A DNA stretch of 64,000 bases, taken from Cyanobacteria bacterium FACHB-DQ100. GTDB taxonomy: Bacteria > Cyanobacteriota > Cyanobacteriia > Leptolyngbyales > Leptolyngbyaceae. Below, in pieces: positions 1 to 64,000 of this stretch. The stretch lies in the NCBI GenBank assembly GCA_014695195.1, contig JACJNW010000023.1:186001-250000 (forward strand), written 5' to 3'. Every line of letters begins with the position of its first letter. The first letter of the stretch is position 1. The translations under genes were made by a program, and so were the position numbers. A model generated the notes under the pieces. The model made no database searches. It worked only from the letters and a program-made list of their open reading frames with translations, and was not told the origin of the DNA.

Positions 1-1114
1 TCATGCGCCGATTCACAATGACGAGCAAAATTATTGCGATCGCGCCTATAAATAGATTTAGCCCGATGAATAAACCCGTTTGTTTGCGCTGCCTGTAAAG
101 ATATGCAAGATGAGACAGTGCGATCGCCGCGAATAATCCAATAAACGGCATTAACTGGATTGGATAATAGTGTGTTCGCGTTCCAAAGATACTTAATTCA
201 ATAAATAATATAACCGGATAGCCAATCAGTAAAAAACGACTCTGCTTCGATTTTAACAATGCTCGAATATCAGAATGAAAGCACGAAAGCCACAAACCAG
301 CTAACGCAAAAAAGACCCAAGGAAAACCATTTGCAGGAATATTCCAGAGATAATAGAACTGATTTGCACCCTGATAGGTTTGCCCCTTTAGATGAATTAG
401 TTTACCAAACAGTTCTTGAATGGGGGCGGTTCCATATTTTTCAACTGCTGCCCATAGCCAAAAAATCGGTAGCAATAACCCAATCGCACATCCCAAGTAC
501 AGTAGGGGATCAAACAAATGACGATGGCGGCGATGCTGAAAAATTAGATAAGGAAATAGCGCGATCGTCGCGGGAATAATCATGAATCCTTTGATCATGA
601 ATCCCACACCAAACATCAAGCCTGTGAGAAACCTCCAGGGACGCTCTGAAGATTCTGCCATGAGTAGCGTCCAAATTGCGATCAGTTCCACGCAGACGAG
701 AACCATATCTTGCGTAGCTAATCGTCCGTATTGCACTACTAACGGAATTACACTAAAAATCGCTGCCCCAAGCCAAGCAATTCGAGGCGTAGTCAACCGT
801 ACCCCGATCGCGTACGTCAGCAACACACTCAGCACAAACGCGATCGCGCTTGGGAGTCGTGCGACTCCCTCATTCGTTCCAAATAACAAATACGATCCGG
901 CAATCAGCCATTGAATTCCGATCGTGCGATCGAAGCTATATCCCCCGCCCCACTGTGGCGTAATCCAGTCTCCGGTTCTCAGAATGGCTCGTGCCTGCGT
1001 TGCATAAATCCCTTCATCGTGTGCCATCAGGCTTTGCTGAGAACTGCGAATTAGAACGATCGGCAAAACCCAAAGTAACAGAGTGAGATAAGGCAGAATT
1101 CGCTTCCAGTTCAC
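1..1114 (-). CDS. Membrane glycosyltransferase, PMT/ArnT-like (GT39 type), 3' part outside window
   Basis: The reading frame stays open for 371 codons from a GTG at 1112-1114 to the left edge, so the C-terminus is missing. The GTG follows a good ribosome binding site (AAGGAAGT). After a first membrane helix (WKRILPYLTLLLWVLPIV) comes the loop MAHDEGIYATQARAILRTGDW, whose acidic DE pair is the hallmark of the PMT_2/ArnT family that moves sugars from polyprenyl-phosphate carriers to lipid or protein acceptors outside the cytoplasmic membrane. Many hydrophobic helices follow, and a late loop carries GTRTHYYPIQLMP. Two short frames on the other strand are only its shadow. The sugar and acceptor cannot be read from sequence. 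Confidence 0.8.
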   Translation of the reverse strand, partial: MNWKRILPYLTLLLWVLPIVLIRSSQQSLMAHDEGIYATQARAILRTGDWITPQWGGGYSFDRTIGIQWLIAGSYLLFGTNEGVARLPSAIAFVLSVLLTYAIGVRLTTPRIAWLGAAIFSVIPLVVQYGRLATQDMVLVCVELIAIWTLLMAESSERPWRFLTGLMFGVGFMIKGFMIIPATIALFPYLIFQHRRHRHLFDPLLYLGCAIGLLLPIFWLWAAVEKYGTAPIQELFGKLIHLKGQTYQGANQFYYLWNIPANGFPWVFFALAGLWLSCFHSDIRALLKSKQSRFLLIGYPVILFIELSIFGTRTHYYPIQLMPFIGLFAAIALSHLAYLYRQRKQTGLFIGLNLFIGAIAIILLVIVNRRM

Positions 1115-1246
1115 AACACTTCCTTCTATCCAGTGCAGGGGAATTCTACCGCAGTTTTTCTCCTACAACTTTTCCTGAAACTACAGGTTGCTTAGAACAT
1201 GAGAAGCACGATCGCGCTTGACACTGATATTAAATCTTTGCGTGAA

Positions 1247-1325
1247 GCGTGAATGCTTTGCCGAATCAAATGTAGACGGACTTCGTTTGGATAGCCGCAG
1301 ATTTGATTCGGCAAAGCATTCACGC
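1247..1325. repeat. Perfect 25-bp inverted repeat downstream of hemB
   Basis: Arms at 1247-1271 and 1301-1325 are exact reverse complements over 25 bases, with a 29-base loop. The left arm begins GCGTGAATGC and the right arm ends GCATTCACGC. The hairpin lies just after the hemB stop (hemB runs leftward) and before the next gene on the same strand. It has no T-tract on either side, so it is not a classical intrinsic terminator. It could be an RNA-stabilising or attenuating stem, or a small palindromic repeat element. Confidence 0.8.
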
Positions 1326-1343
1326 AAAAGTTCTATTCAACAA

Positions 1344-2327
1344 TCATGCACCTAGCCAACGGGCTGCATCTTTCGCGTGATAAGTCAGAATCAAATCTGC
1401 TCCCGCCCGCTTAAAGCTGAGCAAGGTCTCCATGACGACTCGTTCTTCATCGATCCAGCCGTTCAGGGCTGCGGCTTTCACCATCGCATACTCACCCGAC
1501 ACATTGTAAGCCGCGACGGGAAGGTTAGACGCTTGCTTGACCTGGTGAATGATGTCCATGTAAGCCAAAGCAGGCTTCACCATCAGCATATCTGCGCCTT
1601 CTGCAATGTCGAGTTGAATTTCTTTGATCGCTTCTCGCGAATTGCCAGGATCCATTTGATAAGTGCGACGATCGCCAAATTGCGGAGTCGATTCCGCAGC
1701 ATCCCGGAATGGCCCGTAATAAGCAGACGCATACTTCGCTGCATAAGACAGAATCGGAATGTCTTGAAATCCAGCCTCATCCAATCCTGCTCGAATTGCA
1801 GCGACAAAGCCATCCATCATGCCAGAGGGCGCAATAATATCGGCTCCAGCTTTTGCTTGCGAAACTGCGGTTTTCTTCAGCAGTTCTAGGGTTGGATCGT
1901 TGAGAACGCGCCCAGTCAAATCGCCCACTTCGAGATAGCCACAATGCCCATGCGAGGTGTATTCACACAAGCACGTATCCGCAATCACGATTAACTCTGG
2001 AACGGCTTCTTTGACGGCTGTTGCTGCTTTTTGGACAATACCGCAATCGTGCCAAGCTCCGGTTGCATTGGTATCTTTATCGTCAGGAATGCCAAACAAA
2101 ATGATCGAAGGAATGCCGAGATCGTAAACTTGCTTTGCTTCTTCGACAATTTTATCGATCGACAACTGATACACTCGCGGCATCGATCTCACTTCATTGG
2201 CAATTCCTTGTCCGGGTACAGCAAACAACGGGTAAATTAAATCGCTGGTGGTTAAAACGTTTTCCCGCACCATGCGGCGCAGTTGGGGATGGGTGCGGAG
2301 CCGACGAGGGCGATGGGTTGGAAACAT
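1344..2327 (-). CDS. hemB: Porphobilinogen synthase (delta-aminolevulinate dehydratase)
   Basis: This enzyme condenses two 5-aminolevulinate molecules to porphobilinogen, the first common step to heme, chlorophyll and bilins. The ATG at 2325-2327 starts [20 protein letters not shown] and gives 327 residues, the usual length. The open frame extends upstream to a TTG at 2405, but that part has no family similarity. Both Schiff-base lysines are visible, in [16 protein letters not shown] and in [13 protein letters not shown]. The metal loop reads [14 protein letters not shown], which has the three cysteines of zinc-type enzymes rather than the aspartates of plant magnesium-type enzymes. The gene appears to be transcribed alone and is followed by a long palindrome. 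Confidence 0.96.
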
Positions 2328-2416
2328 AGCGTTAAATACGGGGTTCGATCGAGGATGCTTTACAAGTCTAAAACGTTGATGGTGAGGAACCAGACAAGGT
2401 AACAAACTGTAAAAAA

Positions 2417-3037
2417 CTAAACCGCAACATAACTTCTCAGTTGCACTTCACACTGTTGAAACACGTAGTTCAATGCGCCAAACAGAACATCGAGTTCCTG
2501 AATCGTGAAGAAGGTTGTGTTGCGGGTAAAGACCTCGGCTTCGAGCTTGCCAAATTGCCAGCGATCACCATTCGACACAATTCCGTAAATGATAATTTCC
2601 GGTTCTCCATTGAGTTTCTGAGCCGCAATCATTTCTGTAAGGCATTGCGCCCAACCTGTTTCAAAGTTGTCTTGTTTCGCTTCGACTAGAAGCAAATAGG
2701 GTTTGTCAAACACGACTTTACCGAGTGGAGACCGACGTGCCAGAATGTACTCTGGAAAGCCACCCAGCCTTTCATCGTAGTTCAGGGATTGATGGCTCCA
2801 GATGATGAAGCGATCGCGGTAGTGTTTCCAAACTTCCTTCAGAACGGGATAGATTAAATTCTCACAAATCGCAAACTCAGAATTATCAACGACTGCCTCG
2901 CGCAGCATTAACTGCAAATCTTCTCGAAAATACTCAGAAATCTGAAATGCGAGTTGCTGAATAAATTCTGCTTCGGTATATCGCACTTGGAATTCTTTGA
3001 CGACTTCACCGATCGTTCTGAACTGGCTGAATGACAT
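2417..3037 (-). CDS. Cyanobacterial hypothetical with PD-(D/E)XK-like nuclease signature
   Basis: The product has 206 residues and no signal peptide or membrane segment. The centre reads PEYILARR followed by a hydrophobic strand and [22 protein letters not shown]. The E-x-K following a beta strand, with a Q/E-rich helix after it, matches the core of PD-(D/E)XK restriction-like folds. Proteins of this shape are common in cyanobacteria and mostly uncharacterised. The gene ends 89 bases before the start codon of hemB on the same strand and could be cotranscribed with it. I infer a DNA-binding or nuclease-like fold, but activity is not established and the family name is uncertain. Confidence 0.7.
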
Positions 3038-3069
3038 AGGCTTTCCTCGCGCTTTCTCTATTCTATTGA

Positions 3070-3109
3070 AAACAACAGAACTCCGATCGCCTAATGCAGC
3101 CGGAGTTCT
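3070..3109 (-). terminator. Likely terminator of the desaturase/SDR gene
   Basis: A perfect 9-bp stem (AGAACTCCG at 3077-3085, CGGAGTTCT at 3101-3109) is followed on the minus strand by GTTGTTTTC. It lies 23 bases after the stop of the leftward gene at 3132-4319. Confidence 0.6.
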
Positions 3110-3131
3110 TACACCACTCGAAATCTAAAAG

Positions 3132-4319
3132 TTAGGGTTTTGTAAACAATCGGAAGTAAAGCGACTGCAACGCCTCTTTTACCGGGAACAGCGCATAGGT
3201 AAGCGGGTTGATCGTCACAATAATGTCGCGAAAATCTCGTTTTGCTAAAGCAACGATCGCCCAAGCGACACCCGATGCTGACATCACCCCATAAGGATTC
3301 AATTGACTCTTAAACGGGCCTAAAATCAGCTTCCGAATAATACAAGGTGCGTCTAATCGCCGCAAAGTAATCAAATCACCTAATGTTCGCTTCGATAGTT
3401 CATAAAGCGGACTAAAAGCAGGGTTTACTTCTGCTTCTGAAGTGTTGATCCAAAGCTCTTTGAGCGCTTTATGCGAAGACACAGTAACAGTTTCTAAGAA
3501 CAATTCTGCGAGCTTCCAAGTCGAAAAAGTATTGACCTCGTATGAAGTCTGAATTGCTTCAGGAGAACGATCGCCATACACATTCACCCCATGATTGAGA
3601 ATGAAGATATCCACTTTTTGCAGGCGCGATCGAAGGTCTTCTTCCGCTCCGATCTGCCATTGCAGCACCTCAACTTTGGGATCAAAGCTTGCATTTTCAC
3701 GGGTTGTCAGTGCGATCACTCTTGCACCTTGCCGAGTTAATTCTGCAACTAACGCCTGTCCCAGCGTGCCAGACGCTCCTGTAACCGCCACGACTTTATC
3801 TTTGAGCGACAAGCTTGTTCCCAGCATTTTGTCTACGATCGTAAAGTGACCACAGAAATAAGCATTTGGCTGATCAAAATGGTGTCGCCAGTGGTAAGTG
3901 CGATTCACAATCCAAGGCTTTGGTAAATCAATTAAATCCCCAGGCTTGTGGGTGACATCGGTTTGTAAAAGTAAGCCTTGCGATCGTGCCAAAGCTGGAA
4001 TTAGAAACACCAGCGAGTAGAGTGATCCTAACCAGAATCCCGGCATTTGGGTCAAACCTGCCAGTAGGGTTGTGGCGCTGAACATTGCCATTGATTCTGG
4101 CACATCGTTGTAGAGTTGCGCCCGTTGGTAAAGTTCTAAACTGGCGATCGTCAAATCCGGACGATAAGCTTTGTGATGGAGATTATGAAAACGTTTTAGG
4201 GGTTGCCAGTAGTGTCCGGCAAGGTGATAAGCGTCCCGTATCAGTTCTGCAAGAACAATTGCAGAAAATCCAAGGAGGCATTGAACGAGTAGCTGACTGT
4301 ACAGAAATCGCAGATCCAT
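3132..4319 (-). CDS. Fused sterol desaturase-like / short-chain dehydrogenase protein
   Basis: The protein has 395 residues. The first ~170 are a membrane region with the histidine clusters of the fatty acid hydroxylase/sterol desaturase superfamily (GHYWQPLKRFHNLHHK, then TYHWRHHFDQPNAYFCGHF), which bind a di-iron centre. From about residue 170 a Rossmann domain begins with VTGASGTLGQALVAEL, the nucleotide-binding GxxxGxG motif of short-chain dehydrogenases, and the catalytic YxxxK appears as YELSK. Proteins annotated as bifunctional sterol desaturase/short-chain dehydrogenase are known in cyanobacteria, but the substrate is unknown. The ATG at 4319 immediately precedes the first helix. Oxidation of a lipid or terpenoid alcohol is inference. 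Confidence 0.85.
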   Translation of the reverse strand: MDLRFLYSQLLVQCLLGFSAIVLAELIRDAYHLAGHYWQPLKRFHNLHHKAYRPDLTIASLELYQRAQLYNDVPESMAMFSATTLLAGLTQMPGFWLGSLYSLVFLIPALARSQGLLLQTDVTHKPGDLIDLPKPWIVNRTYHWRHHFDQPNAYFCGHFTIVDKMLGTSLSLKDKVVAVTGASGTLGQALVAELTRQGARVIALTTRENASFDPKVEVLQWQIGAEEDLRSRLQKVDIFILNHGVNVYGDRSPEAIQTSYEVNTFSTWKLAELFLETVTVSSHKALKELWINTSEAEVNPAFSPLYELSKRTLGDLITLRRLDAPCIIRKLILGPFKSQLNPYGVMSASGVAWAIVALAKRDFRDIIVTINPLTYALFPVKEALQSLYFRLFTKP

Positions 4320-4457
4320 GAACCCGATGTAATGCTTCTTAATAAAACTTTCCCTACTTTACCTTGAGCGCGGCATTTCAACTGACCGAATTTGAGTCCA
4401 GTCAGATTTGCGATCGTGCGCTCTAATCCATAGTAAGCAGTTTGCTCAAGGATGCAA

Positions 4458-5552
4458 TTAATCCTTTACTTCTCCTGTTAACAGCGCCACCACGACTAAT
4501 TCTTCAGCCTGGAGCGCGTGGCAGTCTTCGATGACGATCGTGCTGTGTTTTTCAACTAAATCATGCAGCGATTCATCTAAATACGCCTCTAATACACCCG
4601 GATGAATATAATATTTCCGGCAAGTTGCAGGGCGATTTCCCAAATAAGAAGACACAGATTTAACCGCTTGTGTAATATTCTTTTTTGCGGCTGTTTGTGA
4701 GGTAAATTTGCCAATTTCAGCTAAATGAGTAGCGGCTAAAACTGTTCCTGCCCAAGTGCGAAAATCTTTTGCTGTAAAATCTTGACCTGTGATTTCTCTC
4801 AGATAATCATTCACATCACTCGATTTAATATCTTGCGGTTGTTTATTCTCATCTAAATATTGAAAAAGCTCCTGACCGGGGAGATCTTGACAACGTTTGA
4901 CAATCTTTGCAAGTTGTTTGTCGTTGATGTCGATCGCATGATCAACTCCGCTTTTTCCCCGGAATGTAAAGCGAACTTTTGAGCCAATCACATTCACATG
5001 ATCATCGTGCAATGTTGTTAAACCGTAAGACTCATTTGTTTTCGCGTATTCTTCATTGCCGACTCGAATTCGCGTTAGTTCCATGAGCTTGAGAACAGTC
5101 GCTAATACTTTTTGTTTCGGCAATCCGGGAAGCGCTAAATCCTGCTCTAATCGCCGCCGAATCTCTGGTAAGGCTTGGCTAAAAGCAATCATGCGGGAGA
5201 ATTTTGTCTGGTCGCGAATCGATCGCCACAGTGGATGATACCGATACTGCTTTCGTCCTTTTGCGTCGCGTCCAGTTGCCTGCAAATGCCCATTTTCAAG
5301 CGGACAAATCCACACGTCCCGATAAGCAGGCGGAATTGCGAGAGAATTAATGCGCTGAATGGTTTTCTCGTCTTTGATACGATCGCCATTTGGATCAAAA
5401 TAAATGAAGCTTTTTCCCGATCGCTTGCGTCGAATTCCTGGCATCTCGTCGCTGATGTAGTGTAATCCAACCGCTTCGGCAGACTCGATCGGATCAGTGG
5501 GAATTTCGGTAGGAAGCTCGGCGACGGCTAAATTCATGATTTCAAACATCAT
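4458..5552 (-). CDS. DNA topoisomerase IB (eukaryote/poxvirus type)
   Basis: This enzyme relaxes supercoiled DNA through a 3'-phosphotyrosyl intermediate without ATP. The N-terminal part shows the typical block MPGIRRKRSGKSF...YFDPNG and AIPPAYRDVWICP. The catalytic half shows LTRIRVGNEEYAK, KDFRTWAGTVLAA and the active-site region NRPATCRKYYIHPG, whose tyrosine attacks DNA. The start is uncertain: ATGs lie at 5552, 5549 and 5537, none with a good ribosome binding site, and the frame runs up to a TTG at 5576. The chosen start gives 364 residues. Type IB enzymes are patchily distributed in bacteria, which suggests past transfer. The gene is divergent from the NTF2-like gene across a short region with an inverted repeat. 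Confidence 0.93.
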   Translation of the reverse strand: MMFEIMNLAVAELPTEIPTDPIESAEAVGLHYISDEMPGIRRKRSGKSFIYFDPNGDRIKDEKTIQRINSLAIPPAYRDVWICPLENGHLQATGRDAKGRKQYRYHPLWRSIRDQTKFSRMIAFSQALPEIRRRLEQDLALPGLPKQKVLATVLKLMELTRIRVGNEEYAKTNESYGLTTLHDDHVNVIGSKVRFTFRGKSGVDHAIDINDKQLAKIVKRCQDLPGQELFQYLDENKQPQDIKSSDVNDYLREITGQDFTAKDFRTWAGTVLAATHLAEIGKFTSQTAAKKNITQAVKSVSSYLGNRPATCRKYYIHPGVLEAYLDESLHDLVEKHSTIVIEDCHALQAEELVVVALLTGEVKD

Positions 5553-5596
5553 TTCGGGATAGCTTGACCGTATCAAACTGAACGATGTTTGAAATC
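5538..5596. promoter_or_regulatory. 13-bp perfect inverted repeat in the divergent topIB/HpxZ-like promoter region
   Basis: GATTTCAAACATC at 5538-5550 and GATGTTTGAAATC at 5584-5596 are exact reverse complements separated by 33 bases. The pair sits between the divergent starts, overlapping the first codons of topoisomerase IB if ATG 5552 is used and abutting the ATG if 5537 is used. This placement is typical of an operator or a leader hairpin. No regulator gene lies next to it. Confidence 0.45.
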
Positions 5597-5637
5597 TGCA
5601 AGGAAGTATAGTCTTAAAGGTTGAGGAGCAAATTGCG

Positions 5638-6003
5638 ATGGAAATTAACCTTCCTGATGTGTTGGCGGAAGTGACTGCCCTTTTTGAACAATATGAAAAG
5701 GCTTTAATTAGTAATGATGTTGCGGTGTTAGATCAGCTTTTTTGGCAAAGTCCGCATACGATTCGCTATGGTGCAACTGAGAATTTATATGGCTATGAAG
5801 CGATCGCGCAATTTCGGGCAGGGCGATCGGCGGTGGGACTCGATCGAACCCTACACCATACAGTGATCACCACTTACGGGCAGGATTTTGCTACAGCAAA
5901 TACGGAGTTTGTCCGCTCTGGTAAAACTGGACGACAAAGCCAAACCTGGATGCGAACGGCTGACGGTTGGAAAGTTATCGCCGCGCACGTTTCGCTAATG
6001 TAA
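5638..6003 (+). CDS. NTF2-like protein of the HpxZ/AtzH (DUF3225) type
   Basis: The 121-residue product is a single SnoaL/NTF2-like cone: an N-terminal helix ([21 protein letters not shown]), LDQLFW, then [21 protein letters not shown] and a C-terminal strand [17 protein letters not shown]. This pattern matches proteins annotated as oxalurate catabolism protein HpxZ, or AtzH-like, which usually accompany amidases in purine or triazine nitrogen salvage. No allantoin or oxalurate genes are in the window, so the pathway assignment is only by family. An acetamidase-like gene exists at 38.7 kb but is far away. The ATG follows GAGGAGCAAATTGCG. Confidence 0.8.
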
Positions 6004-6148
6004 ATGTAAGTGCTTCAGGTTTGGGAAAATGGTTGAATTGCAGGATTGGATCAGCCAACAAACTTTGTGGACAATTATTCATTCAGAATTGCCACCCTTG
6101 CTAATCCAGCTAGAGATTTTATTGCCGCCAATCCCTGAATAAACATCG

Positions 6149-6184
6149 AAAAACTCCAACCTTTCACAATAAGAAAAGTTGGAG
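6149..6184 (-). terminator. Terminator of the GT4 glycosyltransferase gene
   Basis: The minus strand shows CTCCAAC (6178-6184 side) pairing with GTTGGAG (6154-6160 side), followed by TTTTT. It lies 26 bases after the leftward stop at 6210. It may also act on the converging rightward gene ending at 6003. Confidence 0.6.
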
Positions 6185-6209
6185 CTTTAAGCAATTTGAA
6201 TTCCGATCG

Positions 6210-7472
6210 CTATGCACTCACCGCCGATCGCTCAACCGTAGGCACACTTAATACTTGCTGATACAGCTTGCCCAACTGAGAGGCTACTCCATCCCAGCTA
6301 AACATCTGTTCAACCCGATCGCGTCCCGCCCGTCCCAACTGATAGCGGTAAGCTGAATCAGATAAGATTCGATCGATCGCTTGTGCAAATGCCGCATCAT
6401 CTTTCGGGGGTGCTAACAGTCCAGTCTCTTCAGGAATCACCGTAAACTGCAATCCACCCACATCTGAGGCCACCACCGGAGTACCGCTTGCCATTGCTTC
6501 GATCGCCACCAATCCAAACGGCTCATAATGACTCGGCACCACCGAAACATCTGCCGCAGCATAGTACAAGTGCAAATTCTCCAGCCCCAAACGACCGGGA
6601 AACAGCGTGATATCTTGCAAGCCTAATTCATTTACAATCCCTTCAATGCGATCGCGCTCCATCCCATCGCTTTGTCCCGGACGACTGCCACCGCCGATAA
6701 TCAATTTCAGATTCTCGTGCTGTAATCGCCCGACAGCGCGGACTGCGGTTTCAATGCCTTTACGTCGATCGAACCGTCCCACATACAGCACAATCTTGTC
6801 ATCTTGATTCAATCCCAGAACCTCACGAGCTTCAGCGCGAGAAATTTGACCAAACCGCTTGATATCAGTTCCACAAGGAATGATATCAATGTTGCCGTGC
6901 TGCGAAACGAGCGATCGCATATGTTCCTGCTCTTGAGGGCTGGTGGCAACAATCCGCTCTGCGGTTTCGAGACATTGTTTTTCCGTTGCAAGCCGCGTCT
7001 TTGCAATCATCGGAATCGCTGAAACCGATTGATACTTAACGGCTCCTAATGAATGATAAGTGTGAATCTGCTTCGAGCCTTGGAGCTTTTTCAGCGTCAT
7101 GCCAACCCAAGACGATAGCCAATAATTGGTGTGCACTAACGGGTATTCAACGCCCAAATCAGTTTGGAACTGCTGAAAATTCTGCACAAATTCCGGCAAA
7201 TAACCAAACAGATCATCACGCGGAATAAATTCTTTCGGGCCTGCGGTGAGCCGAATCGTGCGGCAATGTGGATTATGCTGCACAATCTCAAGCTGATCAG
7301 CAGTCGATCGACGAGTAAACATATCGACCTGCCACCCCTGCCGCGAGAGCGCTTCGCCCACTTGCCGCACGTAGACATTCTGCCCGCCCGCTTCTTCTTT
7401 GCCAATTTCGATCGCGGGATCGCCATGCACGGAAATCAATGCGATCCGGGGACGCTCACCTGAGATAGCCAT
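6210..7472 (-). CDS. GT4-family glycosyltransferase, sucrose-phosphate-synthase-like
   Basis: The product is a retaining, NDP-sugar dependent GT-B enzyme of 420 residues. The N-terminal domain begins PRIALISVHGDPAIEIGKEEAGGQNVYV, whose EEAGGQNVYV is the donor-side loop of sucrose synthase/phosphate synthase-like GT4 enzymes. The C-terminal domain shows ILYVGRFD-like YVGRFDRRKGIET, and PSHYEPFGLVAIEAMASGTPVVAS with the E-x7-E motif that binds the nucleotide sugar. ATG 7472 (MAISGERP) is preferred over a TTG five codons upstream. The sugar acceptor cannot be read from sequence. The protein is soluble and cytoplasmic. Confidence 0.85.
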   Translation of the reverse strand: MAISGERPRIALISVHGDPAIEIGKEEAGGQNVYVRQVGEALSRQGWQVDMFTRRSTADQLEIVQHNPHCRTIRLTAGPKEFIPRDDLFGYLPEFVQNFQQFQTDLGVEYPLVHTNYWLSSWVGMTLKKLQGSKQIHTYHSLGAVKYQSVSAIPMIAKTRLATEKQCLETAERIVATSPQEQEHMRSLVSQHGNIDIIPCGTDIKRFGQISRAEAREVLGLNQDDKIVLYVGRFDRRKGIETAVRAVGRLQHENLKLIIGGGSRPGQSDGMERDRIEGIVNELGLQDITLFPGRLGLENLHLYYAAADVSVVPSHYEPFGLVAIEAMASGTPVVASDVGGLQFTVIPEETGLLAPPKDDAAFAQAIDRILSDSAYRYQLGRAGRDRVEQMFSWDGVASQLGKLYQQVLSVPTVERSAVSA

Positions 7473-7608
7473 AATTTCTCTTACCAAAACACGATGAATG
7501 AAAACAAATGTGAAATTTCATAACCATTGCGTTTAAGCGTAGTAATAAATGGCGCAATCCCCATCCTTCAGGAGTCAGAAATCGTAGGATAAGTTTATAT
7601 AGCTAGAT

Positions 7609-7637
7609 AGCGATAGAAGCGAATCTCTTCTATCGCT
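7609..7637. repeat. Perfect 11-bp stem with 7-base loop
   Basis: AGCGATAGAAG (7609-7619) and CTTCTATCGCT (7627-7637) are exact reverse complements. The stem lies just past the solanesyl-PP synthase terminator and upstream of the next leftward gene, so it would be in that gene's leader or the read-through transcript. It has no T-tract. Confidence 0.55.
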
Positions 7638-7652
7638 GGTTAGATTTTGCAA

Positions 7653-7677
7653 TAAAAAAAGGCAGGGTTACCTGCCT
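7653..7677 (-). terminator. Intrinsic terminator of the solanesyl-PP synthase gene
   Basis: On the minus strand AGGCAGG pairs with CCTGCCT around a 4-base loop and runs directly into seven T residues (7654-7660 as A on the plus strand). It lies 28 bases after the stop at 7705. Confidence 0.85.
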
Positions 7678-7704
7678 AGATTCAGTGAAGTCCAACTTTA
7701 AGCT

Positions 7705-8676
7705 TTAATACGATCGGTTCAATACATAGTCTGTCAGCTTAATCAAAGCTTGGCGCGAGTCAGAAGGCGGCAAATCTGATAGATGTTCGATCGCAGCCTT
7801 GGCATGATAGGTTGCTAATTCCTTCGCCCTTTGAATGCCTTGACTATCTCTTACCAGCGCCAAGGCTTGTTCTAGATCATCTTCCTGAGCAAATTCTCGA
7901 TCGATCAACTCTTCTAAATAAGGCTTTTCTTCTAAGGCATACAGCACCGGAGCCGTCAAATTTCCACTCTTTAAATCCGATCCCGAAGGTTTTCCAAGCC
8001 CCTCGGCTGAACTGGTAAAGTCGAAAATATCATCAACAATCTGAAACGCTAAGCCTAAGTGCCGTCCGTACTGATACAGCTTGTGTGCCTCTGCATCGGA
8101 AGCATCACTCAATAGTGCTGCCGCTTTCGAGCTATTTGCGATCAAAGATGCCGTCTTGTAATAGCTTTTTTCTAGATAAGAGTCGATCGTTAAACCTGTA
8201 TCAAAACGAAGCAATCCTTGCTGAATTTCACCTTCGGCAAAGTCTTTGATCACCTCAGACAACAGCTTAATCACTTCGATATTTTCTAGATTTGCCAAGT
8301 ACCACGACGACTGAGCAAACAGAAAATCCCCGGCTAATACGGCAACCTGTGTACTAAATCGGCTATGAACTGCGGGAAGTCCTCGCCGCATCTCCGACTC
8401 GTCGATCACATCATCATGCACCAAGCTAGCGGTATGAATCATCTCAGTGATTTCCGCAAGACGGCGATGACGCTGAGTAATCTCCTGTCCGCGCATCGTA
8501 GCACGAGCAACGAGCAGGACGATCGCGGGACGAATACGTTTTCCTCCGGCGCTAAACAGGTGTTCTGCGGCAGCGTAAAGAATAGGATGACGCGCACCGA
8601 TCAGATTTTTAAGGTTCTCGGCAAGTAAACGTAAATCCGCTTCTACCGGAGAAAAGAGGGATGTGGCTGAGGTCAT
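7705..8676 (-). CDS. sds: Solanesyl (all-trans-nonaprenyl) diphosphate synthase
   Basis: This trans-prenyltransferase builds the long side chain of plastoquinone from isopentenyl diphosphate. The 323-residue protein has the family markers in order: GGKRIRPA (substrate loop), the first aspartate motif in LVHDDVIDESEMRRG, FLFAQSSWYLA, KTASLI and the second aspartate motif QIVDDIFDF. The C-terminus ends in YVLNRSY. Chain length is inferred from cyanobacterial context: short-chain GGPP synthases have a different region before the first motif. It is the last gene of a leftward run amidase-murI-sds, an order I recall from other cyanobacteria. Confidence 0.9.
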   Translation of the reverse strand: MTSATSLFSPVEADLRLLAENLKNLIGARHPILYAAAEHLFSAGGKRIRPAIVLLVARATMRGQEITQRHRRLAEITEMIHTASLVHDDVIDESEMRRGLPAVHSRFSTQVAVLAGDFLFAQSSWYLANLENIEVIKLLSEVIKDFAEGEIQQGLLRFDTGLTIDSYLEKSYYKTASLIANSSKAAALLSDASDAEAHKLYQYGRHLGLAFQIVDDIFDFTSSAEGLGKPSGSDLKSGNLTAPVLYALEEKPYLEELIDREFAQEDDLEQALALVRDSQGIQRAKELATYHAKAAIEHLSDLPPSDSRQALIKLTDYVLNRSY

Positions 8677-8794
8677 GTAGTTGCCGACTCAGAAGCTATA
8701 GGTTAAGTTTTTTTACGGCTTGTGACCTTATTTTACTCATAAATCCGCAAATCTAGGGGATTAAAAATTTGCGGTTCTCAGTTTAGCCGGTTTC

Positions 8795-8816
8795 AAGCGG
8801 CACGATCGCGCCGCTT
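8795..8816. repeat. Small GC-rich hairpin between murI and sds
   Basis: AAGCGGC (8795-8801) and GCCGCTT (8810-8816) form a perfect 7-bp stem whose loop carries CGATCG. There is no T-tract, so it could be a processing or attenuation stem within the murI-sds transcript. Nearby the short sequence GTCTTAACC is repeated at 8890 and 8903. Confidence 0.4.
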
Positions 8817-8905
8817 AACTTCAACACGCTTGAGGAATTGAAGCAGTGGCGACAAGCGCAAACCTAGCTCCTTCACCAAGCTCCAAATAGTCTTAACCAA
8901 TGGTC

Positions 8906-9760
8906 TTAACCCACGGCGACCGATTCCGAGAGTGTCACTTGCTGTACTGTCGGAGTGTAACCGAGCCAGCGTTGCGCCACTTCCACAAATGGCTCTGGAG
9001 TGCCGCTGACATAAAACTGCGTCGGTAAAGGAGGCTGTGCAGATCGCAAGCCCAGCAATTCCAACTCCTGCGCGGCTGCTTTCGCAACGGAGACGGCCGG
9101 ATCAATCAGCTGTACTGAACTGGGGACGATCGATCTCACAACCGGAGCGAGGTGCGGATAGTGCGTGCAGCCATAAATTAGCGTGTCAATGCTTTGATCT
9201 AATAGCGGCTTGAGATAACGTTGAGCGACTTTATAAGTATAAGAATCCTCAATTCGCCCTTGCTCAATCAATGGCACAAACTCAGGACAGCCAATTTGCC
9301 AAACTTCAGCGGTCGGCTCAACTTCAAGAATGGCTTGGCGATAGGCATCACTGGCAGCAGTGGCAGGAGTCGAAATTACTCCGATGCGTCGTCCTTGTTT
9401 GACGGCTGCCCTTGCACCTGGCAGAATCACACCCAGAATCGGTAGACTTGGAAACTCTTGGCGGATGGTTTCGATCGCCAATGCCGAGCTGGTATTACAC
9501 GCCATAATCACCATTTTGGCGCGACGTTCTACCATCCAATTCAAAATTTCGCGCACAAACTGAATAATTTCGGCCTGCGATCGAGTGCCATACGGAACAC
9601 GAGCAGTATCACCAAAATACAACAGCGATTCGTTCGGCAGCTGGCGATACATCTCGCGCAGCACCGTTAAGCCACCGACCCCGCTATCAAATAGCCCGAT
9701 CGGATTTGAGCCATTCGGTGACTCAGCTAAGCAACCGAACTCTTCTCCCAGGTTGATCAT
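8906..9760 (-). CDS. murI: Glutamate racemase
   Basis: This cofactor-independent enzyme makes D-glutamate for peptidoglycan. The 284-residue protein starts with the family block PIGLFDSGVGGLTVLREM, and YFGDTARVPYG follows. The two catalytic cysteines are seen in MACNTSSALA and in YGCTHYPHL. It is the usual length. The gene follows the peptidoglycan amidase on the same strand with a 166-base gap that holds a hairpin, so partial cotranscription is likely. Confidence 0.95.
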   Translation of the reverse strand: MINLGEEFGCLAESPNGSNPIGLFDSGVGGLTVLREMYRQLPNESLLYFGDTARVPYGTRSQAEIIQFVREILNWMVERRAKMVIMACNTSSALAIETIRQEFPSLPILGVILPGARAAVKQGRRIGVISTPATAASDAYRQAILEVEPTAEVWQIGCPEFVPLIEQGRIEDSYTYKVAQRYLKPLLDQSIDTLIYGCTHYPHLAPVVRSIVPSSVQLIDPAVSVAKAAAQELELLGLRSAQPPLPTQFYVSGTPEPFVEVAQRWLGYTPTVQQVTLSESVAVG

Positions 9761-9811
9761 GTCTTACTTCCTCACACCACTCAGAACATTCAGATCAGAA
9801 CATCAAAAGCC

Positions 9812-9856
9812 AGAAGGCTGAAGCAATCGTACTCTGATTTTTTGCTTCAGGCTTCT
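9812..9856 (-). terminator. Inverted repeat after the amidase gene, possible terminator/attenuator
   Basis: AGAAGGCTGAAGCAA (9812-9826) and TTGCTTCAGGCTTCT (9842-9856) pair over 15 bases with one mismatch. A nested small hairpin on the minus strand (AGCC-TTCT-GGCT) is followed by TTTTGAT. It lies between the amidase stop and the murI start on the same strand. Confidence 0.5.
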
Positions 9857-9926
9857 TACTTTCATCTCAGTCTAAGCGCTCTTGTCAAGTGGCTCAACAC
9901 CGTAGGGGTAGGATTATGGGTAGGAT

Positions 9927-11795
9927 TTAACGCGAACTGCGGCTCCCTAGATATTCGAGAACGCCGCGAGCGATCGAATCCGCCATGCGCTGACGATAGG
10001 ATGACTCTACCAAGCGAGCCGCATCAGTCCGACCTGTGACAAACCCAACTTCCACTAGAACAGAAGGCATCGAGGTGCGGCGCAAAACAAAGAAGCGGGC
10101 ACTGCGAACTCCTCGATCTTGAACTCCAGTTCCTTGCAGGACATTGCGATGAATTGTGCGGGCCAGTTCCAAGCCACTTTGGAAATAGTATGTTTCTAGC
10201 CCATTCACATCGGGACGACTCATACTGATGGCGTTGGCATGGATGCTGACAAATGCGGTTGCATTTGCTCGCTGTGCAATATCAACGCGGGGCTGGAGAT
10301 CAAGGTCAGTATCAGCGTTGCGGGTCATCACGACCTGAACCCCTCCTCGCTCTAGATTTGCCTGGACACGGCGGCTGATATCGAGCACGATTTCTTTTTC
10401 TTGAATTCCTCTGATGCCAACGGCTCCGGGGTCAGGCCCGCCATGTCCCGGATCGATTACCACGACTAGGCGACCATTGGGAACACGCGGCGGAACGGGG
10501 CGCGGATTAGTCGTAGGCGGGGCTGGGAGCGGAGAAGGCGTGATTGGGGGTGTCGTCGGCGGAGTAACCGGGAACAATCCGCGACGCACAGGTAAGATCA
10601 ACTGCTGCGGAGATGTCTGCACAATGTCGCCAAACTGCACATTTGCAGCAGGCACGAACAAGAGTGCGAGATCGTTGCCGTCTTGCCGGACTCGCGCTTG
10701 CAGAATTGAGCTACCTGCAGGCAGTTGAGGCCCTCTAAAGCTCTGGTCGGTGCGTGCCGATCGAATCAACACTCGATATGCTCCAGTCGCTCGATCCCAG
10801 CCTGTGGTGTAGCTAAGCGGCTGATTGCCACGGATAATCAGTTGGCGATTCGCATCAAGCTCGACAGATTGAACGATCGCGGTTTGACTGGCAGGAGGCT
10901 GCGTGACTGGAGGCTGTGTGACCGGAGGCTGTGTGACCGGAGTTGAACCTACAGCTTGAGGTAAGACAATTAACCCGCCAGAAGGACTCGCGCTAGCTCG
11001 CCAATCGGCACTCTGGGGGGACAGCGTTAAGGTCAAGCGAACGCTATCTGGCGTGAATTGTGAGATTTGAGCGCGAGAGACACCGCTTACATTCACTGGA
11101 AGGTCACGCGGAAACAGATTCGGAGAAAGGGTTGCGCCAAAGATGTCGATGATCATCTGGCGACGATCGTTCGATCTCAGCGATCGAACTTGTGGAGTAG
11201 CGCCCGTTGTTCTTAGAAATAAGCCATCTCCGGTTGCTTGAAGGCTCTGAACAAAGGTGCGACCTGTCGAAGTTGGCGGCAGTTGGCTAATGGGGGGTTG
11301 AGCAATGGGAGGCTGGGTAATGGGAGGTTGGGTTACAGGAGGGGTTGCAACGCCTGAAAAGGTTGGCGTAGGAAGCTGTACCGACCATTGATTTGCGGTT
11401 CTGCCTTGAAATTGAATGCGGCTCGGATCAACAGTGTATCCAGGTGCATATTCAACGACAATTCGAGTGGTTTGGCGATCGAACTGTCCCACCCGAATCG
11501 ATCGCACGCCACCGTTATAAGATTCTGTGACCTGTGGTCGCCCGAATGTGACACCTGGCAGATCGATTACCAATCGAGTTGGATCGTTCAGCAGTTGTGC
11601 CTTGGGCTGAACGCCATCATCGGTCGAAAATTCCAATTGATTCTGGGCTGGACTCAAGCGCCAGGACTGTAATCTTGCTGCTTGAGCCGGAAAGGTGAAT
11701 AGCAAAAAATAGAATGAGCAGAGCAAAAAGTAAGTCCGGAAATGAAATCTTCTTTGAGACTTTTTTGCACTGGTAGACTGAAGACCGCGTTCCAA
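9927..11795 (-). CDS. amiC: Exported N-acetylmuramoyl-L-alanine amidase with two AMIN domains
   Basis: This enzyme cleaves the bond between muramic acid and the stem peptide during septum splitting and cell-cell communication. I chose the TTG at 11795 because AGGAGAG lies five bases upstream; no ATG is near. That gives 622 residues with a signal peptide (YFLLCSFYFLLFTFPAQA). Two AMIN domains follow (about residues 45-140 and 185-285), joined by low-complexity linkers made of repeated TQPPI/TQPPV units. A third, beta-rich segment precedes the catalytic Amidase_3 domain, which starts VVIDPGHGGPDPGA and has the zinc ligands H, E (IQEKEIVLDI) and H (SIHANA), then VLVEVGF. It heads the amidase-murI-sds run. 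Confidence 0.93.
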   Translation of the reverse strand: MERGLQSTSAKKSQRRFHFRTYFLLCSFYFLLFTFPAQAARLQSWRLSPAQNQLEFSTDDGVQPKAQLLNDPTRLVIDLPGVTFGRPQVTESYNGGVRSIRVGQFDRQTTRIVVEYAPGYTVDPSRIQFQGRTANQWSVQLPTPTFSGVATPPVTQPPITQPPIAQPPISQLPPTSTGRTFVQSLQATGDGLFLRTTGATPQVRSLRSNDRRQMIIDIFGATLSPNLFPRDLPVNVSGVSRAQISQFTPDSVRLTLTLSPQSADWRASASPSGGLIVLPQAVGSTPVTQPPVTQPPVTQPPASQTAIVQSVELDANRQLIIRGNQPLSYTTGWDRATGAYRVLIRSARTDQSFRGPQLPAGSSILQARVRQDGNDLALLFVPAANVQFGDIVQTSPQQLILPVRRGLFPVTPPTTPPITPSPLPAPPTTNPRPVPPRVPNGRLVVVIDPGHGGPDPGAVGIRGIQEKEIVLDISRRVQANLERGGVQVVMTRNADTDLDLQPRVDIAQRANATAFVSIHANAISMSRPDVNGLETYYFQSGLELARTIHRNVLQGTGVQDRGVRSARFFVLRRTSMPSVLVEVGFVTGRTDAARLVESSYRQRMADSIARGVLEYLGSRSSR

Positions 11796-12315
11796 CTTTT
11801 CTCTCCTTTTGTGCGTTGCGCCGCTATTTTTCGGCAATCATTTCTATGCTTTGATAATCAAAATTGAGCAACGAAATTAAGACTTTTCGCTGACAGCTTC
11901 GATCGCCAAAATTAAATTTGCATCCTCTCTCACCCACGATCGATGAATATTTGCTCAGCTAAACATCAAGACTGAAGCTGATATTCACCGCAGAAATTCA
12001 ACGATTATTACTCAAAAAATTCAGAGCAAAATCAAATCACTGGATCGACTGACTTAATATTCCCAAGCTCGTTCCTGAGATCTGGAAATTTGCGCTTCGT
12101 TTTGTTTGGAAAATAGAGTTGTCTAGACTCGGTGTGGGCGACGCAAAGAACCCCGATCGAGTTTCTTAAAGGCGAGATCAAATTTTTTAGAAATAGCGGC
12201 TGCATACACCCCAAAGCGTGACACAAGGACATCCCAAACCTAAAAAATCTCATTTCTCAGGTTTGGGCTAGAGCATTTTAGTATGGATGCCTCAAGTTCA
12301 GCCTAATTTTTTTGC
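11796..12315. other. Intergenic region, 520 bases
   Basis: No convincing gene is present; a 73-codon leftward frame at 12032-12253 has no family features. The region should contain the amidase promoter. A 9-bp inverted repeat (CCCAAACCT 12233-12241, AGGTTTGGG 12259-12267) lies about 50 bases after the antiporter stop and may end that transcript, although no clear T-tract follows. Confidence 0.5.
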
Positions 12316-13704
12316 TCAGAGGTCATCGACGCTACTGAGATTTGGAACAGCTACAGAGTCAGTTTGAGGAAAGACGACGCGTAACAGCGGCGGTGCAAGA
12401 AAGGTGGTTAAAATCACCATGACAATAATCGCTGCCTGTAACGCATCTGAGAGGATGCCCGTGCTGGCACCAAACGACGCAAACACCAGCCCCACTTCGC
12501 CGCGTGGAATCATTCCGACTCCGATCGCCAGTCGATTTAATCCGGATTGCCCAAACAGCGTAAAGCCCGTGACCACTTTCCCCACGATCGCGACCACGAT
12601 CAAGAAGGCAGACATAATCAAGCCCTCGCGATTCGCCGGATCAAACGGATTCAACACACTGACATCGGTTCTCGCACCGACGACGACGAAAAAGACAGGC
12701 ACAAGCATATCTGCGATCGGCTTGATTTGCTCCTCAAGCTCCGCCCGCTTCTCGGTTTCAGCCAGAATTAATCCCGCAGCAAACGCGCCTAAAATTGCCT
12801 CTAGCTGAATGACGGCGGCGATATCTGCGAGCACAAACGCCACGATCAAAGCGCTTACCAGTAGCTGTCCGCGAGTTTTCAGCTCATTCACCAGGGTGAC
12901 AAACAAGGGACTGAGCAATCGTCCGAGCCAGAGGCTACCGATTAAAAAGACAGCAGCACTGATAATCAGATAAATAACGCTGGTGACTTGTACTTCTCCA
13001 GTTTTTGCCAGTCCTGCAACCACTGCCAGCACGATAATTCCAAGCACATCATCTAGAACTGCCGCTCCGATGATGATTTGTCCTTCTTTAGAGCTAAGCT
13101 GTTGCAGTTCCGACAATACCCGTGCGGTGATGCCGATACTGGTTGCGGTCAGGGCAGCTCCTGCAAAAATTGCCGGAATTGCAGGGACATTAAAAAGGGT
13201 CATCAGTCCGGCTGTGCCAAGCGCGAAGGGAACGGCGACCCCGACACAAGCGACGATCGCGGCTTGCCAACCGACCCGAATCAGTTCTTTGAGATCGGAT
13301 TCTAACCCAATCTCAAACAGCAGAATCACGACTCCGATCTCTGCAAGCACTGAAATCACTTCGCTCTGCGTTTCAAATACGAGATTGAGCGATTCGGGGC
13401 TAAGATGTGCAGTCATTTGGAGCGCTTGCATCACCAGCGATCGGCTTGCATCGAACTCCGCACTTGGAAACACCAGCAAATGCAGCGCGGACACACCGAC
13501 AATCACACCCGCAACAAGCTCACCGAGAACCGAGGGCAAGTCGAGTCGAGCGCAAATCTCACCGCCAATTTTGCTGGCAAAATACACGACGACTAAACTG
13601 AGCAGAACGCCTGCCAATACGAGAGAACTGCTTTCTGCTTCGGCAGCAGCGAGCAGTGGGGGTGAAAAAACAAACGAGTTGAACCAGGACAGGGAGTTGA
13701 TCAT
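12316..13704 (-). CDS. CPA2-family Na+(K+)/H+ antiporter, NhaS3/KefB-like
   Basis: The 462-residue membrane protein has about 12-13 hydrophobic helices. The CPA2 markers are GAALTATSIGITARVL (the unwound helix region) and GAAVLDDVLGIIVLAVV (the tandem aspartates that bind the ion), together with ILLFEIGLESDL and MIPRGEVGLVFA. No RCK/TrkA-N domain follows, as in NhaS3-type proteins rather than KefB/KefC. In cyanobacteria such proteins move sodium or potassium against protons across the plasma or thylakoid membrane. Ion choice is not readable from sequence. Confidence 0.9.
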   Translation of the reverse strand: MINSLSWFNSFVFSPPLLAAAEAESSSLVLAGVLLSLVVVYFASKIGGEICARLDLPSVLGELVAGVIVGVSALHLLVFPSAEFDASRSLVMQALQMTAHLSPESLNLVFETQSEVISVLAEIGVVILLFEIGLESDLKELIRVGWQAAIVACVGVAVPFALGTAGLMTLFNVPAIPAIFAGAALTATSIGITARVLSELQQLSSKEGQIIIGAAVLDDVLGIIVLAVVAGLAKTGEVQVTSVIYLIISAAVFLIGSLWLGRLLSPLFVTLVNELKTRGQLLVSALIVAFVLADIAAVIQLEAILGAFAAGLILAETEKRAELEEQIKPIADMLVPVFFVVVGARTDVSVLNPFDPANREGLIMSAFLIVVAIVGKVVTGFTLFGQSGLNRLAIGVGMIPRGEVGLVFASFGASTGILSDALQAAIIVMVILTTFLAPPLLRVVFPQTDSVAVPNLSSVDDL

Positions 13705-14174
13705 ATTGGAGTGGGCGATGCCTATAGCACACGCGAATGTGACCGAAAATCCCTCCTATCGTACAGATTTCTTACGGCTTATTACAAAGACAGACAATTT
13801 ACTGCATTCAATGTGCTGCATTCTCGATCTTTTATTCAGTGTTCAAACGCCACTGTCAAACTACGGTTTACTAATCGTCTCTAAACCTAGTGAGCAACTT
13901 ATCCAACAACAAACTATGCTTTGTGAAAGCTTGCGCCAAAATCGGTGAAAACTGAGATTACGGTTGTAGTTCGATATCTGAATTAATTTCGGCAAAATCG
14001 TGTTTTTAGATACAACATCCTCCGGAAGACTAGGTTAACCTTTGGTTAAGACAAGGTAAATTAGAACATTGGTCAGATTTCCTCTCATACAGGAGCAACC
14101 CGCGATCGTGCAACCCAGCGAATAATGTCGCTGAAGCGCAAACACCAAAACCCTTTTTATCAGGAGATTAAGAG
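13705..14174. other. Intergenic region, 470 bases
   Basis: The region lies between divergent genes and presumably holds promoters for the antiporter (leftward) and the DUF7219 gene (rightward). I see no supported coding frame, RNA gene or strong hairpin. AGGAG at 14160-14164 lies about ten bases before the DUF7219 start. Confidence 0.5.
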
Positions 14175-14435
14175 ATGGCAGATCAACACAATTTCTTATA
14201 CCCGCGCAGCCGCTATCGGGGGCAAGTCAAACCAGAGAATTTGGTGTTTAATGCGAATTTGCAGGAGTTTTCTCAGCGAGTGTCGTATATTTGCTGTCTG
14301 GAGACAGGCGGTAAGATGACACCTGAAGAATCGTTTCAAGAAATTCGATCGTTGTGGAAACAACTCAAAAAAAGCCGCAAACAGCTAGGAATTGCCGCTG
14401 GAAACAACTCCGATCCGGGCAATATGGCGGTTTAA
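14175..14435 (+). CDS. Small cyanobacterial protein, DUF7219 family
   Basis: The 86-residue product begins MADQHNFLYPRSRYRGQVKP and continues ENLVFNANLQEFSQRVSYIC, LETGGKMTPEES and a basic helix IRSLWKQLKKSRKQLGI. I recognise this as a conserved cyanobacterial family of unknown function. It is soluble with no catalytic motif. The ATG follows AGGAGATTAAGAG. An in-frame extension to 14125 exists only in another frame and is not supported. A terminator lies 26 bases downstream. Confidence 0.85.
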   Translation: MADQHNFLYPRSRYRGQVKPENLVFNANLQEFSQRVSYICCLETGGKMTPEESFQEIRSLWKQLKKSRKQLGIAAGNNSDPGNMAV

Positions 14436-14460
14436 TTCTGATCGCTAACGGGATTGAAGG

Positions 14461-14492
14461 CGCATCAGTTCAAGCAGGCTGGTGCGTTTTGT
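14461..14492 (+). terminator. Intrinsic terminator after the DUF7219 gene
   Basis: CGCATCAG (14461-14468) pairs with CTGGTGCG (14479-14486) with one G-T pair and runs into TTTTGTTG. Confidence 0.7.
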
Positions 14493-14573
14493 TGTGAAAA
14501 AGCTTAAGCATTTTGTCCATTGTCGGGTTGAATCTAGCGCGTAGAATGAACACCGACATTTTCGGGCTAACTG

Positions 14574-14999
14574 ATGGAAATGAGACCTCCTGTACCGCCG
14601 TTTACGCTTGAAACGGCAAAAGCTAAGGTTCAAGCGGCTGAAGATGCGTGGAATACTCGCGATCCAGATCGCGTAGCGCTGGCATACACTGAGGACTCGC
14701 AATGGCGCAATCGATCGGAGTTCCTCAACGGGCGCGAGGCGATTCGGGCATTTCTCAGGCGCAAATGGAATAAAGAGCTAGATTATCGGCTGAGAAAAGA
14801 ACTCTGGAGCTTTGCCGACAATCGGATTTCGGTTAAGTTTGAGTATGAATGGCACGACGATTCTGGCTACTGGTACCGTTCCTATGGCAATGAACAGTGG
14901 GAGTTTGCCGAGAATGGTTTGATGCGACGACGTGAAGCCAGCATCAACGATTTGCCGATTCAGGAATCAGACCGGAAGTTTCGCTGGGCGCGGAGCTAA
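14574..14999 (+). CDS. NTF2-like fold protein of the DUF1348 family
   Basis: The 141-residue protein shows the DUF1348 pattern: [27 protein letters not shown], then [39 protein letters not shown], and [23 protein letters not shown] followed by [11 protein letters not shown]. Members are soluble, small alpha+beta barrels of unknown function. The ATG at 14574 starts [10 protein letters not shown]. It is separate from its upstream neighbour (terminator between) and from the glycosidase-like gene downstream. Confidence 0.85.
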
Positions 15000-15134
15000 T
15001 GCAGGGAAAATTTTTCAACGATCGCAACTCATGCGGCTTTCATCTAAATAAAGAGACCATTCTCCTGCTTCAGAGTTTTGAATTCAACGCTAAACTCTGG
15101 AATGACTGTGAACCTGTTGAATTGATCTGACTTT

Positions 15135-16646
15135 ATGTTCGTTTCCGTTTGTCGGCTTCGGAGCCGAATCGCTTTTGCGATCGTTACAACCAGTTTAGTT
15201 GCCCAAGGTCTATGTCAGAGCGTTGCTAAGGCGGAGTTTCTGCCTTATTGCCAGCAAACTACAGACGCAATCCGGCAGAAAGATGGGGCTCGTCGGGCAG
15301 CGCTGAATGGTACCCCTGAAGCCCAGCAATCTTATCAAACTTTAATTCGGCAACAGGCGGAGCAACTGCGGCAGTGTCGCAATCAGAACTGGCTGAAAAC
15401 TCAGGGGATTTGGCTGCGACTGTATGCCTGTGATGCTCGACCGGGCGCGATCGACGAGGTATTAGATCGAATTGTCGATCGCGGCTACAACGAGATTTAT
15501 GTGGAAACATTCTTCAACGGACAAGTGTTGCTGCCTGCTGCGAACAATCCAACCGCCTGGCAATCGATGGTGCAATCTCCGAATAATGCTGATTTGTTAG
15601 CTCAGGTGATTCAGAAAGGGCGCGATCGTGGCTTAAAAGTGTATGCCTGGATGTTTAGCATGAACTTTGGCTACACCTATGCGATCAAGCCTGAAAAGCA
15701 AGTGACCTTGTTACGTAATGGTCGTGGGCAGACTAGCTTTCGTGCCAATACGGTTGCGGGGCTGAGTACCGATTTAGGCACATTGAACCCGGATGAAGCC
15801 TTTATTGACCCGTATAGTCTGCTGGCAAAACAGGATTATTACCGCATGATGCAAGAAGTCCTCAAGCGTAAGCCTGATGGTGTGCTGTTTGATTACATTC
15901 GCTATCCGCGCAGTCGAGGTAAACAATCAATTACAACCAGCGTGCAGGATTTGTGGATTTTTGGAGAGGCATCGAGGCAAGCGCTGATCGATCGGGGTTT
16001 GAATAACAAAGGGCGGGAATTGATCAAACGCTATATCAATCGTGGCTTTATCAGTGCTAGCGATGTTGCGACAGTCGATAAGCTGTTTCCGCGTGAGAAA
16101 GTTCCGATGTGGCAGGGACGCGTTCCCAGCACGATCGAAGCCCGTGGCTCTTCGGCTCAGCGAGCCGGAGTTTTGCAAGCAGAGTTGTGGCGGTTGAGTG
16201 TGGCTCATGCTATGCAGGGCGTGGTTGATTTTCTCAATCTGGCAGTCTATCCGGTGCGACAAGCAGGATTGCCAGCAGGAGCGGTGTTTTTTCCAGAGGG
16301 CAATCAAACGATCGGGCAGGGGTATGATTCTCGCTTGCAGCCGTGGGATCGTTTTCCGCATAATATCGCATGGCATCCGATGTCTTATGCGACTTGTGGG
16401 AATGCAAAGTGCGTTGTGCAGCAGGTTCAGCGCGTGTTAGCGCAGGCAGCACCGGGAACCGAGGTAAAACCTGTTTTAGCTGGAGTTTGGCAGGAATCGA
16501 TTAGCAATCGTCCGCCGTTAGAGGTGCAAATGGAGGCATTGCGATCGCTGTCACCGCGTATTTCGGCGATTAGTCATTTTGCTTATTCTTGGCAGGAGCC
16601 GCAATCGGATCAAGACCGTAAATATTGCGCTGCCCGGCGGCTTTAA
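15135..16646 (+). CDS. Exported glycoside-hydrolase-10-like (GHL10/DUF187-type) protein
   Basis: The 503-residue protein has a signal peptide (FAIVTTSLVAQGLCQSVAKA) and a mature part starting near EFLPYCQQ. From about residue 95 it resembles family-10-like TIM-barrel hydrolases: GIWLRLYACDARPG, a loop YNEIYVETFFNGQVLLPA, VYAWMFSMNFGY, PDGVLFDYIRYPRS and AWHPMSYATC. The FDYIRYP block is characteristic of the GHL10/YngK group, which act on surface polysaccharides; substrate is unknown. It is followed by a convergent NRPS gene only 11 bases away, where a short tandem repeat supplies both stop codons. Confidence 0.75.
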   Translation: MFVSVCRLRSRIAFAIVTTSLVAQGLCQSVAKAEFLPYCQQTTDAIRQKDGARRAALNGTPEAQQSYQTLIRQQAEQLRQCRNQNWLKTQGIWLRLYACDARPGAIDEVLDRIVDRGYNEIYVETFFNGQVLLPAANNPTAWQSMVQSPNNADLLAQVIQKGRDRGLKVYAWMFSMNFGYTYAIKPEKQVTLLRNGRGQTSFRANTVAGLSTDLGTLNPDEAFIDPYSLLAKQDYYRMMQEVLKRKPDGVLFDYIRYPRSRGKQSITTSVQDLWIFGEASRQALIDRGLNNKGRELIKRYINRGFISASDVATVDKLFPREKVPMWQGRVPSTIEARGSSAQRAGVLQAELWRLSVAHAMQGVVDFLNLAVYPVRQAGLPAGAVFFPEGNQTIGQGYDSRLQPWDRFPHNIAWHPMSYATCGNAKCVVQQVQRVLAQAAPGTEVKPVLAGVWQESISNRPPLEVQMEALRSLSPRISAISHFAYSWQEPQSDQDRKYCAARRL

Positions 16647-16667
16647 TCTAAAGGGCTTTAATCTAAA
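16639..16667. repeat. 14-bp direct repeat carrying the stop codons of two convergent genes
   Basis: GGCTTTAATCTAAA occurs at 16639-16652 and again at 16654-16667 (period 15). The first copy contains the TAA of the rightward glycosidase-like gene (16644-16646). The second contains the reverse-strand TAA of the leftward NRPS gene (16658-16660). Confidence 0.8.
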
Positions 16668-19600
16668 AGATAGTGATTCAACTGTTGCGCTAAGGTTTGC
16701 ACATGGGGCTGTTTGAGTAAAGAGAGGTGATTACCTGGGACTTGATGTACCCGAAGGTGATCGACCAAACTATCCCAACCTAAAGTTGGATTGCGATCGA
16801 TTGAATTGCGATCGGACTGTTCAGCCGCTTTAAACAGAACCATACGATGTGGATAAGCTTGAGGTACATATTGATAGGTCGCTTGAGCATTGGCATAGAC
16901 AATCCGCAGCAGTGAGGGAATGGCAGATTCTTCTAGAAATCGGAGCCGAGTTTCTTCGGGAATTAAGCGCAAAATCGTAGACCATTGCCAGCGCGAAAAC
17001 CAAGAATTTCGAGCTTGTAGTCGATCGAGCGCAAGGGTACTATAGTCGAGCAAAAATGGCAGGGTTGACCAAAGTGCAGTGCCTAAAAGAAACTTCAGGC
17101 TTTGATAGAAGGAAGGTTTATAGCAAGGAGCGGGGGTGTCTAACATTGCTAAGAGTTTCACTTCATATCCTGCACGGGTGAGTTGTTGCGCCATTTCAAA
17201 GGCGACAATGCCACCAAAAGACCAGCCTCCTAGAAGATAAGCTCCATCAGGTTGAACCGTTTGGATTGCTTTGATGTAGTAAGCTGCGATCGCTTCAATT
17301 CGATTGAGCGGTGGTGTTTTTCCATCCAGCCCCAACGGTTGTAGTCCATAAAAGCTGCGATCGCAATCTAGAGCATTTGCAAGTTCTAGATAGGGCAGCA
17401 CAACGCCAAACATCGGATGAATGCAAAAGAAAGGTTGTTTGCTGGTTCCGAGTGTGAGCGGGACTAAGGGCGACCAGGATACAGAGGGTTTGTCGGGAAT
17501 GTTCGAGGCTGGAGTCGATCGTTGACGGCGGAAGGCTGTTCGATCGAGTCGAACTAAGGGCGGAATCTTTGAGGCGGGCTGCTGTAAAGTATCGAGAACG
17601 GGGGCGAGTTGAGCGATCGTGGGTGCTTCAAACACGCTCTTTAAGGGTAGCTCTAGCCCAAACCCATCACGAACACGAGAAGTCATTTGGGTTGCGAGCA
17701 AGGAATGCCCGCCTAACTCAAAGAAGTTATCGTGAATTGTGATCTGCTTCAGTCGTAGAAGATTTTGCCAAATCTCTAATAGGGTTGTTTCTGTGGCAGT
17801 TGTAGGATGAGTTGAACTTTTAGCGATCGCGCTGTGGGTGATGTCTTCGCTGAAGGCAGGTAGAGCTTGACGATCGACTTTACCATTTACTGTGATTGGA
17901 AGTGCTTCTAGCGGTAAAAAGATAGCCGGAATCATATATTCCGGCAGGGTTTCTTTGAGAAATTGGCGCAATTGAGGAACCAATTGCCGCGCAAATTCAG
18001 CTTGAAGCGGATTATTTGTGTATTGTTGCCATGAGTTGATTCTTCCCGAACGAGAGCTAGTTTTAGCATCAATATCTTGTCGGATCAGAGATACATCATA
18101 ATCACCTGTCTCTGTTTCAGTTGTCCAGGTAAGCTCGACGGTGTAGGGCAGTAATGCTTCTAAGCTGTACCAATCCTGAGGATCGATCGCAAATTCAGGC
18201 GATTCCTGGAACTGTTCTCGCATTTGCCCGACTGTTTTTGGTGTTTTTCCACGACTTAACCAAGTTGCAGTTCTAACAGCAGCATTCACTCGACTGTTTT
18301 TAACATTCTGGATGATGAGGATTTCTGGCTGCGTCTGAATTAAAACTTCCTGAATCTTCTCGACATTCACTGAGTTGATTTTCCAGTTTAGGGATTGAAT
18401 TGCAGGAGATTTCAGTTGAGCCTCATCTATCAAGCTGTCTTTAATGTGCAGTAAAACGTTATAGCGAAACTGAGTCATTTCATTGTGGTGCTGCCCGCGT
18501 GATAATCGAATCTGCACAGAGCGAATCTGAGGAAACCTATCTTGTAATGCGTAAAAGAACATTGGATCGATCGCAAGTTCTGGTTCTTCAAAGCGCGATC
18601 GATTCATCAACTTTTGCAGGGTTGATCGCTCCATTCCTGCGTCTGCTTTACAAAATTGCATCCAAGCATGAAAAGCAGTGAGCAATGATAGATTTCGCAC
18701 ATCACCAATCCATAAAGTTCCTCCTGGTGCTACAGCTTGAATCGCTCCTTCTAGCACCTGCATTAAGTAATCCACACTGGGGAAGTATTGCACGATCGAA
18801 TTCAAAATCACCCCATCAAATGATTCAACCTCAATCCCTGTAAAATCAGTCGCAATTCGGTGCAATAGTTCCACTTGAGGAAGTGTTGCTAGTTGGTTCT
18901 GAACTCCTTCTAAAGCAATTTTTGAAAAATCTGTGCCTACATATTTCTGACAATGCGGCGCAAGCTGAAACAGTAACAATCCAGTACCACAGCCGATTTC
19001 TAGCACTCGTTTTGGTTTAAGCGCGAGAATTTGCTGGACTCGATCGCTGATCCACTCTTGCATTTGCTCTGGGGAAATTGGCTCTCCGGTGTAGCTGCTG
19101 TTCCAGCCTGTGATGTTAAAACGAGAGGCTGGAGATTGATAGGTTTGGTTGTAGAGCGTTTGCCATTGTTCGACCTGTTGCTCGACTTGTTGAGTTTGAA
19201 GCGATGTTTGCTGTAACTGTTGAAGATCTAAACTAAAATAAGCAACTAACCGCATCTCATTCGACGTTGCTCCAGAGGCGAGAACGGCTGCATCTTGGAT
19301 AGCAGGATGACGCTGTAGCGTGGCTTCAATTTCACCGAGTTCAACCCGGAATCCTCGAATTTTGATTTGATCATCGACTCGACCAAGAAACTCAATCGAA
19401 CCATCCGGGCGGTAACAAGCACGATCGCCTGTCTTATAGAGTCTCAGGTCTTTTTTATGTATGAATCGATCCGTAGTTAATTCCGAGCGATTGAGATAAC
19501 CCCGAGAAAGCCCTACACCGCCGATATACAATTCGCCTGGAATGCCAACAGGAACCGGATTGAGGTGGGTATCTAAGAGATAAACTTGCGTGTTAACAAT

Positions 19601-22129
19601 CGGACGACCGATCGACAGAGGAGGATCGCCGGGGTGAAGTTCGGCAACAGTTGACCAGATTGTGGTTTCGGTGGGGCCATACGCATTAAAGAACAAGCGA
19701 TCGACTGCCCAACGATCGATAACCTGCTGAGAGCAAGCTTCTCCCCCTGTAATCAGCACCCGAAGCGCAGGCAAATCCGCCGACGGCAACACAGCTAAGA
19801 CGGCTGGCGTTAATAAAGCATGAGTAATCGCATTGTCTTGTAGATAGCGTATCAAAGCGATTCCCGGTAGCTGAGCAGACTTAGACGGGATGTAGAGTGT
19901 GCTGCCAGAACCCAGTGCTAAAGCAATCTCAAAAATGGAGGCATCAAAGCTCAAGGAACTAAATTGCAAAACTCGACTGTTGCGAGATAGATGAAACACT
20001 CGTTGCTGTGCTTCAACCACATTGCACAATCCTCGATGCGATAAAAGCACTCCCTTAGGTGTGCCTGTAGAGCCAGAGGTATAAATCACATAAGCAAGCT
20101 GATCGGGCGTTGGGGGAGAAGCGATCGCGCACTCTTCATCAAGTGGAAGCGGTTGATCTAAACACACAATCTTTGCGGATGATTCAGGGAGAACATCAAT
20201 CAGCCAAGACTGTGTAAGCAAAACTGAAACCTGAGTATCCATCAGCATGAAGCGGAGTCGATCGTGGGGATAGTTTGGATCGAGCGGCACATAGGCTCCT
20301 CCCGCTTTGAGAATTCCGAGAATCCCAATCAGCAGATTGGCAGAACGATCGACACACAATCCCACTAAACAATCGGCTTGCACTCCCAGGTGTCTGAGAG
20401 TTTGTGCGAGGCGATCGGCTCGCTGGTTGAGCTGTTGATAAGTGAGCGTTTCTTGCTCTGAAACAAGTGCGATTGCGTTGGGTTCGCGCTGTACTTGTGC
20501 TTCAAAGATTTGATGAAAACATTGATCGTTCTGAAGTTGGCTCTCAGTCTGGTTCCACTGAGCTAGAAGCTGGTGTTCTACAGGAGTGAGTAAAGGGAGA
20601 TCAGATAGGCGATCGTCAGGATTCGCCACAACCCTTTCAAGCAAGGTTTGAAAATGACCAACTAAACGACTGATGCGATCGCGATCAAACAAATCTGTGC
20701 TGTAGGAAATAAATCCGCTTAAGCCTGCTTGCGATCGCCATAAGCTGCGTAATCCGTGTGCAGGTTCCCACAAGTGAACCTCTAAATCAAATCGCGTACT
20801 AGCTGACTCTAAGGGTGCAGGTTCTAAGGTCAATCCAGGTAATTCTAAAGATTGCATCGGAGCATTCTGGAGTGCAAAAGCAACCTGAAACAAAGGATTA
20901 CGGCTCAGATCCCGCTCTGGATCTAACTCCTCGACTAACTTCTCAAACGGTAAGTCCTGATGTTCATAAGCTTCTAATGCGACCTTGCGAACCTGCTCCA
21001 ATAGTTCACGAAATGTTGGATTGCCAGACAGATCCGATCGCATCACTAAACTATTCACAAAAAAGCCAATTAATCCTTCTACTTCGCTGCGATGACGATT
21101 TGCAATTGGAACACCGATCGCAATGTCCTCTTGCGCTGTATACCGATGTAGCAATGTCTGAAATGCTGCAAGCAGAATCATAAACAAAGTGGCTCCAGTC
21201 TGCTGACTCAGAGCTTCTAATTGCTCGGTCAGCTCTAGAGAAAATTGCAGAGGATAAGTTGCGCCACGATAGGTTTGAACTGTAGGACGAGGGCGATCGC
21301 TCGGTAAATTCAGTACGGGTAAATCTTGTAGCTGCTTCAGCCAGTATGATCGTTGTTTTTCTAAAATTTCTCCCTGCAACCAGTTGCGCTGCCAGCAAGC
21401 AAAATCGGCGTACTGCATCGGTAGGGGTGGTAATTCTGGCGATCGTTCCTCAACAAATGCGGTGTAACAGTGCGCTAATTCTTGAACCAGCACACCCAGC
21501 GACCAGCCATCTGCAACAATATGATGCAGGGTGAGCAACAGCATTGCTTCTGTTGAGCTAAACTCCAGCAGTGTGATTCGTAAAAGTGAATCCGTTGCGA
21601 GATTAAACGATCGCTGTGCCTCAGTCGTCGCTAATTGTTGGCTTATCTGTTCAGGCGCTGTGACGTTGGATAGCTGCACCACTGATAAATCAACTTTGAT
21701 ATCCGGTTCGATCACTTGAACGGGTTGACCGTCAACCACAGCAAATCGAGTACGAAGGGCAGCATGGCGGCGCACAATCTCATTAAACGATCGCTCCAAA
21801 GCCGCTCGATTCACAGTTCCTTTCAGGCGAATGGCAGCAGGCACATTGTAGAACGGATTATTAGGCGCAAGTTGGTACAAAAACCACAATCGTTCCTGAG
21901 CAAACGATAAAGGAAATACTTGAGTTTTGAGTTGAGCGGATTGAGTAGATTGCAAGTACGTAATGATTTCAGCTTTACGCCCAGCTAATTCCTGGCGTAA
22001 CTCTTTTGTTAAAGTTCCTTCTGGAGCATTACAGCGCAATCGAACTTCAGCATGATCATGCCTAATCGATAGTTGAACATCTAAACTCTGAAGATAAGAC
22101 ACCAATTCAGCGATCGTTCGGTTCGTCAT
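16658..22129 (-). CDS. NRPS, terminal module: docking-C-A-nMT-PCP-TE
   Basis: The 1823-residue synthetase is in order: residues 1-60 a TubC_N-type docking domain (EGTLTKELRQELAGRKAEI); about 70-510 a condensation domain with HHIVADG (202-208); about 540-965 an adenylation domain with YTSGSTGTPKG, FDASIFE and NAYGPTETT; about 985-1340 an inserted N-methyltransferase (VLEIGCGTG 1043-1050) between motifs A8 and A9; motif A10 with NGK near 1417; a carrier domain with GGHS (Ser1476); and from 1565 a type I thioesterase with GWSFGG (Ser1637) and a late His1801. My hand-read specificity positions are D-A-F-L-I-G-A-I-W-K, hydrophobic but not a code I can assign. It begins inside the ATGA shared with the upstream NRPS gene, so the two are translationally coupled. 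Confidence 0.95.
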   Translation of the reverse strand: MTNRTIAELVSYLQSLDVQLSIRHDHAEVRLRCNAPEGTLTKELRQELAGRKAEIITYLQSTQSAQLKTQVFPLSFAQERLWFLYQLAPNNPFYNVPAAIRLKGTVNRAALERSFNEIVRRHAALRTRFAVVDGQPVQVIEPDIKVDLSVVQLSNVTAPEQISQQLATTEAQRSFNLATDSLLRITLLEFSSTEAMLLLTLHHIVADGWSLGVLVQELAHCYTAFVEERSPELPPLPMQYADFACWQRNWLQGEILEKQRSYWLKQLQDLPVLNLPSDRPRPTVQTYRGATYPLQFSLELTEQLEALSQQTGATLFMILLAAFQTLLHRYTAQEDIAIGVPIANRHRSEVEGLIGFFVNSLVMRSDLSGNPTFRELLEQVRKVALEAYEHQDLPFEKLVEELDPERDLSRNPLFQVAFALQNAPMQSLELPGLTLEPAPLESASTRFDLEVHLWEPAHGLRSLWRSQAGLSGFISYSTDLFDRDRISRLVGHFQTLLERVVANPDDRLSDLPLLTPVEHQLLAQWNQTESQLQNDQCFHQIFEAQVQREPNAIALVSEQETLTYQQLNQRADRLAQTLRHLGVQADCLVGLCVDRSANLLIGILGILKAGGAYVPLDPNYPHDRLRFMLMDTQVSVLLTQSWLIDVLPESSAKIVCLDQPLPLDEECAIASPPTPDQLAYVIYTSGSTGTPKGVLLSHRGLCNVVEAQQRVFHLSRNSRVLQFSSLSFDASIFEIALALGSGSTLYIPSKSAQLPGIALIRYLQDNAITHALLTPAVLAVLPSADLPALRVLITGGEACSQQVIDRWAVDRLFFNAYGPTETTIWSTVAELHPGDPPLSIGRPIVNTQVYLLDTHLNPVPVGIPGELYIGGVGLSRGYLNRSELTTDRFIHKKDLRLYKTGDRACYRPDGSIEFLGRVDDQIKIRGFRVELGEIEATLQRHPAIQDAAVLASGATSNEMRLVAYFSLDLQQLQQTSLQTQQVEQQVEQWQTLYNQTYQSPASRFNITGWNSSYTGEPISPEQMQEWISDRVQQILALKPKRVLEIGCGTGLLLFQLAPHCQKYVGTDFSKIALEGVQNQLATLPQVELLHRIATDFTGIEVESFDGVILNSIVQYFPSVDYLMQVLEGAIQAVAPGGTLWIGDVRNLSLLTAFHAWMQFCKADAGMERSTLQKLMNRSRFEEPELAIDPMFFYALQDRFPQIRSVQIRLSRGQHHNEMTQFRYNVLLHIKDSLIDEAQLKSPAIQSLNWKINSVNVEKIQEVLIQTQPEILIIQNVKNSRVNAAVRTATWLSRGKTPKTVGQMREQFQESPEFAIDPQDWYSLEALLPYTVELTWTTETETGDYDVSLIRQDIDAKTSSRSGRINSWQQYTNNPLQAEFARQLVPQLRQFLKETLPEYMIPAIFLPLEALPITVNGKVDRQALPAFSEDITHSAIAKSSTHPTTATETTLLEIWQNLLRLKQITIHDNFFELGGHSLLATQMTSRVRDGFGLELPLKSVFEAPTIAQLAPVLDTLQQPASKIPPLVRLDRTAFRRQRSTPASNIPDKPSVSWSPLVPLTLGTSKQPFFCIHPMFGVVLPYLELANALDCDRSFYGLQPLGLDGKTPPLNRIEAIAAYYIKAIQTVQPDGAYLLGGWSFGGIVAFEMAQQLTRAGYEVKLLAMLDTPAPCYKPSFYQSLKFLLGTALWSTLPFLLDYSTLALDRLQARNSWFSRWQWSTILRLIPEETRLRFLEESAIPSLLRIVYANAQATYQYVPQAYPHRMVLFKAAEQSDRNSIDRNPTLGWDSLVDHLRVHQVPGNHLSLLKQPHVQTLAQQLNHYLLD

Positions 22130-25100
22130 AGTTCAATTTCCTCACGATGGCGCGAATTGGTTTGTCCTAAAGCTTCGATTCTTTGGGCTAATTGCGCGAT
22201 CGTTGGCGCTTCAAATACCGATCGCAAGGGGAGTTCAACCTGAAATCGATCGCGAATGCGTGAAACAAGCTGAGTCGCTAACAATGAGTGCCCCCCTAAC
22301 TCAAAAAAACTATCTTGAGTTCCGATCTGTTCGCGCCCAAGCAGTTGAATCCAGAGTTCAATCAGTGATGCTTCTAATGAGGTTGCGGGAAGCACCAGAC
22401 TATTTTCTTTTATGCTGCTGAAGTTCGGAAGAGGTAATGCTCTGGGATTAACTTTGCCATTCACAGTCAAAGGCAACGCATCTAACATTACAAACCCAGC
22501 AGGCAACATATAAGCAGGTACTTTAGCTTTGAGAAATGCTCTTAGCTCTTTCTCCGTTACCTCTTCAGAGCTTTGAGGAACAACGTAAGCAATTAACTGG
22601 CGATCGTGGTCTATCTCCCGCACCATGACTATGCTGGTCTGTACCTTCGGATGCTGTATGAGAATTGCCTCGATCTCACCTAACTCAACTCGAAATCCTC
22701 GGATTTTAACTTGGTCATCTATTCGTCCCAAAAACTCAAGATTGCCATCAGGACGATACAGCGCTCGATCGCCCGTCCGATAAAGCCTCAAGTCTCCAAC
22801 CTGAACAAATCTTTCTGCGGTCAATTCCTGGCGGTTGAGATATCCCTGCGCTAAACCATCACCCCCTAAGTAAATCTCACCTCTCACCCCTACGGGAACT
22901 GGATTTAGCTTTGCATCTAATAGATAGACCTGAGTATTGGCGATCGCTTGACCGATTGGAATGGTAGCTGCATTCTCTGACACGCTTTGCACTTCATACC
23001 AGGTTGAAAACGTGGTGTTTTCTGTCGGGCCGTAAACATGCATGAGATGTTGAGGTTTTCCTTGATGCAGCAGCGATCGTACGCACTCCACATTCGCCAT
23101 CTCGCCCCCAAATAATAGGAATTTGAGCGAACGGAAAGCATCGGGAATCTGACGAATCGTTTGATTGAACAATGCCGTTGTCAGAAACAGAATGCTAATT
23201 TGATGCTGCTGCAATTGAGCCGCAAAATCAGTCGGCAAAAGGGTACTCTCTCGCTCTAGCCCAACTAATCGCGCTCCATTCAGTAATGCTCCCCAAACCT
23301 CAAAAGTTGCTGCATCAAAGGACAAACTTGCTACCTGTGCAATTTGATCGTTCGGTTCTATCTCAATGTAATTCGTATCACACACCAATCGATTAACGCT
23401 GCGATGGGACACCATTACTCCCTTGGGTGTTCCAGTTGAACCAGAAGTATAAATCACATAAGCAAGCTCATTTCCTGTGCAAACATTGGATAAATTTTCA
23501 TCCGATTCTTCAGCGATCGCGCTCCACTCCTGCTCTAAACACATCACTCTAGTTCGATCAAATCGCTCTGCCCAACTTGCTTGGGTTAAAATGATCGCAA
23601 TTCCCGCATCTTCGATCATGAACTGCAATCGCTCTGATGGATAGCTTGGATCAAGCGGCACATAAGCACCCCCCGCTTTTAGCACAGCCAACATTGCTGC
23701 GATCGCTTCAATCCCCCGCTCTAAACAGATTCCAACAGGCATTCCCGCCCGCACACCGTAGCGCTGCAAGTACCGCGCTAGCTGGTTACTTCCTTGATTT
23801 AAAGCTGAATAGGTGAATGATTGATCACCAAATTGAACCGCGATCGCAGTTGGTCTTTGTTTAACCTGTGCTTCAAACAATTGATGGATTCCGACACTTG
23901 CAGGATAATGCGATCGATGACTGCTCCAATGCTTGAGTAATGCGTCTTGCTCTTGAACACTTAACAAGGATAGTTCAGACAAACAAGCCTCTGGATTCGC
24001 AACAATGCTTTCTAATAGCGTTTGAAAATGCTGGCGCAGAGCTGCGATCGTGCTGCCATCAAATAAATCAGTGTTGTAAACAAGGATGCCGCGTAATCCA
24101 TCTGTCTGTTGCCAGTCTTTACCCCATAGATTCCGAAAGTTATCGCCGCACTTCCAAAGATAAACTTCCAGATTAAAGCGCGAAGTCTTTGTTTCTAAAT
24201 CTACTGGACTTAACACTAAACCCGGTAACACTAATTGTTCCATCGGCGTATTTTGTAGCGCAAATACAACCTGAAACAGTGGATTCTGTCCCAAGTTCCG
24301 AACCGGCTGGAGTTCTTCAACTAGCTTTTCAAACGGCAAATCTTGATGAGCATACGCAGCTAATGTCACCTTCCGCACCCGATCTAAGAGTTCTCGGAAC
24401 GTTGGATCGCCTGTTAAATCCGCTCTTAGCACCAAGCTATTCACAAAAAAGCCAATCAAGCCCTCTAACTCGCTTTGGTGACGATTCGCAACCGGAGAAC
24501 CGATCGCAAGATCTGTCTGTCCCGTGTAGTGATAAATCAAAGTTTGGAACGCTGCCAATAAGGTCATAAATAGCGTGACACCCGCTTCCTGACTTAATTC
24601 CTCCAGCGCGTCTAATAGTTGCTGTGGTAGCTCGATTAATTGACTCGCCCCCCGGTAACGTGGCTCATCCTCGCGAGAAATAGAACTTGGCAAATTGAGT
24701 GCAGGTAAATCCTTTAGCTGCTGCTTCCAATAGTGCAACTGGGTTGTCAGTACCTCGCCTTGCAAATACTGTCGTTGCCAGTGAGCAAAATCTGCATATT
24801 GCACAGGCAGTTCTGGCAGGACCGCAGGCTTACCGTGAACGATCGCCGCATAAAACTCCCCCAACTCTCGAATTAAAACGCCGCTCGACCATTCATCGAA
24901 AATAATGTGATGCAGCAAAATTAGAAACAAATGCTCTTGATCGTGTAACTGCCAAAGACGCGATCGCAATAGTGACCCCGCATTCAAATCAAACGGTCGC
25001 TCAATCTCCTGCCAAATCTCCTCTACTGCAATGTTCTCGCGAACACTCGCAGGCATTGTTCGTAAATCAGTAGATTTCAGTGGGATTTGCGCGGCTTGAG

Positions 25101-25368
25101 CTACGACCTGAAGCAACTGCCCATCAATCTGCTCGAATGTTGTTCTGAGAATTTCATGCCGCCGAACGATCGCATCGATGCTTTGCTGAAGCTGCGCTCG
25201 CCTTAAATCACCCGTCAGCCGAAAGACCAGGGGGATACTATAGAGAGAGGCTCCCGGCAAAAGTTGTTCAATAAACCATAAGCGCTGTTGAGCAAATGAG
25301 GCTGGAAAAATAAAACTCTCTTCAACATCTTTTTGGATCGGCTGATCTGAAATCATTCCCACCTGCAT
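22126..25368 (-). CDS. NRPS, first module: C-A-PCP
   Basis: The 1080-residue synthetase has a condensation domain (about 20-470) with motif HHIIFDE at 153-159 (Glu where Gly is usual), an adenylation domain (about 495-945) with YTSGSTGTPKG at 640-650 and FDAATFEVW, and a carrier domain with GGHS (Ser1028). Specificity positions read by eye give D-A-F-F-L-G-V-T-F-K, which resembles codes reported for isoleucine or other branched aliphatic residues. There is no upstream NRPS/PKS gene, so the first condensation domain may be a starter domain that acylates the first amino acid. The C-terminal tail RHREEIEL is short and acidic, fitting a linear docking motif for the TubC-type domain of the next protein. 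Start ATG is 25368 or 25356. Confidence 0.95.
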   Translation of the reverse strand: MQVGMISDQPIQKDVEESFIFPASFAQQRLWFIEQLLPGASLYSIPLVFRLTGDLRRAQLQQSIDAIVRRHEILRTTFEQIDGQLLQVVAQAAQIPLKSTDLRTMPASVRENIAVEEIWQEIERPFDLNAGSLLRSRLWQLHDQEHLFLILLHHIIFDEWSSGVLIRELGEFYAAIVHGKPAVLPELPVQYADFAHWQRQYLQGEVLTTQLHYWKQQLKDLPALNLPSSISREDEPRYRGASQLIELPQQLLDALEELSQEAGVTLFMTLLAAFQTLIYHYTGQTDLAIGSPVANRHQSELEGLIGFFVNSLVLRADLTGDPTFRELLDRVRKVTLAAYAHQDLPFEKLVEELQPVRNLGQNPLFQVVFALQNTPMEQLVLPGLVLSPVDLETKTSRFNLEVYLWKCGDNFRNLWGKDWQQTDGLRGILVYNTDLFDGSTIAALRQHFQTLLESIVANPEACLSELSLLSVQEQDALLKHWSSHRSHYPASVGIHQLFEAQVKQRPTAIAVQFGDQSFTYSALNQGSNQLARYLQRYGVRAGMPVGICLERGIEAIAAMLAVLKAGGAYVPLDPSYPSERLQFMIEDAGIAIILTQASWAERFDRTRVMCLEQEWSAIAEESDENLSNVCTGNELAYVIYTSGSTGTPKGVMVSHRSVNRLVCDTNYIEIEPNDQIAQVASLSFDAATFEVWGALLNGARLVGLERESTLLPTDFAAQLQQHQISILFLTTALFNQTIRQIPDAFRSLKFLLFGGEMANVECVRSLLHQGKPQHLMHVYGPTENTTFSTWYEVQSVSENAATIPIGQAIANTQVYLLDAKLNPVPVGVRGEIYLGGDGLAQGYLNRQELTAERFVQVGDLRLYRTGDRALYRPDGNLEFLGRIDDQVKIRGFRVELGEIEAILIQHPKVQTSIVMVREIDHDRQLIAYVVPQSSEEVTEKELRAFLKAKVPAYMLPAGFVMLDALPLTVNGKVNPRALPLPNFSSIKENSLVLPATSLEASLIELWIQLLGREQIGTQDSFFELGGHSLLATQLVSRIRDRFQVELPLRSVFEAPTIAQLAQRIEALGQTNSRHREEIEL

Positions 25369-25861
25369 CTGGTCAACTTCAACAGTTGTAAGGGAAGCCG
25401 TGGTTCAAAAATTACGCTTTAGGATAGATTTTGTCCCAGAAATCTGTATTGTTTTATTGCCGTTTGATGCACAGCTTTGCATTCTAAAAATTTCTCTTAA
25501 CCTTCTAAATTTCTCTTAACCTTCTAAGTGATGCGAAACCAATTCCACCAGCATCAGAAATTAGCGCATCAATTTTTAGCACCTGAGGAAAAGCAATCGA
25601 CGCCTAACTGATCGCTCTAAATCTCACTCTCGATCGCGTACAACGTTGCTCATCAAGGACTGAAATAAGATCGCTCTTGTGTCTCTCTTTTAAAGCTGAA
25701 ACGAGATTCTTACGGGGTAAGATGAAAAAATGCTCAAAACCGTATTGTCAAGCTCAAATTGTTGGGTGCGCAGCAGCCAGCAATCTTTGCCATGACAGAA
25801 CAACGGAGGAGTGGATTTTTCGTTTAGTCAGATTTGTTGCTGCTGCAACCCAAGAGGAATC
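25369..25861. other. Divergent intergenic region between the NRPS and acpP
   Basis: These 493 bases must hold the promoters for the leftward NRPS genes and the rightward acpP-fabF run. A rightward frame at 25677-25865 has no family features and overlaps the acpP start, so I do not call it. A tandem repeat lies at 25488-25525. I see no RNA gene or regulator. Confidence 0.5.
25488..25525. repeat. Two tandem copies of a 19-bp unit
   Basis: The unit AAATTTCTCTTAACCTTCT occurs at 25488-25506 and 25507-25525, in the region upstream of both the NRPS and acpP. It could be a duplicated regulator site or simply a slippage product. Confidence 0.7.
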
Positions 25862-26113
25862 ATGAGTCAAGAATTGTTTGATAAGCTCAAAGCGATCGTC
25901 GCAGAACAGTTGAGCATCGACGATCCCAGCACCATCCGTCCGGAATCAAACTTCCAGAACGATCTCGGTGCCGATTCGCTCGATGTCGTTGAGCTTGTAA
26001 TGGCGATCGAAGAAGAATTTGAAATCGAAATCCCCGACGAAGCGGCAGAAAAGATGACCACTGTCCAAGAGGCAGTCGATTACATCAGCAGCAGAGTTGC
26101 AGAAACCGCATAA
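25862..26113 (+). CDS. acpP: Acyl carrier protein
   Basis: The 83-residue acidic protein is the carrier of growing fatty acyl chains. The phosphopantetheine serine is in [12 protein letters not shown], and the helix [19 protein letters not shown] is typical. The ATG at 25862 follows AGAGGAATC; an in-frame start at 25811 would add an unrelated leader. It is followed by fabF, the standard bacterial order. Although it adjoins an NRPS, its sequence is that of the housekeeping fatty-acid ACP, not a secondary-metabolism carrier. Confidence 0.97.
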
Positions 26114-26116
26114 TGA

Positions 26117-26183
26117 GCGGGAGTCGGGAGTCGGGAGACGCAATGTGCCACCCCCCGCTCCCTATTCCCAACTCCCTACTCCC
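26117..26183. repeat. GGGAGTC heptamer repeats with complementary CTCCC run
   Basis: Three GGGAG(TC) units (26117-26137) are followed by a pyrimidine-rich arm with CTCCCTA and ACTCCCTACTCCC units (26157-26183). The two can pair over about 12 bases with one mismatch. Such short tandem heptamers are a known cyanobacterial intergenic repeat type. The hairpin lies between acpP and fabF and might set their relative expression. Confidence 0.65.
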
Positions 26184-26200
26184 TTTCTTTATTGGACATC

Positions 26201-27454
26201 ATGACAAATTCGGTAAATAAGCGCGTTGTGGTCACAGGGCTTGGTGCAGTTACGCCGATCGGCAATACGCTTTCTGAGTTCTGGGACGGTTTGATGAGCG
26301 GGCGCAATGGCGTTGCCCCGATTACCCTGTTTGATGCGTCCCGGCACGATTGCCGTTTTGCGGCTGAGGTGAAGGGATTTGACCCGCATCAATATATGGA
26401 TCGCAAAGAAGCCAAGCGGATGGATCGCTTCTGTCAACTCGCGATCGCAGCCAGTAAGCAAGCTTTGGCAGATGCCGAGTTCACGATCAACGACCTCAAC
26501 GCCGAGCAGGTCGGCGTGTTGATCGGAACGGGCATTGGTGGTTTGAAAGTGCTGGAAGATCAGCAAGAAGTTAATCTAACCAAAGGCCCCGATCGCTGTA
26601 GCCCGTTCATGATTCCGATGATGATCGCGAACATGGCGGCGGGATTAACCGCGATTCAAATCGGTGCGAAAGGCCCAAACTCTTGTTCAGTGACAGCCTG
26701 CGCTGCCGGATCAAACGCGATCGGTGATGCCTTTCAATGGGTTCGACGCGGCTATGCTCAGGCGATGATCTGCGGCGGAACCGAGGCTGCCGTGACCTCG
26801 CTTGCGGTTGCTGGCTTTGCCGCTTGTAAAGCGCTCTCCCTCCGCAACGACGATCCGGCTCACGCTAGCCGTCCGTTTGACAAAGACCGCGATGGCTTCG
26901 TACTCGGTGAAGGGGCAGGCATTCTTCTGCTCGAAGAAATGGAACACGCTCTAGCCCGTGGAGCCAAAATCTACGCGGAAATCGTCGGCTACGGCGTGAC
27001 TTGCGATGCTTACCATATCACCAGCCAAACTCCCGGCGGAAAAGATGCCGCCAGAGCAATGCAGCTCTGCCTCAAAGATGGCGGATTAACCCCGGATCAA
27101 GTTGATTACGTCAACGCTCACGGCACAAGTACACCCGTGAATGATCCGAACGAGACCATGGCGATCAAAACTGCCCTTGGCGATCGCGCTCATCAAATTC
27201 TCGTCAGCTCAACCAAATCGATGACCGGACACTTACTCGGCGGATCTGGGGGAATCGAAGCGGTCGCAACCGTCATGGCAATCAAGCACGATCGCGTTCC
27301 TCCCACGATTAACTTAGTTGAGCCTGATCCAGAGTGTGATTTGGATTACGTGGCGAATCAAAGCCGTGATCATATTGTCAACGTGGCGCTTTCAAACTCC
27401 TTCGGTTTTGGTGGACACAACGTCACACTGGCATTCAAAAAGTTTGTGCCCTGA
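26201..27454 (+). CDS. fabF: Beta-ketoacyl-ACP synthase II
   Basis: This enzyme condenses malonyl-ACP with acyl-ACP in fatty acid elongation. The ATG at 26201 (MTNSVNKRVVVTGLG) gives 417 residues; a TTG three codons earlier is less likely. The catalytic cysteine is in VTACAAGSNAIGDA, and the two histidines are in NAHGTSTPVND and KSMTGHLLGGSGG. The C-terminus NSFGFGGHN is typical. It is downstream of acpP by 87 bases. Confidence 0.97.
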   Translation: MTNSVNKRVVVTGLGAVTPIGNTLSEFWDGLMSGRNGVAPITLFDASRHDCRFAAEVKGFDPHQYMDRKEAKRMDRFCQLAIAASKQALADAEFTINDLNAEQVGVLIGTGIGGLKVLEDQQEVNLTKGPDRCSPFMIPMMIANMAAGLTAIQIGAKGPNSCSVTACAAGSNAIGDAFQWVRRGYAQAMICGGTEAAVTSLAVAGFAACKALSLRNDDPAHASRPFDKDRDGFVLGEGAGILLLEEMEHALARGAKIYAEIVGYGVTCDAYHITSQTPGGKDAARAMQLCLKDGGLTPDQVDYVNAHGTSTPVNDPNETMAIKTALGDRAHQILVSSTKSMTGHLLGGSGGIEAVATVMAIKHDRVPPTINLVEPDPECDLDYVANQSRDHIVNVALSNSFGFGGHNVTLAFKKFVP

Positions 27455-27494
27455 GCTTGAAGTGTCTACCGTTATCGAGGATTATTAGGAGGCT

Positions 27495-27526
27495 GTTATC
27501 GAATAGCAGGTTCCGATAGCTTTTTC
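27495..27526 (+). terminator. Intrinsic terminator of acpP-fabF
   Basis: GTTATCG (27495-27501) pairs with CGATAGC (27514-27520, one G-T pair) and is followed by TTTTTCTG. A second small hairpin, GGTAG-TTTTG-CCTACC, lies just downstream in the tkt leader. Confidence 0.65.
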
Positions 27527-27632
27527 TGATTAGGTAGTTTTGCCTACCATTCTTCATAATGGAAACAGGTATTCGCGTTCTGTCCGAATTCTTCCGTTAT
27601 TGCCCAATCGTCGTTCATTCTTAACAGAAATC

Positions 27633-29642
27633 ATGGTCGTTGCAGCCCAGTCACTCGAAGAACTTTGCATTAATTCGATTCGCTTCTTAGCGATCGACGC
27701 AGTTGAAAAGGCAAAATCCGGACACCCAGGCTTGCCGATGGGTGCAGCTCCGATGTCTTTTGTGCTGTGGGATAAGTTCATGCGGTTTAACCCGAAAAAT
27801 CCCAAATGGTTTAATCGCGATCGCTTCGTTTTGTCGGCGGGTCACGGTTCGATGCTGCAATACGCGCTCTTGTACCTGACAGGTTACGACAGCGTGACGA
27901 TCGAAGACATCAAGCAGTTCCGTCAGCTCGGATCGCGCACTCCCGGACATCCGGAAAACTTTGAAACCCTGGGTGTAGAAGTCACGACAGGTCCGCTCGG
28001 TCAGGGGATTTGCAACGGGGTTGGATTGGCAATGGCGGAAGCGCACTTGGCAGCGAAGTTCAACAAGCCAGAGGCGACGATCGTAGACCACTACACCTAC
28101 GTGATTTTGGGTGATGGCTGCAACATGGAAGGTGTTTCCGGTGAAGCTTGTTCACTCGCTGGACACTTAGGACTCGGTAAACTGATCGCACTCTACGATG
28201 ACAACCACATTTCGATCGACGGTGATACCTCCGTTTCCTTTACGGAAGATGTGGGCAAGCGCTTTGAAGCTTACGGCTGGCAAGTTTTAGTCGTTCCCGA
28301 CGGTGACACCAATCTGCAAGCGATCCAAGAAGCGATCGAAACGGCGAAGCAGGAAACCGGTAGACCGACTTTGATCAAAGTTCGCACGACGATCGGCTAT
28401 GGTTCTCCGAACAAAGCCAACACCGCAGGCGTTCACGGTGCGGCACTGGGTGGCGATGAAGTTGCGGCAACACGGAACAATCTCGGTTGGGATCACGAAC
28501 CGTTTGTTGTGCCTGAAGATGCGTTGAACCACTGGCGCAAAGCGATCGAGCGCGGCACAAAACTCGAAGACGAATGGAATGCGACGTTTGCAAACTACAA
28601 ATCGAAGTATGCCGAAGAAGCCGCAGAATTTGAGCGGATGCTGAGCGGCAAACTTCCAGACGGTTGGGAAAAGTGCCTACCGACCTACACTCCCGAAGAC
28701 AAAGGCTTAGCTACTCGTCAAACCTCTGAGAAAACTCTAAACGCGATCGCGCCTGTCGTTCCTGAATTAATCGGCGGTTCTGCCGACTTAACCCACTCGA
28801 ACTTGACTCTACTCAAAGGCTTCGGCGACTTCCAGAAAGGCTCTTATCAAAACCGCAACCTCCGCTTTGGAGTCCGTGAACATGGAATGGGCGCAATCTG
28901 TAACGGCATTGCGCTGCACGGTTCAGGGCTGATTCCCTACTGTGCAACCTTCCTGGTGTTTGCAGACTACATGAGAGCCGCCATTCGTCTGTCGGCACTG
29001 TCGCAAGCTCAAGTCATTTATGTCATGACGCATGACTCAGTGGCTTTGGGTGAAGATGGCCCAACGCACCAACCGATCGAAACGATCGCATCGTTACGCG
29101 CCATCCCAAACCTGCTGGTCTTCCGTCCTGCTGATGGTAACGAAACCTCTGGCGCGTACAAAATCGCAATGGAGCGCCGCGATCAGCCTTCGCTGCTGGC
29201 AATGACTCGTCAAGCCTTGCCGAACCTGGATGGCAGCTCGATCGATGCTGTATCCCGTGGCGCTTACATTCTCTCTGGTAGCGACGACCTGCCGGACATC
29301 ATCTTGGTTGGAACCGGAAGCGAAGTCAGCTTGTGTGTTACAGCGGCTGAGAAGCTACGGACTGAAGGCTATAAAGTTCGCGTGGTATCAATGCCTTGCT
29401 GGGAACTGTTTGAGGAGCAGGATGAAGCTTACAAAAACACGATTTTCCCGAAAGCGGATCAAAAGCGCTTAGTTGTAGAAGCAGCTTCGAGCTTTGGCTG
29501 GCAGAAGTACATGGGATCAGAAGGCGACATGATCAGCATTGAGCGCTTCGGAATTTCGGCTCCGGGCGGTGAAGCGATGAAGAAATTCGGCTACACCGTG
29601 GAGAACGTTGTAGCGCGTGCGAAAGCGGTCATCGGCAAATAA
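27633..29642 (+). CDS. tkt: Transketolase
   Basis: This thiamine-diphosphate enzyme serves the Calvin cycle and pentose phosphate pathway. The start ATG 27633 gives [20 protein letters not shown] and 669 residues, the usual size; the frame continues upstream without family similarity. Seen in order: [33 protein letters not shown], the ThDP motif [20 protein letters not shown]...[12 protein letters not shown], the pyrimidine domain [11 protein letters not shown], and [14 protein letters not shown] fabF terminator and a small leader hairpin lie upstream, and two strong hairpins lie downstream. Confidence 0.97.
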
Positions 29643-29678
29643 CCTCAAGCTTTGCTTTGAGTAATTAGTCGCGGTGAA

Positions 29679-29734
29679 CCCGGACTTGCGAAAGCTCGCC
29701 CTTTTGAGCGATTTCTAGCTTTCGCAAGTCCGGG
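29679..29734. repeat. Perfect 18-bp inverted repeat after tkt
   Basis: Arms at 29679-29696 (CCCGGACTTGCGAAAGCT) and 29717-29734 are exact reverse complements with a 20-base loop. It begins 37 bases after the tkt stop, without a T-tract, and precedes the true terminator at 29810. It resembles the palindrome after hemB in size and position, though not in sequence. Confidence 0.8.
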
Positions 29735-29809
29735 TATCGATCGTTGACAAAAGCCATGGGTTTGCATCACCCTAGCTTGCCGATGCTGCTTTTATTCCTG
29801 TAGAGAATC

Positions 29810-29841
29810 AGCTCTGCCTCATCGAGGCAGAGCTTTCTTTA
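29810..29841 (+). terminator. Strong intrinsic terminator of tkt
   Basis: AGCTCTGCCTC (29810-29820) pairs perfectly with GAGGCAGAGCT (29824-29834) around a 3-base loop and is followed by TTCTTTATT. It touches the stop codon of the converging radA gene. Confidence 0.88.
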
Positions 29842-31323
29842 TTCCTCTGTTTCATGCTCCTCTGGCTGTCGTGCCCGACTTCCTGCCAGCGCCACACTAA
29901 TCGCATCTAGCACCCGCGCCACCGGAATCACTTCCATCCCTACATCCCCGTAATTTGCACCTTTAGGCACGATCGCTTTTTTGAATCCCAGTTTCGCGGC
30001 TTCTTTCAATCGCAATTCGGTCTGAGAAACCGGGCGCACCTGTCCGCCGAGTCCAACTTCCCCGATCAACACCGTGTACGGATCAACGATACGATCGCGA
30101 AAACTTGCCGCCACTGCCACCGCTACACCCAAATCTGCTGCAGGTTCAGCTACATTCAAACCGCCCGACGAGGCAACATAAGCATCCAGTTTCGATAAGG
30201 GAATACCGACTCGCTTTTCCAGCACTGCCAGAATTTGCAGCAATCGGTTGTACTCGATTCCCGTGGTCGATCGCCGCGGTGAACTATAACTCGTCGCGCT
30301 TACTAGCGCCTGCAACTCCACGACGATCGGACGGGTGCCCTCACAAGCGACGATCGTCGCCGTCCCCGATGCGGCATCTTCTCGGCTGCCCAAGAACAAC
30401 TCCGACGGGTTGAGTACTTCTTGTAGCCCTTGATCGACCATCTCGAACACGCCGATTTCATGGGTCGCCCCGAAGCGATTTTTCACTGATCGCAGCAATC
30501 GATGGCTTGCAAAGCGATCTCCCTCAAAGTACAGCACCGTATCGACCAGGTGTTCTAGAACTTTCGGGCCTGCGATCGCGCCTTCTTTGGTGACGTGACC
30601 AACGATGAAGAGGGTAATATTCTGCCGTTTCGCTACCTGCATCAGAACCGAAGTACACTCTCGCACCTGCGATACCGATCCGGGAGCCGAAGTCAGCGCA
30701 CTGTAGTACAGCGCCTGAATACTATCGATAATCGCCACTCTCGGCTTCAGTGATTCCAACTCGGTCAGAATCGTATCCAAATCAATCTCTGGCAACAGAT
30801 GAAGACTGCCCTCCTCAGATGGCTCAATCAATTCCGCTTCTTCAGGAGTCGCCTTTTTCCCCACGCCCAATCGCTGCGCCCGCAATTTCACCTGTCGTCC
30901 CGATTCTTCCGCACAGACATACAGCGTTCGATAGCGCGTCGCCAATCGATTTGCCGTCTGAAGCAGCAGCGTCGATTTCCCAATTCCCGGATCGCCGCCA
31001 ATCAGCACCAGCGATCCGGGCACAATCCCACCGCCCAACACGCGATCGAGTTCCACATATCCCGATGCCAAGCGATCTTGAGCCTGATCAGAAATCTCGT
31101 TTAGCTTTAGCGACGCGATCGCTTGGGCAGGAGTATTCGATCGACTCTTGCCATTCGTGCCGCGTATCCGTGTAATCTGAGCCATCGCTGCGGGCGGAGT
31201 TGCCGGACGAGCGACCTGTTCTTCGAGGGAGTTCCAGGTCGAGCAAGACGGACAGCGACCGAAATGTTGAGAAAATTCCGCTCCACAATCGTTGCAAACA
31301 AACGTCGATCGTACTTTAGGCAT
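29839..31323 (-). CDS. radA: DNA repair protein RadA (Sms)
   Basis: RadA is a RecA-related helicase that helps branch migration during recombinational repair. The ATG at 31323 (MPKVRSTFVC) gives 494 residues. An N-terminal four-cysteine zinc finger (CNDCG...CPSC) is followed by Walker A GGDPGIGKSTLLLQ, the RadA-specific KNRFGATHEIGVFEM motif and a C-terminal Lon-like domain (LDAYVASSGGLNV, IGEVGLGGQVRPV). It is divergent from rpaB and converges on tkt. Confidence 0.97.
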   Translation of the reverse strand: MPKVRSTFVCNDCGAEFSQHFGRCPSCSTWNSLEEQVARPATPPAAMAQITRIRGTNGKSRSNTPAQAIASLKLNEISDQAQDRLASGYVELDRVLGGGIVPGSLVLIGGDPGIGKSTLLLQTANRLATRYRTLYVCAEESGRQVKLRAQRLGVGKKATPEEAELIEPSEEGSLHLLPEIDLDTILTELESLKPRVAIIDSIQALYYSALTSAPGSVSQVRECTSVLMQVAKRQNITLFIVGHVTKEGAIAGPKVLEHLVDTVLYFEGDRFASHRLLRSVKNRFGATHEIGVFEMVDQGLQEVLNPSELFLGSREDAASGTATIVACEGTRPIVVELQALVSATSYSSPRRSTTGIEYNRLLQILAVLEKRVGIPLSKLDAYVASSGGLNVAEPAADLGVAVAVAASFRDRIVDPYTVLIGEVGLGGQVRPVSQTELRLKEAAKLGFKKAIVPKGANYGDVGMEVIPVARVLDAISVALAGSRARQPEEHETEE

Positions 31324-31499
31324 TTGCAAAACTTAAAAAAATAGATTGCTTGTGAACTTTCGTAAAGCTTAAGAAAGCCTGAAGCTCAGCCATAATCAGG
31401 ATTTGATAGCCTGAGAATTAAAAAGTGAGCTACTATCTCCATAATAAAAGTTGAAAAAATTAACGACTACAGATTTGACTTCAAGGAGCATTACAAACT

Positions 31500-32231
31500 G
31501 TGGAAAGTCATAAAGAAAAGATTCTGGTTGTAGACGATGAAGCCAGCATCCGTCGCATTCTAGAAACTCGCCTGTCGATGATTGGATACGATGTGGTGAC
31601 AGCAGCAGACGGTGAAGAAGCCCTCGACACTTTCCGCAATGCCGATCCAGATCTGGTGGTTCTCGATGTGATGATGCCGAAGCTCGACGGCTACGGGGTT
31701 TGCCAGGAACTCCGCAAAGAGTCTGATGTGCCGATTATCATGCTGACCGCGCTTGGGGATGTCGCCGATCGCATTACCGGACTCGAACTCGGTGCCGATG
31801 ATTATGTGGTGAAACCGTTCTCTCCCAAGGAACTCGAAGCCCGCATTCGATCGGTTCTGCGTCGCGTGGATAAAACAGGTGTCACCGGAATTCCCAGTTC
31901 TGGTGTGATTCACATCAACAGCATCCGCATCGATACAAACAAGCGCCAAGTGTATAAAGGCGACGAACGCATCCGGCTAACCGGAATGGAGTTTAGTTTG
32001 CTCGAACTCTTGGTGAGTCGCTCTGGGGAACCGTTCTCGCGATCGGAAATTCTTCAGGAAGTTTGGGGCTACACACCTGAACGCCACGTCGATACCCGCG
32101 TCGTGGATGTCCACATTTCTCGCCTCCGCGCCAAGCTAGAAGACGACCCCAGCAACCCCGAACTGATTCTGACGGCACGCGGAACGGGCTACCTGTTCCA
32201 GCGCATTCTAGAACCCGGCGAAGTGGAATAG
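31500..32231 (+). CDS. rpaB: OmpR-type response regulator RpaB (Ycf27)
   Basis: RpaB is the essential cyanobacterial regulator of high-light, redox and phycobilisome-energy-transfer genes, paired with the kinase Hik33/NblS. The receiver domain has the acidic pair in VVDDEASIRR, the phosphorylation aspartate in LVVLDVMMPKLDGYG and the lysine in YVVKPFSPKELEARI. The winged-helix DNA-binding domain (about 145-240) ends WGYTPERHVDTRVVDVHISRLRAKLEDDPSNP and GTGYLFQR. The start is GTG at 31500 with AAGGAG upstream. The kinase gene is not in the window. The identification rests on the characteristic N-terminus MESHKEKILVVDDEASIRR. Confidence 0.95.
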   Translation: MESHKEKILVVDDEASIRRILETRLSMIGYDVVTAADGEEALDTFRNADPDLVVLDVMMPKLDGYGVCQELRKESDVPIIMLTALGDVADRITGLELGADDYVVKPFSPKELEARIRSVLRRVDKTGVTGIPSSGVIHINSIRIDTNKRQVYKGDERIRLTGMEFSLLELLVSRSGEPFSRSEILQEVWGYTPERHVDTRVVDVHISRLRAKLEDDPSNPELILTARGTGYLFQRILEPGEVE

Positions 32232-32272
32232 TCAAGCGTCGGCGAGGAAACTACCATCTCCCCGCCCGTTTG

Positions 32273-33040
32273 CTAATAATCGTAAGGATTCTTCGGCTCT
32301 GGAATCGGCTTAATTGAACTTGCTTGAACGACTAATTGGCGCTTGCCAGCTAAAGTTTCTGTAGTCATTTGACCCTCGACTTCGAGCCAAGAATCAACCT
32401 TGTAGTCCGATCGCGACCCCGTGGTCAACTTCACCGGCAATCTCACCGGATAGACATCCGCCGCGCAGCACGTAATCACAAATCGGGTCAGTAAAAAATG
32501 CTGATCGGACAATTCCGGTGTGACGACGACAAATCCCTGCAATTTTGCCTTTTGTCCCGTATAAGCATCGGGTTCCGGATACACCTGAAGCGTCCGAATC
32601 CAGTCAATCAAGCTTTTATCCTCAGTCCGAGCCGAGGCGCGAAACGTTTGCGGTCGAACTCGCGTCAGCGTAATCGAATCATTCACGCCGCGATCGATTG
32701 CCGTCTGACTCGTAAACGGGCGCGGCGTGATGATCAATCCGGCGATCGCGACCCCCAACAACAATGCACTACTCAGCCCTGGCGGAAACAGCGTGATATG
32801 CGGCAAATCGCTCGGAATCGGTCGCGCATTTTGACTGGCTTTCCAGACAAAAAAGCCTTTGATACCGCTAATCACCAGCAGCGAGAATCCGGCTGCGATC
32901 GTCAAAATCTTGTAATTTGGATGGATCAGCAGAAATAATTCATTCGTTAACCAGAACTTGAGAATTGCCAAACCCCAAGCCATCAGCGCTAACAGATCCA
33001 GCCACGGGATCAAAATATGCCAAGGAATTCTAGACATCAT
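32273..33040 (-). CDS. TIGR03943/DUF1980 family membrane protein
   Basis: The 255-residue protein begins MMSRIPWHILIPWLDLLALMAWG, has about four membrane helices and then a soluble part. That part contains VYPEPDAYTGQKAKLQGFVV and FVITCCAADVYPVRL, the typical conserved blocks of this family with the CCAAD motif. Family members pair with a DUF318-type permease (YcgQ/YcgR in Bacillus). Here the pair overlaps in TAATG at 33040, so translation is coupled. I use the ATG at 33040; an alternative extends 10 codons into the upstream gene. Function is unknown, possibly metal- or stress-related export. Confidence 0.88.
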   Translation of the reverse strand: MMSRIPWHILIPWLDLLALMAWGLAILKFWLTNELFLLIHPNYKILTIAAGFSLLVISGIKGFFVWKASQNARPIPSDLPHITLFPPGLSSALLLGVAIAGLIITPRPFTSQTAIDRGVNDSITLTRVRPQTFRASARTEDKSLIDWIRTLQVYPEPDAYTGQKAKLQGFVVVTPELSDQHFLLTRFVITCCAADVYPVRLPVKLTTGSRSDYKVDSWLEVEGQMTTETLAGKRQLVVQASSIKPIPEPKNPYDY

Positions 33041-34047
33041 TAACTGATATACAAGTTCACAAACAAGCAAAATAGAAACGTCAACAATCCCGCCAATCCG
33101 AAAATATAGAGAATTGCTCGCGCCTTAAACACCGACAGCATCAATCCCACACCTTTGAGATCGATCATGGGGCCAAAGACGAGAAATGCAACCAGCGATC
33201 CGCCCGTAAACGTCGATGCAAACGACAGCGCGAAAAATGAGTCAACCGTTGAGCAGATCGAAACCACCGCCGCCAAAATCAGCATTGCCAGAATCGAGGT
33301 GACATTATCCTGACCCAAGCCGAGAATAATTTCACGCGGCACAAACACCTGCGAAATCGCCGCGATCGCGCTTCCTAAAACCAAAACGCCGCCCAACTCG
33401 CGCATCTCTTGCAGCGTGTTGTCGAGCAGCAATCTCAGGCGATAGCTAGTGGGTTTTGAAATGGTGCTTTCCATGGCGGTTTGCAGCTCGATCGGGTCAG
33501 TAATCAGCGGCTTGCTCGACTGTCCCAGAAAATAAGTCCCCGACTGCAACAGCGGTGAAGCCGAGGATTTAGGCGGATCTAGTTTGCGAGAAAGATAGGA
33601 TGCAACGCTCGATTGCAGCAGGGGGCGCACATCTTTCTGAGCGCTAAACACCCAGCCAATCATCGTGGCAATCACCAGCGAAAACCCGATGCGATAGAAC
33701 ACAATTTCCGGCTGATCGCGAAATGCTGTCCAAGTTGCCCAAAAGACGATCGGGTTAATCGTCGGAGCCGCCAGCAGAAAACCGATCGCCACCGATGTCG
33801 GCGCACCCTGTAGCATCAACCGCCGCGCCACGGGCACATTGCCGCATTCGCACACCGGAAACAGAAATCCAATACAACTGCCTGCAAACGCGCCTAGAAA
33901 CGGATTTTTTGGCAGAATCGCGACAAGCTTCTTTTCATCCACAAAAAACTGAAGCAATCCAGAGAACAATACCCCCAGCAGCAAAAAGGGCATTGCCTCA
34001 ACCATCAAACTCAAAAAGAGGGTGAACGCACTATTAATCTGAGCCAT
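33040..34047 (-). CDS. DUF318-type permease (YcgR/YraQ-like)
   Basis: The 335-residue protein has eight or so membrane helices. The family signature is FLFPVCECGNVPVARRL and LAAPTINPIVFWAT in the first half, and STVDSFFALSFA...FLVFGPMIDLKG in the second, an internally repeated architecture. The cysteines and glutamate in CECGN are thought to matter for transport or metal handling, but the substrate is unknown. It is cotranscribed with the DUF1980 protein. Confidence 0.9.
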   Translation of the reverse strand: MAQINSAFTLFLSLMVEAMPFLLLGVLFSGLLQFFVDEKKLVAILPKNPFLGAFAGSCIGFLFPVCECGNVPVARRLMLQGAPTSVAIGFLLAAPTINPIVFWATWTAFRDQPEIVFYRIGFSLVIATMIGWVFSAQKDVRPLLQSSVASYLSRKLDPPKSSASPLLQSGTYFLGQSSKPLITDPIELQTAMESTISKPTSYRLRLLLDNTLQEMRELGGVLVLGSAIAAISQVFVPREIILGLGQDNVTSILAMLILAAVVSICSTVDSFFALSFASTFTGGSLVAFLVFGPMIDLKGVGLMLSVFKARAILYIFGLAGLLTFLFCLFVNLYIS

Positions 34048-34324
34048 TCAATCCGAATGTGAAGAGATTGAGGGGATCATAGCAAGGAACTGGAGATCCT
34101 GAAGAGATTGTAAAGGAAGAAAATTAGCAACAGATCTTCTATCACTAATCAGAAGGACGTTTCAGATGATTCTGAAGTTTTGGCGCGATCGGGCCTCAAC
34201 CGAATGCAGCGATCTTTTTTACGGAAATCTTAAAAAAGCATCATCGGAAACGCAAGAATGAGCCTGAAGATTTGTAAACTGTATGATCAGGCAAAATGAG
34301 TGCCATATTTTCTGAGGAAACGGT

Positions 34325-35248
34325 ATGAAGCAACTGGTTACTGTGGAGCGCCTGTGTTTAATGGGACATACGTTGGCGCTGGCTTTTGGATTGGCAGGAT
34401 TATTACTGGTGCTGCCCAATCCAGAATTTATCGCTTCCCTCCCGGCGATCGGGCAATCTGCTTTCGGTTGGAGCATGGCAAATGGCGGTGTGGGATATAT
34501 TCTGCTCGGCGCGATTACGGTAGCTCTTTATGCTTACCGAACGCTCGGAATGCGGCACTGGCTCACCTTTATGTTGCCTGCGGTGTTTCTATCTTTGGGA
34601 AGCGAACTACTCGGTACAAGTACAGGGTTTCCCTTTGGGGCATACGGCTATTTGAGCGGATTGGGCTATAAGATTGCAGGGCTTGTGCCATTCACAATTC
34701 CGCTGTCGTGGTTTTATGTCGGCTTGTGCTGCTTTGTGCTGGCAAGAGCAGGCTTAGAAAGCCTGAAGTTACCCCTGTGGGCGCAATTAACCGGAGCGAT
34801 CGCACTGGGTTCAGTTCTGTTAACGGCATGGGATTTCGTGCTTGATCCGGCAATGAGCCAGGCACCTTATCCGTTCTGGGAATTTGGGGAAGTCGGCGAA
34901 TTCTTTGGAATGCCTTATCGCAATGTCACGGGCTGGCTCGGAACTGGTGCGCTATTTATGTTTGTGGCTTCCTTGTTCTGGAGAGCAAAGCCGCTAAACT
35001 TAACTCGCGCTCAATTGACAGTGCCGCTGGTGGTTTACCTGATTAACTTTGCATTTGGGGCGATCATTACGGTGGCAGAATTGGATTCGCGCTATTTGAT
35101 TCCAACCTGCATGAGCATTGTGCTGGGAGTTGTTCCGGCGATCGGTCTTTGGTGGATGAGTAGACCCACTCAAGGACTCGAAGCTTCGCTTTCTGGGACG
35201 GTCTCGCGAGATGTGCCCACCGTTTCGGTCGGACTTTCTCAAAAATAG
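34325..35248 (+). CDS. cruF: Gamma-carotene 1'-hydroxylase
   Basis: CruF adds water at C-1' of gamma-carotene in myxoxanthophyll (myxol/oscillol glycoside) synthesis. The 307-residue integral membrane protein shows the family blocks GSELLGTSTGFPFGAYGY, IPLSWFYVGL, AWDFVLDPAMSQAPYPFWEF and FGMPYRNVTGWLGTG. These match the CruF/CrtC-unrelated hydratase group (DUF422-like). The ATG follows TGAGGAAACGGT. The next gene is cruG, the glycosyltransferase of the same pathway, and a terminator-type hairpin separates them. Confidence 0.93.
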   Translation: MKQLVTVERLCLMGHTLALAFGLAGLLLVLPNPEFIASLPAIGQSAFGWSMANGGVGYILLGAITVALYAYRTLGMRHWLTFMLPAVFLSLGSELLGTSTGFPFGAYGYLSGLGYKIAGLVPFTIPLSWFYVGLCCFVLARAGLESLKLPLWAQLTGAIALGSVLLTAWDFVLDPAMSQAPYPFWEFGEVGEFFGMPYRNVTGWLGTGALFMFVASLFWRAKPLNLTRAQLTVPLVVYLINFAFGAIITVAELDSRYLIPTCMSIVLGVVPAIGLWWMSRPTQGLEASLSGTVSRDVPTVSVGLSQK

Positions 35249-35257
35249 AGATTGAGA

Positions 35258-35286
35258 AGAGATGCTCGATCGAGCATCTCTTTTTT
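35258..35286 (+). terminator. Strong intrinsic terminator between cruF and cruG
   Basis: AGAGATGCTCG (35258-35268) and CGAGCATCTCT (35271-35281) form a perfect 11-bp stem running into a T-tract. It sits ten bases after the cruF stop and upstream of cruG on the same strand. Confidence 0.88.
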
Positions 35287-35330
35287 GTAATCATTCAAAG
35301 CGATAAGGGGTTAAAGGGTTGACGAATTTT

Positions 35331-36557
35331 ATGCTGCACACCGGAATGATTTGCCTGGGATTAGTCGATTCCCAGGCTTTTGCGTTTCAAGATGGATTTT
35401 TCTTTGGGTTGCTGCTGGTTCAAATCCCGGCGGCGGCGATTTTGCTATCACGGTTGCTTAAAGGTGCGGTGCGTCGTTCCCCCCTTCAGCCTCAGTTACC
35501 GAATCCGTCTTTTTTGGGTGCGGTGAGCGTCGTTGTGCCGACGCTGAATGAAGCCGATCGCATCGCGCCCTGTCTCGAAGGGTTGACGCGCCAAACGTAT
35601 GAAGTGCGAGAGATTACGATCGTCGATAGTCGATCGATCGATAAAACGCCGGATTTGGTTAAAGCTGCTCAAGAAACTGATCCGCGATTTCGATTAATGA
35701 ATGATGATCCGCTTCCTTCGGATTGGGTCGGTCGTCCGTGGGCGCTGCATAACGGATTTTTGGCGAGTTCGCCGGACAGCGAGTGGATTTTGGGAATTGA
35801 TGCCGATACGATTCCGCATCCAAGTTTGGTGTGTAGCTTGCTCGAAACGGCGACAACTGAGGGCTACGATCTGATCACGTTGTCACCGAGATTTATTCTC
35901 AAATATCCGGGTGAGTTTTGGCTTCAGCCTGCGTTGTTGATGACGCTGGTGTATCGATTCGGGGCAGCGGGTGAAATTGGTAGCTCTCCAGAGCGGGTGA
36001 TGGCAAACGGGCAGTGTTTCTTTTGTCGGCGATCGCTCCTTCAAACAGTGGGCGGCTACACTAGCGCCAAAGGTTCCTTTTGCGATGATGTCACGCTCGT
36101 TCGTAACATTGCGGCAACGGGTGCAAAAGTGGGCTTTCTCGATGGTGCAAACGTGCTGAAAGTCCGAATGTACGAAGGCATGGCGGAAACCTGGGATGAA
36201 TGGGGTCGATCGCTCGATCTCAAAGATGCTGCAACACCCGCGCAAGTTTGGGGAGATTTAGCATTTTTGATCTTGGTGCAAGCATTGCCGATTCCGTTGT
36301 TGATTGTAAGCGCTTGGATGGTCTCTTCTGGACATACAACATTACCTGCATTGATCGCCCTTGGATTGAATGGAGCATTGGTCGCGATGCGAATTGGATT
36401 AAATGCGGCGGTCTTGCAGTCCTACGATCGTTCTTCTGCCAAAGGTGCTTGGTTATTCTGGTTCTCTCCTTTAGCCGATCCAGCCGCAGTCTTCCGAATC
36501 TTCCTGTCTTCTACTCGAAAGCCGAAAAGCTGGCGGGGTCGAACTTATGGCGGATAA
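35331..36557 (+). CDS. cruG: Carotenoid 2'-O-glycosyltransferase
   Basis: CruG attaches a sugar to the 2'-hydroxyl of myxol-type carotenoids. The 408-residue GT2 enzyme has an N-terminal helix, then SVVVPTLNEADRIAPCLEGL, TIVDSRSIDKTPDL, WVGRPWALHNGF, the DxD motif in LGIDADTIPHPSL, then GSFCDDVTLVRN and EGMAETWDEWGRSLDLKDA, and several C-terminal membrane helices. The ATG at 35331 is preferred over TTG 35319. The gene follows cruF and overlaps the ZIP transporter gene by 11 bases. Confidence 0.92.
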   Translation: MLHTGMICLGLVDSQAFAFQDGFFFGLLLVQIPAAAILLSRLLKGAVRRSPLQPQLPNPSFLGAVSVVVPTLNEADRIAPCLEGLTRQTYEVREITIVDSRSIDKTPDLVKAAQETDPRFRLMNDDPLPSDWVGRPWALHNGFLASSPDSEWILGIDADTIPHPSLVCSLLETATTEGYDLITLSPRFILKYPGEFWLQPALLMTLVYRFGAAGEIGSSPERVMANGQCFFCRRSLLQTVGGYTSAKGSFCDDVTLVRNIAATGAKVGFLDGANVLKVRMYEGMAETWDEWGRSLDLKDAATPAQVWGDLAFLILVQALPIPLLIVSAWMVSSGHTTLPALIALGLNGALVAMRIGLNAAVLQSYDRSSAKGAWLFWFSPLADPAAVFRIFLSSTRKPKSWRGRTYGG

Positions 36558-37326
36558 CGTCACACTTTTGGGGTTGGCGGGGAGTTTAGTCGCGGGATTG
36601 GGCACCGGAGTAGGCGCGCTCCCAATTTTTTTCATCAAGGAAATCACTCCGCAAACTCAGGGCGCACTCTTGGGGTTTGGGGCGGGCGTGATGTTAGCTG
36701 CAACTTCTTTTTCTCTGGTGATTCCGGGCATTGAAGCGGCGGAGAAGTTGACGCAGAACAAACTAACCGCAGCCGCGATCGTTGTTTGTGGCATTCTGCT
36801 TGGGGGTGCGTTCCTCTGGTTAGCAAATCGCTACTTTCCGCACGAACACTTCATTAAAGGGGCAGAAGGAGCGACTGCAAGCCGATTACGTCAAGTGTGG
36901 CTGTTTGTGATTGCGATTACGCTGCACAATTTTCCCGAAGGATTAGCGGTCGGAGTTGGATTTGGTGGGGGCGATGTCGCGAATGGAATTGCCCTAACGC
37001 TAGGAATTGGCTTGCAAAATTTCCCTGAAGGACTGGTGGTGGCGATCGCGCTTCTGGCTCAGGGCTACCGCAGACGAAAGGTATTTGGTGTGGCGCTGTT
37101 AACGGGACTTGCCGAGCCGATCGGAGGTTTAATCGGGGCGGGGGTCGTTTCGATCGCCGCGCTCGTGCTGCCGTGGGGAATGGCATTTGCAGCCGGAGCG
37201 ATGTTATTTGTAATCAGCGATGAGATTATTCCGGAGTCGCACAGCTTAGGAATCGAGAAGCAAGCGACGCTAGGGGTAATGATTGGATTTGTGCTGATGA
37301 TGTTTCTGGACGTGGCTTTGGGCTGA
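36547..37326 (+). CDS. ZIP-family divalent metal transporter
   Basis: The 259-residue protein has eight membrane helices. The binuclear metal site of ZIP proteins is visible in helix 4 (ITLHNFPEGLAVGVGF) and helix 5 (IGLQNFPEGLVVAIAL). It resembles GufA/ZupT-type proteins moving zinc, iron or manganese. Glu in DEIIPESHSLG is also typical. Its start lies inside cruG, so it is probably cotranscribed with cruG although unrelated in function. Confidence 0.93.
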   Translation: MADNVTLLGLAGSLVAGLGTGVGALPIFFIKEITPQTQGALLGFGAGVMLAATSFSLVIPGIEAAEKLTQNKLTAAAIVVCGILLGGAFLWLANRYFPHEHFIKGAEGATASRLRQVWLFVIAITLHNFPEGLAVGVGFGGGDVANGIALTLGIGLQNFPEGLVVAIALLAQGYRRRKVFGVALLTGLAEPIGGLIGAGVVSIAALVLPWGMAFAAGAMLFVISDEIIPESHSLGIEKQATLGVMIGFVLMMFLDVALG

Positions 37327-37470
37327 ATTTGTATCAGAATGTTTCAACTCGTAACGGCGATCGCGCTTCGGTTCAACTCCCGTAGTAAATTGAGGAAAAT
37401 TGACGCGGCATCATGTGTTTTTGCATAGATTGAGTTCGTTAATTTTCAAAACAAAAGGAAGAGAACAGTC

Positions 37471-37734
37471 ATGGTTCAACGTGGTTCAAAAGTCCGCATT
37501 CTGCGTAAAGAGTCCTACTGGTATCGCGATGTCGGCACCGTCGCCTCGATCGACCAAAGCGGCATCAAATATCCGGTGATTGTGCGCTTTGATAAGGTCA
37601 ATTACACGGGCTACAGTGGTCAAGCTGGCGGTGTCAACACCAATAACTTTGCACTGAGCGAACTCGAAGAAGTTGAGCCGCCCGCAAAGAAAGCGGCGGC
37701 AGCGGCAAAACCCGCAGCCAAGAAAGCAGAGTAA
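37471..37734 (+). CDS. psaE: Photosystem I subunit IV (PsaE)
   Basis: PsaE is a stromal PSI subunit that helps ferredoxin docking and cyclic electron flow. The 87-residue protein is an SH3-like barrel beginning [20 protein letters not shown], with [23 protein letters not shown] and [13 protein letters not shown], followed by an alanine/lysine-rich tail ([15 protein letters not shown]) common in cyanobacteria. AAGGAAGAG lies just before the ATG. A strong terminator follows, so it is a single-gene transcript. Confidence 0.98.
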
Positions 37735-37756
37735 TTTCTCTGCGATAATTAAGTTT

Positions 37757-37796
37757 GAGCCAGTACCTTTCTTCTGTTGGTGCTGGCTCAGTTTTT
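37757..37796 (+). terminator. Intrinsic terminator of psaE
   Basis: GAGCCAGTACC (37757-37767) pairs with GGTGCTGGCTC (37779-37789, one G-T pair) and is followed by AGTTTTTT. Confidence 0.88.
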
Positions 37797-37825
37797 TAGA
37801 ATGGACTTTTACGAGTGTATTCGCT

Positions 37826-38665
37826 GTGCCTGAACTGCCTGAAGTTGAAACGGTTCGATTGGGTTTAAACCAAGTGACGCTAAATCAGCCGATCGTTGGT
37901 GGAGACGTGTTACTTGATCGCACGATCGCTTACCCGATCGCTGATCAGTTTATCGCTGGATTGCAGGGCTTATCGATCGCAGAATGGCAGCGCTACGGCA
38001 AGTACCTTTTGGCGAAATTAGCTCCGGTGGGCTGGCTCGGTGTGCATTTGCGAATGACCGGACAGCTTTTGTGGGTGAAACAATCAGACCCATTGCAGAA
38101 ACATACGAGAGTAAGACTGTTTTTTGATCACGATCGAGAGCTTCGGTTTGTGGATCAGCGCACGTTCGGGCAGATGTGGCACGTCGAGGACGATCGCGAC
38201 CCAAAAACGATTATTACGGGACTTCAGCGATTAGGCCATGAGCCATTTTCTGATAACTTTTCAGATCTCTACTTCTACGAACAGCTAAAAAACCGGAAGC
38301 GTCCGATTAAAAATGCACTGCTTGATCAAGCCTTAGTTGCGGGAATTGGTAATATCTATGCAGATGAAGCTTTATTTCTCAGTGGCATTCATCCGGAGAC
38401 TTTGTGTAGTGAGTTATCGATCGAACAAGCCTCTAAACTCCGAGCGAATGTCATTCGAGTGCTAAAAGATAGCATTGCAGCGCGAGGAACGAGTTTTAGC
38501 GATTTTCGCGATGTGTCGGGGGTGAATGGCAACTATGGCGGGATTGCTTGGGTATATGGGCGGGATGGAGATCGCTGCCGCAACTGTGAAGCGACGATCG
38601 AGCGGGTAAAGTTGGCGGGACGATCGTCGCATTTCTGCCCGACCTGCCAACCGTGTAAACAGTAG
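37826..38665 (+). CDS. mutM: Formamidopyrimidine-DNA glycosylase (Fpg)
   Basis: This bifunctional glycosylase/AP lyase removes 8-oxoguanine and formamidopyrimidines. A GTG at 37826 gives (M)PELPEVETVRLGL, in which the second-position proline is the catalytic nucleophile and the adjacent glutamate the acid. The frame's upstream extension is the psaE terminator region and cannot be coding. Also present are RYGKYLLAKL, RMTGQL, IGNIYADEALF and a C-terminal four-cysteine zinc finger (CRNC...CPTC). Length is 279 residues, as usual. Confidence 0.96.
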   Translation: MPELPEVETVRLGLNQVTLNQPIVGGDVLLDRTIAYPIADQFIAGLQGLSIAEWQRYGKYLLAKLAPVGWLGVHLRMTGQLLWVKQSDPLQKHTRVRLFFDHDRELRFVDQRTFGQMWHVEDDRDPKTIITGLQRLGHEPFSDNFSDLYFYEQLKNRKRPIKNALLDQALVAGIGNIYADEALFLSGIHPETLCSELSIEQASKLRANVIRVLKDSIAARGTSFSDFRDVSGVNGNYGGIAWVYGRDGDRCRNCEATIERVKLAGRSSHFCPTCQPCKQ

Positions 38666-38701
38666 CTTATGTCACATTTTATAGCGAACCCGTAGGAAAT
38701 A

Positions 38702-40063
38702 ATGAATTCCGACCTGACCCATTATTTCTATATGCCCAAGCGTCGAGATTTTCTAATCGGCAGTGCTGCAAGTGCTGCCGCTGTATCCATGCTCTCTAAA
38801 GCAAACGCCCAAGATAATCAACCTTCTAAGCGTCCTGAAATCAACGCGCTAAGACAAGGCTACGTCGGTCAATATCAAGGCGGCGTGTATCTCTTACCCG
38901 CGAACGATGAAACGGCGCAGTGGGGTTGGTTTAACAATGCAGAACCGCCTCGTGCTCGAATCAAATCTGGTGATACCGTCGTGATGGAAACGATGATGGC
39001 ATCGTTGAATCAGATTTTGCCAGGATCGTCGATCGAACAAATCACTAAACTCCGCGTCGATTATCCGGGTCGCGGCCCTCACTCCGTCACAGGCCCAATT
39101 TTCGTGGAAGGAGCGATGCCCGGTGACGTGCTGAAGGTGCGGATCAATCGGATTGTTCCCCGCAGCTATGGCGCGAACTGGAACCTTCCTGGCAATCTGA
39201 AATTAGGACAGTTCCCGGACAAATTCACTGAAGCGCAAGTCAAGCATTTCTATCTCGATCTGGGTCGGGGTGTGACGGAATTTTTACCGGGAATTGAGAT
39301 TCCCGTGCGTCCGTTCCCCGGAATTCTTGGGGTTGCAAGAGCAGAAAGCGGTCAATATAGTACGGTTCCACCAGGGGCGCATGGGGGGAATTTGGACTGT
39401 CGCGAATTGGTGCAAGGAACAACAATCTATCTACCTGTGTTTGTTGAGGGCGCATTGTTGTGGTCGGGTGATTCTCATGCGGCACAAGGAAATGGAGAAG
39501 TGAATTTAACCGCGATCGAGAGTGCGTTTAGTGAATTGAACATGACGATCGAAGTGATCAAAAAAACGCCGCTCTCGTTTCCTCGGATTGAAACACCAAC
39601 TCACTGGATTACTTTGGGATACGATCGCGATCTCAACAAAGCCGTTGATATGCTGAACGAACAAACGGTGAAATTTGTCTCAGACTGGAAACGCATATCG
39701 AGCAAAGAAGCACAGCAGTTCATGAACGATTACGGCGATTGCCAGGTTGCTGAGATCGTTAATCAGGTGAAAGGCACTTACTGTATGTTGCCGAAGAAAG
39801 CCAGCCCGAAACGCGCTCCTAATCCAACGCAAGACACCCGCGATAGTTATGTCACAACGGCGACAAATGCCGATGTGCAGACTGCAATGAACCTTGCTTC
39901 GATGCAAATGATCGAGCGGATTGCACGATTAAGGAAGCTATCGATGTTGGATAGTTATGCGCTGGCAAGTTTAGCGATGGATGCGCGAATCGGACGAATT
40001 GAACCGGGCGCGAAGACGATTCATTGTCTGATGCCACGATCGCTTTGGGTAAAGAAAGCTTAG
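38702..40063 (+). CDS. Acetamidase/formamidase-family protein with Tat signal
   Basis: The 453-residue protein begins with a twin-arginine signal (PKRRDFLIGSAASAAAVSM) and cleavage likely after ANA, so it is exported folded. The mature part resembles the FmdA/AmdA fold: KSGDTVVMET, HSVTGPIFVEGAMPGDVLKVRI, FPGILGVA, PPGAHGGNLDCREL, LPVFVEGALLWSGDSHAAQGNGEV. In this family GDxHxxQG(x)GE lines the active site. It would release ammonia from short amides in the periplasm; substrate is not known. ATG 38702 has AGGA upstream; ATG 38732 is an alternative. Unrelated ABC genes follow 438 bases later. Confidence 0.85.
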   Translation: MNSDLTHYFYMPKRRDFLIGSAASAAAVSMLSKANAQDNQPSKRPEINALRQGYVGQYQGGVYLLPANDETAQWGWFNNAEPPRARIKSGDTVVMETMMASLNQILPGSSIEQITKLRVDYPGRGPHSVTGPIFVEGAMPGDVLKVRINRIVPRSYGANWNLPGNLKLGQFPDKFTEAQVKHFYLDLGRGVTEFLPGIEIPVRPFPGILGVARAESGQYSTVPPGAHGGNLDCRELVQGTTIYLPVFVEGALLWSGDSHAAQGNGEVNLTAIESAFSELNMTIEVIKKTPLSFPRIETPTHWITLGYDRDLNKAVDMLNEQTVKFVSDWKRISSKEAQQFMNDYGDCQVAEIVNQVKGTYCMLPKKASPKRAPNPTQDTRDSYVTTATNADVQTAMNLASMQMIERIARLRKLSMLDSYALASLAMDARIGRIEPGAKTIHCLMPRSLWVKKA

Positions 40064-40500
40064 TGTTTTAGGTTACATTTTACGAACCCCTCTGGCTGCA
40101 ATCAAACGCAATAAAGCTGCAAATTCGCAGCCAGGGCTACTTTTGCTGACTCATTCTTTTAATCTATCCTTAGCCGTACACAGTTAGATGGATGTGTCGG
40201 ATTTCTAGTTCAGCGCACGATAAAAGTTAGGAATTCAATTTGAATACATCTCTGCAAAAACCATTGCAATTCTTCGCTTTATTGAAACGCTGTTCTCAAG
40301 ACGACTTCACTTCAAGACTGATTTAATCATGATTCTTTGTAGCAGCGCGATTTTTATGTCGTCCGCTTCAATCCTTCGCATCATTCAGGCATGAAGTTCT
40401 GAAAGACTGAGACAGGTTCGATCGTGCCAAATTTGCGCGATGGTATGCAGGTTTAGATTCAGTTGACTCTCATTCAGTTGCTTATGGGAGAGAAAAGAAC
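40064..40500. other. Intergenic region upstream of the sugar-type ABC operon
   Basis: These 437 bases contain no supported gene. A stem CTGGCTGC (40092-40099)/GCAGCCAG (40127-40134) near the left end may terminate the amidase transcript. The rest presumably carries the ABC operon promoter. No riboswitch-like structure is obvious by eye. Confidence 0.5.
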
Positions 40501-41487
40501 GTGGATAGATTTCACAGAGCGTTATGCCGTGGTTTGGGTGCGGTGGGCGCTTTGGGGCTGATCAGCGGTGTTTTAGTTGGGTGTTCATCGACTCAGCAAA
40601 CCAACCAGAACAACGCAAACTCAAAGCTGCGATCGGTTGCTGTAACCGTTGGTGATCTGAGTAATCCTTTCTTTGTATTGATGGGCAGAGGTGCACAATC
40701 CGAAGCGCAAAAGATCGGCGGAGATGGTGTTCGGACAACCGTGGTTTCGACGGGATATGACTTAAACCAACAATTCAACCAGATTGAAAACTTTATTGCA
40801 GCCAACACCAGTTTGATCATTCTTAATGCTGCGGATAGTCAAGGAATTGCGCCTGCGGTTGAAAAAGCAAAACAAGCTGGAACGGTGGTCATTGCAGTAG
40901 ATACGGGGGCTGGCGGTGGAGTTGATGCCACCATTACCTCGAACAATCTGCAAGCGGGAGAACTAAGCTGTCAGTACATTGCCGATCGCTTAAAAGGCAA
41001 AGGGAATGTGGTGATTGTGAATGGTCCACCTGTGCAATCAGTGTTCGATCGCGTTGAAGGCTGCGAAAAGGTTTTTGCAAAATATCCCGGAATTAAAGTT
41101 CTTTCCAAAGATCAAAACGCCGAAGGGAGCCGGGACGGTGGATTGCGGGTGATGAGTGATTTGTTGGTCTCGTTTCCTAAAATCGATGCGGTCTTTGCCA
41201 TCAACGATCCGTGCGGGGTGGGCGCAGAACTTGCAGCACGACAAGCAAAACGCAGTGATTTCTTTATTGTCGGAGTGGACGGCGCACCGGAAGCAAAATC
41301 GGCGATCGAAGATAAGAGCAGCTTGTTTGTCGCGACTGCTGCCCAAAATCCATTGGGCATGACTCAGAAAGCGGTGCAGGTCGGTAATGACATTCTCAAC
41401 GGTCAAAGACCCGCCAATCCCAACATTCAAATCCCTGTGCAGTTGATTACGCGAGACAACGTGAGCCAATACAAGGGGTGGCAGTAA
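40501..41487 (+). CDS. Sugar-type ABC substrate-binding lipoprotein (RbsB-like)
   Basis: The 328-residue protein has a signal helix ending in the lipobox LVGC (cysteine about residue 28), so it is membrane-anchored in the periplasm. The mature protein is a two-lobe periplasmic binding protein of the ribose/galactose type (Peripla_BP_4): [26 protein letters not shown]-like [24 protein letters not shown] and [27 protein letters not shown]. The ligand is probably a sugar, nucleoside or polyol but cannot be fixed by eye. The start is GTG. It overlaps the ATPase gene by one base (TAATG). Confidence 0.9.
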
Positions 41488-43037
41488 TGACAATGAATCA
41501 ACAATCCGTGCCGCACAATCCGTCGATCGCGACTCCAGTTCTCGAAATGAAGGGGATTACGAAACGGTTTAGCGGTGTTCCTGCATTACAAAACGTCAAT
41601 CTCACGCTTTATCCGGGTGAAGTTCATGCCCTGATGGGTGAAAACGGTGCCGGAAAAAGCACATTGATGAAAATTTTAGCGGGGGCTTACATTGCTGATG
41701 AGGGCGAGATCTGGGTGAATGGTCAGCGGCTCAACATTACTGATCCAGGCATCGCCAGACGAGCAGGCATTAATTTAATTTATCAAGAGTTGAATGTCGC
41801 TCCGAATCTGACGGTTGCTGAAAATATCTTTATGGGCAGCGAGATCAATCGCGGGCAACTGTTGGATCGCGAAGCCATGCACCGGGAAGCGGTCAAAGTC
41901 CTGCAAGCCCTGGGTGCGAGTTTTTCACCCGATGATGTGGTTTCAAAGCTGTCGATTGCAGAACAGCAACAAGTCGAAATCGCCCGCGCCCTCAAAGACA
42001 ATAGCCGCATTTTGGTGATGGATGAACCGACTGCGGCACTGTCCGAACGAGAAACAGAACGTCTGTTTGAAGTGATTCACCGACTGAGACGGGATGGAAT
42101 TGCGATCGTCTACATCAGTCACCGCATGGAGGAAGTATATGCGCTGGCGGATCGGGTCAGTGTATTACGCGATGGTCAGTATATTGGAACGCTCGATCGC
42201 GCTGAGATCTCTCCGGAACGATTGGTGCAAATGATGGTGGGTCGATCAATGCAGGGCTTTTATCAACATGAACGCCGCTCAAATCGCGGCAATGTTGTTT
42301 TGGAAGCCCGGCACATCAGCGATGGGCGCAAGGTGCAACCCACTGATTTAGTTTTGAGGGCGGGTGAAATTGTGGGTTTAGCGGGACTGGTCGGAGCCGG
42401 ACGAACGGAGCTATCGCGGCTGATTTTTGGAGCTGATCCAAAAACGAGCGGTGAGATTTTTCTAAATGGTCAGAAGCTCGATATTCGATCGCCCAAAGAT
42501 GCGATCGCCGCTGGAATTGGGTATGTCCCCGAAGACCGCAAAGATCAGGGCTTATTTCTCGAAATGAGTTCTGGCAAAAACATCATCCTCAATATGCTGA
42601 GAAAGGATGCCAAAGCAGGAGTGATTAACTGGGGAACGCTCGGCAAGATTGCTAACGATGCGGTCGAAAACTTCAACATTCGACTGGCAAACCTGGAAAT
42701 TCGCGCAATGGATCTGTCTGGAGGGAATCAGCAAAAACTACTCCTGGCTCGCTGGCTCGCGATTAAACCACGAGTGCTTCTGCTCGATGAACCCACACGC
42801 GGCGTGGACATCGGCGCAAAAAGCGAGATTTACCGCATCATTAGTGACTTGGCGGAAACAGGCGTTGCCGTGCTGATGGTATCGAGCGAACTGCCGGAGG
42901 TGATCGGACTCAGCGATCGAGTGTTAGTGATGCGTCAAGGAAGAATCGTCGGTGAGATTGACGGTTCGCGACAGCAGATTACCCAAGAAAACATTATGGC
43001 TTATGCTACTGGCGCATCGGAGGTCGCCGCACTATGA
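41487..43037 (+). CDS. Sugar-type ABC ATPase, duplicated (RbsA-like)
   Basis: The 516-residue protein carries two nucleotide-binding domains in tandem, as in RbsA/MglA. The first has Walker [13 protein letters not shown], signature [15 protein letters not shown] and Walker [12 protein letters not shown]. The second has the degenerate Walker A of this class ([17 protein letters not shown]), signature [15 protein letters not shown] and [15 protein letters not shown]. Start ATG 41487 is inside the stop of the binding protein gene, and the end overlaps the permease start in ATGA, showing tight translational coupling. Confidence 0.95.
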
Positions 43038-44029
43038 GTCAAACAGAACTACGTCCGTTAAGAGAACCGAGCAATCGCCCCCCTGTTCAGCGCAAACCTG
43101 CAAACAACTGGCTTCAGGTGGCTGGGATTCTGCCGATTCTAATTCTGATTTGCATTCTGTTTTCGGTGCTGACTCCCAACTTTCCCACGGCGGGAAACGC
43201 TGTGAACATTCTCCGGCAAGCATCAATCAACATTGTGCTAGCAACGGGAATGACCTTTGTGATTCTGACTGGAGGGATTGACCTTTCGGTGGGATCAATT
43301 TTGGGGGTGTCTGCGGTTGTTGGAGTGCTGGTTTCGCTTTCAAGCGCATTGGGTTGGTTTGCGATTCCAGCCGCATTGTTAACTGGCTTAGCGATCGGGT
43401 TGATCAATGGCGCGCTGATTGCTTTTCTCGACTTACCTCCGTTCATTGTGACTTTGGGCGGCTTAACTGCGCTACGAGGAGCTGCTTACCTCGTAGCAAA
43501 CGGTACGACTGTCTTGAACCGCAATCTAAACTTTGCTTGGGTTGGCAATAACTATCTCGGCCCCTTTCCCTGGTTAGTTGTGATTGCGCTGTTGACTGTT
43601 TTAGCAAGCTGGTTTGTGCTGCGTCGGACGATTCTAGGCGTGCAGATTTATGCAGTGGGAGGAAACCAACGTGCAGCGCGACTTACCGGAATCAAAGTCA
43701 GTCGGATTCTCTTGTTTGTGTATGGTGTGAGTGGATTGTTAGCAGGGTTGGCAGGCATCATGAGTTCCAGCCGCCTGTATAGTGCGACTGGACTGTTGGG
43801 GAATGGGTATGAATTGGATGCGATCGCGGCTGTGATTCTCGGCGGCACAAGCTTCACGGGTGGGATTGGAACCATGCCCGGAACCTTGCTGGGTGCGTTG
43901 ATCATTGCGGTACTGAACAACGGTTTGACGCTGCTGAATATGTCTTACTTCTGGCAGTTAGTCGTTAAAGGTTTAGTGATCATCGTGGCAGTCACGATTG
44001 ACCGACTCCGCCGCCGTTCCTCACGCTAG
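43034..44029 (+). CDS. Sugar-type ABC permease (RbsC-like)
   Basis: The 331-residue protein has nine or ten hydrophobic helices and the BPD_transp_2 family blocks: [53 protein letters not shown], and [24 protein letters not shown]. It completes a full importer with the two upstream genes. Its TAG stop overlaps the reverse-strand stop of the next gene within the palindrome CTAG. Confidence 0.95.
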
Positions 44030-45033
44030 AACCAATCGGAGATTGCATCGGTCGATTTTACCAAGTGCATTCCAGCAGCAGCAAAGCGATCGTAAGCGCG
44101 ATCGGCTTGCTCGGTATAATCGACCACGCCCGGAACCACAACCGCAGAAGTGCAATCTTCGAGCAGGTAGACTTTCTTGGTTAGGCTAGGGTCATAGGCT
44201 TGGATTTCGGTGAGTAAGTCGTCGATCGTCCAAGCCACACAATGGCTCTTTGCCTGACCTGCAATGATCACCGCATCAAACTTGAGTAACTTATCAATCA
44301 ACTGACTATTTTTCTGTGCCAATAGTTCACCGCCAACTGTCGTTAGAACCTCCGGACTCAGCACCGAATAGTTTTCGGTGAGCGGGTGACTGCCTTTGAT
44401 TTCAAAGCTGGTCTGACTCTTACGGGTAATGCAATGAAAGAAGAAAGCTTCCTCAACTGCTGACACTAACGCATGACCGATTCCACCCAACATTGAGTGA
44501 TAAGGCCACACCGTTAATGGATACTTGCCTTCGTCGGTTAGCTGTTTCGTGTAGTGGAGCGCGTGACTGTTGAGGGTGTTGTAATCGGTTTTTAAGCTGG
44601 GCGCGATCGCTGGATTGACTCTCCACACGCCTTTCTGCACATCTTCATATGAAATTAGGGTTGCTGCGGGAGTGGGATGCTCTCTGGCTTCGTTGATCCA
44701 GAAAATCGGATGAAAGATTTGCATTGCTGTATGCGTGTCCATTGTTGGAGCAATTTCGGTAATGCTACCTAAATTGCAGTAAACGAACTCACACAGTCGC
44801 ACATTATCTTCAACGGCTCCAGTTCCCGATCGACCCCCAACAAACAGTTCAAAATCGGGAATACAAAACGTATTTTGCACATCGATTGCTAGCAAACAAA
44901 CCCGAATTCGATCGTCACTTGCAGGCGGAATGTTGTGTTCTTTCGCCCATTGTTCCGCTTCAATTGCTCGTTGCTGATACGGAACACGCCAAACAGATCC
45001 GACTGAAGCACGATCGAAAAACTCAGGAATCAT
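44026..45033 (-). CDS. Nicotinamidase/isochorismatase-like cysteine hydrolase
   Basis: The 335-residue protein is longer than usual PncA (about 210), with an N-terminal extension of about 40 residues and insertions. The catalytic triad appears as Asp in [11 protein letters not shown], Lys in the region before [14 protein letters not shown], and Cys in [16 protein letters not shown]. The metal-binding pattern [11 protein letters not shown] resembles the D-H-H set of nicotinamidases. It probably hydrolyses an amide or a related bond. It is the last gene of a leftward set; its ATG lies inside the glycosyltransferase gene (11-base overlap), so the two are coupled. Confidence 0.85.
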
Positions 45034-45880
45034 ACGATAAGCTCAACTCGTTGCCCTCGATCGTATCAAATGGTTCATCGATCGACAGTACAACTGGAGC
45101 ATTGAAGCTACGATCGACCACCGTTGTTGGCAATTCTTGATGATATGCGCCAGATGGCAGCACACCACAGCCGCCATACTTTGCCATTACTCGCTGTTGA
45201 GTAAAAACATCCTCGCCACAGTGATTCTCAGGAAGCTTTGTCCAGAAGTTGAAACCGCCGACCTCTCGAAGCTTTTGAGTGTTATACATCACGCAGCCTC
45301 CAATCCAAGCAACCTTGTATTTTCGAGGTTGGTCTGGAGTAATGTTGTGCGATCGCTGAATATGATACAGGTTTGCTGCATTGTGTAACTTCCAACGTTC
45401 CCATTCTGGCATTCCCGGCTGGAGCTTTTCGGGCTGCACTGGACTATCCCAAAATTCGATCGCTTGTTGGTGCGGTCGAACATCTTGAATAAAGCTGAGT
45501 CCGATCAATCCGCTGCCGACAAAACCACAGTTCTCCTCTTCGATCGCATTAACGAATTGTTCCAGGACAAATGGTTCTAGGATGATGTCATCATCAATGA
45601 ACAGAACATAAGGAGCAGTTGCTTGATCCAGCAAGAACTGTCTTTGTTCTGCCATGCCGCGACGGGGTAAGTGATGGTGGATTTGAACTTTGTGATTGTG
45701 CGATCGTAGAACTCGAACTGGCGTTTGGACTATGTTGGAAGCAATTTCGTTTGGATCTTCAGTTTGATCTGAAATGATTACATTAAAATCTTGAAAGGTC
45801 TGAGCAATCAGGCTGGCCAATGTAACAGCTAATGCTGAAGCGCGATTGTAGGTTGGGATTAAGATATCAACTTTAGACAT
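45023..45880 (-). CDS. GT2 (GT-A fold) glycosyltransferase
   Basis: The 285-residue soluble enzyme starts [23 protein letters not shown] 45910 ten codons upstream is an alternative. The nucleotide-sugar DxD-type motif is in [17 protein letters not shown]. Acceptor-side elements include [20 protein letters not shown] and [20 protein letters not shown] (the ED catalytic motif). No membrane helix is present, so the acceptor may be a small molecule or protein rather than a lipid. It lies between a methyltransferase and the cysteine hydrolase on the same strand. Confidence 0.88.
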
Positions 45881-45942
45881 ATCGATTGGAAAAGGGTGTA
45901 AATCAGTCACACCCTCAACATTGGGTTTTACAGAATTGGGTT

Positions 45943-46677
45943 TTACAAAGCAGTCATGACGCGAACTAGCTCATCTGACATATCGACAGATGCAATACTA
46001 GAATGCTGGAACAGAACACCTGCAAGAAAATAGATGTTGTCCGAATAGAATGCTTGCCCGTTTTCCCGTAGCTTTTCAATCCAATTTCTCACCTTCGGTT
46101 CAGAGCTATAGCAACCAAACTGCAACGGTGTCACCATAAAATCTGCAACCGTGTATCCTTGCTCGGCAGCACATTTGAAAGTTCCTAATGGGTTCGAGTA
46201 GCTTGAGATCAAGACCATCACGTTCGCATAGTCCAGGGTCAGCAATCGATTCGTTAACGTGGCTCCATCTATGCCGCCATGCAGGAGCGGCATCCGAATC
46301 TGATTGTCCGGCGCGGGAATGTAAGGCGGATTCGCGATCAAACAATCTGCATCAGTTGGTGCAGCATCAAAGAATGACTTATTGTGCAAGACATATCGAT
46401 CGTGCAAATTACACTGATTGATTCTCGATTTTGCCACACCATAAGCAGATGGATTCAGTTCAAACCCATGAATCACATCATTACAGCGCGATCGCACCAA
46501 AGAATTGATTACCGGGCTACCATCCCCAGAACCAAATTCAACAATCAACCGTGAATCATCGCACTGCGAAAAAACTAACCGTTCTAAACAATGCGAATAG
46601 AAATGTGATTCTTCAGGGCAGAAAAATACTTCGGTTTCAGTAGTCTGCGAAATCGGTTTTAATAATGTCCCAGTCAA
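45943..46677 (-). CDS. SAM-dependent methyltransferase with NPPY motif
   Basis: The Rossmann methyltransferase fold shows motif I LIVEFGSGDGSPVINSL, an acidic strand IHGFELNPSAYG, and motif IV LIANPPYIPAPDN. NPPY is found in enzymes methylating amide or amino nitrogens, such as HemK/PrmC and N6-adenine methylases. The open frame reaches a GTG at 46752, but its first codons would be the terminator hairpin of the preceding gene. I therefore prefer the TTG at 46677, which has GAGG eight bases upstream, giving 244 residues. No known target-recognition domain is seen. The substrate may be the product of its neighbours. Confidence 0.8.
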   Translation of the reverse strand: MTGTLLKPISQTTETEVFFCPEESHFYSHCLERLVFSQCDDSRLIVEFGSGDGSPVINSLVRSRCNDVIHGFELNPSAYGVAKSRINQCNLHDRYVLHNKSFFDAAPTDADCLIANPPYIPAPDNQIRMPLLHGGIDGATLTNRLLTLDYANVMVLISSYSNPLGTFKCAAEQGYTVADFMVTPLQFGCYSSEPKVRNWIEKLRENGQAFYSDNIYFLAGVLFQHSSIASVDMSDELVRVMTAL

Positions 46678-46721
46678 GGTAATACCCTCATCAATACAAA
46701 TCACAACACAAATCACAACAA

Positions 46722-46746
46722 ACAAATAAGGGCGGACAACCCGCCC
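46722..46746 (-). terminator. Likely terminator/attenuator after the diiron-enzyme gene
   Basis: On the minus strand GGGCGG pairs with CCGCCC (46730-46735 and 46741-46746) around a 5-base loop, followed by TTATTTGTTTG. It lies 19 bases after the stop at 46765 and just before the methyltransferase. Confidence 0.65.
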
Positions 46747-46764
46747 CCTCACACCTTTAGTCGC

Positions 46765-47892
46765 TTACTGAGGCACGATCGCAGGCAATGATTCCGTTTC
46801 TACTCCACGTCGAATCATGGCAACAATGGCTGCACCTGCACGATCGCCCATGAGTTTCTCTTGGTCATATCCCAACAGAAGCTGCCAAGCTTGCTGCGGA
46901 TACATATCAACCAAAGGCAACGTCACGTTTTCGATCATCCAGCGTCCGTGCCGCTCGTCTTCTTTGATGTGCAAGTCCCAATACCCCATTGCGCCCTCAG
47001 ACAGCTCTAGTCTCTGTGCCGCTGCAAGATAGTTGCGGTATGCCGAAGGACCTGCGACCTCAAAGTAAGCGAGTCCGCCGTTATAGCGCAGAAAATGACG
47101 CTTACATTCAGTTAGCAGGAAGTTGTGATTTGTCGTTGCCAAAGCTTCCCAGGGCACCAGATCAAAGTATGCTTCTGGCTGAGTGCTGAGACTTAATTCG
47201 GTCATCATCTTGGCAAAGAAGGTCGAATGCTTCCGCGATAGGCGACCATTGCCGTATTCTTCAAGCAGCACTTTTGTTAAAGTGGCTTGTACTTCGTTTG
47301 CAGCACCACCAAGAATCCGCGATAAACGGCTTGCTTCCACCAATCCATCAAACGAGGTAATGGCTAAAAGATACCGATAGCCTTCAAACGGCATTTCTTT
47401 ACGCAGGTAAATCGCATCGGCGGATAGCTCCGGATCGAGATCGGCTTGGTAACGATCGAGCAATGCCTGTTTGAGATCAATCGATTGATAGCCTTCAGTA
47501 TCAATTTGCTTCAGTTCCCAAGCTTGCCAAGCTGCTTCGATTTCGTTGCGAACCTTTTGCAGATAGTGCGATCGCTCATTCGTGTAATGAGTCAGATCGT
47601 CATACCAAAATAGGTTCAAACGATTGATTCGATAGAGAACACGCTGCAGGAAAAGATGTGCTGCATCAGAACCCTGCGCTTGATCGTAAGCTTCCTTGAG
47701 TGCAAACGTTAGCGCGGTTTCAAAGTAACGAATCTGATCGGCAAGTTCACTCAGGCGCTGATCTAAGTTCTCAGCTTCGATTAGCCCACTGAACGTTTGT
47801 TCAGCCTTGTAGTAGGGATTGTTTGTAACAATGGATTCGATCGCCTCTGGCATCAATCGGGTGGGCAGGGGCGCAACTAAACTACCGTGCAT
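46765..47892 (-). CDS. Heme-oxygenase-like diiron enzyme (iron-containing redox enzyme family)
   Basis: The 375-residue protein is all-helical. The C-terminal 200 residues carry the ligand set of HDO-type enzymes (CADD, SznF, UndA relatives): Glu186 in FDGLVEASRL, Glu212 in LLEEYGNGRLSRKHSTFF with His222, a Glu near 278, and the helix WDLHIKEDERHGRWM with His308, Asp312 and His315. Such enzymes use O2 at a labile diiron site for N-oxygenation, C-C cleavage or desaturation of small substrates. The N-terminal ~160 residues are an added helical region. It is the first gene of a leftward set with a methyltransferase, glycosyltransferase and amidase-like enzyme. The real substrate is unknown. Confidence 0.85.
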   Translation of the reverse strand: MHGSLVAPLPTRLMPEAIESIVTNNPYYKAEQTFSGLIEAENLDQRLSELADQIRYFETALTFALKEAYDQAQGSDAAHLFLQRVLYRINRLNLFWYDDLTHYTNERSHYLQKVRNEIEAAWQAWELKQIDTEGYQSIDLKQALLDRYQADLDPELSADAIYLRKEMPFEGYRYLLAITSFDGLVEASRLSRILGGAANEVQATLTKVLLEEYGNGRLSRKHSTFFAKMMTELSLSTQPEAYFDLVPWEALATTNHNFLLTECKRHFLRYNGGLAYFEVAGPSAYRNYLAAAQRLELSEGAMGYWDLHIKEDERHGRWMIENVTLPLVDMYPQQAWQLLLGYDQEKLMGDRAGAAIVAMIRRGVETESLPAIVPQ

Positions 47893-47993
47893 TTATCTTT
47901 AGTGAGGACGCGATTTTCATTTCTATGCTCGTTTATCGAAACCTAAAGTTGCATCTACCTCAGAGATAAATCGCTCAGTCTTAAGGGATAGTT

Positions 47994-49073
47994 TTATACT
48001 TTTGCAAACGCTGTCCTGGGAAAGCCTAGCTTCTCTAACAGTTCATTCCAAAGCTCGATGCTTAAGCTACCTCCCGATGCCTGATCATGTCCATGCCCAT
48101 AACTGCCTTCGCCGACTGAAAGGTTTTGACTCCGCAGAAATTCGAGGACATTAGCACTGTTTGATCGTGCTGCAAAGTTCACTCGTCCTGGCATATAGCC
48201 TTCGTTTGCCGCAATCACAATCATTTTCGATAAACGACCACGCCAACTCTGAGCAATCAACGGATGAATCTGACACGGCGAATTCATCCGAATTAGAGCC
48301 ACATTTCCAGAGAATATTGGAGCCGTTTTTCGAGCTTCATCGAGTGCTAATTTGACTTCTTCCCGCGCCGATCGCAGGTGTTGTACATCCGTACTTTCTG
48401 AATTGACTAATGCTTTCGGACTGGAATGATTTAATAATGCTCGTGCTGCAACTTCCGGATCATAGTGAGAAGCTCGTCGAGACGCATTGATTAGCGCTGT
48501 TGCTTCTTTGAGGTACTTTGCGGTGTACTTTCGTTTTGCTGTCGTTAACAGTTCAAATGGAGCGCGATCGCCTAAGTCGCTCAGTGTTCCAATCGCTGCA
48601 ATCCAATCGAGATCAGAGATGTCTGCGATCATTTGACACAGTTGCCAAATGATCAGTGAAGTATTCGGAATCGGTTCCCAAGTGTATGCGGTAATTAATG
48701 TATCTCCGTCAGGAACACCTTCGGGATGGTGATGATCAATAAAACAAGTCGGAATTCCAGCAATCACAGGCTCAGACCGGCTGCCCAAATCCATCACAAA
48801 TAGATAAGCCGGATTCGCCGACTGAATGATCGCGCGATTGTTGGGTGTCCAAGCATTGCGCTCTCGATCGGGAATGACTCGATGCACTGAGGCGAATCCG
48901 GCTCGCTCGAATGCTCGTTGCCACACGACTCCCGCCGTCACTCCATCGGCATCTGAATCATGAATGGCAACCATTCTAGAGGAGTGAGATATTTGTGAAA
49001 CAAACCGATCGAAGGCTTGGAGCGCAGCTTCTTGATTCGGAGTACCAACGACAGGATCGAGTGTAAAAGTCAT
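47994..49073 (-). CDS. DHH-family phosphoesterase
   Basis: The 359-residue protein (ATG 49073, MTFTLDPVVG) belongs to the DHH/DHHA1 superfamily of RecJ-like and nano-RNase enzymes. It shows MVAIHDSDADGVTAGVVW (the DxD metal site), LFVMDLGSRSE, CFIDHHHPEG (the DHH signature) and near the C-terminus EGSYGHGHDQASGGSL (the DHHA1 glycine/histidine motif). It is shorter than RecJ and lacks its OB domain, so it more likely acts on short oligonucleotides, dinucleotides or single strands. It follows the UV endonuclease gene by 27 bases, suggesting a small repair operon. Confidence 0.85.
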   Translation of the reverse strand: MTFTLDPVVGTPNQEAALQAFDRFVSQISHSSRMVAIHDSDADGVTAGVVWQRAFERAGFASVHRVIPDRERNAWTPNNRAIIQSANPAYLFVMDLGSRSEPVIAGIPTCFIDHHHPEGVPDGDTLITAYTWEPIPNTSLIIWQLCQMIADISDLDWIAAIGTLSDLGDRAPFELLTTAKRKYTAKYLKEATALINASRRASHYDPEVAARALLNHSSPKALVNSESTDVQHLRSAREEVKLALDEARKTAPIFSGNVALIRMNSPCQIHPLIAQSWRGRLSKMIVIAANEGYMPGRVNFAARSNSANVLEFLRSQNLSVGEGSYGHGHDQASGGSLSIELWNELLEKLGFPRTAFAKV

Positions 49074-49100
49074 AATTAACCTCAAAAACTCAGCTTTTAA

Positions 49101-50123
49101 CTACACCGAAACAGGTTGCTCCATTAGATCAGAAGGTTCTTCATCCTGTGTCGAGGGCGTGACCGCTTCAATTTGAATTTCCTCCGCTTTCGGCTCCTCT
49201 GTTTCAGTGATCACAGGTGGCAGCACATTCAAATCCGAATACAACCATTCATCCTGAAGCTTTTTAATCGCAAATTCTTTTTGCTTTGCCTCAATCTCAA
49301 TCCAAGGGGCTTGACGATAACAGCTTGGCATCACCGTAATGTAATCATTGTGCTTTTGATCTAAGAAACTTTCCGCCCCATTAGAAATGTGAACGACCTG
49401 CCAATCTGGATTCTCCCAGGTCGATCGCGCCGCTTCAAATGCCCGAGTCACGCTTTCGTCTTCGTAGCTCTCCACTTTTTCATGAATCACATGATGATGA
49501 GCATCAAACAAATGAGGCACACCCGCCGCCTGACAAACCGCCAGGATTTGCTCTGAGCCGTAAGTGTATTCGTCATTTTCGAGCGTGAGTCGTAGGCGAA
49601 TGTTATCGGGTAAGCTGCGAATGGTTTCAACTAACCGATCGGCTCGATCGCCCTTTCCACCGTGAATGTTCATCAATGCCCACGGAGATTGAGGCAATCC
49701 TAATAGGTCAAAAATCCGGGCGTGCATCGTGAGAATTTTGATGCTATTTTCGATCACTTCTGGACGATCGGAACTCAACACGACAAACTGATCCGGATGC
49801 AGCACCAATCGAACTTTTAATTGAGTAGCTTGCTCTCCAACTAGCCCCATTGCTTCTGCAAACTCTTCTAGAATTGCAGATCCTAACGGATCATCGGCAA
49901 ACGGAAACATTCCTGAACCGAGTCGATAAAGCCCAATTTTATTGTCTGCACAAAACTCGATCGCAATCCCCAATCGCCGCAAATTCTCAGCATATAATTC
50001 GCGCAATAATCGCTCTTGTTCGACTAGATCAAATTGCAATAATCGCTTTCGTGTAATCGTCTTAAATCGCACCGTTTTTGATGCAGAAATACAAACTAAA
50101 CCCAATTCAGGAATCATAATCAT
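49101..50123 (-). CDS. uvsE: UV damage endonuclease UvsE/UVDE
   Basis: This TIM-barrel nuclease cuts 5' to UV photoproducts independently of UvrABC. The 340-residue protein shows MIPELGLVCISASKTVRFKT, LYRLGSGMFPFADDP, LVLHPDQFVVLSS, ALMNIHGGKGDRADR, TLENDEYTYGSEQILAVC and PHLFDAHHHVIHEK, which supply the Glu and His metal ligands of the family. The last ~45 residues are an acidic, low-complexity tail (VITETEEPKAEEIQIEAV) not needed for the fold. It heads an apparent two-gene unit with the DHH phosphoesterase. Confidence 0.92.
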   Translation of the reverse strand: MIMIPELGLVCISASKTVRFKTITRKRLLQFDLVEQERLLRELYAENLRRLGIAIEFCADNKIGLYRLGSGMFPFADDPLGSAILEEFAEAMGLVGEQATQLKVRLVLHPDQFVVLSSDRPEVIENSIKILTMHARIFDLLGLPQSPWALMNIHGGKGDRADRLVETIRSLPDNIRLRLTLENDEYTYGSEQILAVCQAAGVPHLFDAHHHVIHEKVESYEDESVTRAFEAARSTWENPDWQVVHISNGAESFLDQKHNDYITVMPSCYRQAPWIEIEAKQKEFAIKKLQDEWLYSDLNVLPPVITETEEPKAEEIQIEAVTPSTQDEEPSDLMEQPVSV

Positions 50124-50172
50124 TTACCTAAACTTTTAGACTGAGCGATCGCACATACGATCGCTCGAATGA

Positions 50173-50520
50173 TTAATCTTTTAGCGGCTCATGTCCCCAG
50201 TTCTTTAACGAATAGCGCCAGCGCGTATGTTCAATATCGCCTTTTGGTTTTTCTGCTAAATGTCGATGAACATAGCTAACCACCCGCCGCATATGGTTAA
50301 AGTCAGTCTCATCGTAATCCGATTTTTTCTTATGTAAAAGTTTGATCGTATGTCTGCCCGATTGATGCCCAGTGGATTCAGCATCTTCGCTGCTTTTCAT
50401 TCCAACCGAAAGAGATTCTTCTGTTTTTAACCAAGCTTCTAATTCTTTAGCCGACATATTGACCGCTTCTTGAAACTCTTTGAGAGTCTCTTGATTTTGC
50501 GTGGCAGTATGTTGCGCCAT
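50173..50520 (-). CDS. DUF3140 family small protein
   Basis: The 115-residue hydrophilic protein reads FQEAVNMSAKELEAWLKTEES, then TGHQSGRHTIKLLHKKK and a tail DETDFNHMRRVVSYVHRHLAEKPKGD followed by RWRYSLKNWGHEP, the pattern of DUF3140. Such proteins are often found next to DUF2945/HVA1 genes, as here, where the two overlap in TAATG. Function is unknown; the conserved region is suggestive of nucleic acid binding, which is inference. Confidence 0.85.
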   Translation of the reverse strand: MAQHTATQNQETLKEFQEAVNMSAKELEAWLKTEESLSVGMKSSEDAESTGHQSGRHTIKLLHKKKSDYDETDFNHMRRVVSYVHRHLAEKPKGDIEHTRWRYSLKNWGHEPLKD

Positions 50521-50741
50521 TATTTTTTCTCCTTGGTTTTCTTCAGTTGTTCACCTTTATGAATGGCATCTTTTCCACTCTTTGAACTTTCCACACGATA
50601 CTCAGGATTTTCTTTTGATGCTTCAAAATGATGATTCTTAAAATCGGTCGGTTCGGTGATAATTTCTTTGATTTCACCTTCAGTTTTTTTGCCAGAAGTA
50701 TTCCACTCTACATGGTCGCCCTTTTTTAATTTCTCGGTCAT
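50520..50741 (-). CDS. DUF2945 (HVA1, Tudor-like) family small protein
   Basis: The product (73 residues from ATG 50741; an ATG eight codons upstream at 50765 is possible) begins MTEKLKKGDHVEWNTSGKK, followed by TEGEIKEIIT, YRVESSKSGKDAIHKGEQLKK. This is the conserved small beta-barrel of the DUF2945/hypervirulence-associated Tudor family. It is coupled to the DUF3140 gene. Role unknown; in other bacteria the family often lies near plasmid or stress genes. Confidence 0.85.
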   Translation of the reverse strand: MTEKLKKGDHVEWNTSGKKTEGEIKEIITEPTDFKNHHFEASKENPEYRVESSKSGKDAIHKGEQLKKTKEKK

Positions 50742-50898
50742 GATTTTCGCTTCAAAGGATTGCATTTAAACTCTAAGCAGCTTAACGTTTTGTCACCTCT
50801 ATCTGCGGTTCCCCTTCACTCTGCTTAAACCTTTCTTTGGGTAGTCGAAAATCAGCGATCGCTCAATTTACGCTTTGATCAAAATTAAAGCTGTGATC

Positions 50899-51158
50899 AT
50901 GACTTACGACTTGTTGTAATTGGAGCAGATCCCGGTGGACTCGCTGCTGCTAAAAAAGCCGCAACTTATGGTGCAAAAGTCGCGATCGCAGAATCTGCTA
51001 ACTTGGGCGGAACCTGTGTCAATCTCGGCTGTATTCCCAAAAAATTGATGGTGTATGCGGCTGACTTCGCTGCAATGGCAGAAGCCGCAACCGGATACAG
51101 TTTAACCTTTGGCTCTTCCGAGCTTAGCTTCTTCAACAGACCAAAGAACGCTATTTGA
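50899..51158 (+). pseudogene. gor: Remnant of glutathione reductase (N-terminal ~85 codons)
   Basis: An ATG at 50899 starts MTYDLL, but a stop follows because one base is missing (TTGTTG-TAATTGG where TTG GTA ATT GG would be expected). In the shifted frame the sequence reads [26 protein letters not shown], then [20 protein letters not shown], the FAD-binding GxGxxG (with Gly changed to Asp) and the redox-active CxxxxC of glutathione reductase. Homology stops after about residue 80 and the frame ends at 51158. The rest of the roughly 450-residue enzyme is absent from the window, so this is a dead fragment from a frameshift plus 3' deletion. Confidence 0.88.
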
Positions 51159-51227
51159 ACTAGAAGAAAGCCTTGGAGTAGTTTCAAGTATAGAGGCAAA
51201 ACCAGTTCTGCCTCCATAACAGTTGAC

Positions 51228-52721
51228 TTAGCTCACTGTTTTGACCAAGGGCATCTCAGTCTCAGTAAATGCTTCAAAGGATTGTTGAGCCAAGACACCG
51301 AGATTCGCATCAGAAATATCTCCTTGACGCTGCGCAATCCGATCGCGCAACACCTCTTCCGGGGCTTCACAGTAAAGAATCTCGATCTCAATTCCCTTTG
51401 CTTGTGCTTGCTCGATTACCGGAGCGCGTAAGGATTGACGATCGTATTTCGCATCCAGAATCACGGTGTACCCTTGAGATGCCAAAGTGATGCCCAAATT
51501 CAGGAGACGATCGTAAGTCTTTTGCGTCATTTCAGCACTGTAAAGCGAATCACCGCCTTTTTCATCTAACCCAATGCCACCTAAATGTTTACGCACCGCA
51601 TCAGAGCGAATTTGAATGGCTCCTGATTCTCGCGCCAGTTTCGATGCGATCGTGCTTTTGCCTGATCCCGATAGTCCCGACATCAAAATGAGCTTGCCTT
51701 GTTTGGGTTTGGTATATTCCCAAGACAAGCGATAGTAGCGGCTTGCAGTCTCTTTCGACTCTGCCTTAACAGACTCCGGAACACTCGGATCGCTCAGCAA
51801 AAACGATGTCACCTTTGCCCGCACATAAGACTGACGGCTGTTGTAAAGCGGCAGAACTTGTAAGCCTTCCCAGTCGCCCGATTGCTCAAGATAAGCATTC
51901 AAAAATAGATTGCTCAGATCAGAGCGATTTCGAGCATCAAAATCCATGATGATGTAAGCAATGTCGAACATCGTATCGACAAAGCGGAACGGCTCATTAA
52001 ACTCAATGCAATCGAACAGTAAAATCTTGTTGTTCCAGAAGCAAATATTTCTCAAGTGAACATCACCGTGACATTCACGAATGAATTGATGCTCAACCCG
52101 ACTCTTAAACAAAGCTTCATTCTCAGCAAATAGCTTATCGGTGTAAGCTTTTGTTTGATCGAATTGTTCTTGAGTTTGAGCAACACCAATGTATCCGACG
52201 GTTTGTTCATAGTTCTCGTCGATCGCTTGTCGAATCTGCGATACTTCCCCAAAGCTCAGAATGTAGTCGTTCGTTGGTGCGGACTTGTGGAACGCTGCCA
52301 AAACTTTTGCTAGATCAATCAAATGCTGTTCGGTGAGTTCGCCGCGATCGTACATTTCACTCAGCAATGCCTCCTGCGGAAACTGTTGCATCTTTACGAC
52401 ATAATCAACAGCCTCACCGTCTCCGCCCAAAATGAACTTCTCGCCCACCTGCGTAACGGGCAATACACCTAGATACAATTCTGCCGCGCCGCGCTGATTT
52501 AACCGCAACTCTTCATCACAAAAATGTTTGCGTTTCTCCAGCGTGGAATAGTCCAAGAAGCCAAAATTCACAGGCTTTTTCAGCTTATAAACATAGTCCC
52601 CGGTGAGAAAGACATAAGAAACGTGGGTCTGTACAAGCTCGATCGTATCCTTCACCGGATGGTCATAGATTGTCGGATCAAGCAGTGCTTCAACAATCGG
52701 CGGAAGAGTCGTAGTCGTCAT
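51228..52721 (-). CDS. Bifunctional aminoglycoside-phosphotransferase-like / P-loop kinase protein
   Basis: The 497-residue protein (ATG 52721, MTTTTLPPIVEALL) has two parts. Residues 1-330 resemble aminoglycoside phosphotransferases: LTGDYVYKLKKPVNFGFLDYSTL, RECHGDVHLRNICFW (catalytic HGD...N loop) and LFDCIEFNEPFRFVDTMFDIAYI. From about 340 a P-loop kinase follows with LILMSGLSGSGKSTIASKLA and a YTVILDAKYDR block. This combination is widespread and annotated as AAA-family ATPase or bifunctional kinase, with unknown substrate; drug resistance is not implied. The frame's extension beyond 52721 overlaps the rplY terminator and is rejected. Confidence 0.88.
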   Translation of the reverse strand: MTTTTLPPIVEALLDPTIYDHPVKDTIELVQTHVSYVFLTGDYVYKLKKPVNFGFLDYSTLEKRKHFCDEELRLNQRGAAELYLGVLPVTQVGEKFILGGDGEAVDYVVKMQQFPQEALLSEMYDRGELTEQHLIDLAKVLAAFHKSAPTNDYILSFGEVSQIRQAIDENYEQTVGYIGVAQTQEQFDQTKAYTDKLFAENEALFKSRVEHQFIRECHGDVHLRNICFWNNKILLFDCIEFNEPFRFVDTMFDIAYIIMDFDARNRSDLSNLFLNAYLEQSGDWEGLQVLPLYNSRQSYVRAKVTSFLLSDPSVPESVKAESKETASRYYRLSWEYTKPKQGKLILMSGLSGSGKSTIASKLARESGAIQIRSDAVRKHLGGIGLDEKGGDSLYSAEMTQKTYDRLLNLGITLASQGYTVILDAKYDRQSLRAPVIEQAQAKGIEIEILYCEAPEEVLRDRIAQRQGDISDANLGVLAQQSFEAFTETEMPLVKTVS

Positions 52722-52734
52722 AATTCCATTCACT

Positions 52735-52760
52735 AAAAAAGCCAGGGATCTCTCCCTAGC
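52735..52760 (-). terminator. Intrinsic terminator of purA-rplY
   Basis: On the minus strand GCTAGGGA pairs with TCCCTGGC (one mismatch) around TCTC-type loop bases and runs into six T residues (52735-52740). It lies 48 bases after the rplY stop. Confidence 0.75.
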
Positions 52761-52807
52761 TTTATATACCTTAGATTCGTCGGCAAGCCGCAACGACAAA
52801 TCTTTGA

Positions 52808-53104
52808 CTAATCTTTTTGAGCAAAGAAGCTGATGTGATAGAGCGAACCTTTCCACGGATGGGTTTGTACTTCGCGCATCACAGTCTTACCATTCCAGGA
52901 CAATTCTGGAATGCTCACTTCTACAACCGACTTATTCGGTGCAGCATCCCGGACTAAGAAGCCCGCAGCTTTCGCATCGACGACGAGCTGAATGGACTCG
53001 ACTCCATTGTGACCGTACAAAGTTGCAGGAATTCTGCCATCGCGACGCAGCGCATTCGGCTTGCTTCCTTCGGGACGTTTTTGAGCTTCGATCGAGAACG
53101 GCAT
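52808..53104 (-). CDS. rplY: Ribosomal protein L25 (short form)
   Basis: The 98-residue 5S rRNA-binding protein begins [20 protein letters not shown] and shows [15 protein letters not shown], the L25 core, ending [20 protein letters not shown]. It lacks the C-terminal CTC extension, as in the short form. It lies 18 bases after purA on the same strand, so the two are cotranscribed, and a terminator follows. Confidence 0.95.
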
Positions 53105-53122
53105 AATTTAACCTAAAAGTAA

Positions 53123-54469
<1,347 letters not shown>

Positions 54470-54560
54470 TCAGGAGTCTAAAGTTTTCAACAAACTCCCA
54501 TTATCATCACTTGGGGGTACTTGTGTCAATCGATCGTTTCAGGAGAACTTTGCCAATTAC

Positions 54561-54589
54561 AAAAAGAAAAGGCATCTAATTCAGATGCC
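54561..54589 (-). terminator. Intrinsic terminator of the Spy-like gene
   Basis: GGCATCT (54571-54577) and AGATGCC (54583-54589) form a perfect 7-bp stem; on the minus strand it is followed by TTTTCTTTTT. It lies 31 bases after the stop at 54621. Confidence 0.85.
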
Positions 54590-54620
54590 CTCGATGAACT
54601 CTTAAGATGATGAGCTTGGA

Positions 54621-55064
54621 CTATGCCCCTGGACGAACTCCGCGCTGTTGGCGCTGGCTGCGTCTCTGTTGCATCAGGTCGCGCTGCTCTTGCGTCAACA
54701 CTTCGCGCTCCATACGCTCCTTAGCTGCCCGCATCCGGCTCCGAATCTCGGTTTTTTGCTGGTCAGAAAGATTCAGCGATCGCCAGGATACTCTTTCGTT
54801 GCGCTGCTTTGCCGCATTGTACTGATCGCGCTGGGCTTGCGTCAGCACTTCCCGAACGATGCCATCGCGGACTTGATCTCGAATCGCTTTTGCTTGCTGC
54901 TTCTGAGCATCCGTGAGATTGAGTTTGTTCGCTCGATCGCGTTTGGGTTGTTGCTGGGTTTGCTGTGATAACAAGCCAGAAGGACGAGCCTGAACCGCAA
55001 AGGGAGTTGCGACCATCAAAAGCGCGATCGCACCGGGGAGGATCAGTGAGAATTTTTTCATCAT
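54621..55064 (-). CDS. Exported Spy/CpxP-like LTxxQ repeat protein
   Basis: The 147-residue protein starts at tandem ATGs (55064, 55061) with a signal peptide (MMKKFSLILPGAIALLMVATPFAVQA). The mature part is highly charged and helical and has four LTxxQ-type motifs arranged as two repeats: LNLTDAQKQQ, VLTQAQRDQY, LNLSDQQKTE and VLTQEQRDLM. This is the motif of the periplasmic chaperones Spy and CpxP. The internal duplication is clear by eye. It ends in an arginine/glutamine-rich tail. A frame extending to a GTG at 55109 is less likely since it would precede the signal peptide. Confidence 0.88.
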   Translation of the reverse strand: MMKKFSLILPGAIALLMVATPFAVQARPSGLLSQQTQQQPKRDRANKLNLTDAQKQQAKAIRDQVRDGIVREVLTQAQRDQYNAAKQRNERVSWRSLNLSDQQKTEIRSRMRAAKERMEREVLTQEQRDLMQQRRSQRQQRGVRPGA

Positions 55065-55310
55065 TTCTGTAGAAAAGTGAACAGTTGAAAGCCAACGAAT
55101 CAGCTTCACTCCTTAGACTGAAGGGCGATCGTAAAGGTTCAACCTGATACCAATTTGATGGGTGAACGGTGTACTTGAATTGAGCGTTGCGAAATTTCTG
55201 GTCGTGGCGTGATCAGTCGTGTCGCCGCGATCGCGGTACACTGATCCCCTTCAGGACTGCTTCCATTTCTCATGTATTAATCTAGCGAGGACAACAAAGA
55301 AGGAGTTTCT

Positions 55311-56126
55311 ATGCTATTCGTCAGCGCTCAGGCAGCAACTGCAATTAACGAAAACATTAATCAGTTATTCCTGCAACGCAATCTGATCAATTTAGCGCTT
55401 CAGGTTCTCCCGAAGCTGGCTTGGGCGATCGTGATTCTTCTATTCACGCGCTGGACAGTGAATCTAATTAGACCGATCGGATTTCGCTTGCTGAAGTATG
55501 CAGAACCGACGCTGCAAAAATTCTTGATTCAAGTGGCAGGAATTTTAGTGTGGATGGCAGGCGGTGTCGCGGCACTCAACGCAGTCGGACTGCAAACGAC
55601 CACGATCGTTGCTGTAATTGGTGCGGCAGGTCTAGCGATCGGTCTAGCGCTGCAAAATAGCCTGTCTCACTTTGCCGCAGGCGTGATGCTAGTGAGTTTC
55701 CGACCGTTTGAAGTCGGAGATGCGATCGAAGGCGCAGGAGTCTCTGGAACTGTGGATAATATTGGGCTGTTTTCGACCACGATCGTGGCTGCGGACAATG
55801 TTCGCATCACCGTTCCCAACAGTAATTTATTTAGCGGAACGCTGAAAAACAATACCATCATGGGCACTCGACGAGTCGATTTGCACATTGATATTGGCAA
55901 ACGCGACATCGAATCCACCATTACGCACTTACTGTCTTTGGTGCAACCGCATCCGCTCGTTTTGCGAGAACCAAGGCCCACTTGCCATGTAGAATCGATT
56001 ACACCAGAAAGCACGATTCTGTATCTGCGTCCCTGGTGTGCAGCTAATCATCATGAACAAGTGAAATCGGAAATTTTGCAGCTTGCAAAAGAAGCGCTCG
56101 ACTCTACTGAATCTTCACTCTACTGA
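55311..56126 (+). CDS. Small-conductance mechanosensitive channel (MscS family)
   Basis: The 271-residue protein has three membrane helices, the last being the glycine/alanine-rich pore helix TTIVAVIGAAGLAIGLALQNSL. FAAGVMLVSFRPFEVGDAIE and the beta domain with NIGLFSTTIVAADNVRITVPNSNLF follow, as in MscS. It probably forms a heptameric tension-gated channel relieving osmotic downshock. GAAGGAGTTTCT precedes the ATG. The last ten codons come from a 16-bp tandem repeat, which also supplies the stop. Confidence 0.94.
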   Translation: MLFVSAQAATAINENINQLFLQRNLINLALQVLPKLAWAIVILLFTRWTVNLIRPIGFRLLKYAEPTLQKFLIQVAGILVWMAGGVAALNAVGLQTTTIVAVIGAAGLAIGLALQNSLSHFAAGVMLVSFRPFEVGDAIEGAGVSGTVDNIGLFSTTIVAADNVRITVPNSNLFSGTLKNNTIMGTRRVDLHIDIGKRDIESTITHLLSLVQPHPLVLREPRPTCHVESITPESTILYLRPWCAANHHEQVKSEILQLAKEALDSTESSLY

Positions 56127-56164
56127 ATCTTCACTCTACTGAATCTTCACTCTACTGAATCTTC
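56101..56164. repeat. Four tandem copies of a 16-bp unit spanning two convergent gene ends
   Basis: The unit ACTCTACTGAATCTTC is repeated exactly at 56101, 56117, 56133 and 56149. Because 16 is not a multiple of three, the rightward MscS frame passes the first copy and stops at TGA in the second (56124-56126). The leftward gene ends in the fourth copy at the reverse TAG (56152-56154). Confidence 0.95.
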
Positions 56165-56628
56165 GTAATCGGCTCGCCTTTGAGCGTCCGGATTTCTTGA
56201 TCTCGCACTTCGATTTCTTTGTTCATGTCTCGCACCCGATTCGAGAGAATTTTGATCAGATTCAGGGCAATTCCGGGCGTTTCATCCACTGCTTCATAAA
56301 GCTGCTGCTGAGTGAGCACCAAACATTCACACGGCTCGATCGCGGTCACTGAAGCCGATCGGGGAGCAGAATCAAACAGCGACATCTCTCCAAAAAAATC
56401 GCCGCGCTTGCAAAATGTCAAATCTCGGCTACCGTTATGCACCCGGACAACTCCTTTGGAAATCACATACATCGATCGACCTTCTTGACCTTCGATCAGA
56501 ATAGTTTCCCGCACCGCATACGATCGTTCTTCCATAATCGATGCCAACCGCACCAGAAAATCGTCCCGCAGTTCCTTAAAGATGGGAACGCCTCGTACTA
56601 GCAGCAATCGCTCAAAACTGTTCAGCAT
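56152..56628 (-). CDS. Cyclic-nucleotide-binding domain protein without DNA-binding domain
   Basis: The 158-residue protein is one CNB domain: LVRGVPIFKELRDDFLVRL, VRETILIEGQEGRSMYVISKGVVRV, then the phosphate-binding cassette region RGDFFGEMSLFDSAPRSASVTA. It ends with a helical C-terminus that may form a short coiled coil (DMNKEIEVRDQEIRTL). No helix-turn-helix follows, so it is not a Crp-type regulator. It is the second gene after the large MFS/HEAT protein with a 24-base gap, and probably regulates or partners it. Confidence 0.9.
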   Translation of the reverse strand: MLNSFERLLLVRGVPIFKELRDDFLVRLASIMEERSYAVRETILIEGQEGRSMYVISKGVVRVHNGSRDLTFCKRGDFFGEMSLFDSAPRSASVTAIEPCECLVLTQQQLYEAVDETPGIALNLIKILSNRVRDMNKEIEVRDQEIRTLKGEPITKIQ

Positions 56629-56652
56629 CGCTCACGTTTTCTCACACAACAA

Positions 56653-59600
56653 CTAGATCACCCTGAGATTCGGATGTCGGGGAACCACCCGCGAAATTTC
56701 TTCGGGTAGGATAATCTCCGACTCCTGCATCATCTGTTTTACCTGCTTTGCCACGATCGGATCGCGCTCATTTTGGAATCCTTGTAAAACTCGCCCTAAC
56801 TGTTGCGGATATTGCTCTGCAACATAGCTCAATACCGCTTCTCGCACATATCCTCTGGGATGCCGCAAACTGGATCGAATCGCATCTGGATTAAGATTCT
56901 TCCAGCGTGCCCGCCTAGATAAATGAAAGCAGCAGGCGAGTGCCCAATCTGAGATAAAATGCCGCAGTTCGAGCAAATGATTCAGCCGTGCATCGGGCTG
57001 CATCGGGGTGTAGGGTACAAGACTCGATAAACTTTGCAGCTTATCCATCGGTAATTCTCGATCGAGTACCCCCAGTAGTGCTCTCTTACTAGCAATGTCG
57101 AGCGTACTATCGAGAATTTCTAAGCCTTGAGCGATCGCTGCACGAGAATCAGACTGGAAGTTGAATTCTGCCACTCGAATCGAGCCGATCGGATAAAGAA
57201 ACTTCATCAGCAGAAACAATCGCTCGATGCTGTCTTTCGGCAAAATTTCCAGGGCGGCTCTGAGCAGTTTCGTCTCTTCGCAGCGCACTCGGTCTTCAAT
57301 CAGATCCATTAATGCGGCATAGATTTGCCCCATAAACATTAACTCTTGTTCGATCAGTTCCTCGATTCCCGCTCTGCCTAAACGCTCTGCAACCGCTTCG
57401 ATGCCGCGTTCGTTTGGTACTTTTAGGAGAATCCGCAGCAGTAAGCGTCGTGTGGTTCCCCAAGAAGTCACCAAGCGGGAAATTAGAAGATCGATCGCTT
57501 CGGGTGTGCCAATTTGACCGATCGCGCTAAAAGCTTCACTCCGAACGAGCGGCGGACGTTCTACATCATCGGCAAGTCGAATCAGCCTGGGTAATGCCTC
57601 ATCACCGAGACGAACCAGCGCTGATTTTGCGGCTGGGCGCGTCGGACGACAATACAACCCGCTGAGCAAATAGCGGTAAAACTCCTCGGATCGAGTCGCT
57701 GCGATCGCTTCGAGCGTGGCAGATTTCACTTCGATCGAGGGATCTTTTAACAGTCTTGGAATATAAGGTTTGAGCCAGAGCCGCAATCCTTGCAAATGCA
57801 CTACGCCGCCTAATGCTCGACAACCGATTACCCGTTCTTGCATCTGTTTGTGTGTTAACAGTGCCTGTAACACATAGGTTGCCTCTGCTTTTTCCGACAT
57901 CGTACCCTGACGCAGAATCAACGATGCAGCCGTAGCGCGAACGATCGAGGGCTGACTTGGCTTGAGATAATGCCGCAGTTCACTAAAAGCAGTCGTCTCT
58001 CCGGTCGTCCAGATATATTCTAGGGCGACTGCCATGACTTCTGGTTCAGGACGTTGAGAGCAGAGCGACTTGACTGGATTTAAGAAGGCTGGATTGGGAT
58101 GATTCAGCATGACTTCGATGCTTCTGTGCTGCAATTCGGGAGTGAGCTTTAACAGCAATGGCGCAAGCACTTCCGCCGCATTCTTACCGTCGATTTGGCT
58201 CAAGAATTCAATACAGGCGCGTTTATCTTCATCGGCTCCGGGGGTTTCCAGGGTTTCGATCGTCTTTTGCCGCAGCGCTTTCATATCTACGTCTGAGGTA
58301 CTCAGTTGCCCCCGTCCCGCATTCAGCACTAAGAGATTGAGATACTCTTTTTTGAGTAAAACGATCGTCGCAAGCCAGCCGAGTGCAAACAGAATCATCA
58401 ACCCCAAATTCAAGTTCTGCTCTGCAACTCCGATTCCATTTGCCCCCACTCTCCCCAGTCCCAACAGAACCAGCCCGGTGATCGCGGTTGAAATGGGTTC
58501 AGCAATGCCGCGCACTTTTGCCTGTTCTCGGTTTCTCAGGTGATCCGGCACTGAGTAAAACAAAAACGGCACACTGCCACTCAGCAAAGTGTAGTGCAGC
58601 AACTCATAGAAAAACCGCATTGCTAGAACGCTCAGAAATACTGAAGACATTCCCGCGATCGACACTCCGGTAAATGCAATTACGATCATCGGCAGCAACA
58701 TCAGCGATCGGAATACTCCCATGCGATCGAGAATGCGGCTCGAAAATAACCACTGCATCGCCAACTCACAAATTCCCAATGAGCCATTAAAGATTCCCAA
58801 AAATCCGGCAACCTCACCACCGCCGAGCTGCACCGAAGCTCCAGAATGGCGACCTAGTTGAGTCAGAAACTGAAATTCAACCAGCAGCAAGAAGACTTGA
58901 GCCAGCGCAAAGAAAATCTGCAACAGCCGCATATATCGCCGCGTCTGTCCTCGCAGTCGCGTTGTAGAATGCTCCGCGATCGGCTCTTCCCGTTTGCGTC
59001 GCCCTTCTGGAAACGACTGTTGATAAGTGTGGCTCAGACCGCAGAGAATGATTACGCCAACGACCATAAATGCGAAAGCAATCAGCAACACTTGTGAAAC
59101 CGCTGTGTCTCGTGCAAACAATCCCAACACAAACGGCAGCGAGAATCCGCCCACAACATCTGCGACCAAAATTCCGCTGCTAATCAGCGGATAGGTGCGC
59201 TTAATTTCCCGAATGTTGAAGAGCTGATTTGCGGTAATCGAGGCATTGAGATCATTGAGAACATGGCTGGCTTCAAGCCAAAGCTGCATGGCAAAGACGG
59301 TTACTTGCAGCGCGTAGAACTGTCCGATCGTGTTTCCAAACGCACCGCTTAAACCGAGTGAAAAAATCGGCAATGGAGACGCGAGCAGCAGGGCGATCGC
59401 CACAATCACCATTCTCAAGGGTAAGTAGCGCTGAAGCTCAGAATACAGCCATCCCAAGCCAATCTTAATCACCGCACTCACGATATAGATTAAGGGTAAG
59501 TTCGCGGCTCCGAACTGTGCGAGAAACATCTCAACCGAACAGGCTTCGAGCCACATCAACCCCGTTGACGTGAAGGTATAGAAGGCGAACATCCAAAACG

Positions 59601-59688
59601 TTCGATTGCCTTCACCAGAGCGAAGATTAATCCAGCGGAGAAAGGGATGTTCTCCGACTCTCTTGGAAGCTTGATTTGTCGAAGCCAT
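56653..59688 (-). CDS. Large MFS-like (ATP/ADP-carrier-related) membrane protein fused to HEAT repeats
   Basis: The 1011-residue protein has about twelve membrane helices in the first ~450 residues (TFWMFAFYTFTSTGLMWLEAC at the start; FLTQLGRHSGASVQLGGGEV in the middle). This resembles cyanobacterial MFS proteins distantly related to nucleotide (Npt1/Npt2, TLC) carriers. Residues ~470-1000 are soluble and made of HEAT-like helical repeats (for example LLKDPSIEVKSATLEAI, PPLVRSEAFSAIGQIGTPEAI), suggesting a protein-binding or sensing arm. The next gene encodes a free cyclic-nucleotide-binding domain. In some bacteria these modules occur as one chain, so they may form a regulated transporter. 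The substrate is unknown. Confidence 0.82.
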   Translation of the reverse strand: MASTNQASKRVGEHPFLRWINLRSGEGNRTFWMFAFYTFTSTGLMWLEACSVEMFLAQFGAANLPLIYIVSAVIKIGLGWLYSELQRYLPLRMVIVAIALLLASPLPIFSLGLSGAFGNTIGQFYALQVTVFAMQLWLEASHVLNDLNASITANQLFNIREIKRTYPLISSGILVADVVGGFSLPFVLGLFARDTAVSQVLLIAFAFMVVGVIILCGLSHTYQQSFPEGRRKREEPIAEHSTTRLRGQTRRYMRLLQIFFALAQVFLLLVEFQFLTQLGRHSGASVQLGGGEVAGFLGIFNGSLGICELAMQWLFSSRILDRMGVFRSLMLLPMIVIAFTGVSIAGMSSVFLSVLAMRFFYELLHYTLLSGSVPFLFYSVPDHLRNREQAKVRGIAEPISTAITGLVLLGLGRVGANGIGVAEQNLNLGLMILFALGWLATIVLLKKEYLNLLVLNAGRGQLSTSDVDMKALRQKTIETLETPGADEDKRACIEFLSQIDGKNAAEVLAPLLLKLTPELQHRSIEVMLNHPNPAFLNPVKSLCSQRPEPEVMAVALEYIWTTGETTAFSELRHYLKPSQPSIVRATAASLILRQGTMSEKAEATYVLQALLTHKQMQERVIGCRALGGVVHLQGLRLWLKPYIPRLLKDPSIEVKSATLEAIAATRSEEFYRYLLSGLYCRPTRPAAKSALVRLGDEALPRLIRLADDVERPPLVRSEAFSAIGQIGTPEAIDLLISRLVTSWGTTRRLLLRILLKVPNERGIEAVAERLGRAGIEELIEQELMFMGQIYAALMDLIEDRVRCEETKLLRAALEILPKDSIERLFLLMKFLYPIGSIRVAEFNFQSDSRAAIAQGLEILDSTLDIASKRALLGVLDRELPMDKLQSLSSLVPYTPMQPDARLNHLLELRHFISDWALACCFHLSRRARWKNLNPDAIRSSLRHPRGYVREAVLSYVAEQYPQQLGRVLQGFQNERDPIVAKQVKQMMQESEIILPEEISRVVPRHPNLRVI

Positions 59689-59867
59689 ATGGGGTGTCCG
59701 GTTAAGTCATGCACAGGATTCCTCTGATCTCGGAATCCTTTCTAAGATGCCCAAGATGCGATCGAAGATATTGTGTGCAACCCCCAAAACACGCAAAAGG
59801 GACAGCGAGAAATCATCCCGTTGTCCCAGTCATTTGGCTTAAAAGTTGGGGAGGATTTCTCTACTCC

Positions 59868-60368
59868 CTACTTCTTCGGTGCCAGCAGCATCATCATATT
59901 CCGCCCTTCTTTCTTCGGCGCTTGTTGCACTTCAGCAATTTCCTGGAGGTCGGTCGCCATTCGTTTTAGCAGAGTCTCCGCAAGATCACTGTGCTGAATT
60001 TCTCGCCCTCGGAACATGATCGTCGCTTTGACTTTATCGCCAGCTTTGAGGAAGCGTTCGGCTTGGGTGATTCGCACGTTGTAATCGTGTTCCTCAATCT
60101 TGTACCGCATTTTGACTTCCTTCACGTCTACGGTATGCTGCTTTTTCTTCGCTTCTTTGGCTTTCTTTTCCTGCTCGAATTTGTGCTTACCGTAGTCGAT
60201 AATTTTGACGACAGGGGGATCAGCCTTGTCGCTCACAAGTACGAGGTCGAGTTCCTTTTCGTCTGCCATCGTTTGTGCTTCACGCGAGGTCATAATCCCT
60301 AGCTGAGAGCCATCTGCATCGATCACACGAACTTTGGGAAATCGAATTCGCTCGTTGATTACGGGCAT
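59868..60368 (-). CDS. infC: Translation initiation factor IF-3
   Basis: IF-3 binds the 30S subunit, checks start codons and prevents 70S association. ATG 60368 gives [20 protein letters not shown] and 166 residues; the frame continues upstream only to a weak alternative start. The linker and C-terminal domain show [46 protein letters not shown] and the C-terminal [19 protein letters not shown]. rpmI and rplT are not adjacent in this window, unlike the common bacterial arrangement. Confidence 0.95.
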
Positions 60369-60608
60369 ATCTCGATTGGGTCTTTTTTCTATCACAAGCA
60401 CCTGTTGAATAATGTGAATAAGGGCGACACGATTCGATCGATGAAATTAGCTCGATCGAGGGGTCGAACTGAGAGTTTGTATTCGCCATTCTACTCAGTC
60501 TGGGGAAATTTCTCTCTAGTTTGTTACGTAAATTCTAAAGCAGGAATCAAAAATCCGGGGTTCGGGCATCCGATTAAAATAGATTAACAGAGTGATATCG
60601 GTGAAATT

Positions 60609-61520
60609 GTGGTAGATGCTTTACCTTGGCGGCAGCGGATTGGGAGTCAGCGCGATTGGATCTGGCGCGGATGGCAAACCCGATATACTTATCAGCGATC
60701 GCAAAAATCAGAAAGTTCGCCGCCGTTGCTGCTGATTCATGGATTCGGAGCTTCGATCGGGCATTGGCGGCATAATGTCTCGGTGTTAAGCCAGCATCAT
60801 ACGGTGTATGCCTTGGATTTGTTGGGGTTCGGGGCTTCGGAGAAAGCGATCGCGCCTTACAATGTGGCGCTGTGGATCGAACAAGTGCATGATTTTTGGC
60901 TAACCTTTGTGGGGGAGCCTGTGGTGTTAATTGGGAATTCGATCGGGTCTTCGGTGTGTTTGGCGGTGGCGAAGGCGTATCCCGAAATGGTGAGAGGGGT
61001 GGTGATGCTGAATCTGCCAGATTCTTCGGTGCTGGATTCGCCGGAATGGGCGGGAGCGCTGGTGAAAGTGTTTCGTCCGATCGCAGCCGTGGGTAAGAGT
61101 ATTTTCACGTTTCCACTGATTTTTAATCCGTTCTTTCGCGTGTTGCGGAGTTCGCGCTTGATTCGGCTGTGGGCGCGGCAGGCGTATGCGAGTTCCGACG
61201 GAATTACCGATGAACTGGTGGAAATTTTATCAATTCCGGCGCGTGATCCCCGTGCGGTCAAGGCGTTGCGATCAATGGTGACAACTCCAAAGATTACGGA
61301 CTATCGGGCGCGATCGATTTTGCCGACGATGACGATTCCAATGCTGTTGTTTTGGGGCAAGCAGGATAAGTTTGTGCCGCCGAGTCTGGCTGCATTTTGT
61401 GTCAAACTCAATCAAAAGCTGGAACTGGTTGAGATTGAAAATGCGGGTCATTGTCCGCACGATGAACAACCGGAAATCGTAAATCGTAAGATTCTGAGTT
61501 GGATTGGTGAAATTGCATGA
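60609..61520 (+). CDS. Alpha/beta hydrolase
   Basis: The 303-residue protein has the full catalytic set: oxyanion loop LLLIHGFGASIGHWRHN, nucleophile elbow LIGNSIGSSVCL (Ser), an acid after LFWGKQDKFVPP and His in IENAGHCPHDEQPE. The TVYALDLLGFGASEKA block is typical of esterase/haloperoxidase-like enzymes, and cyanobacterial and plastid relatives include pheophytinase-like proteins. A lipid or pigment ester substrate is possible but not shown. The start is GTG 60609. It overlaps the next gene in ATGA. Confidence 0.88.
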   Translation: MVDALPWRQRIGSQRDWIWRGWQTRYTYQRSQKSESSPPLLLIHGFGASIGHWRHNVSVLSQHHTVYALDLLGFGASEKAIAPYNVALWIEQVHDFWLTFVGEPVVLIGNSIGSSVCLAVAKAYPEMVRGVVMLNLPDSSVLDSPEWAGALVKVFRPIAAVGKSIFTFPLIFNPFFRVLRSSRLIRLWARQAYASSDGITDELVEILSIPARDPRAVKALRSMVTTPKITDYRARSILPTMTIPMLLFWGKQDKFVPPSLAAFCVKLNQKLELVEIENAGHCPHDEQPEIVNRKILSWIGEIA

Positions 61521-62089
61521 CTTCTGAAACGTCCACAACTGAAACGCCCTCAACTGATGTTTTTCGGATTTCGCCGTTGATTCGATTGACGTTGCTCAGT
61601 TTGTATATTGCATTAACAACTCCGCTTCCTGTGCTGGCTGAAACCACCGATGCTCCGGTTCCAAGTGGATGGCTATGGGCGGGAATTGCGATCGGCTTTA
61701 TTGCATTATTTGGTGCATTGAGTGAGCGCGTGATCTTGGATGCAGACGGAATTCAAGTGACTTATCCTGCTTGGGTTCCGAAGGTCTTTCGCAAAGGGTG
61801 GCAGTTGCCTTGGTCAGAAGTCAAAGCGCTGAAGCCACGATCGACTGGACAAGGCGGATTGGTTTATTACTTTCTAAGTAAATCCGGTGAAGGATATCTA
61901 TTGCCAATGCGCGCGGCTGGATTTACGCGATTAGTGAATCGCGTCCAAGCGGAAACAGGCATTGATACTACTGATGTGAAACCGTTGTCGCAACCGTGGA
62001 TGTATTTGATTCTGTTAGGATTCACGTTCTTGTTGTTGCTGATTGATGCTTGGACAGTTTCGACAGCAATCTCGCTTGGAAAAATCTGA
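61517..62089 (+). CDS. Membrane protein with PH-like central domain, unknown function
   Basis: I do not recognise a named family. The 190-residue protein has a helix pair near residues 20-70 (LTLLSLYIALTTPLPVLA, GWLWAGIAIGFIALFGAL), a soluble segment with GIQVTYPAWVPKVFRKGWQL...WSEVKALKPRS that resembles a small PH-like domain, and a C-terminal helix (MYLILLGFTFLLLLIDAW). It is coupled to the hydrolase upstream (ATGA) and to the ABC ATPase downstream (TGATG), so the three act together or at least are cotranslated. Confidence 0.8.
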   Translation: MTSETSTTETPSTDVFRISPLIRLTLLSLYIALTTPLPVLAETTDAPVPSGWLWAGIAIGFIALFGALSERVILDADGIQVTYPAWVPKVFRKGWQLPWSEVKALKPRSTGQGGLVYYFLSKSGEGYLLPMRAAGFTRLVNRVQAETGIDTTDVKPLSQPWMYLILLGFTFLLLLIDAWTVSTAISLGKI

Positions 62090-62826
62090 TGTTGATACGG
62101 TTAGATCAAGTCAGCTTCGCTCCAAGCAGAATCACGCAGAAAGGAACTTCAATTGCAGGAAGTGAGATTCTGCGAAATGTTTCGTTTACGGTGAACAAAA
62201 GCGATCGGATTGCGATCGTTGGGGCTTCGGGTTCTGGTAAAACCACATTGCTGAGATTGATCAATCGATTAGCAGAACCAAGTGCAGGATTGATTCAGTT
62301 TGAAGGCAACCGTTATCAGGACATTCCGGTATTACAGTTACGGCAGCAGATCCTGTTTGTTGCACAAGAGCCGAAGCTACTCGGAATGACAGTGAGAGAA
62401 GCATTGAGCTATCCGCTAAAACTGAGAAATGTTAGAGAGATTGATCAGCGAATTGCTCACGCGATCGACCGCATGAGCATTCCGCGTGAATGGCTTGATC
62501 GATCTGAGTTAGAGCTTTCAACCGGAGAGCGGCAGTGGATTGCGATCGCTCGCGCTCTCATTTGTCAGCCCAAAGTATTGTTGCTCGATGAACCGATCGC
62601 AAATCTAGATGCGAATCGGAATGAAACACTGCTAAGAATTCTGACTCAAATAGAATCTACAGTTTTAGTCGTAACGCATCAGTTGGAATGGGCGGAACAG
62701 TTTAGCGATCGAGTTCTACAGTTGCAGCAGGGACAATTAATTCGAGATCAGAAGCGTGTTGATTGGCAAGCGGTTAGAAGGGAGATCGCTCAAGCAGAAG
62801 CAGAAGAAGCGGCAGAATGGGATTAA
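62089..62826 (+). CDS. Orphan ABC transporter ATPase
   Basis: The 245-residue ATPase (ATG 62089 overlapping the upstream stop) has Walker A VGASGSGKTTLLRLI, a Q-loop FVAQEPKLLGMTV, signature LSTGERQWIAIARAL, Walker B VLLLDEPIANLD and the H-loop VVTHQLEW. It is of the small importer/exporter class similar to phosphate- or FetA/YbbL-type ATPases. No permease gene is adjacent: upstream is the PH-like membrane protein, downstream a decayed locus on the other strand. Its TAA overlaps the reverse stop of an iron-permease remnant in the palindrome TTAA. Confidence 0.9.
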   Translation: MLIRLDQVSFAPSRITQKGTSIAGSEILRNVSFTVNKSDRIAIVGASGSGKTTLLRLINRLAEPSAGLIQFEGNRYQDIPVLQLRQQILFVAQEPKLLGMTVREALSYPLKLRNVREIDQRIAHAIDRMSIPREWLDRSELELSTGERQWIAIARALICQPKVLLLDEPIANLDANRNETLLRILTQIESTVLVVTHQLEWAEQFSDRVLQLQQGQLIRDQKRVDWQAVRREIAQAEAEEAAEWD

Positions 62827-62968
62827 TTCTGCTTTGGAGTTTGCCGCCGTGAAAACCACGATCGACCCAGCAGCGATTGAAAGTACAGGCTTCCCACCGT
62901 GAACAGAAAGACCACGTAAGCAACAGCTTGAACCAGATACAAGCGATCGGTGTATCCAAACAAAGTGC
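62823..62968 (-). pseudogene. C-terminal remnant resembling FTR1-type iron permease
   Basis: In one minus-strand frame the last 47 codons read LFGYTDRLYLVQAVAYVVFL and FTVGSLYFQSLLGRSW before a TAA at 62823-62825. This looks like the last membrane helix and tail of a cyanobacterial FTR1-family permease. Nothing of the rest (including REGxE motifs) is present upstream; instead a MITE-like element lies there. Family assignment from so short a piece is tentative. Confidence 0.5.
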
Positions 62969-63074
62969 TGATACCGAATTAAACATAGAATGCGACAGAT
63001 CATACTCAAAGTCCCCCATTCTGGGGGACTTAGGGGGCGAGAATCTGTCGCATCCACAAATCAATCTGGTATGA
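62969..63074. mobile_element. MITE-like element, about 106 bp
   Basis: The ends TGATACC and GGTATGA are imperfect inverted repeats. Each arm also carries ATGCGACAGAT (62990-63000) or its exact complement (63045-63055). The centre has a palindrome AGTCCCCC (63010-63017)/GGGGGACT (63023-63030) of a type often seen in cyanobacterial intergenic repeats. There is no coding capacity for a transposase. No clear target duplication is seen, consistent with deletion of flanking DNA after insertion. Confidence 0.72.
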
Positions 63075-63076
63075 GA

Positions 63077-63430
63077 AATCTTATTGTTTGCGATCGCCGC
63101 TCCATATTCCGAGTTTGCCGTATCTAACAATCCATTGATCACTTGCAGCACAAATCTCGGAGATTGACGTTCAGATTCCGGTAAAGCGTTGATTGCAGCA
63201 TCGATCGACTTTAGTGAAGATTGATATCCGGTGCTGATTTTCTCTGCATTTTTAGCTCCAGCTTTGACTTCATCTTGCAGCGCAATCAATGAACTCTTGA
63301 ATTCAGGTACTTTACGCTCATTCAGTTGATCTTCAACATCGGCATAGATTTCCTCTCCTGTCCCTGAAATCAGTCCTAACTGAATCAATTGCCGACGGCT
63401 AAGGGCATTAAGAAAATTTGGGGTTGACAT
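63077..63430 (-). pseudogene. N-terminal fragment of an unrecognised exported helical protein
   Basis: From ATG 63430 (MSTPNFLNALSRRQLIQLGL) 118 codons are coding-like: a possible signal region, then VPEFKSSLIALQDEVKAG, KISTGYQSSLKSIDAAINAL, PESERQSPRFVLQVINGLLD and ANSEYGAAIANNKI. The homologous part ends where the MITE-like element begins; the open frame running on to 62774 reads the element and then the wrong frame of the iron-permease remnant (cysteine- and leucine-rich nonsense). I do not know the intact family. Confidence 0.65.
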
Positions 63431-63537
63431 GAGGCGCTCTAGTGACTGCGATAAGCCGAGATCCAGAATTATCAATTATTTCGCAGTTTAGAGCAAGCAT
63501 ATTAATAATAATTCTCAATAGAACTCTGCATTTGTGC

Positions 63538-63795
63538 TCAAGAGCCTTTTTGATTTTGTGAGCGAAACCGCCCTTCAAGAAAATCACGCTGCTTTAAGTG
63601 TTTTGTCTTACGACCACTGACTCGCTTGCGCCACATTCTGAAGCTCGATTCCTGCATTTCCCGACGCATCAGCGCGATCGTTTGTTTTTCGCTCAGTCCG
63701 AATTGCAGTTCGATCGCCTCAAAAGGAGTGCGATCTTCCCATGCCATTTCGAGAATTCTATCGATCGTCTCACGATCTAATTCTGGTAGTTCCAT
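63538..63795 (-). CDS. TIGR03643 family small protein
   Basis: The 85-residue protein begins MELPELDRETIDRILEMAWE and continues DRTPFEAIELQFGLSEKQTI, LMRREMQESSFRMWRKRVSGRKTKH, the well conserved core of TIGR03643. A helix-turn-helix-like arrangement with a basic tail suggests nucleic-acid binding, but function is unknown. It starts 5 bases after the stop of an upstream gene on the same strand (Uma2-type), so the two are cotranscribed. Confidence 0.9.
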   Translation of the reverse strand: MELPELDRETIDRILEMAWEDRTPFEAIELQFGLSEKQTIALMRREMQESSFRMWRKRVSGRKTKHLKQRDFLEGRFRSQNQKGS

Positions 63796-63800
63796 TGTCC

Positions 63801-64000
63801 TTACTTCTGAATTGCTTGTTGAAACGTTTTGACTGCCTCAACGTGATTGACCATATTGATACAGCGTAAAAACAGTTCAAGATCGATTCCGGGAACTGCC
63901 TCGCTGTTAGTTAGTTTTTCATACCGTAGCTGATCGCCTTCACCCCGTAGATGATAAATCTCTAAAACACCATCTTCCCAAAACCAAACTTCCGCAATCT
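63801..64000 (-). CDS. Uma2-type (DUF820) putative nuclease, 5' part outside window
   Basis: The last 66 codons of a leftward gene read IAEVWFWEDGVLEIYHLRGE, YEKLTNSEAVPGIDLELFLR and NMVNHVEAVKTFQQAI before TAA at 63801-63803. EVWFWEDGxLxIY and the PGIDLELF...C block are the C-terminus of Uma2/DUF820 proteins, a PD-(D/E)XK-fold family greatly expanded in cyanobacteria. The catalytic half lies beyond the window. Confidence 0.75.
   Translation of the reverse strand, partial: IAEVWFWEDGVLEIYHLRGEGDQLRYEKLTNSEAVPGIDLELFLRCINMVNHVEAVKTFQQAIQK

Follow-up and report, generated by a model that had tools for sequence, protein, structure and literature searches.

A two-module, N-methylating peptide synthetase of cyanobacteria that opens with an LCL-type condensation domain

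Two adjoining genes in a 64,000-nucleotide stretch of the genome of Cyanobacteria bacterium FACHB-DQ100 (here the window; the genome is G000) encode a nonribosomal peptide synthetase (NRPS) whose first protein opens with a condensation (C) domain and has no carrier upstream. What can such a domain condense, and what would so short a line make? The original prediction suggested an N-acylated dipeptide with an N-methylated second residue, perhaps with an acyl group from the AcpP encoded next door, or else a short cyclic product. Our best explanation, to which we give a probability of about 0.55 as a whole, is that the pair belongs to a widely conserved, self-contained cyanobacterial family, with an origin by fusion from trimodular relatives and an unlinked hydrolase as partner.

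The open reading frames P0002 and P0001 overlap by 4 bp (ATGA), and the predicted pair of coupled genes, C-A-PCP and docking-C-A-nMT-PCP-TE, was borne out. Pfam matched Condensation, AMP-binding, AMP-binding_C and PP-binding on P0002, and TubC_N, Condensation, AMP-binding, a methyltransferase between A and PCP, PP-binding and Thioesterase on P0001; scores of the core domains are strong and the matches are far above chance. With C, A and PCP domains bearing core motifs and a release domain, the pair is a type I modular NRPS, and a two-residue line that N-methylates at residue 2 is supported. Its features are as follows.

22126..25368, - strand: first subunit P0002, C-A-PCP, 1080 aa (ORF list, Pfam)
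23935..25308, - strand: condensation domain 1 (C1), LCL type (Pfam, C-domain tree)
24883-24912, - strand: motif HHIIFDEWSS of C1
22837..23877, - strand: adenylation domain 1 (A1) core, pocket DAFFLGVTFK, predicted Ile/Val (Pfam, pocket code)
22177..22365, - strand: peptidyl carrier 1 (Pfam)
22129..22149, - strand: acidic C-terminal tail HREEIEL of P0002, presumed partner of TubC_N
16658..22129, - strand: second subunit P0001, TubC_N-C-A-nMT-PCP-TE, 1823 aa (ORF list, Pfam)
21950..22114, - strand: TubC_N docking domain (Pfam)
20564..21922, - strand: condensation domain 2 (C2), LCL type, HHIVADGWSL (Pfam, C-domain tree)
19493..20506, - strand: adenylation domain 2 (A2) core, pocket DAFLIGAIWK, Phe-type clade (Pfam, tree)
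18641..19069, - strand: N-methyltransferase (MT) inserted in A2 (Pfam, MT tree)
17603..17785, - strand: peptidyl carrier 2 (PCP2) (Pfam)
17513..17563, - strand: what seems to be left of a former C-terminal subunit tail (PPLVRLDRTAFRRQRST), within the PCP-TE linker (sequence comparison)
16676..17434, - strand: type I thioesterase (TE) (Pfam)
17213-17227, - strand: thioesterase motif GWSFG

As had been predicted, a Pfam scan of 28 window proteins, a subset of the window ORFs, brought up no acyl ligase, MbtH protein, phosphopantetheinyl transferase or dedicated exporter. The whole of G000 has one phosphopantetheinyl transferase, HetI-like and below the HetI model cut-off, and no MbtH protein.

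Both genes, with the 4-bp overlap, are present in 28 of 388 sampled cyanobacterial genomes, in five families. Module 1 code DAFFLGVTFK and C1 motif HHI[IV]FDEWS[SG] occur in every one of the 28 pairs; module 2 code DAFL[IV]GAIWK and TE motif GWS[FL]G occur in 27 of 27, the base for module 2, TE and linker counts since G021 is split by contig ends. The window pair has the ATGA overlap, both codes and the TE after the tail relic that define the family, a definition partly built on the window pair itself. One batch of 20 regions held 19 intact pairs and a copy, in G284, cut by a contig end; a scan of genome contigs gave 4 loci. Outside the 28 stand partial, cut or broken copies in G284, G013, G004, G262, G186 and G158 (the last three known from search rows alone), and about twenty more genomes with a weaker P0001 match. 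No description of the family was found in the openly accessible full-text papers searched. That the same two pocket codes recur in 28 genomes of five families amid changing surroundings suggests one conserved small metabolite that has a general role in cyanobacteria.

The changing surroundings also bear on the proposed AcpP starter. Among the regions read, only G020 shares the acpP-fabF setting, and the flanks of other carriers differ. Because the neighbours vary between genera, the position beside acpP-fabF is incidental and is no evidence for an AcpP-supplied starter, so that an AcpP donor argued from adjacency is not supported.

Specificity prediction for both A domains was one of the checks proposed. 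The A1 code is listed for Ile/Val in cyanopeptolins (PMC2533009, Table 1), and a second source gives it as L-Ile, or D-allo-Ile with an E domain, in related pathways (PMC13122637). In the cyanopeptolin synthetases (oci, Planktothrix) DAFFLGVTFK Ile/Val modules adjoin an N-Me-Phe module (PMC2533009), but these have seven modules, another first module and tailoring domains, where our pair has two modules and G000 only two C domains. A2 nests with DAWTIAAVCK/DAFTIAAVWK domains in a Phe-type clade (support 98), yet the ninth residue of its code is W, as in DILQLGLIWK and DLYNLSLIWK, which we take to be codes for Gly and Cys; because of this W, residue 2 may be small. No match to DAFLIGAIWK was found in the literature searched, and against PDB sequences the A2 core scored best with LgrA, then TycA, McyB, McyA and GrsA, scores that do not discriminate. 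The predicted product is Ile/Val-N-Me-X, with X perhaps aromatic, and the TE motif alone is compatible with hydrolysis or cyclisation.

The relatives of the pair point to how so short a line may have arisen. Trimodular systems of the order C-A-PCP / TubC_N-C-A-nMT-PCP / C-A-PCP-TE occur in Nostoc plasmids L072-L074, G162, G079, G065, G113, G027 and G338; they share with the window pair the N-terminal C domain of the first subunit, the Ile-type module 1 code (in most), the docking, the nMT in module 2 and a homologous TE, but have an extra C-A-PCP module ahead of the TE. Unlike the bimodular proteins, those of Nostoc, G027, G060 and G338 have module 2 code DAWFLGNVVK, presumably a Leu code, which G027 has in its first subunit also. 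The PCP of P0001 is closer to middle-subunit PCPs (0.56-0.65) than to last-subunit PCPs (0.40-0.46), its TE groups with that of the G162 last subunit (support 90), and the tail motif is found in the PCP-TE linkers of 27 of 27 proteins by eye and 26 by pattern. P0001 looks like a trimodular relative's middle subunit that kept its tail and was fused to the last subunit's TE, and the direction of change seems to have been a three-step machine shrunk to two. Against this, first-subunit PCPs (0.50-0.62) are nearly as close to that of P0001 as middle-subunit ones, and the MT tree places G162 within the bimodular proteins, not beside them. G060 has an additional A-MT-T gene upstream; we do not favour this loader as the ancestral state, since its MT and the one in the middle subunit of G060 are nearly identical. 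The fusion would be a natural example of NRPS product shortening, with C-A-PCP lost, a TE captured and the old tail left in the linker, and shortening by TE capture would be useful for NRPS engineering.

Phylogenetic placement, the other check proposed, went against a starter C domain. In a C-domain tree of 92 rows (C domains below 380 aa were excluded, dropping E domains and fragments), C1 lies in a clade of support 100 with the other C domains of this system, inside the LCL part, and C1 and C2 fall in one clade. RzmA-Cs and CDA-C1 (a partial sequence), both of which we take to be starter C domains, and a FAAL-linked C domain lie outside that LCL part. Against PDB sequences the P0002 C domain scored 250-314 bits with Txo2, Txo1, 5u89 (presumably DhbF) and TycC, 144 bits with PvdL, whose C domain we assume is perhaps FAAL-linked, and 44.5-49.4 bits with RzmA-Cs and CDA-C1, although several non-starter C domains also fell below 80, so that the scores by themselves do not decide the type of C1. 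By the tree C1 is an ordinary LCL domain, and we rejected its identification as a starter. The original prediction had named two things that together would speak against it, clustering with LCL domains and a further NRPS feeding C1; the first was observed, and the second was not, since both C domains of G000 belong to this pair and no other is there to feed C1 (G091, of another family, likewise has only two). Nostopeptolide synthetase NosA also opens with a C domain, but that one is described as a starter joining a fatty acid to leucyl-PCP (PMC12184294).

An acidic residue after HHxxxD is typical of first C domains in this family (28 of 28 bimodular first subunits and, among those of tri- or tetramodular systems, 11 of 12, three of the 12 from Nostoc plasmids and the exception, G027, having Gly). 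We rejected HHxxxDE as the mark of a dead or starter domain: some internal C domains, in G028 and G013, have HHIICDEWS, and HHIVSDEWS is found in G060, where the A-MT-T gene precedes the first C domain. Mean identity across genomes is 75% for C1, 76% for A1 and 78% for C2. In six close pairs C1 has dN/dS of 0.066-0.112, above C2 in all six and within the A1 range, so that purifying selection acts on C1, a little less strongly than on C2. A vestigial C1 is not favoured, HHxxxD being invariant and dN/dS low; C1 is probably an active LCL domain, retained without a dedicated donor, and what such a domain does where the genome holds no NRPS donor becomes a testable question.

As we picture the line from its sequence, A1 would load Ile/Val, the acidic tail of P0002 and the TubC_N domain would pass it to P0001, P0001 would condense it with an N-methylated residue picked by a Phe-type-derived pocket, and the TE would free the product. 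For C1 we lean weakly, at somewhat less than even odds, to a small acyl group brought in trans by AcpP or CoA, and rank this above a free N-terminus and above iterative use; the N-acylated product originally proposed thus stays under consideration, though shorn of its positional argument. An LCL domain would be expected to use a PCP-bound donor, and acyl-CoA or acyl-AcpP would be unusual. With a free N-terminus, which we regard as possible but less probable, C1 would condense nothing and be kept as a structural partner of A1, the two modules giving Ile-N-Me-X as a linear dipeptide or as an N-methyl diketopiperazine, a closure helped by N-methylation, which favours cis amides. The lack of an NRPS-type donor module in G000 and the slightly weaker constraint on C1 than on C2 in all six pairs agree with this, but a purely structural domain could dispense with the catalytic His that all 28 keep, and the dN/dS of C1 falls in the A1 range. 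Enniatin-type fungal NRPSs are also bimodular, with an N-terminal C domain and an N-methylating module 2, although they take a hydroxy acid first and have a terminal C3 in place of the TE, whereas P0001 ends in one PCP and then the TE. The N-terminal C1 of the enniatin, beauvericin and bassianolide enzymes is called non-catalytic in a review (PMC11546977), which counts for a free N-terminus.

Iteration is distinctly less probable: C1 would accept, in trans, the dipeptidyl chain carried by PCP2, and the TE would then release a cyclic tetra- or hexapeptide in which Ile alternates with an N-methyl residue. The LCL type of C1 and its clade with C2 are as expected for a peptidyl donor, and the C-A-T-C-A-MT-T layout resembles that of the enniatin-type enzymes. 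Rhabdopeptide/xenortide NRPSs have N-methylating modules, as here, and, unlike our pair, no TE. Their short subunits are, like ours, joined by TubC-topology docking domains, and they are thought to reuse modules, but Kj12 has N-terminal docking domains on all three subunits (PMC6195595). In our pair Pfam places TubC_N on P0001 only, with no docking domain at the P0002 N-terminus, the TE occupies the site of the former third module, and there is no sign of iteration. Very unlikely, finally, is a lipodipeptide made by lipidation of Ile via C1 from the one FAAL-like protein of G000 and its adjoining ACP (G000:C10). This ACP is the only carrier of G000 besides the two PCPs and AcpP, but the FAAL-like gene belongs to its own, separate lipid-type cluster (Coq4, two desaturases, a CMAS-type methyltransferase, an FMO and a B12 radical SAM protein), C1 is no starter, and the NRPS carriers G018 and G023 (G023 is 96% complete) have no FAAL match at E 1e-60. 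No other ORF matching an A domain, as an acyl ligase or FAAL would, was found in the flanks read of the 28 pairs, some of which stop at contig ends.

No tailoring genes lie in the immediate neighbourhood, but elsewhere the genome encodes a predicted membrane-anchored alpha/beta hydrolase that co-occurs with the system, at G000:C37:182652-183752, unlinked to the NRPS. In Fisher tests whose significance shared ancestry inflates, it is present in 29 of the 39 genomes whose NRPS system is intact vs 16 of 349 others (P = 6e-24), in 9 of 11 vs 3 of 31 within family f1 (P = 2e-5), and in 34 of 67 vs 11 of 321 when any P0001 match at 1e-300 is the yardstick (P = 6e-21); counting intact with partial or unread matches gives 33/53 vs 12/335. 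Trimodular genomes contribute 11, including G092 (from search rows), G039 and G231 (copies cut by contig or stretch) and G333 (its plasmid is that of L073, with a 100% identical hydrolase). The protein, a serine hydrolase by prediction, is a likely partner of the synthetase and would process or detoxify its product. That the association reflects shared ancestry only, without functional meaning, we consider rather unlikely. In favour of ancestry alone, NRPS and hydrolase are common in the same families, they are unlinked in G000, the counts ignore the species tree, and 9 of 28 bimodular genomes lack the hydrolase, which is therefore not essential everywhere. Yet the association persists inside f1, and the hydrolase adjoins the NRPS in unrelated settings, both bimodular (G029, G037 and G174; 3 kb off in G103) and trimodular (Nostoc plasmid L073, G338, G113 and G039). 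Of 40 genomes with the hydrolase at >=58% identity, 37 hold an intact, variant, partial or broken NRPS, a post hoc and one-sided count, hidden copies having been sought only in hydrolase-bearing genomes; the counts of 34/67 and 33/53 above are the fairer tests.

A dispersed two-part system, in which the synthetase makes a trans-acylated precursor that the hydrolase, co-inherited though unlinked in many genomes, converts, is more specific and, in our judgement, unlikely. If true, the 'tailoring' enzyme that is missing nearby would be this hydrolase, acting at the membrane, and the LCL domain would have switched donor from PCP-bound aminoacyl to an acyl carrier of primary metabolism. The hydrolase link is a caution that partners encoded elsewhere escape a reading of 'no tailoring genes nearby'. 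Flanking genes shared by the NRPS pairs form five cross-genus groups at >40% identity; two of these are pieces of the hydrolase, the most widespread of them, which also speaks against ancestry alone. Another is an EcsC-domain protein that adjoins the NRPS in G023 and G198.

Two genes joined by an ATGA overlap occupy exactly the positions originally predicted, with the predicted domain order:

22126-25368, minus strand: P0002, first NRPS subunit, 1080 aa, C-A-PCP by Pfam
16658-22129, minus strand: P0001, second subunit, 1823 aa, TubC_N-C-A-nMT-PCP-TE by Pfam

It is well supported that they form a two-module line that takes Ile/Val and an N-methylated second residue, releases its product by TE, is widely conserved and is kin to a three-module line. 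P0001 was searched against 42 genomes of the same family and 388 of the class (a sample), and the regions were then read. Both genes were present in 28 of the 388 genomes, nine in the same family (counting G021, where contig ends split the pair) and nineteen in four others; the 4-bp overlap is found in 28/28 pairs. An acidic tail, REE[IVLF][ED][LVF], ends P0002 in all 28 genomes, and we infer that it pairs with TubC_N of P0001; short C-terminal partners of TubC_N-type docking domains are described in PMC6195595. Assembly would proceed from P0002 to P0001.

Specificity prediction, proposed earlier for both A domains, gives Ile/Val for A1 but a mixed picture for A2. The module 2 code DAFL[IV]GAIWK (27/27) was printed in no paper text found in a full-text literature search. 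In the A-domain tree A2 nests (support 98) among DAWTIAAVCK, DAFTIAAVWK and DAFIIGAIWK domains, the first of which is a Phe-type code, but W at the ninth position of the module 2 code is common to small-residue codes, so residue 2 may also be small. The anticipated N-methylation of this residue agrees with the nMT that Pfam places in module 2. The module 1 code DAFFLGVTFK (28/28) loads Ile/Val in Planktothrix cyanopeptolin synthetases according to Table 1 of PMC2533009; PMC13122637 has it loading L-Ile or, alternatively, D-allo-Ile in pathways that are related. PMC2533009 also gives DAWTIAGVCK as an N-Me-Phe code.

The trimodular relatives consist of subunits B (C-A-PCP), C (TubC_N-C-A-nMT-PCP) and A (C-A-PCP-TE), found on three Nostoc plasmids and in genomes G162, G079, G065, G113, G027, G338 and others. 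G162 is the nearest sister by C1 (support 98), A1 (97), C2 (94), A2 (99) and TE (90), and falls among the bimodular proteins in the MT tree. The P0001 PCP has mean identities of 0.56-0.65 to the PCPs of middle subunits, 0.50-0.62 to those of first and 0.40-0.46 to those of last subunits. The C-terminal tail of the middle subunit (PALVPLDRTSRRRLRSS in G162) is matched in the PCP-TE linker of P0001 (PPLVRLDRTAFRRQRST), as it is in the linkers of 27/27 proteins by eye, 26 by a strict pattern. Because the linker holds this relic of the tail, shortening probably ran from the long line to the short. Some 11 bp separate the two genes in G162, and a P0001-like gene would result if a deletion took out the stop together with the last C-A-PCP. 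For the evolution of nostopeptolide KVJ3 and minutumamide, PMC12184294 proposes deletions along A-T-C borders, whereas here a bimodular NRPS lacks a C-A-T unit instead. In a tetramodular relative (L134, G060:C27, 3405-18744) an additional A-MT-T gene lies upstream. The MT of this gene hardly differs from the one in the relative's own middle subunit, which points to a recent duplication or conversion. A P0002-type stretch (66%) inside a 2990-aa ORF (G150:C6:1368736-1373373) indicates that the two subunits may be fused there.

Placement of the first C domain, as starter or as LCL, had been proposed as a check. When 92 C domains were put into a quick ML tree, C1 fell in a clade of support 100 made up of the C domains from this system and from those trimodular relatives that the tree included. 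This position is within the LCL part and away from the references RzmA-Cs and CDA-C1, the FAAL-linked C of L071 and the HH[IL]LLDGW post-E group. PDB scores of C1 agree with this placement but are not decisive. Mean pairwise identity across the 28 genomes is 75% for C1, 76% for A1 and 78% for C2. Over six close pairs, of which five stay within one genus, dN/dS is 0.066-0.112 for C1, 0.048-0.086 for C2 and 0.056-0.166 for A1, with C1 above C2 in 6/6. The residue after the motif Asp is Glu in C1 (28/28) and Gly in C2 (27/27). Tree placement, identity and low dN/dS together argue that C1 is neither a starter C nor in decay.

A further NRPS gene that could feed C1 did not turn up: genome-wide, no condensation domain besides those of P0001 and P0002 was found in this genome (5.5 Mb, 99.9% complete). 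The same two are the only ones in G091, a genome from a different family with a completeness rating of 100%. MbtH was not found genome-wide, and the single PPTase is HetI-like, below that model's cut-off. The eight AMP-binding matches are the two A domains, one acetate-CoA ligase and five proteins that each stay short of the cut-off set for the best-fitting model (two long-chain acyl-ligase-like, one acetoacetate/acetate-CoA-ligase-like, one MenE-like, one FAAL-like). The four PP-binding domains are the two PCPs, AcpP adjoining the NRPS and an ACP adjoining the FAAL-like gene. The FAAL-ACP pair looks like part of a different pathway, since its separate, lipid-type cluster (G000:C10; L079:2006-13469) holds Coq4, two desaturases, a CMAS-type methyltransferase, a flavin monooxygenase, a B12 radical SAM protein and more. 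A search for the FAAL gave no match in G018 and G023, both carriers of the NRPS pair.

Flanking genes are mostly common only within genera, with 5/44 neighbour groups crossing genera (>40% identity), so the acpP-fabF setting, common to this genome and G020, is incidental. No further A- or C-domain ORF was found in the flanks read around the pairs. An acyl starter supplied by AcpP can no longer be argued from position, although the product may still be N-acylated. Because C1 is conserved, a catalytic role is favoured; the donor would then arrive in trans, with AcpP or CoA as general candidates, or would be PCP2 in an iterative cycle. Nearly as likely is a free N-terminus, with release as a diketopiperazine or linear product.

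Two of the cross-genus groups are a 370-aa alpha/beta hydrolase, noticed on flank comparison and predicted to be membrane-anchored from two hydrophobic N-terminal stretches read by eye:

G000:C37:182652-183752 (locus L142:6626-7756): hydrolase of this genome
L073:17476-18585 and L112:5369-6493: relatives

The expected lack of tailoring genes holds for the immediate neighbourhood in this genome, but this co-occurring hydrolase is encoded, unlinked, elsewhere in the genome; among 20 loci compared its flanks are common only to G020. Among bimodular carriers it adjoins the NRPS genes of G029, G037 and G174, with a distance of 3 kb in G103; among trimodular ones it adjoins those of Nostoc L073, G338, G113 and G039. 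G013 has a fragment close to its broken NRPS (L039, G013:C75), and G374 an apparently intact copy near its own broken one (G374:C7:617214-629006).

The hydrolase occurs in 45/388 genomes of the class sample (E 1e-90 or better): 29/39 with an intact system (bimodular 19/28, trimodular 10/11; absent from 9/28 bimodular) against 16/349 others (Fisher p 6e-24, the genomes being related). Within family f1 the figures are 9/11 and 3/31 (p 2e-5, again for related genomes); when every genome matching P0001 at 1e-300 is counted, 34/67 and 11/321 (p 6e-21); with partial or unread matches counted in beside the intact systems, 33/53 and 12/335. Hidden copies were followed up only in the 16 hydrolase-bearing genomes without an intact system. 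Eight (G004, G133, G150, G158, G262, G276, G287, G374) hold P0002-type stretches of 52-74% identity that are partial, fused or broken; in G287 and G374 the distance to the hydrolase is under 10 kb. Five, of family f23, have hydrolases only 48-50% identical; G017, G032 and G294 stand as exceptions. Therefore 37/40 genomes with a hydrolase of at least 58% identity carry the system in one form or another, a tally drawn up once the data had been seen. All 25 aligned copies (25/25) conserve GHS[MI]G, HGWGP and GHM.

Another cross-genus group is an EcsC-domain protein adjoining the NRPS in G023 and G198, of different families (L025:8894-10000 and L110:5600-6697; 58% identical, directly downstream of P0001). 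Downstream of P0001 in the window, a 503-aa protein (15135-16646) with only a sub-threshold GHL10 match is, among the flanks read, common to G020 alone. The window also encodes a type IB topoisomerase (4458-5576; Topoisom_I, Top1B_N_bact).
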